From Odontesthes bonariensis (Eukaryota; Chordata; Actinopteri; Atheriniformes; Atherinopsidae), in the NCBI RefSeq assembly GCF_027942865.1, contig NC_134509.1:23928697-23992696 (forward strand): a DNA stretch of 64,000 nt, read 5' to 3'. The position numbers and the translations under genes were made by a program. Position 1 is the stretch's first letter, and every line of letters starts with the position of its first letter. Below the pieces are notes generated by a model. It had not been told where the DNA came from. It searched no databases and saw nothing but the letters and a program-made list of their open reading frames with translations. Of the stretch, positions 1-64,000 are shown in pieces.

Positions 1-977
1 TAAAAAAACAGACATCCAGAGGAAAGGAGGAACAAGAAGGGGTGGGGGCTGGGCACCGATGGAACAAATGAGTGGGGGGTTGCCTTTGGGAAAAGGGAAA
101 TATATAGACCACAATGTGGTTCTGATGTATGAAAGAGTTTGCGGTCAGAGGGAGGAGGAGAAGAAAAGAAAAACTATAAGATTATGTGTCCTTCCCTTCC
201 ACACTGCTGTAAGAGAGCACATGTAGCTGTACCTTGACCTATTTTGTTTTCAGAATGAGAAGGAAATCGTTCTGTTCTCCTATCATGACAAGCAGTTTTG
301 TCTAACCTCACTTTATTTCGAGTTTTCCAAGTATATACATTACATTTTCATTGAAATATTTTTAGCGACGTGTTTGTCGACGGTCTTGCAACGTCATACA
401 TCCCGCGGAGATCGGCGGGAGTTACTGTTCTTGTGGTGTCCCAACATCCTAACACATTCATTTTTATTTATTTGATCTTTACGGGTCTTTGGTTGCAAAA
501 TGGAACTTCACAGATTACTGTGGTTTAAAGTGTGGGGAGAGCAGGCCCTTGACACTGCTCGAACCACATATTGTGTCTTGACAAGGAAAGGAAGGTTTGA
601 GTAAAATGGAACCAAAATTCATAGAAGATTGATATCTTGTGTTCTTTGAACAATAATACTAAGTATACACAACTTAGACACTTTTTTAAGTTCTCCAATA
701 AATTTGAATACAGTATAATCCAACAGATCTGCCACAAAGTCATCATTCAGGAAAATTCTGTATTCCTTTTGTTGTACCTTCAGATGTTAATACAAGTGAA
801 TATTTACTGAGGTCATGGTTTTGCAGCTGACTGCACTTCATATATTGTAAAGTCATATGTTATATCGAAATGTGTTTCTTATATTCTCTTGTGTATGGTG
901 TAGTACTCATGATAAATGGATTGTACATATCAGTCCAAGTGGTCTGTTTTATATTCTTGACTGGTTTTGGGTTTTAG
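1..977 (+). other. b3gntl1 upstream intron (no exon recognised)
   Basis: This stretch precedes the first recognisable b3gntl1 exon and is presumably intron. Short ORFs occur on both strands but none resembles a known protein or is bounded by good splice sites. No repeat family was recognised. Confidence 0.5.
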
Positions 978-3900
978 GTGTACACCTCCCACGGGCCCAC
1001 GGTTGTCATGCCGACATGGTTCTGCTCAAGGAAATTGTTCCTGAAGGTTGGTCCATTTGACGAGGGCGGCAAGGTGAGGGTTCACTCTCAAACTGTTCCC
1101 CAAACCACCTCTTTATGGTGTCAGCGCACCCAGAATGAACTAGCTTGTGTTACGTGTCATCTGACCAACTCTGACAGCAAAAGTGTTTCTAACTTCAGCA
1201 GACACCATCACTTAGTGGCATTGGAACAGTTTCTCCCCTAAAACATGAATATATTTGTTTCGTTTAGCCTCTTTTCCATTACAGCAATTCATGCTCCATT
1301 TTAGGGTGGCTTGGGAATTTTGCATATTCCGATGGAACCAACGTAAATACTCTGAAGTAACTACTCTGGAGTAATCTTTCCAGCCTTTTAAGCCTGCTGG
1401 TTGGGACCTGCTGATTGGTTCAATTCAGACCAAACGTCACTAAATTCTTTCCATCAACGGCACAAAGTTTGCAACAAATTTTAATAGGACCATTTTCAGT
1501 AAAACTAATGACTATAGTCACTGTAGAAACTGTTTTGAGCTAAAGTTGATATGATGTTCTTTTGCACTAGTTTTTGCATGGCAGTGTACTTTTGTGGATT
1601 CAATCAAGTGGAAAATTACACTCTAAACTTAATTCAACTGATTACCAGTTGAAGCTGTTTATTCAAGTAGTTTATTTTGTTTAGTTGGTAGTGCCACAAT
1701 GCCATGATATTTAAAAATTACACGAATGAAACAGAATTGTGAAGTGACAGACAAACCAATCACATGTTTGTACTGTCGAGCGAGGCTTCAGTTGTCATCG
1801 ACCACATAATTTCTTTCTTGGAGAATAATACGAGCCTCAAACTGAAGCTTCATCTTAAATGGCCAGTTCTTCTTGAGTTGCTTCAAAGCTTCGATTTATG
1901 GCTTCCATCACTATAAACTAGGCTGCATGGTGTTGTCAGCTGGTGGCTGTAAAAGCTGCATGGATGTGTGAAGTCGGTGCTAAACGGAAGCAAAACTTGG
2001 CAAAAGAAGACACACGCACACAAAAACAGTTGTTTGTGGTCAGATATGTCTGTGAGTGTTGGCCATGTTTATTCTCCTGGTATACAAACAGCTGACCGTT
2101 CATGTGACCTGCTATATGAGGAATATTTTTGCCACGTTTGAGCTAATTTCATATGCATTTCCATTTCCCCTAATGCGCCACAGCACGAAAAAAAACAAAG
2201 CTAAAACCATCTTTGGCAGCCATAAAAACTCAATGAAATTTTTTAGAAAATTGGCAGTTTCCACCAACAATTTTCTTATGTACAACTTAAAATGCACATC
2301 AAGAAATACTTATCATATCTAGAGAACTCTGCAATTACTTTTCAATCATTTCATGAAGAAAAGACTAGCAAAAAGCTATTTTCCACAATAGCCATGTTTC
2401 CATTTACTAGCGGAGCAAATCTGAAGAAATTCTATGAAAAGCTGCAAAAACAAAATCAATTTTTTTTTTCATGAACGCTGTTTAAAGCAATTAAACTAGA
2501 CTGTGTAGTTTCACAAGAGGGTGGCAGTATATGTTACATTACTAGCAGTTGTGACTCAGTAAAAGAAGGAAACAAAACTCTAGGGGTAAAAAAAAAACAC
2601 CCTCGGACATCCTTAAGATGAAAATTGAGTGAATCTCTTGAAATATCTGGGATATTATCTCATATCTGGAAAGATATGGCGGTTAGCCATGTGAGATTAT
2701 TCCTCACTGTCTCAGCCTGGAAGCAGCTGGTGAGTGACGTCATCATGATAGCTGCAAGTTCCAGATGGGCTTTTTCTGTTTCCATACCTCCGAAGTTCAA
2801 GTCTTAATCAAAGAGCAAAGGTTAGCGTATAAATTTGTGTCGCACACTCATGGAACAGTTTTGATTTCTTTGACTGTTTCCTTTCACCTTTTTCCTATTA
2901 AGACCAAAAACAACAATGGAAATCTGTTTATTGAAACAAACAATTCCCGACCTAAGATGACCTCAGGATTCAATATTTTGGCCTGACCACCTGCGGCAGT
3001 TACTGAATCCGTACCTCACATCATATGTCTCTCTGCTTTAACCTCTTTGTTTCCAGGGAGTCCCGGAGGATCTGCTCTTCTTCTACAAGATTCTTCGTCG
3101 GGGAGGGGGTCTGCTCAGGGTCGACGAGTGCCTGCTGGTTTATCGTTACCATGAGAAGGCCACCACTCATTCTGTAACAGAGTCAGTCTCACAATACACC
3201 CTCAATCCCGCTCAGCTGCACTCACACACGGATACTTGGACACAGTGTTGATCCTCCACCTACACACAGCTGCCCACTGGCATCACAGAGTTTCTCAGGG
3301 CTCTCGCACCCAAATATGTACGCTAACACACACACACATACAGGCATGTTTTCGTAATCTTGAGATTTTCAGACTGTGTATTTGGAATTCCAGTCACTTT
3401 CCCAGCATTTAAATCAGGAATTTCAACCTTCTCTTTCTGGAATGCTCAGTATCCTCCCCTTGCTGCATGAACGGAATCGGATCTCGGTGTGAACAGAAGT
3501 GTTTGACATGCTGTGTGTGGGGGGGAGCTGACATTCCTGCTGTTGCCCGTGTTTCACCATGCAGTGTCTACAGGTGTGTATACGTGTGCCTCTACATGTA
3601 AAAGACAACAAAGAAAAAGGTCTTTCCTGCCTCCCCTCCCCTTCCCTCCACCCCCCTAACACCTCCCCACCTTTCATCCCCTCTGTCCTGTTGCTTCTTT
3701 TCCTCTTTCCCTCCTTCCTTCCTCCCTTACCGCAACTGCTACCCGTATATCTGCCTGTGTTGACGTACTCCTTCACCGATCATCCTCCTCTATGTCTTCA
3801 TCTATCATCTTTCTATTTTTGGAGGTCTATTTCAGTCATGACTACTTTACACCCTCCCCCACTTCTTGTCACCCCCTCCTGTCCATCGCCAGCCTACTTC

Positions 3901-6900
3901 CTTACTTCGTTAAAATTAACCCATCATCTTTTTCTGTGTCTGACACACATAAATGCCACTGTAGACGACCTGTGTATGATTATTATTATTTATAGCACCA
4001 AAGGGATGCGTTTATAAATGTGAGGGAAAGGCAAGAGTATCTCTTTATATTGTTGCCATGCCTTGGAATAAAAGGCTATTTTTGTTTAGATTTTGGAATA
4101 CGTTCTAGTTTGCGTTCTCCAGTGAGTGTTCATTCATGGTCTCTGCATGAACAGAACAGGGGCAGCTATTTATTCATACTACAGGAAGGATACATTTCTG
4201 TGTGCTTTGCAGATGAATACTTATTATGTTATTGTGAGGGTCCTTGCCCCTCACCTTAAGCACGTAAAACCCACATGGCTTCAGTGGATATCTTTGAAAG
4301 GCCTGCTGTGTTTGCATAGAAAGTGTGGAAGCTTGTTACAGATTGGGTTGCAGCATCATATACGATTATTTTTGAGGTGAGCCAGCCACTATAAAATAGT
4401 CTGCAGCTGGAGAGCCTGGCCTTCCAGTCCAAAGCTCAGTGGGGTGACATACTGCGGAGAGAATTTTAAATGATTTTTCATCAGGGGGTTTTATTCCCTC
4501 CATGTGTCCTTGCACTCTTTTTCTACAGTCACCACCTGGATATAACTAAGCAAAAAGGTAAGAGCCTTCCATTGGAATAGTCCTATATCGATTCATCTGT
4601 TTATCCTTCACTCATACAGAGAGTAGCTTCTTATTCCTTAAATAACTATGTCAGAAGACACTTCCAGTGGTTGTGGACAAAATGTGAAACTCTGTTTCAG
4701 AAGACTCAAATTATTGGTCTGCTTCAGTCAAACCTAATGACTACAGTGCCTGCAGAAACTACTGAAGCTGGGTTAACAACTAACCAATGCATTTTTCTTT
4801 TTAAATCCCGGAAATCATCAGAGGTTGCTTTAACGTTTGATGAACAAAAATCAAAGAATGTCAACAGTTGAACTCTAATGGTGAAAACAGCATTTGCACA
4901 CACACAATGTGAAGCCATTTGGACTGAACAGCTGTGTAGCCTTCAGAACATCACTTATCAGTGAAGCTAATTGGGGGAAAAAAGGCGTTGGTTTGCTGTG
5001 GAATATAAAGATTGGACTCTGGAGCAATGGAAAAAGGTGATGTGGACTGATGAGTCCACATTTAAACTGTTCCAGTACGATGGGAACATCAGGCGATGAA
5101 GCTCAGCAGATGAAGTGCTGCACCCATGATGACTATTGTCTACCGTACAAGTTTGTGGGGCAGTGTTATGATCTGGGGTTGCCCAAAAACCAAGGTCAGC
5201 TAACAAACTGAATATAATGAATAAGTCTTTCCATAAATATTTTTTTCTTTCATTATGGCACAGGCATATTCCAAAACGGCAATGCCAGGATTCATCAAGC
5301 TCAAATTGTGAAACAGCGGTTTGAGGGGGCATGAAAAATCATTTCCACACATGGACTGGCCACCACTGAGTCCAGATCTTAACCCCATTGAGAATCTTTT
5401 GGATGAGCTGGAGAGGATATTATGCAATGCTCTGACTCTCACATCATCGACACAAGATCTTGACAGAAAAGTTCTAACAATACATAAGTTTATAGAAACA
5501 ATGCCAACATGTGCTGTAATTCAAGCTAAATGTTTTGAATCAGGCAGGGAATATTGATTGTAAAGCTGTAAATAATGATCACTGTATTCCTGTGGCCCAT
5601 TTTTCCCCTGGTGCAGGCGCAGTTGGCCAAGCTAGAGGTGCATACTCTCTGCAATGGCCAAAGGCTTTGCATTTATGTGGATGTCCACAGACCTTTGCAG
5701 AGTTTGACAGAGGGCAAAATTGACATCACATGGAAACTTTTGGATCTGCTAAAAAGAACCAGCCTTTAGATGACAAGATACTGTGGTCATGTCACCAAAG
5801 AGAGATTTCCAAACAACCAGCTGAAACTCCAGGAAATGAGTGCTTCCTGCCATGAATCAGTCCAGCGTGTAACAACTGTAAAACAAAGTCTTTCACACTC
5901 ATTTGTTTTGATAAACAAGAAGCACGAATAACTGTATCCTGGCTGTAGCTCAACACTTATCACACACACGTTTTCTCAAACCAAACTAACAGTTGATCAC
6001 AGAATAAATAAAATGTTCCAGATAGAGGCCCACAATCTTACTGTCCATAGAGCTTCAACTGTGAGAACATCTCTTAATTACAACTTTCTCTTCTCTCTGT
6101 TTCCAGAGAGACTATTTGGAAGCTACGAGTGGACTTCCTGCAGGAGAGAGTTCTCAGCCAGTGGGAGAACTTCACCATATGGAACGCTGGGAAACAGGGC
6201 CGGAAGCTGTACCGAAGCCTGAGCCAGACCAATCAGAAGAAAGTATGTTGATTTTCAGATGCGAAACACTCACTGAGTCGTGCGTTGGTCTGTTTCTGGC
6301 CTCAATTTATAGAACTGGTGAAGGAAGTTGTGAAATATGAGTGTGTGTGAGTATTCATCGCTGCTCTGTTACGTTAGGTCAAAGCTTTCTGTGATGTGGA
6401 TGAGAACAAGATCCAGAAAGGCTTCTACACATATGAGGAATCCAAGGTGAGATCGCTGCAGATACGAAAAACATGAAGGATTTGATTCACCCAACTACTT
6501 TTCAGTTTCAGCAAAGCTCTGGGCAACAGTTTAAAATATATATATATTTTTTTTATTGATATCACTCCAGGAAAGACCAAAACCCAAAGTCCCAATCCTG
6601 CACTACAAAGATGCCTCAGGCCCCTTCATCATTTGTGTTAAACTGGTGAGCAGAAAAGAGTGTTTGTGTGTTGCATGTCTGCTGTTTCTGACCGCCTGTC
6701 CCTCAGGTCTGTTATCCAACTTAACATAATGAACGAGGGCGTGTACCCAGTACAGGACGTAACGCACACAAACACATGGGAGCCGTCAGGAAATGGCTAC
6801 AGACGGAGGCCTGATCTTTGATCACATGATGCTTGTGCAAACAACTTGACGCTGTCACAAATTTACACGCGTCAGGGCTTTATAGCTCTACTCCAATAGC

Positions 6901-7499
6901 CTTTTCCTAAGATAATGATATTCTGTTTTGCTTTTTATTTGTTTAATAGTCCAAAAAAAAGCCCTCACAGTTGCTCGGGAAGTGAAATCCATAATTGCCT
7001 TTTTATCATCCAGTCAGATTCAGATTCAAATCTAGGCTGACCCCACCTTAGGGGTCTGCTAATTGCTCAATTATGGGAATTGTGAGCAGTAATCAGAGAA
7101 CAAGAAGGCCTGGACTCAATCATGCTCTTTCTGTCTCTCATTCTCTACAACACCCACACATACATAATCACCTGGTCTCAATCACGGATGTGTTTCACCC
7201 AGATGTCAAATGACCGTAATCAACAAGTTTATTCATTTGATCCGTTCTCACAGGCTGCACTTCTTTACTGCAGGTGTGTCGGACACTTTCAACTCTGTGT
7301 TAAACTTTTGACTGACTTTGAGTTAAAAAAGAAACAACATGGCAAAATATCATGGGTCTTGAACAAGATGTCATTCAGCCATGTTTTTGTATTTTTTGTT
7401 GTTGTTTTTCATTTGTAGGACATGACGGGAGGTGTTCTGGAGGAAAATCTTAACTCTCTGCAGCTGAAGGAGGGAGTAGATTACTACCATTTCAACTGA
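978..7499 (+). CDS. b3gntl1: b3gntl1, 3' six exons (beta-1,3-N-acetylglucosaminyltransferase-like 1), 5' partial
   Basis: Six exons with GT-AG borders join in one frame: 978-1073, 3057-3181, 6107-6242, 6378-6446, 6571-6645 and 7419-7499 (TGA 7497-7499). They give the last 193 residues. Recognisable stretches are [82 protein letters not shown] and FIICVKL, which match the conserved C-terminal half of B3GNTL1, a family-2-type glycosyltransferase-like protein. The first visible exon starts in phase 0, so upstream exons lie before position 1. The protein's substrate is poorly established; the name rests on family similarity. The next gene, metrnl, has the same neighbour in human, which supports the assignment. 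No frame break was seen. Exon borders were set by eye. Confidence 0.93.
1074..3056 (+). other. b3gntl1 intron
   Basis: Intron between the exons ending GGCGGCAAG and starting GGAGTCCCG. It is AT-rich with scattered short ORFs and no recognised element. Confidence 0.6.
3182..6106 (+). other. b3gntl1 intron with pyrimidine-rich tract and Tc1 relic
   Basis: Long intron. A C/T-rich tract covers about 3620-3740 and gives long but low-complexity ORFs on both strands. A Tc1-like transposase relic sits at about 4920-5560 and is listed separately. Nothing else was recognised. Confidence 0.6.
4920..5560 (+). mobile_element. Tc1/mariner transposase relic in b3gntl1 intron
   Basis: Translated pieces in shifting frames show Tc1 transposase landmarks: the W-T-D-E-S-T-F region near 5042-5066 (first catalytic Asp), a G-N-A-R-I-H-like stretch near 5278-5295, and a [11 protein letters not shown] stretch near 5364-5396 (third catalytic acidic residue). 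Several frameshifts and stops separate them, so no protein can be made. I could not define terminal inverted repeats. The family differs from the element at 17.9-19.5 kb. Sense of the transposase is + strand, same as the host gene. Confidence 0.8.
6646..7418 (+). other. last b3gntl1 intron
   Basis: Intron between the exon ending TGTGTTAAACTG and the terminal exon. No repeat or coding feature recognised. Confidence 0.6.
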
Positions 7500-10400
7500 C
7501 TGCTCAGGGTGAGGCAGAAGACCCCCGCAGCCCTGCAGGTTAAACAGGCAGAGGAATGCAGAGGTCTGGATTACGCAAACAGACACAAACTGGGTGATAG
7601 GCTGATAACAGGGAGATGAAGTGAGCTCTGCAGTAGAGTGACGGACGGTAACAACGGAGGGAATGAGAGGGTTGTACATTTGTGCGTGTTAAAGGTTGTT
7701 TTTCGTGTGAGCCAAAATGGGGAAAAATTTGAAGTCATCAAAGTTTGACTTGGCAAAGCTGACTGCCCTGATTTTTCCGCCTCTGTAACCACAGAACTGC
7801 TGTTGTGACAGTTAGCTCTCTCAGTGGAGCTTTTAGGACTTATTGCACATTTTGGGCAGTTTTCCTTTTTCACCTTCTTGCTGAGCATTAGGATTGATAT
7901 TAGTCTCATATTGTAAATATGCATTTTAGCCTCAGTATCAACCTTCCATCACATTCAAGTCTCACTTTTTATGTCTAGAGTGTTTAATTTGACAATTGGA
8001 CAAATCCATCAGCAACTTTGGTCCAATTTTGAGGGTCTGTGTCTCACATTTAGAACACGAGACTCTGCAGTCGTGTATCAAATGTTGTCCCACCTGTTTG
8101 TTCATAGAGGCAGTGACCAGAGGTGTTCTTCATCTGACGCCATTTGACTCTAGCCAGCATCACATTTAAATGCAAGTTTAAGAAATGAAATGATCCCAAA
8201 CAGGTGATTTTTTTTTTTTTTTTTTTTTTTTAATTCTTTTTTATAATGTTTGCTTCCATGATTACATTCAATGAAATGTACTCTCCAGTGTTTACTGCAT
8301 GGTTATAACAACTAACTCCAACTAACTCTTCTATAAATGATGCAAATCCGAAAGAGGTGGCAAGAAAGAGGATGATGGATGCTTTGGTAAATTAAATACA
8401 AAGAAGACCGTGTAATGGATTTTTACTTTTCAGAGCAAAGCAATCTGCTGTTCAGTGTTCACCAACATAAAGTAATACTGTGTTTTGTAATCGTATGTGG
8501 ACTAAGCTCGTTATTTACCAAACTGTATACTTGAGCATGTGTTTGAGTCACAGAAATTCCCATCACAGAAGGTTCAACTCATAAAAGGGGGATGTTTTAT
8601 GACCAGATTTCTAAACAGTTCTCCTCTGATGCAACCGTGTAAAATCGGATACACGCACACATCTGCTACAAATGAACAAATATGGGTTCTGCTCAAAGTT
8701 CTTTTTCTTTCACTGCGTCTCTTATGAAATCTAGAGAACAATGAACTCTTTAAGCGGGTCCAGTTGTGACACATAAACACATTAAAACGTTTATTTTACC
8801 TCACAAAGAGAGGAGTTTTTCTGCCCAAAGGTAAACAGACCTTTCCCTACAAAATCTCCCCGTGTTTCCTGCTTCTTCAGCGTGGTCTGACTGACTGTAA
8901 ATCTGGCCACAGCAAATTAAAGAGAAGCAGGAATGATGGGGGGAAAAGCGCATGTTCAATTCAGGCGAACTTTTATTCTCACATGCTTTGTTATAGACTG
9001 AGAATAACATCACATGGTAGTGTGAAAGCACACTGCCACTGCACCGGTTCCAAGTGTTTCAACTCTGCCAGCTACCAAGTGAAGGTCCCTTGTCTCTGCC
9101 ACCCGCAGTGTAGTTTCATGTAGGGGCTTAGAAAAAGATCACTTCAACTTAGCTCATACTCCACATCCCTTTTCCTTCCTCAGTGATCTACGGACATTTT
9201 GTGTTTTCCTTACAGAGTGGACTTTGGTGCAGTAGCACCCATATGTTGTCATTGTGTTGGTCAGTTTATCTGAAATTTAGTTTCTTGTTTAATAGATTTA
9301 CTGTTTTGTTCATAGAAAGACAAATTTAAAGCTTAATTTTTCTCTGCTTATTTGAGTAACAACTCATTCAAAGCGTATACAGTTCTGCAACTATAAGGTG
9401 CTTTGCACGAATGGACACCATTTGTATTTTAGAAAGCAAAGCTCCAAAGTAAGTTGTTTAAATAAAACCATGTTCTGTCTACATATATCCTGTCTCCTTT
9501 ACCCACTCTGCCCTCATGATAAAGCACTTGTTGGGTGATCAGAGTGAGCTCTAATGGAGAATCTATTAGAGAGGGTAAACAGAGCTTTACTCAATGTTTA
9601 CACTCTGCCTCTCCTCAGACACCAAAACTGATAACTCGCACCAGCACGTACAATAAATGACCCTGACCCTGTAGCCTGCGTGGTCAAATAAGCCGTCGTG
9701 TGGAGACAAAGACGCACACATCTGCAAGATCTCTGAGCAGTGCAGCCGATAAGAGAAAGAGATAAAGGGTCGGTTTGTTTGAGGGAAGAGAGGTCACAGT
9801 GGTCTGACACTGAGTGCCCTTTCATTCACCTGGAACAGCCCCACATTCCTTGGTTTTCAACATCTTTCTGTAGATGTAAGATGTGTGTTTAACTGGAAAG
9901 GAGAAATTGATATGAAACCAGTAAGATGCTGTTTGATATGGATAAGCTAAGCTGCAATACAAAGTGACATTACACTTCCTAATTTTACACTTCAGCAACA
10001 GTTTAACCACAGAAATGACGTGCTATTTGTAGAGAAAGCAATGCATACATGTGCCACTGAAAGACAACTGGACAGTTTAAAAGTAGAAAGAGGACGGTGA
10101 AAGTTTGCAACGATGTGGAAGGCTGACCCAAACTTCTCATTGATGCAACTTGTGGTCATTTTTCTGAAAAACAAAACAAAACAAGACAATCGTGCTCAGA
10201 ATTATGAGAATCCCTAAATTTCAAGTATGAAACGTCGGTGGTGGTGTCCTCCTAAACCTTCATTCATGGAGCCCTAGTTGGATCAGTATAGAGTGTATGG
10301 TACATGCTGTAACCCCGGCTCCAGACAGATTTTGGTCAGACTGAAGCTTTTGTGTGGGCATGATCTTTGCAGATCCTTCACATTGAGTTTTTTCTTAGTA

Positions 10401-11719
10401 TCACTGTGAAACTGCTTGATAACACCATCAACTGTTGAAACAGGGAAGTTAACTTTGACGATTACTTTGCAGTCTTTGGAATTGGTATGTTTTCGATAAA
10501 AGCGTTTCTGATGCAGTTCTGTCAGAAAGAAACTAAGTCATTCTCCTCTTCTTATGCAATAAAAACGTCTTTTATTAGTTAGGTCAGGTCATATGAACAA
10601 ATATAACACAAATATTCTATTTTGTTTGAGGAACCAGATTAAACTTATCAAAAGGACAGCAGCAACCGTACCCATCAAACATTTTATGTATTTTTTCTCA
10701 ATTAAAAAAGCTTTAACTCTCATTTTGAAATTTATTTTACATTCTGAAAGTGTCCTAACTTCTGTTTATTTATTTCATTTAGCAGTCAATAATTCACTCC
10801 ATGGGCAGTAAACCTAATGTATCTCCTGTGAAGGGTGTTTTTTAGCACAGCCATAGGGAAATCATATACCAGTAACTAAGAAGTAGTAACAAGTCTGAAT
10901 TGTTTTAAATGGTAGATTTAATTATTTTTGTTTTAATAGTAAAAGGTGAAGAGAGAATCACCATGTATATACTGTTATTTTTTTAGGTGAAGGTTTCAGC
11001 ATTTTTAGTTCCTGTTGGAGCTTTTGTAGTTTCAAAAGCTTTTGTAGTTTTTGTAGTTTAAGGCACTTTCTAATCTTTCTGCTTTACAGTTTTACTTGCA
11101 CTGCTCTCTTACTAAGCGGGGAGGTATGAAGTGGCATACTTCCCTGATAAAGTTTCTTTCCCCTCTTTCAACAACGTCTGCTGTTGCCCTTGAGCAAGAC
11201 ACTACGGCTCATTATAGGTCCTGTGGAGTTGCCCTGTAGGTAAATTAGGATTTCTTAAAAAGAAAGAGGAAATAAAGGTCATTGGGGTTGAAATAAGAGA
11301 TATAGGAATGTGTGTGTGCAGCTCCGTGAGGAAGCAGTGTGAAGACAGACGGAGTGTTCCTCCTGTCAGGCCACTTGAGAAGAGCCAGGTGATCGTAGGG
11401 GGGGGGAGGTCAGAGGCTCTGCTGCTCTGTAAATACTTCACATGGTGAGGGAGCATCTGAGGTCAAATAGCACATCAGCAGCAACCCTTTGCGGTGGTTG
11501 CGATTAAATTCAAGCTCAGACTCCCACTGCAGCCGAGGTCTGTTGTGTTTATGGAGGGAGTGTGTTTATTTCAAAGCTTGGGAGGGGGAGGGCAGTGTGA
11601 TTTTTTTTCTTTTTCTCCTTTTTCTGTTGGGGTTTTTCCTTCTGTCTTTAAAAAAAAATTGTAAAGCTGCACCACTTACAGTTGTGAGATACAAGTGCGA
11701 GCAAATTTAGAAGTCTAGG
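7500..11719. other. b3gntl1 3' UTR/3' flank and intergenic DNA
   Basis: Follows the b3gntl1 stop. A T-run lies at about 8209-8231. The transcript end is not clear; an AATAAA-type hexamer occurs at about 9461. Only short ORFs without recognisable similarity are present. No exon or RNA gene was found. Confidence 0.45.
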
Positions 11720-12055
11720 TGCAGGACGGCCTGCATGCTGCCCAGACCTTTCACCAACTGAAAACATTTGGAGCATCATGAAACACCAAATATGACAAAT
11801 AACCCAGGAATGTTGAGCCGCTATAGAATCCTATATCAGACAAGAATGGGACAACATTCCACTTCCAAACTGGTGTCCTCAGTTCCCAGATGTTTCCAGA
11901 CTGAAGATGAGCTGAGATTCGAGACGAGCTGATATTTTTCATGAAATGTGTTCTATTGTGAATGAAATATTGGTTTATTAGAACCTGCAAATCATTGCAT
12001 TCTGTTTTTATTTACATTTTGCCCATCTTTCCCAACTCTTTTGGAATTGAGGTTG
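11720..12055 (+). mobile_element. 3' end of a Tc1/mariner-like element (truncated)
   Basis: The start encodes a decayed P-T-E-N-I-W-S-I-M-K motif (about 11751-11783), the catalytic Glu region of Tc1 transposases. The sequence then runs to a terminal repeat ending near CTTTTGGAATTGAGGTTG. It matches the 3' part of the fuller copy at 17.9-19.5 kb (PTFRQ/PTENIW region, then the terminal repeat). The 5' part is missing. Confidence 0.78.
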
Positions 12056-13542
12056 ATCAGAGAGCAACCAAAACAAAATGAAGACAACATAATGAATTAG
12101 AAAATAGCAAACCAAAATCAAGGCAGTTTATCCCTTATTTGAGATGTTGTGTTCATACTGACCCATAAGTCTGCCTTATTTTCTGTATGTCAATTAAGAA
12201 TATGAACCCATTATGAAGTGTGGTCTATCAGAAGGCAGCCCCGTTGTTCTCTCATCTCTAGTGTCAGTGTGAGTATCATTAATAGGCCTAAAGCTAAAGG
12301 TATTGGATAGTGTTCTTTTTTAAGCCTTATTCTTAAGCTGACAGGCTACATAAATGCTTCTTACAACAGCTCTTTGTCAGTTATGTGAGTGCAGTGTGTT
12401 TGGAGAGGGGGGGAGAGGGTGTAGAGGAGTTTGTTCCAGTATTTCTCGAAATGCGTTACATTGCTCTGGCAGTCCGGGGGAATGTGACAACTCAGTATCA
12501 TGCTCGCAGCTCCGTCTGTTTTCTCACGGGAAAAAACAGACCGGGATCCAAATAGGCGTTTAGAGCACATGCGTGACTTTTTTTTTTGTTATGTTCGGAC
12601 CTTCATTTCTTTTCCGAGAAGACTGGAAAGCTGTGAGACCACGCAGTGGAGCTGGAATAGAAACACCAGCTACAGTTGCTTTCGAAATTAGGTATAAAAG
12701 ATAAGGTGACACTTAAAGCTCTTTGCACTTAACGTGACTATGAATAAGCTTGTGGTTCATAGGTCAGTGGCTGTTTCAGGTTTGTAGGAGCTGTAGATGT
12801 CATCGGATGCTGCTGCTGTTTCAGATGCTGATCTCATTTTCGTGGCAATAATATGATCCATGTGTTTGCAAAGCCAACACTTTCTCACACACAGGTTGTT
12901 TTTAAAGGGCTGAAGGAAGATGCACTGAATAAGAAACTGCTTGGTAAACACACATGGACTTGATCCGTGTGCCCGTGAAGTTAGCTCCTGTGAACATGCT
13001 TTTAATTTGTGCTTATTTTCACCTGCTGATATTTCTTTTTTTTTTTTTTTCGGTTCGTCATTCTTAGCTTTTCAAAGTAACCCATGCCCTGAAGCCTCAA
13101 CGAGCTCTGCCGAATGTTCAGTGACAGCCAAGCACTGGTCAATTAGTCCACTTTTATTTGTGAGCAAACTTGATTTCTGTGCTGAACTGAGTGGGCCTCC
13201 ACTTATCTTTCAGGCGAATCTGTGGGAGTGGTTTGGAGCGAGCGCTCGCGTGTCACTCAAGCGCAGTCAGCAGCTGGCACGCGCCCTAGCTGACGTGAAG
13301 CGGAGAGCTCACAGCGAAAGTTTTTTGTATTTACATTAATCAAGTCTCTGTGGTCCCGATGCGCGTGCGCACAGCTCCTTTAACAAACTTGTGGCCGTGC
13401 TTTTTCAGCCTCAGACGCAGATTTTGCCTTGGTTGAATCCGTCATGTAGCCTCCGCGCGCCCAATTGTGTATTTTGGGATTTTTTTCTATTGGATAATTG
13501 CGGGTCGGGAGCTGCAAATCGGGCATCCGGTTGGTGCGGTCT
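12056..13542. other. intergenic region upstream of metrnl
   Basis: No gene recognised. Open frames at 12941-13339 and around 13390-13720 reflect the GC-rich metrnl 5' region rather than separate genes. CpG content rises from about 13200 toward the metrnl start, as expected for a promoter or 5' UTR region, but no defined promoter element can be assigned. Confidence 0.4.
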
Positions 13543-13583
13543 GGTGTGGTGTGGTGTGGTGTGGTGTGGTGTGGTGTGGTGTG
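13543..13583 (+). repeat. GGTGT/GTGGT pentamer tandem repeat in metrnl 5' region
   Basis: About eight copies of a five-base unit lie 36 bases upstream of the metrnl start codon, probably in the 5' UTR or core promoter. The + strand is strongly G/T, with almost no A or C. Confidence 0.9.
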
Positions 13584-13618
13584 CGGGATCCGGTGACCGC
13601 CGGGGCGGACAGGCCACC

Positions 13619-16028
13619 ATGCTCCGGCCGTGGGCTGCGCACTGGATCACAGCTGTGCTCCTGTGTCGGACGATGGCTCAGTACTCCAGCGACCAGTGCA
13701 GCTGGCGAGGAAGGTGAGGATGGGATCGAGATAAAGACTTTCTGATCAGTCGAAGCAAATTGTGATTTATCATTCAATGATGGGCTCAGAAATGCACACA
13801 CATTCAGTTCATTCAGGTATGTTAAAAGGCGTGCATTGTAGGCTATTCTCAAATAAATCCAGAATCATTTTAGAAAGGGATTTTCATCGGTTTACTGATC
13901 AATTCTGAGTTAATGCTGAGCACTTATGGAGTGAGCTCTATCTGTATTTAAGAAAGGGAGGTTTTGTGTTTGTCTGTTGTGTATTAAAAGAGTCTAAAAC
14001 GGTCATTTCAAGATTCAAGGTTGTTCTCATGAAGGGCACTCGAAGCTCGGATTAAAATAACCTAATAAATGAAAGTGGAAGATCAGGATGTTCCGACCGC
14101 CAATGTTTCTGGTTACTATTGCGAGAGGCAGCGTACAGTGTTTTAACAGAGTTATCCAGAACCAACAGATGGAGAGAAGCGACTTTAACTCTTTCGACAA
14201 CGTTCTGCGAATGTTTTACCTAAAGAAAATACTCGCCTCAGTCGCCTGGAGGTTTTGTAAATGTATATGATCACAGGAATGTCTCTGCTCCAGTTCCTAT
14301 CTTAAGTAAACACAGCCATATGGCGCCTTTGATTACAACGTCAAGTCCCCCCCAAGTCATAAAAAATGAAAGGCTTTACTTTACACTGTGGTGTTGTAAA
14401 GTTTAATCGCCTCAAACGTCTAAAGATTTTATCAGCTTTCAGGCCATTCACACCAGAGACAAGTGAAAGATCTCTTTGCCAGCAACTGTTACTCCACATT
14501 AGTTTAATTTCATCTCCTCTATATGTTTATTTAACTTTGCATGCTGTTAGAGATTTCTGAGTCACATGAGTATCTTTAGGTAAAATTGGCTGGTACTCTT
14601 AGGTTTTCAGTCATATTCTCTACTCTGTCAGCTCTCTGTATGTGGTATGTGATATGTGTCTGTCTCCTTGTAGTGGTTTGAGCCACGAGTCTCATCGCAG
14701 GGATGTGGAGCAGGTATACCTTCGCTGCTCTCAGGGGTCTCTGCAGTGGCTCTATCCCACAGGGGCCATCATTGTGAACCTGCGACCGAACGTAGAGCAG
14801 TCATCAGGACACATGGCAGGTCTCCATGTGTGCATTAAGGCCCAAATCCACTCCCAGGTAGAGCAAGAGACCAAAATGATGAAATTAACATCTAGAGTTT
14901 GGATTGATCTATTTGGGTAATGTACCATTTCTCAATGTGTCCTTTTCAGGGTTCTCGTGTGTATTTAGAGCACGAAGGGGATCTGAGGCTGCTGCTTTCA
15001 GACGAGGACCAGGCTCGGGGTGCAGTGCACTGTTTCAGCCTGGCAGGGGGGGCTCTGTTTGTGGAGGCCATCCCCCAGACAGACATCAGTCGGAGGATCA
15101 CAGCTTTCCAATATGAGCTGGTGCCCAGCCAGGGACCAGGGGCTCACATGTACACATACCTGCACCCTGGTTCAAGTGAGTGGCAGTTTTGTCATTTTTA
15201 TTAGCAGTGAAACTTTTTTAAGTAAAAAATTTAACAATGTAATTCAAACTTTAATTCCCTCACAGTATTAATCTCATGTTAAAAAAATTGGACCTGCAAA
15301 TGAGACAAATGTTCAATTATCAATGAACCATAGTGAGCCTCCCTTCTAACTATTATTGCATTAAAACAGTTAGTCTAAAGCAGCTAGCTATAAATAGTCA
15401 ATTAAACACACCAACATGTATTCTGAGCTTTCAGTACATTTGTAAACAGTTAGTTCAGAAAAACAAAAGAGTACATTTTTATTCTTCTATTCATATGTTC
15501 ATAGGTAGTGGCAGATAACTATCCTCTGAAAAACTTGGTATAAGAATAAAAGCCAAAATAAAAGGATGTGTGAATAAAATTACCATACAGGACTAACCAG
15601 AACTCTTCCAAGAGCTCACAGCTGTAACATTAGCTGTTAAAATGTCCACAAATGGTTTCCGTCAACAACTGTTCATCATTCGTTTGCTCATGTCAATGAA
15701 CAAAACCTGAACCTCATTACGGTAATGAAAAAAAAATGCACGTCTTCACATTTTATTTAGACATTTTTCTGAAAATTTGGAGAAAGACCCAATTCGTGAT
15801 CAAGTGACTTTTTGACAACAGTTTCTATTGTTTGGAACTGGACCTTCACGTTGACTGTTTTGTATATTGTCTAGAGCGACAATGGCCTGTTACACTCTGA
15901 CACAGGGTAGTGACAGACATGAGGCTGACAGACAGGAGATGGTCTGACAATGTTTTTAGTAACAACAGGCCATGTCACTTTTTAACCCTTGTTTCATCAG
16001 CTCACACTCATGACACCCCCAAACCACT

Positions 16029-16065
<37 letters not shown>

Positions 16066-17283
16066 GTGTCAGCCACACATATGAAAATAAGCAGGCCAAT
16101 CAAGAGATCTTGTCAGGGTCAAGCACAAGGGTCAGCCAATCCTGCCTCAGCTGTCAATCAAGAAAAGCCCCCCCCCCGCCCCCTTACTTCTTAAAGCAGG
16201 AGTTTTGGGTAGCCCACCCACATGAGTGAGGAGGTGAAGTGGGGAAGGACGTTGGTAGGAGAGAAAGGCTGGACCTTTTTTAAAACGACAGAGGAAAACT
16301 CTCCAGTGAAGTTTCCTGTCAGTGTGTGTCTGGCATTTTGTTGCTGACATGGTCGAGGTAATTCTCTAATTATGTCTCTCCCTCCACCTGCTGATCTAAT
16401 TCACATACTCTATATTTCTCTGGACGTCCCATAAATACCCTCCAGCATAAAGTAAAAAAGAGACAAGCAGAAAAAGAATAAGCTTGAACCAATTTATTAG
16501 GTGATATAAAAACAGGGAAAGAAAATGCGACAAGAAAATAACATCTTTTTACACTGAAATCATGAAACACTTTCCCTTCCTTTTTTTCTTTTTTAGTCAC
16601 CTGCAAACCCTGTTCAGATGAGGAGGTCCTCATGGCTGTATGCACCAGTGACTTTGGTAAATACATGCACACAAATGCATATGTATGTTTGACGCTGAAA
16701 AATACAATGTCTTTATTTCCTTTCTTGACTTAGACTAGACTTAAAATGCACGTTTGTCCAGCCAAAAATGTAAGAATTTTAAGTCCTCAAAGTCTCACTA
16801 TCACATGCAGATAATGCGATTGAGATTTGAATTATTTCTGTATGTATCCTAGGCCATCATTGAATAAAGACATGTTCTGTTGTGGGAAAAGGTAATTTAC
16901 TTGCAATTTAACTCTGTTTTAATTTGAGTTTCCTTCTCTTTATCTCGCCCCCTCCCATACCTGTAGCTGGCAGTGGTACTTTTCGAGGTGTGGCGTCTGC
17001 CGCTAATGAGCACTCCCTGGTTGTAGTGACTCTAAGCCGGTTGTTCCATCAGAAGAGCGGGATGTTTGCTTGGGGTGGAGCCAGAGGACGAGGCTGGAGC
17101 GGACGTGTCAATGTTCCCGCCCGGTGCAGTGTGCACCCAGGAGAGGATGAGTACCTTTTGACCGGCTCTATCCATTTTGGTGAGGCCTGGCTTGGCTGTG
17201 CACCTCGATACAAGGACTTCTTGAAGTTGTATATCAGAGCACAGAAAGCTGGAACAAACCCCTGTCAAATAGACACAAACTAA
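13619..17283 (+). CDS. metrnl: metrnl, meteorin-like secreted protein, complete (five exons)
   Basis: Exons 13619-13713, 14674-14857, 14950-15175, 16597-16656 and 16967-17283 (TAA 17281-17283) join in frame to 293 residues. The start is ATG in a strong GCCACCATG context and is followed by a hydrophobic signal peptide ending near M-A-Q-Y-S-S-D. Landmarks of meteorin-like proteins are QYSSDQCSW, EQVYLRCSQG, YPTGAIIVNLRPN, YLEHEGDLRLL, the CKPCSDEEVLMAVCTSDF segment, VSRLF-like TLSRLFHQKSG, HFGEAWLGCAPRYKDF and a C-terminal NPC. The many cysteines fit a secreted disulfide-bonded factor. Length agrees with vertebrate METRNL (about 300 aa). In mammals METRNL (meteorin-like, also called subfatin) is a secreted cytokine-like factor of muscle, fat and macrophages; that role is inferred here by homology. 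Neighbour b3gntl1 on the same strand matches human order. Confidence 0.96.
15176..16596 (+). other. metrnl intron 3 with CA repeat
   Basis: Largest metrnl intron. It holds a (CA)n microsatellite at 16031-16061. No transposon recognised. Confidence 0.6.
16031..16061. repeat. (CA)n microsatellite
   Basis: About fifteen uninterrupted CA dinucleotides in the third metrnl intron. Confidence 0.95.
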
Positions 17284-17879
17284 GAAATCCTTCATGGCTG
17301 TGGACACAAACACTTCAAAAACAAAAAATCTGTGGGCAAGTTATGTACGGAGGGATGGATAAGGTATACGCAGGCTTAAAGTTCCTCAGTCATTGTTAAA
17401 AGCTTCTTTTCTGATTAGTTTCAATGTTTTGCTGCAGAAAAGACAGTTGGACACCTTCGTAGCCAACCTGTTCCCTGAACCCAGTTTGACTACTCATTTA
17501 TGCTGCATGTGTAAATGTCTTTGTAAATGTAAATGTGTGTATTACTGGCAGTGAGTGAGTGAGTGAATGAATGAATGAACGATTTGTGTAAATTTAAATT
17601 TGTGCCTGACTTATTAACATTTTTATTGTGAGGACGATACTGCTCATTCTTGAAATGAAACTTTGCTTTGTAAAAAGCTTTCTGTAAAATTTAGGAGTCT
17701 TCTGACAGAAGTGTATAGTATGCAGCTCTGTGAGTCTATATGTACTAAATTTGGGTGTTTTGTTTTTTTTGCTAATGAATTCAAAGGGTCTTTACATATT
17801 TACAGAAAATAAATGTTTTGCTGTTTTTTTGTTAACAAAGGGTGTACAGTTGGTTTATTTCTTTATGAAAGCACAAAAA
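17284..17879 (+). other. metrnl 3' UTR
   Basis: Follows the metrnl stop codon. An AATAAA hexamer at about 17808 is a plausible polyadenylation signal, giving a 3' UTR of roughly 0.5 kb. There is a short GAGT/GAAT repeat near 17555-17580. Confidence 0.6.
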
Positions 17880-19514
17880 TAAACTCCAACCCTATTTCCA
17901 AAATAGTTGAGATGCTGTATAAAATGTAAAAGGGGAAAAACGCAATTGCTGGCAAATCTCATAAACCAACATTGCATGCACAGTTCAAAATAGAAAACAT
18001 ATGAAATATTGAAAGTGAGACATTTTACCATTTCTGGAAAAATATAAGCTCATCTTGAATTTAATTTGCAGCAACACATGACAGCAAAGATGTTGGAATG
18101 GGACAACAAAAGGCTGGAAATGTGTGGTACTAGAAATAAAAATAGACAAACAGGTTGCAGCTAATTTGGTGTCTTGGCAACAGGTCAGTAACATGATTTG
18201 ATATATAAAAAAAAGAAAACAGAGAGGCAGAGTCTCTCAGAAGTAAAGATTGGGAGAGGCTCAGCAATCTGCCAAAAACCGGGTCCACAAATTGAACAAT
18301 TTCAGAATAATGTTCCCCAATGTAAAATTGTGAAAACTGAATATTCAAGCATCTACAGTACATAATATCGACATTTTCAGATAATCTGGAGACATCCCTG
18401 TGCGCATGGGATATGGCAGACAGTCACTACTAGATGGCTGTGATCTTTGGGCCCTCAGGCAGCTCTGCATTAAAAACTTTATGTATTGATTCTGTCATGG
18501 AAATCACTGCATGGACTCAGGAACACTTTCAGAAATCACCCTGCCATCCACAAATGCAGCTTAAAGCTCTATCATGCAAAGAAGAAGCCACATGTGAACA
18601 TGATGTCTTGATGACTGAGTCAAAGTGGAAAACTGTTCTGTGGTCTGATAATTAGACATTTAGAGTTGCATTTGAAATGTGGAGGCCATGTCCTCTGTAT
18701 TTAAGAGGAGAAAGAGATCATCCAGGCTCTTATCAGCACTCAATTAAAAAGCCTGCATCACTGATGGTATGGGGGTGCATTAGTGCTTATGGAACTGGCA
18801 GCTTGCACATCTGGAAATGCTCCATCAATGATGAAAGGTATACAGACATTTCAGAGCAACATATACTCCTGTCCAGATGACATCTGACACATTTAAGGGA
18901 AGGTCTTGCATATTTCAGCAAGATAATGCTGATCCACATACTGCTTCTTTAACAACAGCATGGCTTCAGAGTAGCTGAGTCCAGTTGCAGGACTGACCTG
19001 CCTGCAGTCCAGACCTTTCGCCAACTGAAAACATCTGGAGCATGAAACATAAAATATGACAAAGAAGACCCAGGACTATTGAGAAGCCATAATCCTATCT
19101 CAGACAAGAATTGGACAACATCCCTCTCCCAAAGGTCCAACAACTGGTCTCCTCGGTTCGCAGATGTTTACACACTGATGGTGTACACAGTGGTAAACAT
19201 GGCTCTGTCCTAATTTTTCTGAAAGGTATTGCTGCCATCAAATCAAAGATGAGTTCATATTTTTTCATGAAAATAGGGTGTTGTCTGCTGGCTGGGAGCA
19301 TCACCTGGTCTCCTCAAGAACAATCCAAGCCAACCTACCAGAAACCTTGGTTTTTCATGAAAAATATGGACGGTTGTGTTTCAGCAGTTGATGTTTTCTA
19401 TGTTTTATTGTGAATGAAATTATCGATTGTGAGATTTGGAAACCATTGCATACTGTTTTCTTTTCCATTTTACTCTGCTTCCTAACTTTTCTGGGGGAAC
19501 TGCGGTCTTGTAAT
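17880..19514 (+). mobile_element. Tc1/mariner-like DNA transposon, decayed, both ends present
   Basis: Both ends are recognisable. The start (about 17882-17963) and the reverse complement of the end (about 19430-19512) share an imperfect terminal repeat of about 75-80 bp. Between them, in several + strand frames, are Tc1 transposase blocks: K-K-P-A-S-L-M-V-W-G-C-I-S-A-Y-G-T-G-S near 18748-18801, F-Q-Q-D-N-A-D-P-H-T-A near 18916-18948 (second Asp) and C-S-P-D-L-S-P-T-E-N-I-W near 19005-19040 (Glu). Stops and frameshifts make it inactive. About 19275-19350 looks foreign to the element, probably a small secondary insertion. The copy at 11.7-12.05 kb belongs to the same family. Confidence 0.86.
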
Positions 19515-22414
19515 GCCCATGTGTGCAGTGGGGTTCAGTATTGCTGAGCAGAAAATGGAAAACCTGAAGGAATAAAAGTTACCAGCCACTTTACTGGTCA
19601 ACTTGGATGCGGACAAAGACATATTGTCCACCTACCCAGAAGAAAAAAAAATCATTATGAGTGCTCAGTTACCATTTGCTGGCAGGATAGCAGGAGTGCG
19701 TCAATGCTGTCGTCGCTACCCCTGTGGAGCCACTCTTCTGGCTGGCACCCTCTTTCCCTGCATGTGTGTGTTCATTCACTGCCAAATGAGAGGAGCAGCA
19801 ATTATGTGTTTTTCCACCACAGCAAAGATTTTTCTCTTGAGTTTCATGGAAGAAACATAACTCTCATACCAGCTGAGAGTGTCTAAACAGACTATCTGTA
19901 GATTACAGTGGTGACGTTCAAGGTTTACACAGTGTTTGGGTTTAGTGATGTAGCCTCATATCAGCAGAAAGTTGTCTTCCAAAGTGAAAAGCTAATGGCA
20001 GATATTTGATTGAGATTGGATAGTTTCTTTAAGGTTTGATGGGTGGGGAGCTGGAAGAGGAGGCGGATGTGCACCTCTCCCTCTGCCTGCTGTCAACAGA
20101 AGTGTGTGTGTGAGATGCTTTCTCTCCTTCCCCAGGAAGAGCAAGAATGGATGGAATGTCCCCTTCCTGCACACTCACTCGCACACATTTGTGTGACTAT
20201 CGCTGTGAGTATATTTGTCGACGCCATGCATTCCTCTAACCTTAATCTTAACCGTCATGGCGAAATTCTCATTTCACTTTTATTTTCATGTAAACTATTT
20301 ATGATTCTTCTTTATATGTGTCGTGTTTTTTGTGTTGCTGCTGCTGTCTTACAAACGAGATCTTTAAATATCAATGAGACTGTTCTGATACAATATAGTT
20401 GTGATGGTAATGATGAAGAAATGCTAAAACCTAATTTCAACCTGAACCCTTAAACTAAATCTAAAATCTCAAGCAAACCTTTGAACACATGTTAGGAAGC
20501 GATGACCTGAAAAAAAGTCTTCACTGTTTCAAACACTCAAACTTATCCTCACAAAGACAACATCCCGCAAAGCTTAAACCAGAGTGGACCTGAATCTGCC
20601 GGGTTTGACCTTTGCATTGGAGGTACATGGTTCCACTTCATAAATGTAAAGAAATGAGAAGGAAAAACAAGAGAGACTGAAGGGAAATAACTCAAGGAAC
20701 TGGAGTTCTCTCAGTTAGACACAAACTGAACACAGACACACAGCAACACACACAGTTGGTGGATCCATTGCTTGCTAGTTTACAATAGGTCCACAGTTTG
20801 TGCCGTCTAAGCTGTTTGTGATAAACTCAATAGTCCAGCATTCACATTTTATCAAATTACATCTGAATCCTTTAAATACACCATGTAACAAGTTTGCCTT
20901 TTTTCTAGGATCCTTCCTGTTTCTTTTTATTGATAGGCTATCTGTTAACAATGTGTGGCCTAAAGACGGTAATTAATAAAGCAGAACAATAACATTTGTT
21001 TAAGTTTATTGATTTCACAGAAGTGAGACGACTAAAGTAAGCGAGCAGGGAATCAAGACACAGCATGAAGGTTTAAGATAGATTTCATAGAACTTAGAGG
21101 GTCACTTTATAGCACATCTCACATATACTAAGGGATGTGTGTGTGTGTGCATGCATGTTTGTCTTGGGTTGTAGTTTGAGAAGACCACAACACACGCGCC
21201 CTACGCACTGCTGACATGCAAACAGGGCCAAACTGCAGAAACCCAACCCACAACAGCAACACACAGCCACCCTGGCAACAGCCCAGCTCGTCTTGGCATC
21301 CTCGCTAATTCTGGACACACTTATCCCTCTGCGCGGGAGGCCTTAATGTCAACCTTTTGGTGTGAGAGTGTGTGAGATATGGAAACAGTTTGTCCTGCAG
21401 TATGCGAGAGGCACAGCTGAGCGGTCAGCTGGAGTCCAGGGAATGGCTGAGCTCAGGGAAAATGCACATGCATGCTCCCACCCACATACTGAGTACCACC
21501 ACTGACATTTTTAATGCACTGGTTGGGGGCGGGGGTCAGTTGTTTAGCATGGTGGAACAGTATTTTAGGTTGTGTCTGGTTTCTAAAGGGGGTTCAGATG
21601 ATATGACATTTAGTGAGACTGGTGCACTCCTAGATGAGATGGATGAGTTGTTCATTTAAGTTCTAACAAATGCATTAAACATTTTGTGTGCTATACTGAT
21701 GTAAAATGAGCAAAATTATGAACACATTTGGATTGTTATGGACATTTAAAGATGTGAAGTTGCACAGAGTTCAATCGCAAAGTCATGAATTTAAAGCTAT
21801 TTCACAATGAGTAAATTCGTATTGTTGTACTTTATCTTGTATTTTCCTATTGTATGATTTATTCATTTTGAGAATCTTGTAACCTTCACTAAAGGCCGTT
21901 GGACTCCACTGATTGCCTCATCTGTAGTGAACTGTCACATCCATCTCTTGGCTTTCAAGGCAAACTTTACATCAGTAATCATAGTGATCAATTAAGATTA
22001 AAGAAGGTTGAAAATAATTAGAAATATATGTGTTTGTAGTTTAAATTGCAAAAAAAGTAGCATTGTAAATTAATTTCTGTTTATAATGTTTTAATTAATC
22101 TAATGTCTCTATCTGATTTTTAGCACAAGAAAATTAAGGAAAAATAAAAGTCCAATTAAAATGTAACAGGCAGTTTATTAAATTGATGGTTGAAATGATC
22201 AAAGAAGGACTTGAAAATAAGGATATTAAACAATTCCAACATAGAACACCTTTAACATAAAGCAAGTTTAATAAACTTCTGGGTTTAGCTACTTTGTTAT
22301 AGCAGAAGGGTGTTGGGTGGCAGCGCCCCCCTCTGGTAGAAAATTTAAATGCCGCAGCAAATTCAGGGACAATACATAAACAGGTACTGTTCCTGTTTGA
22401 AACCCCAAAATGAT
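19515..22414. other. intergenic DNA, nothing recognised
   Basis: No exon, RNA gene or named repeat could be supported. ORFs here are short (up to about 136 codons) and have no recognisable domains. A short GT-rich stretch lies near 21137-21150. Confidence 0.4.
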
Positions 22415-23349
22415 GCATATGCAGAGATGTATAGTAACGAAGTAGAACTACTTCACTACTCTACTTAAGTACTAAAATGCTGTATCTGTACTCTACTGGA
22501 GTATTATTTTTTTCTACTACTTCCACTTTTACTTCAGTATATATTTTCAATGAGTTTAGTACTTTTACTTCGATACATTTTTTATGTGCTGCATCGTTAC
22601 TTGTTATTATAAACGCACACACACACATAAAAACGTACACTCATTCATGCACAAACACACCCACACGCATACAAACACGCAAACATACATATAAAAACAC
22701 ACACACAGAAACACACAAGCATGCACACAGTTTAAGAAGGGGAAAGTTGTAGAGAAAAAAAAGCACAAGCAGGAAAGAGAGGGGAGGGATGCTTTAAATG
22801 GAGAGGGGACATGCTTGATCTGTTTGTTCACAAAGAGTTAAGCCCAGTGTTTTCAGGTGTTCTAATCACTTTTTGTTTTTACATGACATTTGTATTTGTA
22901 TGAGGCCTACTGGCCTTGAGATTTTTTCAGTTGAAAGAAAATGACAAGGATGAAAAGAAAATGTGTAATGTGTGAAGTGATGGGAGATGCTTTAAAGGAT
23001 GAAGGGACATACTTGCCAATACATATTCTTTCGTTCAAGAGTTAAGCTCAATGTTTTAAGGTGCTCTTGTACATTCCGCTGTACTGCTGTTACAGCCAAA
23101 CATTTTGAATAATATAAACAATTTGATTTTCAAACTTTCGACTGATTTCTTTAATAACTACATTACACAATACTTTTACATTTACTTTCAGTACTTGAGT
23201 AGTAATTTTAAAAATAAACTACTTCCAATACTTAAAGCGATACAATGTAACTTCTCAAAAAGCCCACTATGGAGCTCCAGCAAAGTTACATAGAGCAGTT
23301 TTTCCAACTCAGACCCCCGAAGGGCATAGGAGACAGGCTAATCGTAATA

Positions 23350-23855
23350 TTAAAGCAATACTGTGTAACATTTCTACCTTAAAATAACAACTTGAAAAAA
23401 ATTGTGCAGCTAGAATGAGTTTTAATATTACGATTGGCCTGTCTCCTATGCCCTTCGGGGGTCTGAGTTGGAAAAACTGCGCTATGTAACTTTGCTGGAC
23501 AGGCCCGGGAGCGGCCCGGGAGCGGCCCGGGAGCGGCCCGGGAGCGGCCCGGGAGCGGCCCGGGAGCGGCCCGGGAGCGGCCCGGGAGCTGAGCGGAAGT
23601 ACTTCGACTTGCTTTCTGGCACACCTACTGCAAAAACAAATAGACCCCTCTCACGCTCCCAGGTACATTTGATTACTCTTACCTTCTCGGTCGACATAGC
23701 TTGCACCTTCTGACTCCTCGCCGGTTCGTCAAAAAAAGTGAAACGTGAAAGTGAAAGGGTGTTGTATTTACGACAGAGTAACCGTACATTACCTCCAAGC
23801 CTGTAGGGGGAGCTCCATAGTGGGCTTTTTGAGAAGTTACATTGTATTGCTTTAA
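23350..23855 (-). mobile_element. TTAA-flanked MITE, inner copy inserted into the outer copy
   Basis: Bounded by TTAA at 23350-23353 and 23852-23855, in opposite orientation to its host copy. The host sequence reads AATCGTAATA-TTAA before it and TTAA-AACTCATTC after it. The copy at 54.4-54.9 kb has the uninterrupted form with one TTAA, so the insertion and TTAA duplication are directly visible. It carries the 12-bp minisatellite at 23504-23588. Confidence 0.88.
23504..23588 (+). repeat. 12-bp GC-rich minisatellite inside the inner MITE
   Basis: About seven perfect copies of CCCGGGAGCGGC. The related element at 54.4 kb has a single CTCCCGGGCC stretch at the equivalent place, so the array arose by local expansion. 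Each unit contains a CCCGGG palindrome and the array is dense in CpG. Confidence 0.96.
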
Positions 23856-24359
23856 AACTCATTCTAGCCGCACAATTTTTTTCAAGCTGTTATTTTAAGG
23901 TAGAAATGTTACATAGTATTGCTTTAAGTACAAACCATGTTTAATACTTTAGTACTTCCACTTAAGTACGGTGCTTAAAGAGCACTTCTACTTCTACTCA
24001 AGTCACTTTTTTGATAGAGTACTTGTACTTCTACTCAAGTCTGAATCGCTAGTACTTTATACATGTATGTGCATATGTTTAATTAATCGAAATTCACACA
24101 GGTTGATATTGTTTTTATGACTTAAATAATGTTCACATTTATTGGATATCACTAACTTCAGCTGCCAGCTAAGAGGTTTAATATGTGTCAGAGATTTGAA
24201 AGTGAAACAAATGAGCTCATAATACAAAGAATTGCTCTTTTTGAAGAAGTAAGAACACTCTGCATAAATCCACCATGCTAATAAAAGATGTGGGCGCGTC
24301 ACCTGAAAGCACAAGATACACTTCCTCTAAAGTTTCTTTTTCTTTGAAACAAAACAAAG

Positions 24360-27300
24360 ATGTGGAGCCTTCAGAAGCTGCAGTTGATCCTCTACCGTAA
24401 GTTGTTTAAGTCAATGACTACTTACATATGTTACGTAGCCACAAGCTGAACACATTTAGGAAATGGGTGAACGGAAAATCACTCAATGTTATCCGATTTG
24501 GTCATTTCAAAGCCTTTTTCATGTTCTTCTTCTTTCCAGCTCTTCTGAGTTGTGTGACCAGTGCAGCAGGAGTGATCCATGTGTTTGGATATGAGGGCAG
24601 AGATGTTCAGGTTTCCTGCTCCTATGAGTCTGGTTATGAGGATTATGAGAAGTACCTGTGTAAGAACGACTGTGGCGACAGTGATGTTCTTCTTACAACA
24701 TCTGAGAGAAATAAAACCAAATACTCCATCTATGATGACAAGAAGACAAGAATCTTCACAACGACCATCTCTGATCTTCGTTCGAAGGATGCTGGGAAAT
24801 ACTGGTGTGGGGTGACAAGGACTGGAAAGGATATTTACACCGAAGTACAACTAGAAACAACAAAAGGTAATTCATAAAAGTTTCTACAACTCAATTTCTG
24901 ATTTGTTGTTGAGTAAAATTCAAAGGTAAGGGATTAATAAATTACTACATTTGTGTTTGCGATAAATACGAGAGGTGGAAGTGGTATAAAACTAGAACTG
25001 GGACAGGATTTGCACTCTCGCCACAACAGACCACCACACCTCTGCTCTGTTAAGTAGATCATTTTCAACATCTATTACTGCATGTAATGTAGTTGCAAAA
25101 AACACAGACAAAAAAAAACGATAATCACACAAAACACAGTCCTGAGTGAAATTAAAGCAAACATGTTATATTATTTTTGTAAAACTTTCATTTAAGTGAA
25201 GAAGATCCATACAAATGTAGAAAGATGCAGCCTGACATGAGACACTGTTTCACTGTTTGTGAACAGATCCGATGGTCCAGAACCAGACTGTGAAATTACA
25301 CTTGGGACAAATAAAGCTATAACAAAACAGACACGGAAGTGAACTTCCTAGAGTTCAGATGTGTAACATTGTTGTATGTGAAGGAAATATAAACATCAAA
25401 CATAAAGTAGAAATGTCTTTTGTGACACCTTTATTCAGTAGTAGACTAGTCTACTGAGCTAGAACTAGGGAGTGACTGCATCTGGAAGGATGATGGGGGA
25501 TGGCTGTGAGCGTGGCATGGGAGCTCCTGGCTTTAAGCACCGGCCTCGAGAAAAACCCACAATTTATAAGACCATTGATGGGCTTGTTATCGTTGAGGAT
25601 GAGTTCCTTAATTTCCTTGCGGTTAAAATTAAAACGATGACTCAGGACGAACTCGTTCTGATAGCATCAAGCACTTTTGACACCGAGTGGATTGAGTCCT
25701 CCAAAACTACTCTGTTTGAACTCTGCCCTAACACCAAGCTGCGGTGTGTGCAACACAAAGGCATTCAGAAGGACGCCAACAATATCAAAAGCTGCTTAAA
25801 ACTGTTAAATGAATGCGGAGATAAAACTCCTAGATTTGTATCCCACTATCTTGATGAGTTACCACCAGTGACATTTAATAGCCTGGACGTGTCAAGCTTG
25901 CTATCTAAGATGGAGCGGCTGCACAGTGAAGTATCTACGCTGAGACAAGCAGTCTCACTCCAGGCAGATGCTGGCGAGAACCTGCGGGCCATGACTGTGT
26001 CCATAGGCCATCGAGTTAACGCTGTGGAGCGACAGTTGGGAGCAAGCAGTGATGGAGGACAAGACAGCTCGTCGGGGGAGAAGGAGAGGAGGATGGGGTG
26101 CGCTTCTGGCTCTCTACCGAAACCCACCTGTGCTCGTCCGCCTGAATCCCCTCGCACTGGCTTGACCTCGGGCGACGGGGGTGTCTGTGGCAAGGAAGGG
26201 GCGAGGAGTGGGACCACCGCTCGATCATGCCCGACTCCAGAAGGGAATATGGTTAATTCACCAGACTGGAGCGGTGTGGTGAAAAGGGGCCGACCGCGGA
26301 AAAATCATGCTGGGAGACAAATCGCAGTGGGTGCTGGTAAACCCGCACGGAAGACGTCTAAGCCTATTGTTGGCACTGGAACGCAAGGGAATATCAGTGT
26401 GATCCGCACTAAACTGGTAAGTCTTTTTGCTACTAAATTCTCACCGGACCTTAATGCAGAGACCTTGGCTAAATACCTGAGTGGCCAACTGGGGCGTAGC
26501 GTGAACTGTCAACGCATTACCACTGCGGGCAATCGATACAGCTCATTTAAAGTATCTGCGGAATGCAATGAAATTGAGGAAATGTACGATCCAGAACTAT
26601 GGCCGGAGGGCTCTGTTGTGAGGCGTTATTACGAGCCACGCAAAGCGAATGTATTGGGGGCTACCACAGCAAGGCCTCTCTCTGACTCTGGTGTTCTGAG
26701 TGGGGCTGCTGCCACACTGTGTAATTCCACTGCATGAGAGTTGGATCTTACAACTGCCGTGGGCTACGTTTGGGCAACAGCGCAGGCGATAAAGCCCGAC
26801 GTGCTGTGGTTGACAAACTGCTGCAGAGTTGTGACATTTTATGCTTACAAGAAACGTTTTTACCTAAACAGGAATTGGGACAACTAAATTCTTTTAATGC
26901 CAATTTTCATGGCGCAGGCGAGTCTACCAGGGACCTATCAATGGGGATAGTAAGAGGAAGAATTGCAGGGGGTGTGGCCATCATGTGGCATAAAAAGTTG
27001 GACCCCGTCGTTAAGGTCATTAGACTGGATGCTGACTGGTGCATTGCTGTCCAGATAAGAGTGAATAACAAAGACTTTGTCATCCTTAATGTGTACACAC
27101 CATATGAGTCACAGCAAAACGAGGATGAATATTTAAATAGGCTTGCTTTTATTAATTCTTTTATTTCTGTCAGTTCATCCACAAGTGTGTTTATAGTTGG
27201 AGATATGAACGCTGACATATCAGATCAAGGCTCCCTATTTGCAAAGCATATAAGACAATTTTGTAATGAGAATAATCTTGTAATATCCAGCCATGAACTC

Positions 27301-30300
27301 CTTCCTGCAGGAAGTTATTCCTACATTAGTGAGGCCTGGCATTCAACATCATGGCTTGACCACTGCATAAGCACGGCTGATGCACATACTGCAATAACAT
27401 CTATGGAGATTGTGTATGAGGTTACAATGGCTGATCATATCCCTCTGGTTATGGTACTGGACTGTGATAATCTCCCTGAGTTGTCACAAGAAGCGAATAG
27501 TGTTTCTCATGCTAGGCTGGACTGGACTAAGCTCACAAGAGAAGATGTGTTTTTGTACTCTGAGAAAACTGATATTTTTTTAAAGCACACATTCTTATCC
27601 AGGAATGCAATCCTGTGTTCTAATGTAAACTGTAATGATAGCTCACATAGAGAAGACTTGTGTAGTATGTATAATTCCATTACTAGAGCACTGTATGAAG
27701 CCAGTAGGCCTTTCTTTACTTGTTCTAATAAAAGACAGAACAGTAAGCCAGGGTGGAATAAGTATGTGAGTGCATTTCATGCAGAAGCCAAAAATGCATA
27801 CAAGGCCTGGGTTCTGGCAGGTAGGCCCAGACACGGGCCGGCCTTGGACCACAAAAAGTACACTAATGCGAGGTATAAATATGCAATTAGATATATCAGT
27901 AAGCATGAGCAAGCAATGAGAGCAGACGCTATGGCTGAGAAACTTCTTGGTAAAGACGTCAATGGTTTCTGGAAGGAGGTGAAGAATATAAACCGGGTCA
28001 ATACACCACTGCCATGTTCCATTGAAGGGGTGTCTGGGGCCAGCAATATAGCGGAGTTGTGGAAGCAACACTACTCTGAACTATTTAACTGTGTTAAAAG
28101 TGATGTATACATGGTTGACAATATTGCTAATAGTGACACTGTGGGAATTACATGTAGGGAGGTCCAGCATGCTATCACACAGCTAGCTGATAACAAAGCT
28201 AGTGGTCAGGATATGATCACTGCTGAGCACCTCAAGCTTGCTAGCCCAAGAGTTGCAACTCTTCTAGCAATATGCTTTACAGGGCTCATGATTCATGGTA
28301 TTTTGCCTCATACTATGTTGTCTGTTACACTGGTGCCTGTTATTAAGGACAAGGCGGGCAAGGTGGGGAGCTTGGATAACTATAGGCCTATTGCACTAGC
28401 CAGTGTGTTATCCAAGGTCCTGGAAAGAATTTTGCTTGATAGACTTGATAGCTCTATTAGTACTACAGATAATCAGTTTGGCTTTAAGCCGAAGCATGGC
28501 ACTGATCAATGTATTTTTGCTCTTAAGGAGATGGTGGAGATGTACAGAACACAGAATTCCTCCATTTTAATTTGTTTTATTGATGCGTCTAAGGCATTTG
28601 ACAGAATAAATCATTTTAAATTGTTTTTAAAACTCAGACAGAGGGGTGTCCCCAACAGTATAATTAGGATCCTGTCATACTGGTATGCCAACCAGACCAT
28701 GCAGGTCAAATGGGGGGAGGTGCTCTCTACACCGTTTGGGGTGGGAAATGGGGTCAGACAGGGTGGATTACTCTCTCCCGCTCTTTTTAATATTTATATG
28801 AATGACCTGTCTGAGCAACTGAGGGCCTGTAGGACAGGATGCATGGTTGGGAATGCACTGCTAAACCATCTCATGTATGCCGATGATCTAGCCATCTTCT
28901 CCCCCAGCAGTGCTGGGCTGCAAGAAATGCTACACGTTTGTTCCAATTATGGATTGACTTTTAATGTTAAATACAACTGCAAGAAAAGTGTTGTACTTAT
29001 ATGTAAAAGTAAGGGGGACAAGGATCTCACTTTTCCTTCTTTTTATCTGGCAGGGCAGGTTTTACCTGTAAATAACAAAACAAAGTACTTGGGACATATA
29101 ATTACTGACCAAATGTGCGATGATGATGACATCTTCAGGCAGCGCCGCATGTTATATGCACAAGCTAACATGCTGGTTAGGAAGTTTCACTGGTGCACTG
29201 ATAATGTTAAAATTAGCCTGTTCAAGGCATACTGCACCCCCCTGTATACTGCCCCCCTGTGGGCTAAGTATAAAAAGGGTAGCCTGCAGAAACTTCAAGT
29301 CGCATATAATGATGGGCTGCGCATTCTGCTTAAGAAGCCCAGGTGGAGCAGTGCAAGCGAATTGTTTTGTGGTGTTGGGGTCAACACATTCCATGCATTG
29401 TTGAGGATTTTAATGTATAGTTTTATCTGTAGATTGGATGGTTCATGGAATCAAATTATTAGGCTCCTGTCAAATCCTGCGCTTAGTGCGGTGCGATACC
29501 AGTCATATATGTGGAAACACTGGTACAAGTGTCTTTTATAAGTGTGTTTCTGTTTGTCTTTATGTATTGTCTATGTACTGTGTTTTAATTTTTGAAAATG
29601 GACCCCGAGTCTGGAAATAAAGTTGATGATGATGATGATGATGATATTCAGCTGTAACATCTTCTGTGTGTGTTTATTTTCTGAACAGACAGCTGCTGTG
29701 AAGATGTGATTAAACTCCAAGGTTACGAGGAAGGTTCAATGTCCATCAGTTGTCCCTATGAGTCTCAGTATACCGACAACCTGAAGTACATCTGCAGAGG
29801 AAACCAGCCCTCCACATGTCTGCAGCAGGCAGTAATCACCTCTGACAACACACGAAAAAGACGATTCAGGCTCACTGATGACAACGTGTCAAGATTCACA
29901 GTGAACATTAGCAGTCTGACTCTAGAAGATTCTGGGTTGTACCTTTGTGGTGTTCACAGAAACACAGGACTGGATGATTTCTCTGCTGTACACCTGGAAG
30001 TCAGAGGTGAGAGGTCATAATTACACATCACAGTATGCAAATGAGCTAAAAGAACAAAGAGCTTCGTGTGAAATTTTTATCCAGACATTCGTTATCTCTC
30101 TGAATATTTCAGTTTTAGTAATAGATAATTTCCCTGTCTATCAGAATGGTGCTGTGTGAAGTCAGAGGCCATGAGCGGCATTGTGGGACATCCAGTAACT
30201 TTGCAGTGTCCCTATCCACCTCAACACCAGAAAAACAGGAAGTTCCTCTGTAAAGGAGACCAACGCAACAACTGCACAGACATGACGAGTCAAAGCAGGT

Positions 30301-33156
30301 TCACACTGCACAATGCCTCCTCCAACTCTTTCTCAGTGACCATCGCAGAGCTGGAAGCAGGTGATGCTGGAACGTACTGGTGTGGCTCAGACTCACAGTG
30401 GAGTTTTGGAAACTACACCAAGATTCACTTGGGTAAGATCAACAGAGATGTCCCTGAGAATAGTATCAAAAAGCAACAGCTACTATGATGTACTAGTAAT
30501 AGCTCATGCCACTTTGTTCAGTAGCATTAGAAAAACAATGAAAATCATGCCTGTGGACACAAATCGACAGATTATATACTTGACTATTTCACTTTTTGCC
30601 ATGAGCCTGCATGTCACATATTGTACTGAGGATTTCAGACACACCCACATCTTAAAGACAAAAGTATGTGATTTGAGTAAAAGGGGGACCTGTGCCCCTG
30701 ACTGAATTATTCACAAGATGCAACATACTGACATTTGGCCTCCCTTTAGTTTTAGCATTTCCAGTTGTGTAGTCTAAATGCTAACCCCTGATGTATAATG
30801 TTTACTCTTATCACCAGCATAGTTCTGTATGTAATTTGTACTTTTACGGATTTTGTCAAATGCTAAATGACGGAACAAGTTGAAAGTTTGACCTGATGAT
30901 AACACCAAATGAAATGCTAAGAGATCACAAGAGTTATCTTCTTAATCTGAGGCAAAATGTCGTGCCTGTTCCACACAGAAAAAAAAATCCCTTCTGGCTG
31001 CCCCAGGTGACAGTCGGTGGATCATCCTCTGATGATCAACAACATCAGAATCTCTCATGTCAAAGAGTCTCCCAGCTGCTGACACGTTTCAGACTGAACC
31101 AACGAAGCAGACAAACACTGCTGACAGTAAAAATGATGAGCTGTACTTACAGTCTTCTTCTTTGACAGTTTATCAGCAGCAGACCAGCACTGTGGGAACA
31201 GCAGGTATTACCAATTCATCACATTTTCCTGGCAAACCTATTACAGGTACAGGTACAGTATATATGTGTGTGCACGTAGGAATAGTCAAGGGATTTTTTT
31301 TAGCTGTTGATTTATGGCGACATTTGGAGTTTGTCCTTCGGGAGGTTATTGTTGGTAAAGACAATCAAAAGTGTGACAGCTATCAGTTTGCAGTAAAGAT
31401 ACACAATTAGTTATTTTAACACAAGCACTACACTAAAGTACAAAACTGGAGTAGTCGCATTTAGTTTTGCTATTCTTGATCGTTTATCCTTATTTTTCCA
31501 GCTTACTTTACTCACTAAAGATTTCACACAAATAAAAGAACTGAGTAAGAGATGTGTAAGCTGTATGTTAAAGTAGTTTACAAACTCTTGGATGATTAAT
31601 ATAAAAACATTTGATATTTAAAGGTTTTGGGCTGTTTAAAAAGCAAAGCAAACATATCTGAGACTATTCACTCACTTTTTTAAAAATAAAGTTTATGTAG
31701 TGGGACTTCATCGTCATCACCTACAAAGGGAAAATATTATAAGTCTCACTGGATGTAGAGTCACAGGTTCCCGAGTGCTTTTAATACTTGATTAAATACT
31801 TTTACATAAGAAACATCTTTATTGAAAGATTTGTACTTTTGCCTTGTTGCATTAATACTTTTTACCTAAGAGAAGCCGCTAAATACTTCTTCCACCTCGA
31901 ACAAACTTGAACTTGTGGCCTTGGTAGTTAAATAGTGGCATGCTGTTTCAGGAAGTGAAGTCTGTGGTTTCATTCTTTTTTTCATTTCCAATATAGGTCT
32001 CTATGTTGTGTCTGTTGTATCTGCTTTGCTGCTGCTGCTGATAGTGACATGCGTCCTGGTCAAAGTTTATAAGCGCAAATGTTACAGAGTGAGAGGTATG
32101 TTTCATGCATAAAGCTGTTCAGTTATGAATACTGGCAAACAGGTGCATGCAAACAAATGTGTTTGTTCTTATGCTTTATGTTTCCAGAAACTGAAGACAC
32201 TGGAAACAGAAGTGAACCCAAAGCAGTGGACACACAGGTAGTGACAGGTTCAGCGGTTGTGATAAAACTGCTGTGATAAAAAGACGATGGTGTGTTTTTA
32301 TATAAAAGACAGAGGCTGGTACAACTGAAGAGACCCCTAAATGTCCTTAGGAAGTTCCACTGCAATCTGTCTCTATTTAGACTGAGTTGGTCAGACTCAA
32401 GTCTGCTGTATTTATATATATTCTTTAAACAGAGGGGGGCTTCACTCTCTATCTTCAAATCTTTCTTCCTGTTGTCTGAGAAAACTTCCTTTGCCGACAC
32501 TTCTTCTGCCACTTGTTTCCAGTCCTTTGATGGTAATCTTACACCAGAGTTTCTTACCAGAGTAAAACTTGAACGTTGTTCAACACCTTGAAGTGCTGTT
32601 GTTGTTGAGAACATGTTTTTGCATGAGGCACAGCTTAATCTATGAACACACAGAGCTTTTAGTGTGGCTGCAGTGTTAGCTGAGGTGGTGGGAGGAAATC
32701 ATTACATTTCTAAAACAAGTTCAGTTCTATAAGTTAATTTTATTAGAAAAATGAAACCTCAAACCAAATGTTACAGCTGTCAATAGAGCTGTCAATGTGA
32801 GCAGTATGTCATGCTCCAGAGCAAAAAACATTACCAGAAGCAATGACCATGATGATCTGTGGCTACAGTGGCAAAAAATAATGTAGTTATTGAAATAATT
32901 CAGAATATGAACCAGTCAAACTGCAGCATGTGTTTGTGATTAGTATGTGAAGTTGCTCTTTTCTTTGTTGCTTCTATTTTAGATTTATGAAAATAAAGAT
33001 GCTGTTGAAATGCACTCAAAGAGGAACACCTCCAAACAGCAGAGCGTCTGTTACCAATCTGACAACGACAGTGAGGACCAACCGGACTATGAAAACTTCA
33101 CTGCTGACGCGGGAAACTACTCTAATCAGATCTACAGCAACGTCAATAGGATATGA
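24360..33156 (+). CDS. gene A: CD300/CMRF35-like (pIgR-like) receptor, three Ig domains, intact
   Basis: Eight exons join in frame to 456 residues: 24360-24396 (leader), 24540-24866 (D1), 29689-30006 (D2), 30145-30432 (D3), 31169-31246 (stalk), 31997-32095 (TM), 32188-32237 and 32983-33156 (tail, TGA 33154-33156). D1, D2 and D3 (about residues 13-121, 122-227, 228-323) are V-type Ig folds with CD300/pIgR hallmarks: V-S-C-S-Y ... Y-L-C-K ... D-A-G-K-Y-W-C-G in D1, I-S-C-P-Y ... Y-I-C-R ... D-S-G-L-Y-L-C-G in D2, L-Q-C-P-Y ... F-L-C-K ... D-A-G-T-Y-W-C-G in D3. D2 and D3 each begin with a Cys-Cys pair. N-glycosylation sequons occur in all three. The TM (about 350-372) has no charged residue, so ITAM-adaptor pairing is unlikely. 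The tail has five tyrosines, four as Y-x-N. All Ig exons are phase 1-1. A LINE lies in the D1-D2 intron. Likely a leukocyte or epithelial surface receptor; the ligand is unknown. Splice sites were set by eye, and a missed optional stalk exon is possible. Confidence 0.88.
25490..26737 (+). CDS. LINE ORF1 protein (nucleic-acid-binding, predicted)
   Basis: About 415 residues from ATG 25490. An in-frame GTG lies 18 bases upstream, but the ATG is preferred. A leucine/heptad-rich segment near 25895-26040 (L-L-S-K-M-E-R-L-H-S-E-V) looks like a coiled coil. A basic K-R-G-R-P-R-K stretch near 26281-26303 resembles an AT-hook. The C-terminal 100 residues (T-K-F-S-P-D-L-N-A-E-T-L ... L-W-P-E-G-S-V-V-R-R-Y-Y) resemble the C-terminal domain found in ORF1 of some animal LINEs. 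No zinc knuckle was seen. It overlaps ORF2 by four bases (ATGA), suggesting coupled termination-reinitiation. Confidence 0.8.
   Translation: MMGDGCERGMGAPGFKHRPREKPTIYKTIDGLVIVEDEFLNFLAVKIKTMTQDELVLIASSTFDTEWIESSKTTLFELCPNTKLRCVQHKGIQKDANNIKSCLKLLNECGDKTPRFVSHYLDELPPVTFNSLDVSSLLSKMERLHSEVSTLRQAVSLQADAGENLRAMTVSIGHRVNAVERQLGASSDGGQDSSSGEKERRMGCASGSLPKPTCARPPESPRTGLTSGDGGVCGKEGARSGTTARSCPTPEGNMVNSPDWSGVVKRGRPRKNHAGRQIAVGAGKPARKTSKPIVGTGTQGNISVIRTKLVSLFATKFSPDLNAETLAKYLSGQLGRSVNCQRITTAGNRYSSFKVSAECNEIEEMYDPELWPEGSVVRRYYEPRKANVLGATTARPLSDSGVLSGAAATLCNSTA
26734..29541 (+). CDS. LINE ORF2: apurinic endonuclease plus reverse transcriptase
   Basis: 935 codons without interruption. The N-terminus is an APE-type endonuclease: S-Y-N-C-R-G-L near the start, L-C-L-Q-E-T (catalytic Glu), V-G-D-M-N-A-D, and A-D-H-I-P-L (catalytic Asp-His). 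The central reverse transcriptase has Y-R-P-I-A-L, C-F-I-D-A-S-K-A-F-D (motif A), G-V-R-Q-G-G-L-L-S-P and L-M-Y-A-D-D-L (motif C, catalytic Asp pair). The C-terminus is shorter than in LINEs with an RNase H, and I see no RNase H. All catalytic residues I can check are present, so the protein may be functional; recent insertion is likely. Confidence 0.93.
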   Translation: MRVGSYNCRGLRLGNSAGDKARRAVVDKLLQSCDILCLQETFLPKQELGQLNSFNANFHGAGESTRDLSMGIVRGRIAGGVAIMWHKKLDPVVKVIRLDADWCIAVQIRVNNKDFVILNVYTPYESQQNEDEYLNRLAFINSFISVSSSTSVFIVGDMNADISDQGSLFAKHIRQFCNENNLVISSHELLPAGSYSYISEAWHSTSWLDHCISTADAHTAITSMEIVYEVTMADHIPLVMVLDCDNLPELSQEANSVSHARLDWTKLTREDVFLYSEKTDIFLKHTFLSRNAILCSNVNCNDSSHREDLCSMYNSITRALYEASRPFFTCSNKRQNSKPGWNKYVSAFHAEAKNAYKAWVLAGRPRHGPALDHKKYTNARYKYAIRYISKHEQAMRADAMAEKLLGKDVNGFWKEVKNINRVNTPLPCSIEGVSGASNIAELWKQHYSELFNCVKSDVYMVDNIANSDTVGITCREVQHAITQLADNKASGQDMITAEHLKLASPRVATLLAICFTGLMIHGILPHTMLSVTLVPVIKDKAGKVGSLDNYRPIALASVLSKVLERILLDRLDSSISTTDNQFGFKPKHGTDQCIFALKEMVEMYRTQNSSILICFIDASKAFDRINHFKLFLKLRQRGVPNSIIRILSYWYANQTMQVKWGEVLSTPFGVGNGVRQGGLLSPALFNIYMNDLSEQLRACRTGCMVGNALLNHLMYADDLAIFSPSSAGLQEMLHVCSNYGLTFNVKYNCKKSVVLICKSKGDKDLTFPSFYLAGQVLPVNNKTKYLGHIITDQMCDDDDIFRQRRMLYAQANMLVRKFHWCTDNVKISLFKAYCTPLYTAPLWAKYKKGSLQKLQVAYNDGLRILLKKPRWSSASELFCGVGVNTFHALLRILMYSFICRLDGSWNQIIRLLSNPALSAVRYQSYMWKHWYKCLL

Positions 33157-35478
33157 AAAGTGTGCACAGACACAGGGTCTTATTTATACCCAGATGATTA
33201 CATCCATGTGCAACTGAACCTTTTTTTTTATCACCCTCTTCAAAATATTGTTGGTCCAGACTTGTCTTTTTCATTATGTTGTTAGTATACTATTACAGTA
33301 CCTTGAGATGTTTGCTTTTCAATTTCAATAATTTGCATTGCTTAGTGTGTAAAATGAACTGTCTGCGGCCATATATTAAAATTGCAGATAATTAAAAACA
33401 GGTACAAAGAAATATAAGTTGCCTGCGTACTTATGCTGCAGAAAAAGTGAATGAAAAAAATAAACTAAAATAAAACATTTTTGTGAGTTCAGTAATCATT
33501 CAGTATTTGATTGGACTTTCTAAATAGGACAGAAATTGAAAAGAAAAGAAAAGAAACGCTCCTCACATCTTAGTCCCTCCTGTGATGAGGAAGTGTTGAG
33601 GAAGAACGGTCAAGAGTATTTAACAAGCATGAGACATTCTTGCGCTGGTGTCAGCACCTTGAACAGAGGTTGATTAAATATGACATCTGACACAGCTTGT
33701 AATGATGTATTTTGTCTAATTAAGCCAGAGTAGGGCAATGAATTTCAGCAATCTTCAAAGAGAGATAGAAATAAAAGAAGATAACAACAAGGTGATTATC
33801 AGTATTGTACTTCAGATCAATGCATCCTGTAAACAAAGTTTATGCCCTCAGTTGATCTGACTGTAAGTTGGAGCTGTACTTTTCTTCAGAGGAGGCTTGA
33901 CACTCAGAGCCTAACAAATGTCTCTTCTCTGCTTTGTGCACCACGCTGAGCCTTCAGCTGGTGCTGTTTCCATGTTACACTCAATGCATTACACACTCAT
34001 TATGCTGCAGAATATTAAAGAGCTTAAATCTTCATATATACAGGATCAGCAGATACAGTATTTTGTCTTCACTGCAGTCACGGCAGATTATAGAGCACAC
34101 CAGATATCAATGTGCAGACATGCAGTATAAGTGGTCAAATACAGTATTACTTAGAGGACAAATACATTTTAACTGTTTGGTTACACATTCCTGAATCACT
34201 CAGGAGTTAGTTGTTCCACTCTCTCGTAAACTGTTTCAACAAGGCTTCACAGCATTTTCTGAAACTCCCACAAAATGTGACCTATTGAAAGTGTTCCTGA
34301 TGGGCTTCCCGGGTTCTGTGCTCCTTGGGGGCTGTTGGTGGCCTGGGTCTGGGGGCCCTCTCGGCCTGCTTCTGATTGCTGGGGGGGGGGGGGGGGATTG
34401 TGACACTATACACTGATATTTAAGCATAGTTATTATGTGGGACCATCTATGTGTATTGCATGTTCATGCACACACACACTCACACTCACACACACACATT
34501 CATTAGCCCAGTAGCATGCTCACTATGCTCACTAAGCAGTTGTTGTGCTGTCCTGTGGTTTAAGGTCACCTGTGTATTATATGAGATTGCTGCTGCTTGT
34601 GTTTTTTTTGTTTGTGTGTTTGTTCTCTGCTTGTCTGCTTACAGGTGCTCCTGGTGCTTCTAAGGTTGGATTCCCCACAAAAGCCGTGAATCGTCTTCAG
34701 TTTTGTTTTTACAGGTGTAGCAGCTGGTTGTCGGATTTTTCATTGTTTTTTATGTTTGTCTCTTCATGTTTCTGTTCTTTTTTTCTCTTCTTCGCTTTCC
34801 CTCTCTCTCTGTCTCTTATCATATCATGTTAAATATTGTAACAAAAAATTATAAATAAAAATGAGGAGTTGATGGGCGTCAAGGGGAGCTTTACATTCAT
34901 AAAGCTTCCCTTGGTATAGCAAATGTGTTTAGCATAAAAGGTATTCAGATTACAATTCTGCTGCCATAATGCTGGACAGGACAAGGGGAAAAAAAAAAAT
35001 TGGATTTAAACATACAAATCTATGTTTGAAATTCATTTACATTTTCCAAAAATATACAAATGTGTACTGTATGAAGACTTGAGTAGTATACCAGTTGAAA
35101 TAATAAGCATGCAAAAAAACAAAACATACTGAAAGACATGAAATGCATATTTATTTCAAAACTTTACTTTTGGAAACAAATAGTGCTTATTTGAAGGAGT
35201 AAAGCCTTTTAATTGGTTTTAGGTAAGAATTTTGCTTCAAAATTGTGCACTCTTCTGGATGTTGTTTCTGATATAGATTAATGTAGCTGTACAGAAATTT
35301 TCTTCAAGAAAATCCCACACAATTGAAAAGAAAAAATTAAATATAACTATAATTCCCATGAATAATAATGGAGGTCAAGAACATTGTGCGTCACTTCAGC
35401 ATTATAACTAAGAATAACGTTCGTGTGAGCAAGCATATTAATCAAAATTTAATACAGTAATACTATAATGAAATAAAT
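33157..35478. other. gene A 3' UTR and intergenic DNA before the DIRS element
   Basis: AATAAA hexamers near 33460-33475 are possible polyadenylation signals for gene A. A G-run lies at 34381-34396 and CA-rich repeats at about 34470-34498. About 34290-34860 looks like an old interspersed repeat (C/T-rich, ending in an A-rich ATAAATAAAAATG stretch), but I could not place it in a family. No exon found. Confidence 0.45.
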
Positions 35479-35519
35479 CGAAAGTTACGTATGTAACTAC
35501 GGTTCTATGAATCCTGGAT

Positions 35520-35665
35520 GACCGCCAGAGGCGGTGCTTTCAAGCACTGGATGATACATCTTGCGCATGCGCAGGTCGAGTGTTAATACCAACAACGTCA
35601 CTCGTGACCCCCTGCTGACCCCGGAGAGCCTATATACTTCCGGCAACATCAGCAGGTCAGTCCTT
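35520..35665 (+). repeat. DIRS inverted terminal repeat, left
   Basis: Reverse-complement match to 41065-41210 over 146 bases by eye, starting GACCGCCAGAGGCGG. Confidence 0.93.
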
Positions 35666-35710
35666 ACAGAATCTTCTCGCGAGTATACGAGGATTCCGAG
35701 TGACAGAATG

Positions 35711-35813
35711 CTCTGGCGGTCATCCAGGATTCATAGAACCGTAGTTACATACGTAACTTTCGTTCTATTTCATCCTTACTGACCGCCAGAGGCGGTGCTT
35801 TCAAGCACTGGAT
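35711..35813 (-). repeat. DIRS internal complementary region
   Basis: The first half (35711-35760, CTGGCGGTCATCCAGGATTC onward) is the reverse complement of the element's left end (35479 onward). The second half (35761-35813, TTCTATTTCATCC onward) is the reverse complement of its right end. Both ends are thus represented back to back, the arrangement used by DIRS elements to circularise and complete single-stranded intermediates. Confidence 0.93.
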
Positions 35814-35857
35814 GACTAATACCAGAAAAGTCACGAGGAATCCAGCACCTACTCACT

Positions 35858-37447
35858 TTATTGAGAGGAAGCAGCAGAGTCGGGCAGCAGGACCACAGCC
35901 AACGGGTTGGGAGTGGCAACATTCACCCGATAGAACCTGGAGAAGGTACTCGGTGACGCCCATGACGCTGCCTCACAGATGTCTTCCAGGGGAACGCCCC
36001 GTAGGGCTGCCCATGAGGTCGAGACAGCTCTGGTGGAGTGGCAGCTCACCCCAGCTGGCTGGGGGCGCCCACTTCCCTCATATGCCTGGGTGATGGCGTC
36101 CACCACCCAGTGAGACAGTCGCTGTTTAGAGAGCGCACAGCCTCTCCGAGGGCCACCGTAGCAGAGGAAGAGCTGGTCCGACTGCCTGATACCGGCAGTC
36201 GCGGCCACGTAGGCTCTCAGAGCCCGCACAGGGCACAGTAGGCGTAACCTGTCCTCCCCCTCCGGGGGAACAAACTGTGCCAGGTGGATAGGTCTGTTGA
36301 GGTTTGATGAAGACAGCACCTTCGGGAGAAAAGCGGAGTTTGGCCATAGGGAAACCCCTGAGCCATCCGAGTTCCACCTCATGCAGGAGTCGCTCACCGA
36401 CAGAGCATGCGGCTCCCCGACGCGCTTCGCTGATGCGATAGCATGTAGAAAGGCGGTCTTAGCGGAGACCCACCTCAGCCCTGCCTGAGCAAGGGGTTCA
36501 AAGGGAGGCGAGCACAGGGCGCCGAGCACCAGGTGCAGATCCCATGGCGGGGTGCGCCGCACCCGTGGGGGGCGCAGCCGCCGCGCACCTTTCAGGAAAA
36601 GGGACACCAACCTGTGGCCCCCCACCGTGCCGTTATCCACTCGAGCATGCCGAGAGGAAATGGCCGCCACATACACCCTCAGGGTAGCGGGGGACCTGCC
36701 GTCATCCAGGAGTGACTGGAGGAACTCCAGAATCCTAGGGACAGGACAGTGCACAGGGTCCTCACCCCTGTCCAAGCACCATGTAGTGAACAGCCGCCAC
36801 CTCTGTTCGTAAAGCGCCCGGGTAGAAGGCGCCCTCGCGTTCAGGATGGTATGGCAGACCTCGCCAGAGCACTCAGTCAGCATCGGGTCGGGCCCTGCAG
36901 TGGCCAGACCCACAGCTGCAGGCGGGACGGGTCGGGATGCCAGATCCGACCCTGCCACTGAGACAGGAGATCCCTCCTGTCGGGGAAATACATTGCTCTT
37001 AGGCTGGCTAAGCGTGGTGCTGCCCACCGCAGGAGGTCCCGGGATGCCTGCAGCAGCAGTGCAGACCTGGTGCCACCTTGGTGGTTTATGTGGGAGACGG
37101 CCGAAACATTGTCCGACCGCACGAGTACATGTCGGCCCCTCAAGAAAGGGAGGAAAGCCTGCAACGCCCTGTGTACAGCCCGCAGCTCTAGTGCGTTGAT
37201 GTGCTGTGAGCGCTCCCGTGCCGGCCACAGCCCCTGAGCTGTCCGGTTCTGCCACACGGCGCCCCACCCCGAGAGGGAGGCGTCCGTCGTGACTGCCTCG
37301 CGACGGGATGCAATGGAGCCCATGGGCATGCCCTGGAGGAGAAACGAACGCTTCCTCCATGGGGCCAGGGCAAGAAGGCAACGGTGGGACACCGCGAGCC
37401 TCCTGTGCCGGTGTCTTGTGGCGTCCAGGTGAAAGCTGTGCAACCAC
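35858..37447 (-). CDS. DIRS tyrosine recombinase
   Basis: 529-codon ORF. The last 320 residues are a tyrosine recombinase with an N-terminal SAM-like segment (S-T-R-A-L-Y-E-Q-R-W, L-D-D-G-R-S-P-A-T-L-R-V-Y) and catalytic positions: Arg in A-K-R-V-G-E, the C-H-S-T-R box (His and Arg) and the Tyr in F-S-R-F-Y-R-V about 24 residues from the end. The first 150-200 codons overlap the RNase H frame and may not be translated as recombinase; the true start is uncertain. It catalyses integration of the circular DNA form instead of a DDE integrase. The catalytic set looks complete. Confidence 0.9.
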   Translation of the reverse strand: MVAQLSPGRHKTPAQEARGVPPLPSCPGPMEEAFVSPPGHAHGLHCIPSRGSHDGRLPLGVGRRVAEPDSSGAVAGTGALTAHQRTRAAGCTQGVAGFPPFLEGPTCTRAVGQCFGRLPHKPPRWHQVCTAAAGIPGPPAVGSTTLSQPKSNVFPRQEGSPVSVAGSDLASRPVPPAAVGLATAGPDPMLTECSGEVCHTILNARAPSTRALYEQRWRLFTTWCLDRGEDPVHCPVPRILEFLQSLLDDGRSPATLRVYVAAISSRHARVDNGTVGGHRLVSLFLKGARRLRPPRVRRTPPWDLHLVLGALCSPPFEPLAQAGLRWVSAKTAFLHAIASAKRVGEPHALSVSDSCMRWNSDGSGVSLWPNSAFLPKVLSSSNLNRPIHLAQFVPPEGEDRLRLLCPVRALRAYVAATAGIRQSDQLFLCYGGPRRGCALSKQRLSHWVVDAITQAYEGSGRPQPAGVSCHSTRAVSTSWAALRGVPLEDICEAASWASPSTFSRFYRVNVATPNPLAVVLLPDSAASSQ

Positions 37448-38117
37448 CTCTGGAGGGGACGCAGCGACAGCAATCCTAACGTAAGAACTCCACGTAGTGG
37501 AACCGCCTGCCTTCCCGAAACGGGAGGAGGTGGCGGAGGATGTCGTCCACCCGCCGTGGCGACGGGCAGGCCATCATGGTGACCGCATCGAGGGTCACCC
37601 CAAGAAAAACTGTGCTCTGTGATGGGACCAGGCCACTCTTTGTAAAATTCACCCTGAGGCCCAAACGGGCCACATGGGAAAGAAGACACGTCGTGTCGAG
37701 GGCCACCCGAGACTGGGACGGCGCACAGACGAGCCAGTCGTCCAGATACGGCAAGATCTCCATGCCCCGCAACTGTAGGTGCGAGAGGGCTGCCGTCACA
37801 CACCTGGTGAACACCCGTGGGGAGAGGGAGAGACCAAACGGGAGCACCCTGAACTGGAAACGACGCCCCTGAAAGGCGAATCGCAGAAACTGCCGATGGT
37901 GTGGCGCCACAGGAACGTGAAAGTAGGCATCCTCCAGGTCTATGGAGGTAAACCACTCCCCTCTGGAGACCGTACGCAGAACCTCTGCAGTGGTCAACAT
38001 ATGGAACCTCAAGACCTTCAGGAACCTGTTGAGGTTCTTGAGGTCGAGGATAGGCCGGAATCCACCATCTTTCTTTGCTACCAGAAAGTAAGTCGAGTAG
38101 AACCCCCCGGGGTGCAC
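36877..38117 (-). CDS. DIRS reverse transcriptase and RNase H, split across two frames
   Basis: The RT lies in the frame of 38117-37476 (213 codons): G-G-F-R-P-I-L-D-L-K-N-L-N, T-S-I-D-L-E-D-A-Y-F (catalytic Asp), L-P-F-G-L-S-L-S-P and L-P-Y-L-D-D-W-L (catalytic Asp pair). The RNase H lies in the frame ending at 36877: V-T-T-D-A-S-L-S-G-W-G-A, N-A-L-E-L-R-A-V and V-R-S-D-N-V-S-A (Asp, Glu, Asp). The frames change near 37480, so the polyprotein is interrupted by an indel or a shift site; an indel is more likely. A methyltransferase domain, found in many DIRS elements, was not recognised. Confidence 0.86.
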
Positions 38118-38361
38118 CTGGGGGTCTACCGGTTCGATGGCACCCTAGCCCAGGAGGACGAACAGCCCCTGGGCGAGGGCTCGGGCTTTCGCCGGGTCGC
38201 GGATGACAGTCATCCTGACTCGGCCATGGGTCGGGGGCCGACGTCGGGACTGAAGTTTGTACCCGTGGGTCAAGGTGGAAAGAACCCACGGGTCCCTGGT
38301 GGAAGCAGCCCAGTAGCTGAGCTGCTGCTGGGAAAAAACGCCGACGGTCGGCCCCGTGGCC

Positions 38362-39874
38362 TCAGCGTCGGGCCCCCCGACCTCTAGAGGCTCCAGGGGC
38401 ACGACGGTCGGTACGTGAGACCTGAGGTCGCCCAGGGGGCAGTTGCTCAGGTGCCCGAAAGGGCTGCACCTGCCGCTGAGCAGGCTGTGGGCGTGAGTAC
38501 TGGGGCCGAAGGAGGCCCCTGGCCCGTGAGTGGGTGCCGCGCTGCGGGGCAGCTGGACGACCCCTAGGGTTGCCAGGCGGCGGCGCGCTTCTGTGAAGCT
38601 GTCGGGTCTTCCCAGCTTGGACCGTGCGCTCGAGGGCTTCCAGAACCGCGGAACCAAACAGCTCCCCCGGTTCCACCGGAACACTGCGGAGGGTTCTCCT
38701 GCAGGCCTCCGAGAGAGGGGACTGCGCCAACCAAACCTGGCGGCGAGCCTGTACGAGAGTAGCCATTACTCGTCCCAACTCCCTGGACATCAGTGCAAAG
38801 GCCTGTAGAGAGGCGTCAGTAACACCGTGGACAGAAGTGTCCAGCTCAGTCTCCTGCAGGGATGACGACAGGGCGAGCAGCAGGTGGGACATGGAATTAC
38901 CCATGCGAGCCATACGTGCTGCCGCCTCATAGGCCTTCGACAGCAATTCATCCGTAACCCGGCACTGGGGGCGAGGACACCTCGCCTCCTGTCTCAGAGC
39001 CTCATTGGGTGAGACGATCAGGGCGGCTATAGTGGGCTCAACCGCTGGCATGCGGTCCAGGCCGAACTTGGAGGCGTCCTGCATGGCTGCCAGGGTCCGA
39101 GCATCAGCTGTCGGACGGGCAGGGGCCCTAGGGTCCCTCCAGAACTTCTGTAATTCCCTCAGATACTCTTCTGATGGAGGTACAGTTAGTTCAGCGGGGG
39201 TTGAGGAGCGCCTGAAAAAGGCACTGGCCGAAGCTGGCTGAGCCTGCGGCACGTCCAGCTGTAGCCTGGCTAGAGCCGTACGGATGGCGGCTCCCACAGA
39301 GCCGTCCTCACTACCAAGAGCCACGGGCTGAAGAAAGGGAGCCCGCTGCAGAAGGACGGGAGGCTTCGTCTCCCAGGAGCACGTCCGAAGCGTAGTCCTG
39401 AAACATAGTAGCCGAAGCTGCTATGGAAAACGCATCCTCCTCCGGCCCGAAGGAGGCCGCTGGAGGAACAAGGGCACCTGGCTGGGTTGCTCCAGCCCCA
39501 GGCTGGAGAGCCAGGAGGAGGGACTTCATGCTGTCAAGCTGATCCACTCTAGAAGTAAGCCCGGACCCCTTGGCCCTCTTCCCGGAGGTGGGGCCTGCAG
39601 TCTCAGCAGGCCGACGCCGTGGTCGGCTAGACCGAGACGGGGCCAGCCGCTGGTCAGGGGTCAACTGAGGAGACAAGGGAGGGCCCAACAGGCGCTCTAC
39701 CTCGGCCAGCCTTGCAGCCCTGACAGCATGAGGCAAAATGCCACAATTCATGCAGGACTCGTCTGAGAGACCCTGCCTCAGATGTCCGAGGCCGAGGCAC
39801 GAAGGACACAGATCATGGCCATCCTCAAGCTGTAGAGGAGTCATACAGGCCGAGCAGGAGTGGTTGTGATCCAT
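38362..39874 (-). CDS. DIRS Gag-like protein, split across two overlapping frames
   Basis: The N-terminal part runs from ATG at 39874 to a stop at 39311. It has a cysteine cluster C-x2-C ... C-P-S-C-L-G-L-G-H ... C-M-N-C (zinc-binding type) and a basic R-P-R-R-R-P stretch. The C-terminal part (39324-38362, 320 codons) is Pro/Arg/Gln-rich toward its end. The two overlap by 14 bases in different frames. The reading after about 39356 in the second frame continues the protein's character, so a one-base indel in an original single Gag ORF of roughly 500 residues is the simplest view. Confidence 0.72.
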
Positions 39875-39983
39875 GTCGGGACCACCTCTAGCTCTATATA
39901 TATATATACACACACACAGTGTATTTGACGATAGTACGTATTTATGAATTCTTATTCATATATTTCTTCTTCTTAGTTATAGA

Positions 39984-40870
39984 TGAATGCTGGGAGAGGG
40001 AGCCGAAAACGGTGCCTTCGCCAACAAACGACTATAGGCCCCTTGGAGAGGGGCAAGTGAAGGTTTTTTTTTTTTTTTTTTCTCAAAAGAAAGTCATTCA
40101 CTTATAGATTTTTTTTTTTTTTTTACAAAAGAAAATCCTGTACTCATAGATGAATGCTGGGAGAGGGAGCCGTAAACGGTGCCTTCGCCAACAATCAACT
40201 ATAGGCCGCCTGTTCTGGGAGCGGGGGGCGCACACGCCGCCGTGCACCAGGAGAGGGGCAATTGCTGTAATTATACACTGTCTATAGTTGGATGCCGGGA
40301 GCGGGAGCCGCACACGGTGCCTTCACTGACAACCACTATAGGCCACCTGTGCTGGGAGCGGGGGGCGCACACGCCGCCTTACACCAGGAGAGGGGCTATT
40401 GCTGTATTTATACACCGTCTATAGGTGGATGCCGGGAGCGGGAGCCGCAAACGGTGCCTTCGCCGACAACCACTATAGGCCGCCTGTGCTGGGAGCGGGG
40501 GGCGCACACGCCGCCTTACACCAGAAGAGGGGCTAGTGCAAGTTCTATTAGCTATAGCTGGATGCCGGGAGCGGGAGCCGCACACGGTGCCTTCACCGAC
40601 AACCACTATAGGCCACCTGTTCTGGGAGCGGGGGGCGCACACGCCGCCGTGCACCAGGAGAGGGGCAGAACAATAGCAGCAACAAAATCAAAGAACCGGC
40701 ACAACCGAGTTGGCCGCTTAACATAAGTAGGTTACAGATGCCGGGAGAGGGCTAGCAATGTAGCTTCACCGACAATGCAACTATAAACAGACTGTTACTC
40801 ACGTGCAGCGCACAGCACCGGGAGAAGGAGCGAGCATGCTACCTAGACCGGCGCTTGTAACAGCTGGTCA
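39984..40870 (-). repeat. tandem repeat in the DIRS 5' leader, 133-177 bp units
   Basis: Units begin at 39984, 40152, 40291, 40428, 40561 and 40738, each with a GATGCCGGGAG-like core followed by CGGTGCCTTCRCC and ACTATAGGCC, and in the central units GCGGGGGGCGCACACGCCGCC. Central periods are 139, 137 and 133 bp. T-runs at about 40064-40082 and 40109-40125 interrupt the outer part. The array lies between the right terminal repeat and gag, the 5' leader of the element. Confidence 0.88.
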
Positions 40871-41064
40871 GTAAACTTCATCAGCCGAGGGAAAAAAAGG
40901 TTACATACCTCTCGGCAGTTCGCCGCGGTCTCTGAAGGGCGAGCAGCTCGCAGCCTCGACGGGACGTCGCGAGACCACCAGCAGCGAACGATGAAGTAGA
41001 ATTGGTTTCAGAAATCGTCTCATATGCAGACGCAGTACTTACCTTGCGCAGCGAGAAGATGAAA

Positions 41065-41210
41065 AAGGACTGACCTGCTGATGTTGCCGGAAGTATATAG
41101 GCTCTCCGGGGTCAGCAGGGGGTCACGAGTGACGTTGTTGGTATTAACACTCGACCTGCGCATGCGCAAGATGTATCATCCAGTGCTTGAAAGCACCGCC
41201 TCTGGCGGTC
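41065..41210 (-). repeat. DIRS inverted terminal repeat, right
   Basis: Reverse-complement partner of 35520-35665. Beyond it the outer end (to 41229) differs from the left outer end, as usual for DIRS elements. Confidence 0.93.
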
Positions 41211-41386
41211 AGTAAGGATGAAATAGAACACATTTTACCTAACTGTGTTTAGATAATTTATGCATTTCACAATGTATTAGCTATATATTAAACTAATGGG
41301 TATCTGAAAGCTAAAGATGCTTACCTTCAATGTCGTATGGAGAAGCTTTCCTTAGAATGCCATATTTTTGTTGTTTTGTTGAATGC

Positions 41387-41432
41387 TGTGGATATTTGCC
41401 TTTAACTTTATAGTTAAAGGCAAATATCCACA
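41387..41432. repeat. perfect inverted repeat, 21-bp stem with 4-base loop
   Basis: TGTGGATATTTGCCTTTAAC-T pairs fully with 41412-41432; the loop is TTAT at 41408-41411. Weaker outer pairing (ATGGAGA near 41337, TCTCCAT at 41434-41440) suggests a larger foldback. Confidence 0.93.
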
Positions 41433-41753
41433 CTCTCCATATTTATGACAGATGTCAACTTGATTAAAGATTATACATGGGACACATCAGCAAGTTATGA
41501 CCAACACTTAGCGGTCTTACACATTTGCATAATTGATTGAAGGAATAACATCAAGTGATTTTTTTGACTTTCCAGAAAGCAGCATATATGTCGTTATATT
41601 ATTAAACTCTGTTATATTTAATTTCTGGGACAATACTTGTAAATTAACATGTCAACATTTACACAGGAGATTTATTTGATAAAAATCAACAAATGCAAAA
41701 GTCTTTATTTTTTTATTTTATGTTTGACAATATTAGCTGAACTTTTTCTCCAC

Positions 41754-42051
41754 GGTAACTTTAGCAAATAACGTGCAAATGTTTTCAAATTCACAAGATT
41801 TGTTGTGCATGATGACAGGAACGAACACAGTTAAGGACTTGCTGGTAAATTAATGTGTTACCATGTTATGTAGGGGGAACAGATTATTTCAGACAGCTGA
41901 AATATTTGGTTCCCCGCTGGTTACTTTGGCAAATAAAGTGCAAATGTTTTCAAATTCACAGGATTTGTTGTCCATGATGAGAGGAACAAACACAGTTAAG
42001 GACTTGCTGGTAAATTAATTAATTCAAATTTTATGGAGGGGGAACAGATTC
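41754..42051. repeat. direct duplication, unit about 166 bp
   Basis: The segment from GGTAACTTTAGCAAATAA (41754) to GGGGGAACAGATT is repeated from GGTTACTTTGGCAAATAA (about 41920) to GGGGGAACAGATT with scattered differences. Confidence 0.88.
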
Positions 42052-42548
42052 AATCAATAATCATTCCATAATTCATTTACTATATCATGAGCATGGAGCA
42101 TGCAGCATGGCTAACAACTTGCTCTGTTGTTAGCCACTGTCATTTCAGTTCAGCATCACTACTTTAACTTTTTAACATAAAAAAAAAAAGAAACAAAAAA
42201 AAAAAAAAAGAAATTGTTCCTGGAAAAGACTTCCTAAAATTCTGCAATGGCAAGCATATCATAGCAGAGGAGAATTTCTCTGGACATCTGTCATTATTCT
42301 GTGTAAATAATAAAAAATGTTACTTCATTTAACCAGCCTTAAAGCATTGCATGCTTCTAAGATAAATGCAAAATCACAAGACAAAAGTTTTGTTGATATA
42401 AACAAAGCCTACGCAAAAGAGGAACTCAGCAGTTTAAACCCAAGATGTTGACACATAATGTTTCTAACCCCCAATTTCCTCTTTTTTCTCACGGTGGCAT
42501 ATATATAAAAAAAAACAGCTTTATTTTCAGATCCTTTGCAAAAGAAAG

Positions 42549-45466
42549 ATGAAACAGAGCCAGCGAAACCTGCTGTTCCCCCTCTGCAGTAAGTTCAGTT
42601 AAATTAATGAAAAAAAGGGCTTTGGATAGAGGTCTTTGACCTATTAGTCATTTAATGAACTTGGAAGCCATGTATATCCACAACTTGTGTCAAATGAGCA
42701 CTAGTTTATAGTTCTGCTTTTGATTTCATGTTGTCTTCTCTTTGCAGTTGCTCTAAGTTGTGTGACCACTGCGGCACAGGTGATCGAAGTCTCTGGGTAT
42801 GAGGGAAGAGATGTGAATGTGTCCTGCACCTATCCTCAGGGTTATCAGTCATATGAGAAGTACCTGTGCAAGGACAGCTGTGACTACGATGAAGATGTTA
42901 TCATCACGACTACGCAAGCAAAAAAAGGCAGATACACCATCCGTGATAATGAGGAGAAACAAATCTTCACAGTGAGCATCTCTGATCTACGTACTGTGGA
43001 TGCTGGAAAATACCAGTGTGGGATTAGTAGGACTGGATATGATATCCTCACTGAAGTACTGCTAAAAGTAGGGCAAGGTAATTAAACATTTGCAAATAAT
43101 TACAAAGTAATTACAAATGCCAGATGATAGATTAACATCAAATAGTATCGTATTGTGAGGTCAGTTGTTGAAACTCTGATAGCTGTGAGCTTTAATTGTT
43201 GCCATGCTATTTATGCTGATGTTTTTTCCAACTGTGAAAACACAACTAAGACCGATTTTGTTAGAAATCCTGGTTATTTGAATTTGATAGGTCAACTGAT
43301 AGTGTGAAGGGGTCATTAAAGGATAACTTGATGTAAGACATTGTTATGTATTTTCTTAAAGGTAAAATGTTTTTTGCATTCCCATCAGTGGTTGTTGTTG
43401 GAGTCTCTTGTTTATTTGTTTCACTGTCAGACAGTGGCTTGTCCAATGTGACCAAAAAAACAGTTCAGATGGCTTCTGTATGATGTTATCAGTCACTCAC
43501 ATCTTTCTGGAGGACCATGGTTCCTTTCTTCGTTTTAACTTTAGCTCAAATCGTAGAGGTTAGCGGGGTTTATTCATACACAGCTCTCCTACAGTCCCAC
43601 CACAGGATTTCAGTCAGACAACTTATGTGTGAAGGTTGATAAACTTTTATTAAAACATATGATTGAAGTTTGGGTCTAGGCTCCAACCCTATCACGCCTT
43701 CTGCGTATATTTTCTCTGTGTGATTTTGGAGCGATGAGTGAGCCTACAGGTGGACGCTGGAGTGGTGGGGGGGTGAAAAGCAGATAAAGAACATGTAGAG
43801 AAAAGTAGAACCACTTAAGCATTGCTCTCTAATCAAACTAAACTGAGGCTGCAGTGTACTTAGATCATGAAATGAATTTTCATCTTCTGTCTGACAGAGT
43901 GGTGCTGTGTAAAGACAAAAAGCACGAGCAGCACTGTGGGAAATCCCTTTCCTTTGCGGTGTCCTTATCCATCAAAACACCAGAATAACAGGAAATCCCT
44001 CTGCAAGGGGGACCACCCCAACAACTGCACAGACGTGATGACAAGTGGAAGCAGGTTCACGCTGCAAGATGACGTTTCCTCCAGCTCTTTCTCAGTGATG
44101 ATCACAGAGCTGGAAGTAGGTGATACTGGGACATACTGGTGTCGCTCACACTCACAGTTGAGTTTTGGAAACTACACCAAAATTCAGCTGTCAGTAGGTA
44201 AGATTAGATGAGATCTGACAAGATTTCTTCTTTTTTCTGTTACCAGCACAAGGGAAGAAAAGTCATTTAAAAGTTGGGTCAGCATTATTCAGTGAGGAAG
44301 TTGGCTAGAAGAGTCAGGAATAAACTTTCACAGAATATGAAAGCCATGTGATTCATGTTCCCATTATAACAGGGATGATGTTTACCAAGTTCAAGTGATT
44401 TATCTGCAACCCAAGTGCCTGAAAATAGCTCCATTCAAAGCTTTAACTATGTCTCTTCATATCCTGTGAAGAAAGTATTATTTCAAAGACTCATCCTTTC
44501 AGTGTGGAAAAAAAATCAAAGTCAATACACAGCAAAGTCATACGACTGAATCCTTTTTTGTTTGTTTTCTTTAGTTTGGCCACTGCAGACCAGCACTGCA
44601 AAAACAATCAGATCAACATCAGCACCTACCCAACACAAAGATATACTGATGCATGTTCCCATTAATTTAATTTCCAATGTGGTCTTCACAAAAGTAAAGA
44701 TGAGAGTACAAACTGAATCAGTTGAGTATCTGACAACAGATGTGTGCAAAATTAGTTTTCTCTCCTTTTTTTTTCTTTTCAGGTGTTCTGCTTCTTAAGA
44801 TGTTGCTTTAAATTGTTCCTGTTCTCCTGCTGATATTACTTTCAATTGCTTTGATTATCATTTTCAAATGCAAAAGGAAAAGTATGCATTACCTACTGCA
44901 TGCAAAACTACACAAATTGATACACCATATTATTTTTATGAGCCATCATGTTTTGACATGTGCATGGTTGTGTAAATGTGTGTCTCCAGGATCTGAAGCC
45001 AGCACTAATAAGGAGATGAGAAAGTTAGAGGCTTTCAAAATGGTAGGTGTGACACATTTAAAAAAAATCTTGGTTTTCAACAGTGCGGAGCCAAGCTTCT
45101 AATTCAGAGGACCTCGCCACCAAAACTACAAAAAGACTACATTTGTTACATGTTACATGTACCATCATCTAAAAACAGCCTCATCAGTGACTCCAACACT
45201 GTTCTTTGAACTCACTGATACAAAAGTGTGGCATGCAGTGACCAACTGTAGTCACTCCATCCTATAGGCCCTTCCCTATTGGATATCTAACTTTCATCTA
45301 TACATATGTGATTGTTTATTTATCTACATATTCATTTCTTTAGATCCGTCAAAATGCAGCAGATGCAGCTGACCCAAACCAACAGAGCATCAGTCGCAAT
45401 GAAATGCAAGAAAATGTGTACCAAAGCCTCACTTCATCAGAAGAAATCTACTCTGTCTGTCAGTAG
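42549..45466 (+). CDS. gene B: CD300/pIgR-like, two Ig domains, stop before membrane span
   Basis: Exons: leader 42549-42588, D1 42748-43077, D3-type Ig 43898-44197, TM 44783-44881, tail 44990-45042 and 45344-45466. No D2 exon is present. D1 has V-S-C-T-Y, Y-L-C-K and D-A-G-K-Y-Q-C-G (Gln replaces the usual Trp); D3 has L-R-C-P-Y, S-L-C-K and D-T-G-T-Y-W-C-R. The TM exon has an in-frame TAA (44809-44811) after nine codons, before the hydrophobic span I-V-P-V-L-L-L-I-L-L. Without a stalk exon the product would be about 232 residues, probably secreted. A stalk-like exon after 44584 lacks a GT donor and meets a stop. Downstream exons still read on in frame (N-V-Y-Q-S-L, E-I-Y-S-V), so loss is recent or the stop is bypassed by splicing. 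It is the most diverged of the four genes. Pseudogene status is possible. Confidence 0.75.
44809..44811 (+). other. in-frame TAA in the TM exon of gene B
   Basis: With phase-1 splicing into 44783 the tenth codon is TAA. The exon length (99 bases) equals that of the gene A TM exon, so the frame is conserved and this is a point nonsense change. Confidence 0.85.
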
Positions 45467-45579
45467 TTACAACATAAGAAGTACAGTACAGTTGGTATAT
45501 TTGTTATTTAGTGATGGACTTTTTCCCATTATGGTGTCCAACATTTTTCAGTACTAAGTGAAAGTAATGAATAAGAGAT

Positions 45580-46300
45580 TATAACTTTAACTTTATTCAT
45601 ATAGCACTTTTTTTTATTTCAAAGTACAACCCACAGTGCTTTACAGAACACAAGTATAACAAAAAATGTATATAAACACATACACATAAACACATAAAAG
45701 ATTAGAAAAAACAACACTTGCAAAGTAATTTGCAAGAAACAAGAGAGATAAACAGATGATTAAGGGAAATGAGAAGGAAATATAGGAATGACTTTACACA
45801 TCTAACCATGATGTAAGGCAATGTACTGGTTTTGGTAATATTTCGCAGGTGAAAGACAGCCACTCTGGAGGTCTGTTTCATCTAAGGGATAAAGGATAAA
45901 TCCTGGTCAAAGGTTCCTGTCATTAGCACTGGAAACCAAGGTAATGCCATCAGGAGTAAGAATGTAGCTGGACTTGAAAACAATAGTTTAAAAACTTAGT
46001 TTTGCTTGTGTTCAAAAGTAGAAAATTAATCAAAATCAAAGACAATCTTATAACTTCCGGAACCAAGTTTCCATAGTTAAATGTAACTTGGTGTCATCAG
46101 CATAAATGTAAGTCATGTTTTCTGATTACATCTCCCAAATGAATCCTATAGAGAGAGAACAGAAGTAGTTTGAATTCAGAACCATGTGAAACCCCATAAA
46201 TATTATATGGACCAAAACACTGTTCACATGAACTGGGATCTGTCACACAGATATGACTTTGATCAGTCCATTTATATGACAGTAGAAAAACAGGATCATT
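45580..46300 (-). mobile_element. probable 3' region of an L2/CR1-type LINE
   Basis: Starts with TTTATTCATATAGCACTTTTT ... CCACAGTGCTTTACAG, the reversed 3' end seen in many fish L2/CR1-like elements. It continues with GGTGTCATCAGCATAAATG and ACCATGTGAAACCCCATA, words shared with common teleost repeats. No coding frame. Family name not certain. Confidence 0.5.
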
Positions 46301-47731
46301 GTATTAGTCTGCCAAAATTGGACTTTTAAATGCCTGTAAACATGTTAGTCTGATTATAATCATATGAAGCTGAAAGCTTTTAAAAGCTGACAAACACACC
46401 CAGATATTGCAGTTAATTCCTGCATGTATATACTAAACTAGACTCAAATGGGCCAAGGTGTACTGCTCTGCTCCATCTTTTTGCACGTCTGTATTGGTCT
46501 GAGTGTTACAACCTGTTTACCCATCAGGCCCTGTTATATGAAATGTTGACTCTCCTGCTTTCCTTTATCACTTTCCCAACCAGGATTTCCAGCCTGTTTG
46601 TGTTCCTGTAGATTTTTTATTTCGGTTCTGTTTTTTTAATATTTCTTGCCTTAATGTAATTTTTTTTGCATTAATCCTTATATGGAGTTTTGTTTAACTT
46701 ACCAAGGGCGTGTATTCCGGAGAAGGTTTAACAATCATGTTATCTTTTATTATTTGGCTTTACAAATTCAAAAAATTTAGGTCATGTACTGTATAAGCCC
46801 CACTGTAGTTGCTTCCACAGGGACAATTTTTGCACCAAATGTATGATTATATACTTGTTCCTCATACGGATTCTGATACAGGACCATGTTCCATTAGATA
46901 GACATCTATGAAAGTTATGCCATGTATGCACCCAGAAAATCCAAGTCCTTGCAGTCATAACAAGTTGCCCTGTATCCACAGAGAGCCTTGCAAACTCTCT
47001 CTGATGATGATATTTACAATTTGCGCACCCTACAGGAGCTTTAGACTATCATGGGAAAAGTATAGCACTTAGAAGCAGTTTCATGATGATAGTTATCAAC
47101 TCGACAAGTTTTCACAGGTTTTCTGACTCAAACACATTTGTGTAAAGCTGCTGGCGCAGGTACAACTTGACCATTCACAAATTTTCAGAACTTGGGGCTG
47201 GCCTTTTGTCCTCTAAGTTCTACTGTAACTCACGTCCTGAACGAGTAGGAGTCATTTAAATGCCAACAGATGGAATCGCTGCAGGGAAGGAAAGCTCGTT
47301 CAAGAAAAATGTGACTATAAATGTGGAAATGAATGGACTCAGCTCTGTCTCATCAGTAATCCGTAGGCATGGCTGTAAATATGATTCCATGTTAAATTCT
47401 TGTGGCATTAAAAGAACAGCTCTTGCATTTGTTCATTTTCTGTATCAATATCAGCTAACTGCAGAAGTAATGGGACACCTCTGTAGGAAGTGAACTTGCT
47501 ACAAGTCCTCTTGGAAAGCCATTAATCCTGCTTTGTAGTACAAGCTCCTCAAGCACTCTGTAGCCACCTTTTATTTGTGTTTGCCCCACTCCAGCACTTT
47601 GTTCCATACGTTGTGTTTTTTGTTGCAGTTTTGAATTAAAGATGATCGGCATGGCAGTCCACATCAGGGATTTGGAAAAAACTGATTCTGTGGTGCGAGT
47701 CTGGATGGGGTTCACATATTCTACCCATGCT

Positions 47732-47763
47732 TGTGTATGTGTGTGTGTGTGTGTGTGTGTGTT
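47732..47763. repeat. (GT)n microsatellite
   Basis: About 14-16 GT units with one early interruption. Confidence 0.94.
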
Positions 47764-48269
47764 TTAAATGTAAATGCAATCATGTGAGTTTGTTCATTAC
47801 TTAAACCACACGTATTAAATGTTCAAATAGTAGCACACAGTATTCTGCCAATTCAAAAGCTTAAATTAATATTTACTTTAACAAATGATAATAATAGAAA
47901 TAATAATTATGATAACTATAAAAATCTAAGGTGATAATGCCAGAATTTAACAAGCCTTAAAGTCCTAAAAGGTTTCATAAGTTATTTTCAAATAAAGGGT
48001 GTGCAGAGTTAGTTCCCCCTTTTAAATCAAATTTAATGTTAAAGTGCTTTTCTGTGTGCCTCAAAATGTATTGATTTATTATTGGATCAGTATTTTGTCC
48101 AACAATGACAAAGAAAAACAGTGATTTATGGATGGATGGATCCAATAGATTTGAAAAAAATTGAATATGTTGATGACTAATTCTGTACGACAGAGTATAT
48201 GCTAATTTTGCATCCAATTACCTGGGGAAGGCAAGGGAAATTTATTCTGATAGCACAATTATAGGCCCT

Positions 48270-48830
48270 AGAGCACAGACTTTTTACCATTCTCCGTTGA
48301 CCTTAAAAACAATGACCTCTGTTTTGTCTTTGTTTAATTGAAAGAAATTATGAAGCATCCAGTTATTTATTTGTTTGAGGCACTTAATGAGTGTTTGAAG
48401 GGGATTATGATCCCCTGGATAGATTTTGTGTGGTCCCCATAACTGTGGTAACACATTTTGTTGCTTTGCATAACCTGAGCCAGTCAGAGCATGTATATTG
48501 AATAAAAAGGGGCCCCAGAATTCAACCCTGGGGACCACATACCATTTGAAGTGTGATTACCTACAGTAGACACAAAGACATTTATGCAGCAGTGAAACTA
48601 AGACAAAAACCTTGCCAGTGCTTAATTGGATGCCATTTATTACAAGTGTTGTCTCAGTGCTGTAGTTTAGATGGAGCCATGACTGGAAGATGTCAAAACT
48701 GTTGTTCTGTGTCAAGAATTGGTTCCACTGTTGGAAAAACACTTTTTCTAGGATTTTGCCGAGAAAGGGATGGTTTGATGTCAGATTTCATAGCTCTTCA
48801 TAAAGAATATATGGTCAAATAATAAATGTC
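48270..48830 (-). mobile_element. decayed L2-like LINE reverse transcriptase fragment
   Basis: On the - strand, 48538-48284 reads V-P-R-V-E-F-W-G-P-F-L-F-N and later N-N-W-M-L-H-N-F-F-Q-L-N-K-D-K-T-E-V, matching the segments around the catalytic motif of L2-type reverse transcriptases (G-V-P-Q-G-S-x-L-G-P-L-L-F and N-x-W-M ... L-N-x-D-K-T-E). The Y-A-D-D box itself is lost to a frameshift. Upstream frames (to about 48830) give F-Q-S-W-L-H-L-N-Y. Inactive. Confidence 0.75.
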
Positions 48831-50238
48831 AGATGATGAATAGTTCCTGATAAGATCTTTGGAGCTGACCAGTCAAAGCTTACTAGGCCTTTGAGACGGG
48901 GAGAGGCCTCCCTCGATCCTGTTTATACAAGTAACATAAGAATGCTCAGTGCTGACTGAAAAACAAGTGGGTACACCTGTGTAAACCCTGCTCTACACCA
49001 ATAGGTAAGTGATAGTTTATCATCTCCCACGCCTGGTAACTTCACATCACTGACACCAATCAGGTAGAGGTAGATTATTTTCATCTGATGCACACAGGCT
49101 GCTGGATTTGAGGATTCTCTTGGCTTCACTTTCAGTCTGTGGGTTCAGAATTAAAGATATCAAAAAAGAAAAAGATCTCAAATATCACAAGCATGAGAGA
49201 CACACTGTTCTGTCTGTTCTTTGTTCAATGGTAACCTTTTCAACAGCGCAATGAGGCAAGAATTAAGAGTAATAAAAGCTTTTATTAAAGCAAAACAGGG
49301 CTTCTTTGAAAAAATCCAACATGTAAATCTTATATTGAGTTGTTGAAATGTTAACCCAGCTCACAGAGAGGTAAGGTCATCAGAAAGGGGGTAGGTCAGA
49401 TCCTGACCGCTTAGAAGCTACATCAGAAGCACTAGTTGTTCACACTCACAAACTCTTGGATACTGAATAGTCTTCAACTGAAGCTATGACACCAATTTGC
49501 CACATGAGGGCACCAAATACTATTAAAGACTACCTCACCATGGATGGGCAAAAACTACTAATAACCCCAAGGATAGATTTTTAGAAGTTTAGCCCTGTTG
49601 CTGACAACATAACCAATAGCAACTGAATCACTCAACCCCACCCAACCCATATCCTATTCCCAGAGTTAGTTATCCTCAATTCCTTTCCTCATGTTCTGCT
49701 CGTTTGAATATATTTTGCGGCAAAGCAGCATCATCTACACATTGTTTTGTTAGAATTTTCTTGCTACATTGTATGATATCTTCCAAATGAGCATAAACAT
49801 GTTCTTTACAACTTCTTTATTAACTTTTTAATTCAACTCACTGGGTGACATTATGCGACACACAACTTCCACAAAGGATACGTCTGTTTATCCTCATTCA
49901 AAGCTCCTCCGACAAGCCTCCCAAAGTCTCAATCCTCTCTCCTCCCACATGTCAGAAAGGATCACATCCTTTGTTTTGCTTCTGACAATCCTTTTCCAGG
50001 TCACAGGCAGAAGGACGAAGGAGCAAGAAAGTGCAACGAGAGAACCTCAAGACAAGAGGCAGAGTTGAAGGAGCAGGCAGCACTGGAAGGGTCATAAAAC
50101 AAAGGTACGCATTTTGTTGTTGTACAATCAAACATACCCATGTTCTCAGCATTAAACACAGTGTTTCCTCTACTTATTCCACACAGCACTGTATAAAGCA
50201 CAAATATCAGAGCTTCTGTTTTCTTGTGGAACTTGAAG

Positions 50239-53200
50239 ATGTGGAGCTTTCACAACTTGCTGCTTATCCTCTACAGTAAGTTATACCATTTGATTCTGGG
50301 CAAACACAACTTGTCTATGGCAGTCTGCTTTAGTTCTTTGTTGTGAATATTTTCAGTAACAAACCTGACTAGTGACTTTAGTTACGTAACATAAGTTTAA
50401 AAAAATACAAAAAGTAAGAAACAAATGTGTGCATATCTTCGGGATTGTGATTATAAAAATAGTTATCTCAATGCTAGATAACATATCTTGATATTTAAGG
50501 TACTTCAAAGATAGTCCATTACAATCCAATTCATTGTAATACAACCCCAATCCAAATTAGACAAATTCATACAAAATAAAAAAAATTTTAAATCCCCATC
50601 ATCTTCCTTTTAACAGGAAGAAACCTCCAGCAGAAGCACACTCAGGGAGGGTGGCCATCTGCCTCGTCCGGCTGGGGTTTAATAGGACAGAAAAGAGGGG
50701 ACAACAAACGCCGTAACACCAGGCCAGGGATACCTGCTGAGAAAGAGAAACACAAGCTAATGACAGCAATGATACATGGAGAGTAAATAGAGCAGAATGA
50801 AGAAAAGGGCCAGCAGTCTAGACCAGGGGTCTTCCACGTTTTTCAGGCCAGGGACCCCCAAACTGATGGAGAGTTGGAGCAGGGACCCCCCTACTATTTA
50901 TATGGCATACAATTGTGTTTTATATTTAACGGGGCCTAGTGCCGTGTAGCTACTCTGTTATTGTACATTCAATACTAAGCTATTCAAATAATACACAGGT
51001 TAATATATTCATGTTTTTATTTTAAACGTGTGCAAGGTACAGGGTGGCCGTGCCACTGCCATTTATAAACAAACATCTTGCATACAACACTGAGCTATTC
51101 AAATAATCCACAGATTTTAACTTTAAACATGCATGTAGATGGGACAATGAATCCTCAAACCATCTGTGGATGGCACATGTTTGCACACAATTTGTGAGAA
51201 AAAACTGTTTAAAAGAAACTGTTTAAAAAAAAAAAAAAAAGTTAAAAATCGTCTAATCAACCAAAGATTTCGCGACCCCCCTGCAGTACCTCCGCGGACC
51301 CCCTGTTGAAGACCTCTGGTCTAGACTATATCAGCGTAACTATGGGATGTTTCAGGGACACCTGAACCACCCCTAACCGCCCCTATAAATGTTAATATAT
51401 TAAAGGTAGAGAGGGTGTCTGCTTCCTGAATCCAAACTGGCAGCTGGTTCCAAAAGAGAAGGAACAGATAACTGAAGGCTCTGCCTCTCATTCTACTTTT
51501 AGAACCTCTGGGAACCACAAGTAAACCTACAGTCAGAGAAAGAAGTCCTCTGTTAGGAAAATACAGTATAAAGAGTAAATTAATGTTGTCTTCTCCTTCT
51601 CTTTCCAGCTGCTCTGAGTTGTGTGACCAGTGCAGCAGGTGTGATCCATGTGTTTGGATATGAGGGCAGAGATGTTCAGGTTTCCTGCTCCTATGAGTCT
51701 GGTTATGAGGATTATGAGAAGTACCTGTGTAAGAACGACTGTGGCAACAGTGATGTTCTTATTAGAACATCAGAGAGAAATAAAACCAAATACTCCATCT
51801 ATGATGACAAGAAGACAAGAATCTTCACAACGTCCATCTCTGATCTTCGTTCTATCGATGCTGGGAAATACTGGTGTGGGGTGGACAAGACTGGAAAGGA
51901 TGTTTACACTGAAGTAAAGCTGGAACTGAGTAGAGGTACGTAAATAAAGTCTTTCCACAACTCACTTTAAACATTGAAATCAAATATACTGTAAAAAATT
52001 AACCAAAGTGCTGAATATAAAACTGCACCATTTCTTTATTTCAAGTTATAAGAATGTAGCTATAGAGGTCTTATCAGCAAATATTTTCCAACAAAACATG
52101 AGATTGCATTCAAAACCAAGAGAACATTTTTCTCTTTGCTCAAAACTCAATGACAGACAGCTGCTGTGAAGATGTGATTAAACTCCAAGGTTACGAGGAA
52201 AGTTCAGTGTCCATCAGTTGTCCCTATGAGTCTCAGTATACCGACAACCTGAAGTACATCTGCAGAGGAAACCAGTCCTCCACATGTCTGCAGCAGGCAG
52301 TAATCACCTCTGACAACACACAAAAAAGACGATTCGGGCTCACTGATGACAACGTGTCAAGATTCACAGTGAACATTAGCAGTCTGACTCTAGAAGATTC
52401 TGGGTTGTACCTTTGTGGTGTTCACAGAAACACAGGACTGGATGATTTCTCTGCTGTACACCTGGAAGTCAGAGGTGAGAGGTCATAATTACACATCACA
52501 GTATGCAAATGAGCTAAAAGAACAAAGAGCTTCGAGTGAAATTTTTATCCAGACAGCATTATCTCTCTGAATATTTCAGTTTTAGTAATAGATAATCTCC
52601 CTGTCTATCAGAATGGTGCTGTGTGAAGTCAGAGGCCATGAGCGGCATTGTGGGACATCCAGTAACTTTGCAGTGTCCCTATCCACCTCAACACCAGAAA
52701 AACAGGAAGTTCCTCTGTAAAGGAGACCAACGCAACAACTGCACAGACATGACGAGTCAAAGCAGGTTCACACTGCACAATGCCTCCTCCAACTCTTTCT
52801 CAGTGACCATCGCAGAGCTGGAAGCAGGTGATGCTGGAACGTACTGGTGTGGCTCAGACTCACAGTGGAGTTTTGGAAACTACACCAAGATTCACTTGTT
52901 AGTAGGTATGAAAATCATACCTATGGACACCAATAAATAGAAAATATTTGTGACCAGAACGACAGTCAGTTGATCGTCGTCTGAGAACAACACCAACACA
53001 AATATTTCTCTTATCTGTTTGACAGCTGCTGACACATTTAAGACCAACCAACTTTCTGACAAACACTGCAGACAGTATAAATGATGAGCTGTACTAACTG
53101 TCTTCTCCTTCAACAGTTTATCAGCAGCAGACCAGCTCTGTAGGGACTGGCATTACCAATTTACCACATGGTACTGTCAAACCTATTACAGGTAGTGTAT

Positions 53201-54277
53201 ATGTGTGTGTGCACGTCGAATTAGTCTATGGTCAGTCTCCACAACTGTTGTGGACTTAGTTATTTCTAAAACAAAATCAATAAAATGTTAGTGTCACAGT
53301 GGAATTTAGGAAACTAAGAGTCAAAAAACAACTGAATAGAATGAACTTGTGTGAAGAGTTATGTCCTGGTGCATTTTGTCACGATAAAAGAAGTCAGACA
53401 ACAACAAATTACTGTAGCCCAACTTTTGACATAAAAACCAGCGGCTGGGCCAGGACTGATCGTGTTATTATTCCAAATCTGCAGGTCACTGAAAGCAAAA
53501 ATATTTTTCTGAGATTTAAAAGGTTCATTGCATGTTCTGAGAATATTTTTTATCTGACAGTCTTTCCACAGGAAACCGAGACTGTGACTCTGATCTCTGC
53601 TTCTGCATGGGTTACAGCACCATCGCCAAATGAAGCCAGTGAGCGTATTACACCTTTATGTGTTTCTTTGAATTACTCCTGTTGTCCACCATTGCTTCTT
53701 TAAGGAGGAACAAGTGTGTGTGTTTGCATCACTATAAATACAAGCAGACCATGAAACAGGAAAACATGTTATTGTAATGTGTATTCTCAACTTTTCAGAC
53801 GTAACTCACTTCATAATCTTGGTTTACGTCCTGCCAGCAGTTTTGATTCCACTGCTGATCCTTTAAATTGTCATTGTGATGGTTCGGAAAAACAAACGCA
53901 AAAGATTGCAAGGTACGTTGTACACAGAACATGTATACAGAGATGGGTACACAGTTACTAATAAACAATAATGTGGGTTTTTGTATTGTTTCAGAAGGTG
54001 GAGTTAATTTTAATTCATTAAACACAGCGGAAGCAACTTAGAAGCTAAGGCTTCATCGTTTTTGAAACATTGACATAAGATATAAGACACAAACTTACTT
54101 TGGCATATTGTATAAAGATATAGAATATGATAGTTTTTGTAACTGTTGCTGTTTGCTCCATCATCATGTTTTTTTTTTGTTTTTTTTTAGATTTGTGAAA
54201 ATCCAGAAGGTGTAGCTCCATCAAAGCAGATCACCTGTCACGAAGATGAAGCAGCTGAATCTCCCAGCAACAGATAA
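50239..54277 (+). CDS. gene C: CD300/pIgR-like, three Ig domains, stop inside TM, tail degenerate
   Basis: Exons: leader 50239-50275, D1 51609-51935, D2 52157-52474, D3 52612-52905, stalk 53117-53191, second stalk 53561-53638 and TM 53799-53912; tail-like exons near 53995 and 54191-54277. The frame is open from ATG to TAA at 53864-53866, giving 398 residues. The stop falls within the membrane span, after F-I-I-L-V-Y-V-L-P-A-V-L-I-P-L-L-I-L, leaving a C-terminal hydrophobic end of about 18 residues without a cytoplasmic tail. The D3 exon is identical to that of gene A by eye up to its last codons. The tail exon at 54191 has I-C-E-N where gene A has I-Y-E-N, and no tyrosine at all. The exon near 53995 runs into TAG with no clear donor. 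The product could be secreted, tail-anchored or GPI-processed, or the gene may be dying. Confidence 0.78.
50560..51550. mobile_element. old interspersed repeat, split by a younger MITE
   Basis: Left part 50560-50815 (CTTTTAACAGGAAGAAACCT, CAGGGAGGGTGGCCATCTGC) and right part 51327-51550 (GGCAGCTGGTTCCA, TGAAGGCTCTGCCTCTCATT, GGGAACCACAAGTAAACCT) are halves of one repeat common in teleosts. Class unknown to me; non-coding. Confidence 0.6.
50816..51326. mobile_element. MITE with CCAGGGGTCTTC-type terminal inverted repeats
   Basis: Begins GTCTAGACCAGGGGTCTTC and ends GAAGACCTCTGGTCTAGAC, an inverted pair with one mismatch over about 19 bases. The inner parts, AGGGACCCCC on the left and CGACCCCCCTGC/GGACCCCC on the right, are also related. 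Because the flank itself is palindromic (TCTAGA), the exact target duplication cannot be fixed. No coding capacity. An A-run lies near 51226-51240. Confidence 0.8.
53864..53866 (+). other. in-frame TAA within the TM exon of gene C
   Basis: Codon 22 of the TM exon read in the phase used by genes A and D. The following bases still encode hydrophobic I-V-I-V-M-V and a basic K-N-K-R-K-R-L stretch, so the original span and stop-transfer signal are visible after the stop. Confidence 0.87.
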
Positions 54278-54441
54278 TGTCTTCTCTTGTTACTAGTAAC
54301 AACAGTGAAATATATGTTTTTAAATTCTAATATCTGCTTATACCTTAGATATGTTACTATTTTAATACAACAGATCCTAACATTTAATATTTTGTGGATA
54401 AATCAACACGATGTACTTCAGCTGTATTCATGTGTATTTTA

Positions 54442-54883
54442 TTAAAGCAATACAATGCAACTTCTAAAAAAGCCCATTATGGAGCTCCCCCTACAGGCTG
54501 TTCCGAGAGCAACTCTAATCCGGTCTCTTGCTTTGTCAGCCTCTCTCTTTCTCTTCCTTGCTTCATCAGTCAACGTCTTCTTGTGTTTCTTCGGTGCCTC
54601 TGCCATGATGATCGTACTGACAATGTTGCGCTAGCTTAGCCTTATACCTGGGAGCGTGAGAGGGGTCTATTTGTTTTTGCGGTAGGTGTGCCAGAAAGCA
54701 AGTCGAAGTACTTCCGCTCAGCTCCCGGGCCGGTCCAGCAAAGTTACATAGCGCAGTTATTCCAACTCAGACCCCCGCAGGGCATAGGAGACGGGCCAAT
54801 CGTAATATTAAAACTCATTCTAGCCGCACAATTTTTTTCAAGCTGTTATTTTAAGGTAGAAATGTTACATAGTATTACTTTAA
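54442..54883 (+). mobile_element. TTAA-flanked MITE, uninterrupted copy
   Basis: Flanked by TTAA at 54442-54445 and 54880-54883 with ends AGCAATACAATGCAAC and (reverse complement) AGTAATACTATGTAAC. It is the simple, non-nested version of the element at 23.2-23.9 kb and gives the empty site for the inner copy there. Confidence 0.87.
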
Positions 54884-54980
54884 AGAAAATAGTCAGATGG
54901 AGGGATGAAACGTGAATGAAATATGAGTCAACATAGGCCTACTGTTTCAAATTACAATGTTATGCTATTAAAACTGCTAT

Positions 54981-55692
54981 TTAAAGGGACATTATGTAAT
55001 TTCTTCCCCCATCTAGTGGTGCAATTTTATTTTGCAAAGTCGAATGAATTTGCTCTCTAGCGCCTCACATTTTCAAATGTGCGTTGCAACTTCTTGAACT
55101 ACGGCAGGCGGTATGTGTCAAGATTCAAGAAGCTATAGCTTCAGACTCAAGGTCCATACAAACAAAAAGACATCAAGACACACAGTACAAGGGATTACAT
55201 AACACACATACAACAACACTATAAATACAGATGACAGATAACATGTCAGATAACATAAGTTGACATAGCCTTTGGTGTGCAAATCATATTCCGGGAGTTA
55301 CCGGAAGTGACGTTGACGCAGCGGTAGCGTTAGCAGCAGTGTGTAGTTGCTATCTGGATGTTCTTTTAAATAAACTCCCGGTAAACTTACAAACTTTCTA
55401 ATGCCTCGTTTTGTGAGTTAAGAGCCTATGTGTACTACGGCAGAAGTTTGGTAACAATCAATGCATTATTAGTGGGATAATTTACGAGATAAAATCTATT
55501 TACCATTAGCGCCGGTAGCGGACGTGACGTCAAAATGACGTCATTTCCGCTTCCAGGCCTGGCGTTGGGGATACGTCCCCTACCCGGGGACCATATATTA
55601 AATTGATTTTTGGAACAGGGAGAAGAAATGAGGGTTTGCTCCGTCCACTCCACGCATCGACCTGGTATTGCAGTATCTCCAGGAACGGTGCA

Positions 55693-55739
<47 letters not shown>

Positions 55740-55971
55740 GATTCGAAGTGCTTTATGTCCCTCTCGGCACTTCGTCGTTTTTCATAGACCGGAAGCCTCT
55801 ATAGAGCTCGCCCGCTCTATGTAGATACAGACAAGTTATTCTTCACTCAGGAGGATAATTGAGATTGTTGACAGAGATAATTTTACACCAATGAGGACTA
55901 ATTTATGAATGAATATATTGATTTGAGCTAATAAATGACTTTACTTTATTTATTACTTAGTGTCCCTTTAA
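54981..55971. mobile_element. second TTAA-flanked MITE family with A42 tract
   Basis: Flanked by TTAA (54981-54984 and 55968-55971; TTTAAA also fits). Ends are AGGGACATTATGTAAT and (reverse complement) AGGGACACTAAGTAAT. Inside are several CpG-rich stretches and an uninterrupted run of 42 A at 55695-55736. No protein recognised. Confidence 0.78.
55695..55736. repeat. poly(A) run of 42
   Basis: Uninterrupted A tract within the MITE at 54981-55971. The length may be affected by assembly or sequencing. Confidence 0.9.
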
Positions 55972-56497
55972 AGAAGGGGTTCGTCATTTTGGAAAATGTA
56001 CTTATTTGCTCTAAGGAGGAGGGATCAATTAGAGGCTGTCCAACGGTTGAAAACGTAAACAGATAAATGAATTAAAAAACAACTACAGCTCACTGGTTAT
56101 CTTGTAATATTTTTTATATATTTCATTGAAAAAGAACACAGAGTGCAGAAAGAAGATGTACGTTCCCTTTCGCTGTGAGACGACTTCCTGGAGTATCAGC
56201 TTCTTGACTAAACTTCTACATTTATTTTCTAACTGAGCTCTACCGGCTATTATTTAAGCATTTTCTAATGTGCATGTGTATGTATGTACACACAACTCAA
56301 TTTTTATATTTATCATAAAAAGGTTCAAAAGTGATGATTTACACAAGCGGAACTTTCACACGTGCTGTTGGTGTTAAATTTACACACCGATTGTTTTCAG
56401 ATTACGCAAACTGTTATTTCCTCAAAATGTTTGACACAGCGGCTTCAAACCCCATCGACTGTACTTTAGTTTATATGTCGTCTTTAGGAACGAGAAG
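55972..56497 (+). other. region upstream of gene D
   Basis: No repeat or exon recognised; the gene D promoter would be expected here but no element can be assigned. Confidence 0.4.
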
Positions 56498-57638
56498 ATG
56501 TGGAGTTTTCAAAACCTTCTGTCCATCCTCTGCAGTGAGTTACATCTTGTTTAACTTTTAATTTCCACAGATCAGGACCGATCGTGAATAAATGCAACTT
56601 TCATGAAAATTTGGTTCTAAGGACTTGATATTCAAACTAATAAGTATAGATAATAAATTAATGTTGTCTTCTCTTTCTCTTTCCAGCTCTTCTGAGTTGT
56701 GTGACCAGTGCAGCAGGAGTGATCCATGTGTTTGGATATGAGGGCAGAGATGTTCAGGTTTCCTGCTCCTATGAGTCTGGTTATGAGGATTATGAGAAGT
56801 ACCTGTGTAAGAACAACTGTGGCAACAGTGATGTTCTTCTTACAACATCTGAGAGAAATAAAACCAAATACTCCATCTATGATGACAAGAAGACAAGAAT
56901 CTTCACAACGACCATCTCTGATCTTCGTTCTATCGATGCTGGGAAATACTGGTGTGGGGTGACAAAGACTGGAAAGGATTTTTACACCGAAGTACAACTA
57001 GAAACAACAAAAGGTAATTCATAAAAGTTTCTACAACTTAATTTCTGGTTTGTTGTTGAGTAAAATTCAAATGTAAGGGATTAATAAATACAAGAGGTGG
57101 AAGTGCTATAAAACTAGGACCGGGACAGGATTTGCACTCTCGCCACAACAGACCACCACACCTCTGCTCTGTTAAGTAGATCATTTTCAGCATCTATTAC
57201 TGCATGTAATGTAGTTGCAAAAAACACACAAATAAAAACGATAATCACAGACAACACAGTCCTGAGTACTGTATAGAGTGAAATTAAAACAAAACATGTT
57301 AATTTCTGTTTGTAAAATTTTAATTTAAGTGAAGAAGATCCATACAAATGTAGAAAGATGCAGCCTGACATGAGACACTGTTTCACTGTTTGTGAACAGA
57401 TCCGATGGTCCAGAACCAGACTGTGAAATTACACTTGGGACAAATAAAGCTATAGCAAAACAGACACGGAAGTGAACTTCCTAGAGTTCAGATGTGTAAC
57501 ATTGTTGTATGTGAAGGAAATATAAACATCAAACATAAAGTAGAAATGTCTTTTGGGACACCTTTATTCAGCTGTAACATCTTCTGTGAGTGTTTATTTT
57601 CTGAACAGACAGCTGCTGTGAAGATGTGATTAAACTCT

Positions 57639-57670
57639 AAGGTTTGAACCTTCCTCGTAGGTTCAATGTC
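57639..57670 (+). other. nonsense change plus inverted-copy mutation in gene D D2 exon
   Basis: Genes A and C read CTC-CAA-GGT then TACGAGGAA(A/G)GTTCA. Gene D reads CTC-TAA-GGT then TTGAACCTTCCTCGTA, which is the exact reverse complement of TACGAGGAAGGTTCAA as in gene A, followed by a second GGTTCAA. The net gain is 7 bases. Confidence 0.93.
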
Positions 57671-58091
57671 CATCAGTTGTCCCTATGAGTCTCAGTATAC
57701 CAACAACCTGAAGTACATCTGCAGAGGAAACCAGTCCTCCACATGTCTGCAGCAGGCAGTAATCACCTCTGACAACACACGAAAAAGACGATTCAGGCTC
57801 ACTGATGACAACGTATCAAGATTCACAGTGAACATTAGCAGTCTGACTCTAGAAGATTCTGGGTTGTACCTTTGTGGTGTTCACAGAAACACAGGACTGG
57901 ATGATTTCTCTGCTGTTCACTTGGAAGTCAGAGGTGAGAGGTCATAATTACACATCACAGTATGCAAATGAGCTAAAAGAACAAAGAGCTTCGAGTGAAA
58001 TTGTTATCCAGACATTCGTTATCTCTCTGAATATTTCAGTTTTAGTAATAGATAATCTCTCTGTCTATCAGAATGGTGCTGTGTGAAGTCA

Positions 58092-58098
58092 GAGGCAT
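58092..58098 (+). other. 10-bp deletion point in gene D D3 exon
   Basis: Genes A and C have GAGGC-CATGAGCGGC-ATTGTG; gene D has GAGGC-ATTGTG. The loss shifts the frame at the start of the Ig domain. Confidence 0.92.
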
Positions 58099-58591
58099 TG
58101 TGGGACATCCAGTAACTTTGCAGTGTCCCTATCCACCTCAACACCAGAAAAACAGGAAGTTCCTCTGTAAAGGAGACCAACGCAACAACTGCAGAGACAT
58201 GACGAGTCAAAGCAGGTTCACACTTCACAATGCCTCCTCCAACTCTTTCTCAGTGACCATCGCAGAGCTGGAAGCAGGTGATGCTGGAACGTACTGGTGT
58301 GGCTCAGACTCACAGTGGAGTTTTGGAAACTACACCAAGATTCACTTGTCACAGGGTAAGATAATTAGAAAATAATAAAAAATATGAGTAAAAAAACAAT
58401 AAATGAGACTGTAGAATTATAGGTTCAAACTTTGATCCAAAGACTTGTGTCCTGATGCATTTTAAGTGAAATAAACAGAATATATTATTATTCTGAGATA
58501 TTAAAAGTCAATTTGGTGTAATACTTTTCTCTGACAGTGATCCTGACCACAACTGCTGGAGGGGTTACATCTCCATCACAAAATGTCCCAA

Positions 58592-60595
58592 GTAAATTCA
58601 TTTCACATTTGTGTGTTTATTAGAATTAGTTGTTTTGTTACACCTCTGTAAGGAGGATCAAAAATGAAGTCCCTAATGTAAACTATCTAATCTTATATGC
58701 AGAGTTGATTTAAGGTTGAGTTGATGCCAGTGGCTCTCAGCCTGAGAGGATGAGTCCCCAAAGAGCCACTGCCGGGTATGTGCAGATGAGCAGGGGTAAC
58801 ATGTATTGCTTGGATATGATCTGAATTAATGAACATGAGTTACAAGTATAAACTAGAAAGCTGCAAGCAGCTGTGAGCGGGACCGAGGTGTGCGTACGTT
58901 GGGATGTGTGTACGTTGGGGCATAGGCTGGACGCTGGAGCTGCAGCTCTGCCCACACGCACGATACCCTCTGCGTACGTACGAGCACATAATAACCCCAA
59001 TGCGGAGGGGTTTTTGAACATTTCTAGGGGGCGCCACTGAGCCATTTTGCTCCGCCCACACACAATACCCTTTAAATACGTACGAGGTCGTCAAGGTGGA
59101 CGTGTATGCCAAGTTTCATGACCTTGCAATGATGATGAGGCTTTCAAATCACAAACGCCATCACACGATTTTCACCGCCTGGCCACGCCCACACTGTTCA
59201 GATTTTGGAAAAGTATTTCCATGAAGTTTTGCCCCCATGTCTTAAGAGTAACCTGGCTAAGTTTGAAGCTTGTAGCATTACATTTGTAGGAGGAGTTTGA
59301 TAAAATGTGAGGTGTGGAAAAAAAAGACATTTCCGACTACCATTAGGTGGCGCTGTAGGTGGATATCACAATTCTATATGTGCGCGTTCAGGCTGGGTCC
59401 AGCAATCACCGTATGAAGTTTGGGACAGATTGGATAATGTATGTGGGAGTTATAAGCGACTTAATTTTTCATGGCGAGTCATAAATTTGAGGCGTCGCCA
59501 TTGCCACGCCCTTTGAGGTTTGAAAAAGTTTTTCCATGATTTTATCCCCCCATGTCTTAGGAATTACCTGGCAAAGTTTGAAGCTTTGAAAAAGTTTCTC
59601 CATGAATTTCCCCCCCATGTCTTAGGAGTAACCTGGCCAAGTTTGAAGTCTGTAGCACGAAATCTGTAGGACAAGTTCAATCTTATGCAAGGCGTAGAAT
59701 CGGTCAAAAATGGCACGAAAATGCACTTTCCATCCAAAATGGCCGCCTTCCTGTGGACATGGGACCATGGCGGCATGACACTTTTTTGTGCGTCTGGGCA
59801 TGATGATTGAGTGTACCGAATTTCGTCGTCCAACGCAAAAGTAACCCCAATGCGGGGACCATTTTTAAGCATCGAAGGGGGCGCTACAGAGTCAATGAGC
59901 GACTCCCAAAAATATAAAGTTTAGATTCTTTCATGTCGTCGACTGGCACGTGGCGCTCGCGAAATTTCCTGAGTTTCGCATACCTTTTGCAAAGAATAAG
60001 AATAATGGAGAAAAATAAAAATAATAATAAACCTTACAGATACAATAGGGTCCTTGCAGTTTCACTGCTCGGTCCCTAAATATTTCAGTCATGTCCAGAG
60101 TACATGTCTGTAAACAGACCCTGAAGCTCTGTGATGCTGAATTTGTCATTTAGCCATAACAAGTTTTCCCTGTTGAGTGTAGCCCAGTCGATCGTTTCAT
60201 AAGTAGCTTACAAGAAGTTTTGCCATTATTTTGAACATAGAGTCGTTGTTTTGACTGCTAACAGGGTTTTTTTTCATTCCAATTACATCAATTAAACCCC
60301 CTTAACTATACTCAGGAGCAGTATGGCCTTTAAACAGCAGTCGTGTCACTTGAGTCGTCCTACATCTGTATAGTACTTATATTTCCTCTTTTTTTTGTTT
60401 TTTTCAGTTCCCTATCATTGTTACTGTCATGTGACAGACACAGTGTGTATGTGTGTTAGACTGCAGGCCTATAGAGTATAGGCCACATGTTTGGTGTAAT
60501 TTCTTGTGCACCATGCATTCTACCACTGTGTGTGTATGTGTGTTTGTAAAGTGTGCTGTGTATACTTATGGTGTTTTGTATTTTCCTCTTTCTAG
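58592..60595 (+). other. gene D intron between stalk and TM exons
   Basis: About 2 kb, of which 58858-60082 is an inserted repeat element (listed separately). The rest has no recognised feature. Confidence 0.65.
58858..60082. mobile_element. fish interspersed element with CTGCAAGCAGC/GGGACCGAG ends, in gene D intron
   Basis: The left end has AAGCTGCAAGCAGCTGTGAG and CGGGACCGAGG. The right end has GGGTCCTTGCAGTTTCACTG and CTCGGTCCCTAAAT, whose reverse complement again gives GGGACCGAG and CTGCAAGGACCC. The inside has paired blocks such as CATGTCTTAGGAGTAACCTG (near 59240, 59552, 59615), AAGTTTGAAG and GGGGGCGC. The pattern is a common teleost repeat; I do not know its class. No intact ORF. Confidence 0.7.
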
Positions 60596-60967
60596 ATATG
60601 ACTTTATTTTATGTTCTACCTGCAGTCCTGGTTCTACTGTTGATCCTAGCATTTGTCCTTCTGATGGTTTTTAAAAAAAATCTAAGAAAGTTGCAAGGTA
60701 AATTCTACATGTGAGAACATGTGACCACACTCACACACACTCACACACACATAGAAACTCTGAGAAAACTACAAAAGCAACATCGTTTATTTCATTGTTT
60801 CAGTAGGTGGTGTCACAATGAAACCAATGAACGCTGCTGATTCAGGAAGGGAGATGACAGTTAATGATATACGTAAACAAGGCTGCAAGTCCAAAACTTT
60901 TCAAGCTGCCTACACTGTAATTGATATTTATTGTGTGTCTCATTCTTTTCAGACTTATGGCATCTAA

Positions 60968-61479
60968 GATGAGCTACCAAACATGAACTCTTCCAGTGCG
61001 CAGAGCAACTTGAATCCTGATATCTACTTCACCTATCTAACTTAACTTCATCACAACTGAACATCTGTAACTTTTTGATACCATCTGAAGAGAGTTTGAA
61101 ACGTCTCAGCTGTCAGATCAGACTGGTGATCTGTTCAGAGTGTACCTCACTTCTCACCCAATAGCTACAGCTAATTAAAGAGTGGATATTTTAAGATTTG
61201 AGGACCTCATGTGCTTTACACTTAGCAATGCAAATGTAGGATTGATGATTTAGCTGTTAGTGGGACTCCAAATGTAAAGTCTATCCTCTGAGACTAACAT
61301 AAGAAATTGAGACGTTAAGTTCAGTAAACTTAATAAAGGTTACATTTTTAGGAAACTGGTTTCCTATTGTGTATGTGCAATATCATTTTCACACGATGAT
61401 TCATCTTGCTAGGCTCCAAGCTATCAAAACAACAAATATTCAGACCAATCACTGTCTGATACTGGCACTTAGACATTAC
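60968..61479. other. 3' flank of gene D
   Basis: An AATAAA hexamer at about 61331 could end the gene D transcript. Nothing else recognised. Confidence 0.4.
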
Positions 61480-62560
61480 AATATGGTCATTTTGCAGACG
61501 CTTTTAACCAAAGCGACTTACAATAAATGCGTTCAACATCGGTAGGCAAAAGAACTTCAGGTCACAAGAAATCATAAGTGCATTTCCTTCCAAAACCAAA
61601 CAGCTAAGAGCAAAACTAGTGCTAGAGTAAGTGCAATAAGTCAGGTACCTAGACAGATGGGAAGACTATTTAGAAAACAAAGACAATTTAGGATTCAATA
61701 TAAACACAAGAAACTTGTGCTAAAGAAAATAAAAAATTAAAATAAAATAAAGGAATCATTGGGTCATCAGGTGGGAACCTCCTTCCATCAGTGTTTCGTC
61801 TAGTTGGGCCCACGACACCTCCAGGAGGCTAGACAATGACCACTGGCGTCCCAGAGTCACCCCCCTAATGCCAGCCAACACTGCCCCTCACACCACAACC
61901 ACCATAATCTACCTCAGCCTCTCACCAACTACACACCAGTCACAGTGGGGTGGGGATGCAAACCCTGGTTCGGGTAGGGGAAGAATTAAAAGAGGTAAGA
62001 AAAGCAGGAATGGGATTCAAACCCTGGTTCGGGTAGGGGGTAATGAAAATATAGAGGGTGCCAGTGGTGGAGGAAACAATAAGTGCGTAAGGAACTAGGA
62101 CGGAGCAGGTGATGTCCTAAGAGGGCGGATCAGGGTGGTGTTTCCTGAAGAGATGGGTTTTCAGCCTGCGGCGAAAGATGGGCAGCAACTCAGCTGTCCT
62201 GACATCAGTCGGGAGATCGTTCCACCATCGGGGTGCCAGAACAGAGAAAAGCCGTGACCGTGTCGATCGTGCACAGGGACCCCTGAGTGACGGGGCAGCC
62301 AGGCGCCTGGAGGCCGCAGAGCGAAGTGGTCGGACGGGGGTGTAGGGCCTGGAGGTATGAAGGAGCTTTTCCTTCCACTGCCCTGTAGGCTAGCACCAGA
62401 GTCTTAAACTGGATGCGAGCAGCTACAGGGAGCCAGTGTAGAGAGCGGAGAAGGGGAGTGGTGTGGGAGAACTTGGAGAGGTTGAACACCAGACGAGCAG
62501 CAGCTTTCTGAACCAGCTCCAGAGGTCTGATGGCAAAAAGGCACATCCTTTTTAGGATGT
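61480..62560 (-). mobile_element. L2-like LINE, 3' fragment with C-terminal reverse transcriptase remnant
   Basis: On the - strand, 62546-62205 reads Q-K-A-A-A-R-L-V-F-N, S-H-T-T-P-L-L-R-S-L-H-W-L-P-V and K-T-L-V-L-A-Y, the conserved C-terminal segment of L2/Rex-like LINE ORF2. Lower coordinates end in TTTGCAGACGCTTTTAACCA and AAGCGACTTACAATAA, a 3' end found in many fish repeats. Upstream RT is absent. A direct repeat, CAAACCCTGGTTCGGGTAGG, occurs near 61958 and 62007. Confidence 0.8.
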
Positions 62561-64000
62561 GTTTGGTGTTTTTTGGCTTGTAAATGATGCTGCTGATAAA
62601 AGCTCATCTTCCTGCAGGCCTACAAATAACTTTGCTGTTTTTTTTGCTCTGTTTTGGTGTTACTGTGTTGTTGTCATTTCCATGTTGTGTTGAGTTTATC
62701 TTGGCTTGTCTATTTAGTTTCATGACCATATTCCTGTTTTATATCCACAGTCTGTTCCTTGAATTGTCTCTGGGTCAGGTTTAATAATAGTTTTTTTTGG
62801 GGTTAGGAAGGTTCCTTCTGGAGTGAAATGACCTGGAGGTATTTAAATAGCAGGCATGATAAAAGCTGTTTGAATTCTCTAAATACTAAGGAAATGATCT
62901 TCAGTGCTTCCTTTCGTATCTCCTTTAGCATAGGAAACACTAAACCCCCCTTTTTGAGAGGAAAGCCGGATCAGTCCGGCCCACATTTCCTTGCTATTGC
63001 AACATTCAAAACGATATTCAGTTATATTTATACAGTCATACCAACTGGGATTTGTGTAGATAAATATGAGGACAGGAGGGTGAGTGTAGAACAACCTGTG
63101 ACAACAATGTATTTCACTTTTCTGCCCTTTTTTTCATACCATAATTATATGCCTTGATGATAAAGTCTTATTTTGCTAACATGATCATGCCTCTGTATAA
63201 CAACCTGATAATATTCCATTAAATAAGTATCTCAAACACTTTTTGGATTAATTCGTTGAACAAATGTAGTTTTGCTGTGGCCGACACACATCACAGTTCA
63301 GTGCAAGCATGGTCAGAATCTCATCGTAGCACAGTCATCTTTTACTAAGATTTTAAGAATTTCTTTTCTCGTAACATTTTCCAATGAGGTCAAGGAAAAA
63401 GATCATTCTTTTATTAGTCTTCCTGCACACCAGGACTCTACTGTCCAGTTACCTCACCTGCCCTTTGTTTGTCATCGGCTTCCTCTGCATAGATACTTAG
63501 AGGTTTTCTTTGTTCAGAGCCAGATCCTCTTCGTTGCTCCCTGATAATAGTGAGGCTTGTGTTTTAACCTCTGCTTAGTTTGTTCGTTTAGATTTTTGTT
63601 CCTTGGACCTCCTGCTGTGGCAGTGTCTTTGGTTTGCTTCAATAAAGTTTTGGTTCATCGTCGTGAAATTATATTTCACTGTTTACATAATGCATTTTTA
63701 TCTTATTGCCAAATGTTACTGAACACTCTGATATCCCCCTTTTATGTATATTTTTCCCGTAAGATGTCTGAAAATCGTCATGGTTAGTGCGCTAAAGGCA
63801 GGATGTCTTGTAATGTAATGCAGCTGAGTGATAATTACAGGTCACCACCAGAATGAAAGCAATAACAAATTGAAACATTTGCATGATTATGATAACAACT
63901 TGCAGACTTATAAATTCTCTATTTGCAACATGCACCACAAAGGCCCAAAGGTTCCACTATCAGATTAAAACCACGCTGGAATTTTGTAAAAATCTCATAC
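62561..64000. other. end of window, unassigned
   Basis: No gene found. About 63420-63660 (ending AATAAAGTTTTGGTTCATCG) resembles the end of an LTR or other repeat, but no partner or coding region is present to prove it. Confidence 0.35.

Follow-up and report, generated by a model that had tools for sequence, protein, structure and literature searches.

Short template switches have been catalogued in great apes, where 4017 unique events were described by Walker et al. 2021 (PMC7954356), with a median copied length of 12 bases and a gain in length in 65% of cases, as summarized there. By that account, such events are common in genome comparisons, and the original prediction overstated how rarely they are caught. 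Other close systems are the yeast REG2 case, in which the arms of an inverted repeat were homogenized (PMC8604942), and microinversions, the exchange of a short segment for its reverse complement (PMC8755829). Here, we describe an inverted segment in a predicted receptor gene (gene D) found in a window of 64,000 nucleotides, the whole stretch of DNA that was analyzed, and set it against these systems.

The gene D site has the form of the four-point template switches of PMC7954356, in that the derived gene carries a reverse-complemented version of a stretch lying close by in the ancestral sequence, attached to ancestral flanks. As in the events described in that paper, an inverted local copy explains both substitutions and a gap, the copied length is near the median, there is a net gain, the log ratio lies above the cut-off, and a new inverted repeat is created. 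The site differs from them in its order of switch points (1-3-4-2, whereas the majority reported there are 1-4-3-2 and 3-2-1-4), in lying within a coding exon, a setting reported there as depleted of such events, and in being seen between paralogues rather than between species. With the REG2 case, as presented in PMC8604942, the site would share an intermolecular switch, an inverted spacer with a longer perfect inverted repeat, and an origin in one event in coding DNA; however, the ancestral REG2 sequence already contained an inverted repeat whose arms were 5 bases long, whereas none of at least 3 bases flanks the segment in gene A or gene C, and the length changes in gene D. Like the microinversions of PMC8755829, the segment is an exact reverse complement of comparable length at the homologous place, but those described there span 17–33 bases, have inverted-repeat flanks, and replace a segment by its reverse complement, whereas the one in gene D spans 14–16 bases, has no such flanks, and keeps 7 bases twice. 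The gene D site is ordinary biology, with a kind of mutation that is already known and a usual size and length gain, and it leaves existing knowledge unchanged. Among the literature matches listed, none dealt with template switching in Ig-receptor genes of fish.

The inverted segment and its unmutated paralogues

The window contains a tandem family of multi-Ig receptor genes, designated A, B, C, and D, which lie as follows:

Gene A: from 24360, with its last Ig exon ending at 30432; exon D2 at 29689-30006 (+)
Gene B: Ig exons at about 42735-44203
Gene C: 50239 to about 53911; exon D2 at 52157-52474 (+)
Gene D: 56498-60972 (+)

The inverted segment is located in exon D2 of gene D, and the features that bear on it are:

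57609..57933 (+): exon D2 of gene D, a broken V-set Ig domain (the domain being identified on the D2 of gene A)
57644..57659 (+): inverted copy (the 2->3 segment), of which 57645-57658 (14 bases) are unambiguous; maximum 16 bases
57660..57666 (+): GGTTCAA, the ancestral copy that was kept; its inverted version also lies within the copied segment
29724..29739 (+): unmutated homologue in gene A, within exon D2
52192..52207 (+): unmutated homologue in gene C, within exon D2, with 2 differences from gene A
29719..29736 (+): direct repeat of 6 bases, AAGGTT...AAGGTT, in the unmutated sequence of gene A (copies at 29719-29724 and 29731-29736)

We found, as had been predicted, that the 16 bases at 57644-57659 are the exact reverse complement of 29724-29739 at the homologous place in gene A, that GGTTCAA (57660-57666) stands directly after the inverted copy, and that exon D2 has gained 7 bases, being 325 bases long in gene D and 318 in genes A and C. 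Specifically, TTGAACCTTCCTCGTA occurs only once on the (+) strand, at 57644-57659, and is the reverse complement of 52192-52207 in gene C with 2 mismatches; 100 shuffles of the window gave a mean of 0.03 matches to it at up to 2 mismatches. Since one base is common at each junction, the copied length may be 14, 15, or 16 bases, and there are four exact (error-free) switch decompositions once one base, that of a TAA just upstream, is set aside. The change gives gene D a new perfect hairpin with an 8-base stem (57644-57651 with 57659-57666) and a 7-base loop. The folded-strand energy (DNA parameters) is −5.8 kcal/mol for gene D, −1.8 kcal/mol for gene A, and −0.6 kcal/mol for gene C, and 11 of 200 shuffled versions of the D strand matched or surpassed its folding energy.

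Template-switch scores and geometry

Following the description in PMC7954356, we wrote our own unidirectional and template-switch pair models (pair-HMM), using hominid gap parameters and a self-set switch prior; the scores are those of this implementation rather than of the published program, for which the log-ratio cut-off is 9 and the stated false-positive rate 0.005. Run on the exons of genes A, C, and D, the aligner check proposed at the outset showed that one switch beats independent changes, with a log ratio above 9. From gene A to gene D, the switch was favored over substitutions plus indels by 15.1–26.4 natural-log units across nine settings, and from gene C to gene D the log-probability ratio was 15.5 under one parameter setting. 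We also scored 48 mutation clusters across the window, defined as two or more differences and taken from 12 window self-alignments of at least 85% identity and at least 100 bases (gene B was therefore not included), with none dropped for length. Only 4 of the 96 values exceeded 9, all of them at the gene D site, of which they represent two pairwise views, and the next best value was 5.0.

Random 16-mers of local composition set in the same place never reached the observed score (0/1000), while 16-mers drawn from the whole window reached it in 2 of 1000 cases. The latter draw held three reverse-complement pieces of gene A's own stretch, i.e., true inverted copies, and the two high scores would fit draws of the true source. 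Once the exons of genes A, C, and D were left out of the draw, none of 1000 window-drawn 16-mers reached the observed score. Across the three nulls, values above 9 numbered 1, 4, and 5 per 1000, which is about the published false-positive rate. A scan that uses no alignment, comparing 4932 10-mers, 4908 12-mers, and 4884 14-mers between paralogues, revealed paralogue-private local reverse-complement 10-, 12-, and 14-mers at the gene D site only; at a length of 8, matches were found in four other alignments as well. Taken with the log ratios, the cluster and k-mer scans support the claim of a single event, with one switch explaining the site far better than independent changes.

The aligner alone gives no direction of change, because both directions score above 9 (D to A, 12.1; D to C, 11.6), a behavior of which PMC7954356 warns. 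The gene D form is supported as the derived one because the uninverted form is present in genes A and C alike, because the V-set frame is open only with that form, and because the Ig motif matches. Specifically, GYEEGSMSISC in gene A resembles GYEGRDVQVSC of exon D1, its GS-I-C part resembles pIgR chains, and pIgR and CMRF35-like chains match across the uninverted stretch.

On gene A, switch points 1, 2, 3, and 4 lie at 29723/4, 29738/9, 29724/5, and 29732/3, respectively. Their order is 1-3-4-2 in three of the four exact solutions, and in the fourth points 1 and 3 are tied. For rightward and leftward copying alike, point 2 lies ahead of point 1, an arrangement that excludes intra-strand switching under the rule given in PMC7954356; the growing strand was thus not its own template, so the copy would have come from the opposite template strand. 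A hairpin (intra-strand) switch of the growing strand is ruled out by this geometry in both replication directions. Copying of the opposite strand, as originally proposed, therefore agrees with the geometry, which fits an inter-strand switch of order 1-3-4-2, with the polymerase itself presumed.

Judging from the sequence, the inverted segment in gene D is most likely the product of a single template switch onto the opposite template strand. A single synthesis event on the line leading to gene D, during replication or repair, would have departed from its template beyond AAGGT(T), read the opposite template strand in reverse over 14–16 bases, and gone back to the original template within the stretch just copied. 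Because the point of resumption would lie inside the copied stretch, GGTTCAA would be doubled, standing once inverted and once direct, with a net gain of 7 bases, a frameshift, and the new perfect hairpin as the outcome. We infer the involvement of a polymerase, an origin in the germ line, a course in one step, and inter-strand switching within one fork. The junction homology of one base per side is a caveat on the switch model. The two AAGGTT copies of gene A have switch points 1 and 4 at or inside them, and this direct repeat may have helped the switch. The site would be a clean case, in coding sequence, of inter-strand template switching where ancestral inverted repeats are lacking and two unmutated paralogues lie nearby. 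It would be useful for testing mechanism, since the switch-point order rules out the hairpin explanation that is usually given. A further warning, for tandem families of immune genes, is that one event can mimic a burst of substitutions plus an insertion.

Alternative explanations

The strongest rival, which we consider unlikely, is a route in two steps, in which a 7-base inverted insertion (TTGAACC) would create perfect inverted-repeat arms 9 bases apart and the spacer between them would then be inverted. The final sequence would be identical, and the second step would itself be template switching between the arms. Both steps have precedents, since the majority switch types described in PMC7954356 make single inverted repeats and yeast genes provide documented cases of a spacer inverting between the arms of an inverted repeat (PMC8604942), but two events are needed, and the intermediate form is seen in neither gene A nor gene C. 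A spacer inversion at pre-existing inverted repeats was rejected, because the hairpin arms TTGAACCT/AGGTTCAA are present in gene D and absent from gene A. Classical inverted-repeat microinversion was likewise ruled out, as no flanking inverted repeat of at least 3 bases was found in gene A or gene C with either boundary shifted by up to 3 bases; at the segment in gene A, there was also no inverted repeat of at least 6 bases. Another rival is a double-strand break inside the segment, mended by microhomology-mediated break-induced replication or by inverted ligation of a staggered fragment with fill-in. Break repair has been proposed for the microinversions of 17–33 bases (PMC8755829), and we would add that staggered ends could leave the GGTTCAA duplication. 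However, the 59 microinversions reported in PMC8755829 are flanked by inverted repeats of 3–75 bases, whereas none of at least 3 bases is found here, the junctions share one base, and two breaks within 16 bases are a demanding requirement, all of which makes break repair very unlikely.

An assembly or sequencing artefact deserves consideration because the locus, a tandem family with blocks 95–99% identical, is known here from the assembly alone. Nevertheless, we regard this as highly improbable: a collapse of paralogues would yield mixtures of genes A, C, and D rather than a reverse complement, differences private to gene D lie on both sides of the site, and the other lesions of gene D are typical of a decaying copy. 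A chance cluster of independent substitutions and an insertion has nothing in its favor beyond general possibility, and it is made exceedingly improbable by the null draws described above, both of local composition and from the window with the homologous exons excluded; the two high scores obtained with those exons in the draw are consistent with draws of the true source.

Other lesions of gene D and the surrounding receptor family

Gene D carries further changes, and its exons and lesions outside the inverted copy are as follows:

56498..56534 (+): predicted signal-peptide exon
56687..57013 (+): exon D1, an open V-set Ig domain
57638..57640 (+): TAA, one C-to-T change, just upstream of the inverted copy
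58072..58355 (+): exon D3, frameshifted by a private 10-base deletion
58538..58591 (+): stalk exon, placed from splice sites and frame
60596..60697 (+): predicted transmembrane exon, similar to gene C 53819-53911
60804..60972 (+): two putative cytoplasmic exons with the terminal stop

The exon borders are predicted ones, drawn by eye; the placed internal exons have AG/GT splice sites, and the lengths of D1, the stalk, the membrane exon, and the first cytoplasmic exon are divisible by three. The CAA-to-TAA change that had been noted just upstream of the inverted copy is present, with an in-frame TAA at 57638-57640 where genes A and C have CAA. The TAA was ruled out as part of the switch event, since 0 exact switch decompositions including it were found, and it is therefore treated as a separate C-to-T change; its position a few bases from the switch is unsurprising given that genes A and D diverge by about 2%. 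The further claim that the event destroys D2 stands in part. The frameshift of +7 alone would break the exon, but D2 and D3 together carry three lesions, this frameshift among them, and because of the upstream TAA and the 10-base deletion near 58094 that is private to exon D3 of gene D (leaving 284 bases, not a multiple of three), the destruction is not assignable to the switch alone.

The plainer reading is that gene D is a pseudogene. Exon D1 differs between genes A and D at 7 of 327 sites, with five residues changed, and these differences give, at the sequence level, no sign of constraint. The gene could survive the loss of D2, as its Ig exons have compatible phases. Specifically, the translation meets a stop at codon 132 with D2 included and at codon 136, in D3, with D2 alone skipped, and it has an open frame of 202 residues with D2 and D3 both skipped. 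That gene D is alive as a one-domain receptor with a signal peptide, D1, stalk, membrane segment, and tail is conceivable but doubtful. A parallel for a receptor lacking D2 is offered by gene B (42735-44203), which has D1 and D3 exons and shows no D2 match between them (tblastn 1e-4, blastn 1e-5). If the one-domain reading is true, the template switch would have been a step from a three-Ig to a one-Ig receptor.

The genes of the family resemble receptors of the pIgR/CMRF35-like V-set type, with a predicted receptor role. Pfam V-set matches were obtained for all three Ig exons of gene A and for D1 of gene D, and the D2 domain of gene A matches pIgR chains (E 6.5e-30) and CMRF35-like chains (E about 1e-10) in PDB. 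In a phase test for V-set exons, the lengths of the Ig exons in genes A and C proved divisible by 3, with AG/GT sites. The likeness to pIgR and CMRF35-like (CD300) V-set receptors thus lies in the PDB matches of gene A's D2 and in Pfam V-set, whereas the family here differs in being tandem, with up to 3 V-set exons per gene, in a genome that the gene family and repeats mark as presumably that of a teleost fish. By tblastn, no relatives were found in a genome-contig collection (77 pattern stretches) or among viral contigs (12).

The homology between genes A and C begins abruptly at the D2 splice acceptor (29685 and 52153, respectively) and extends over 747 bases at 98.7%, while their D1 exons are more divergent (26/327 differences), and together these observations suggest that the D2-D3 block was exchanged or converted between the two genes. 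In gene C, 53819-53911 encodes a transmembrane-like stretch resembling that of gene D, and the frame concerned contains a stop; truncation of gene C or its use of another exon may be the reason. Intron 1 of gene A contains a non-LTR retrotransposon (25439-29644) that has two open frames, one of 421 aa and a second of 935 aa in which Exo_endo_phos and RVT_1 domains were identified, and a GATGAT-repeat end. TATTCAG lies on either side of the insert and looks like a 7-base target-site duplication, whereas gene D has kept the empty site, with TATTCAG there once (57565-57571); the insertion therefore looks to be later than the duplication that gave genes A and D. Elsewhere in the window, 40138-40667 is a four-copy tandem array with a spacing of 133–137 bases, and 35519-35665 and 41065-41211, about 5.4 kb apart, form a 147-base inverted repeat with 100% identity, perhaps two copies of a recent mobile element.
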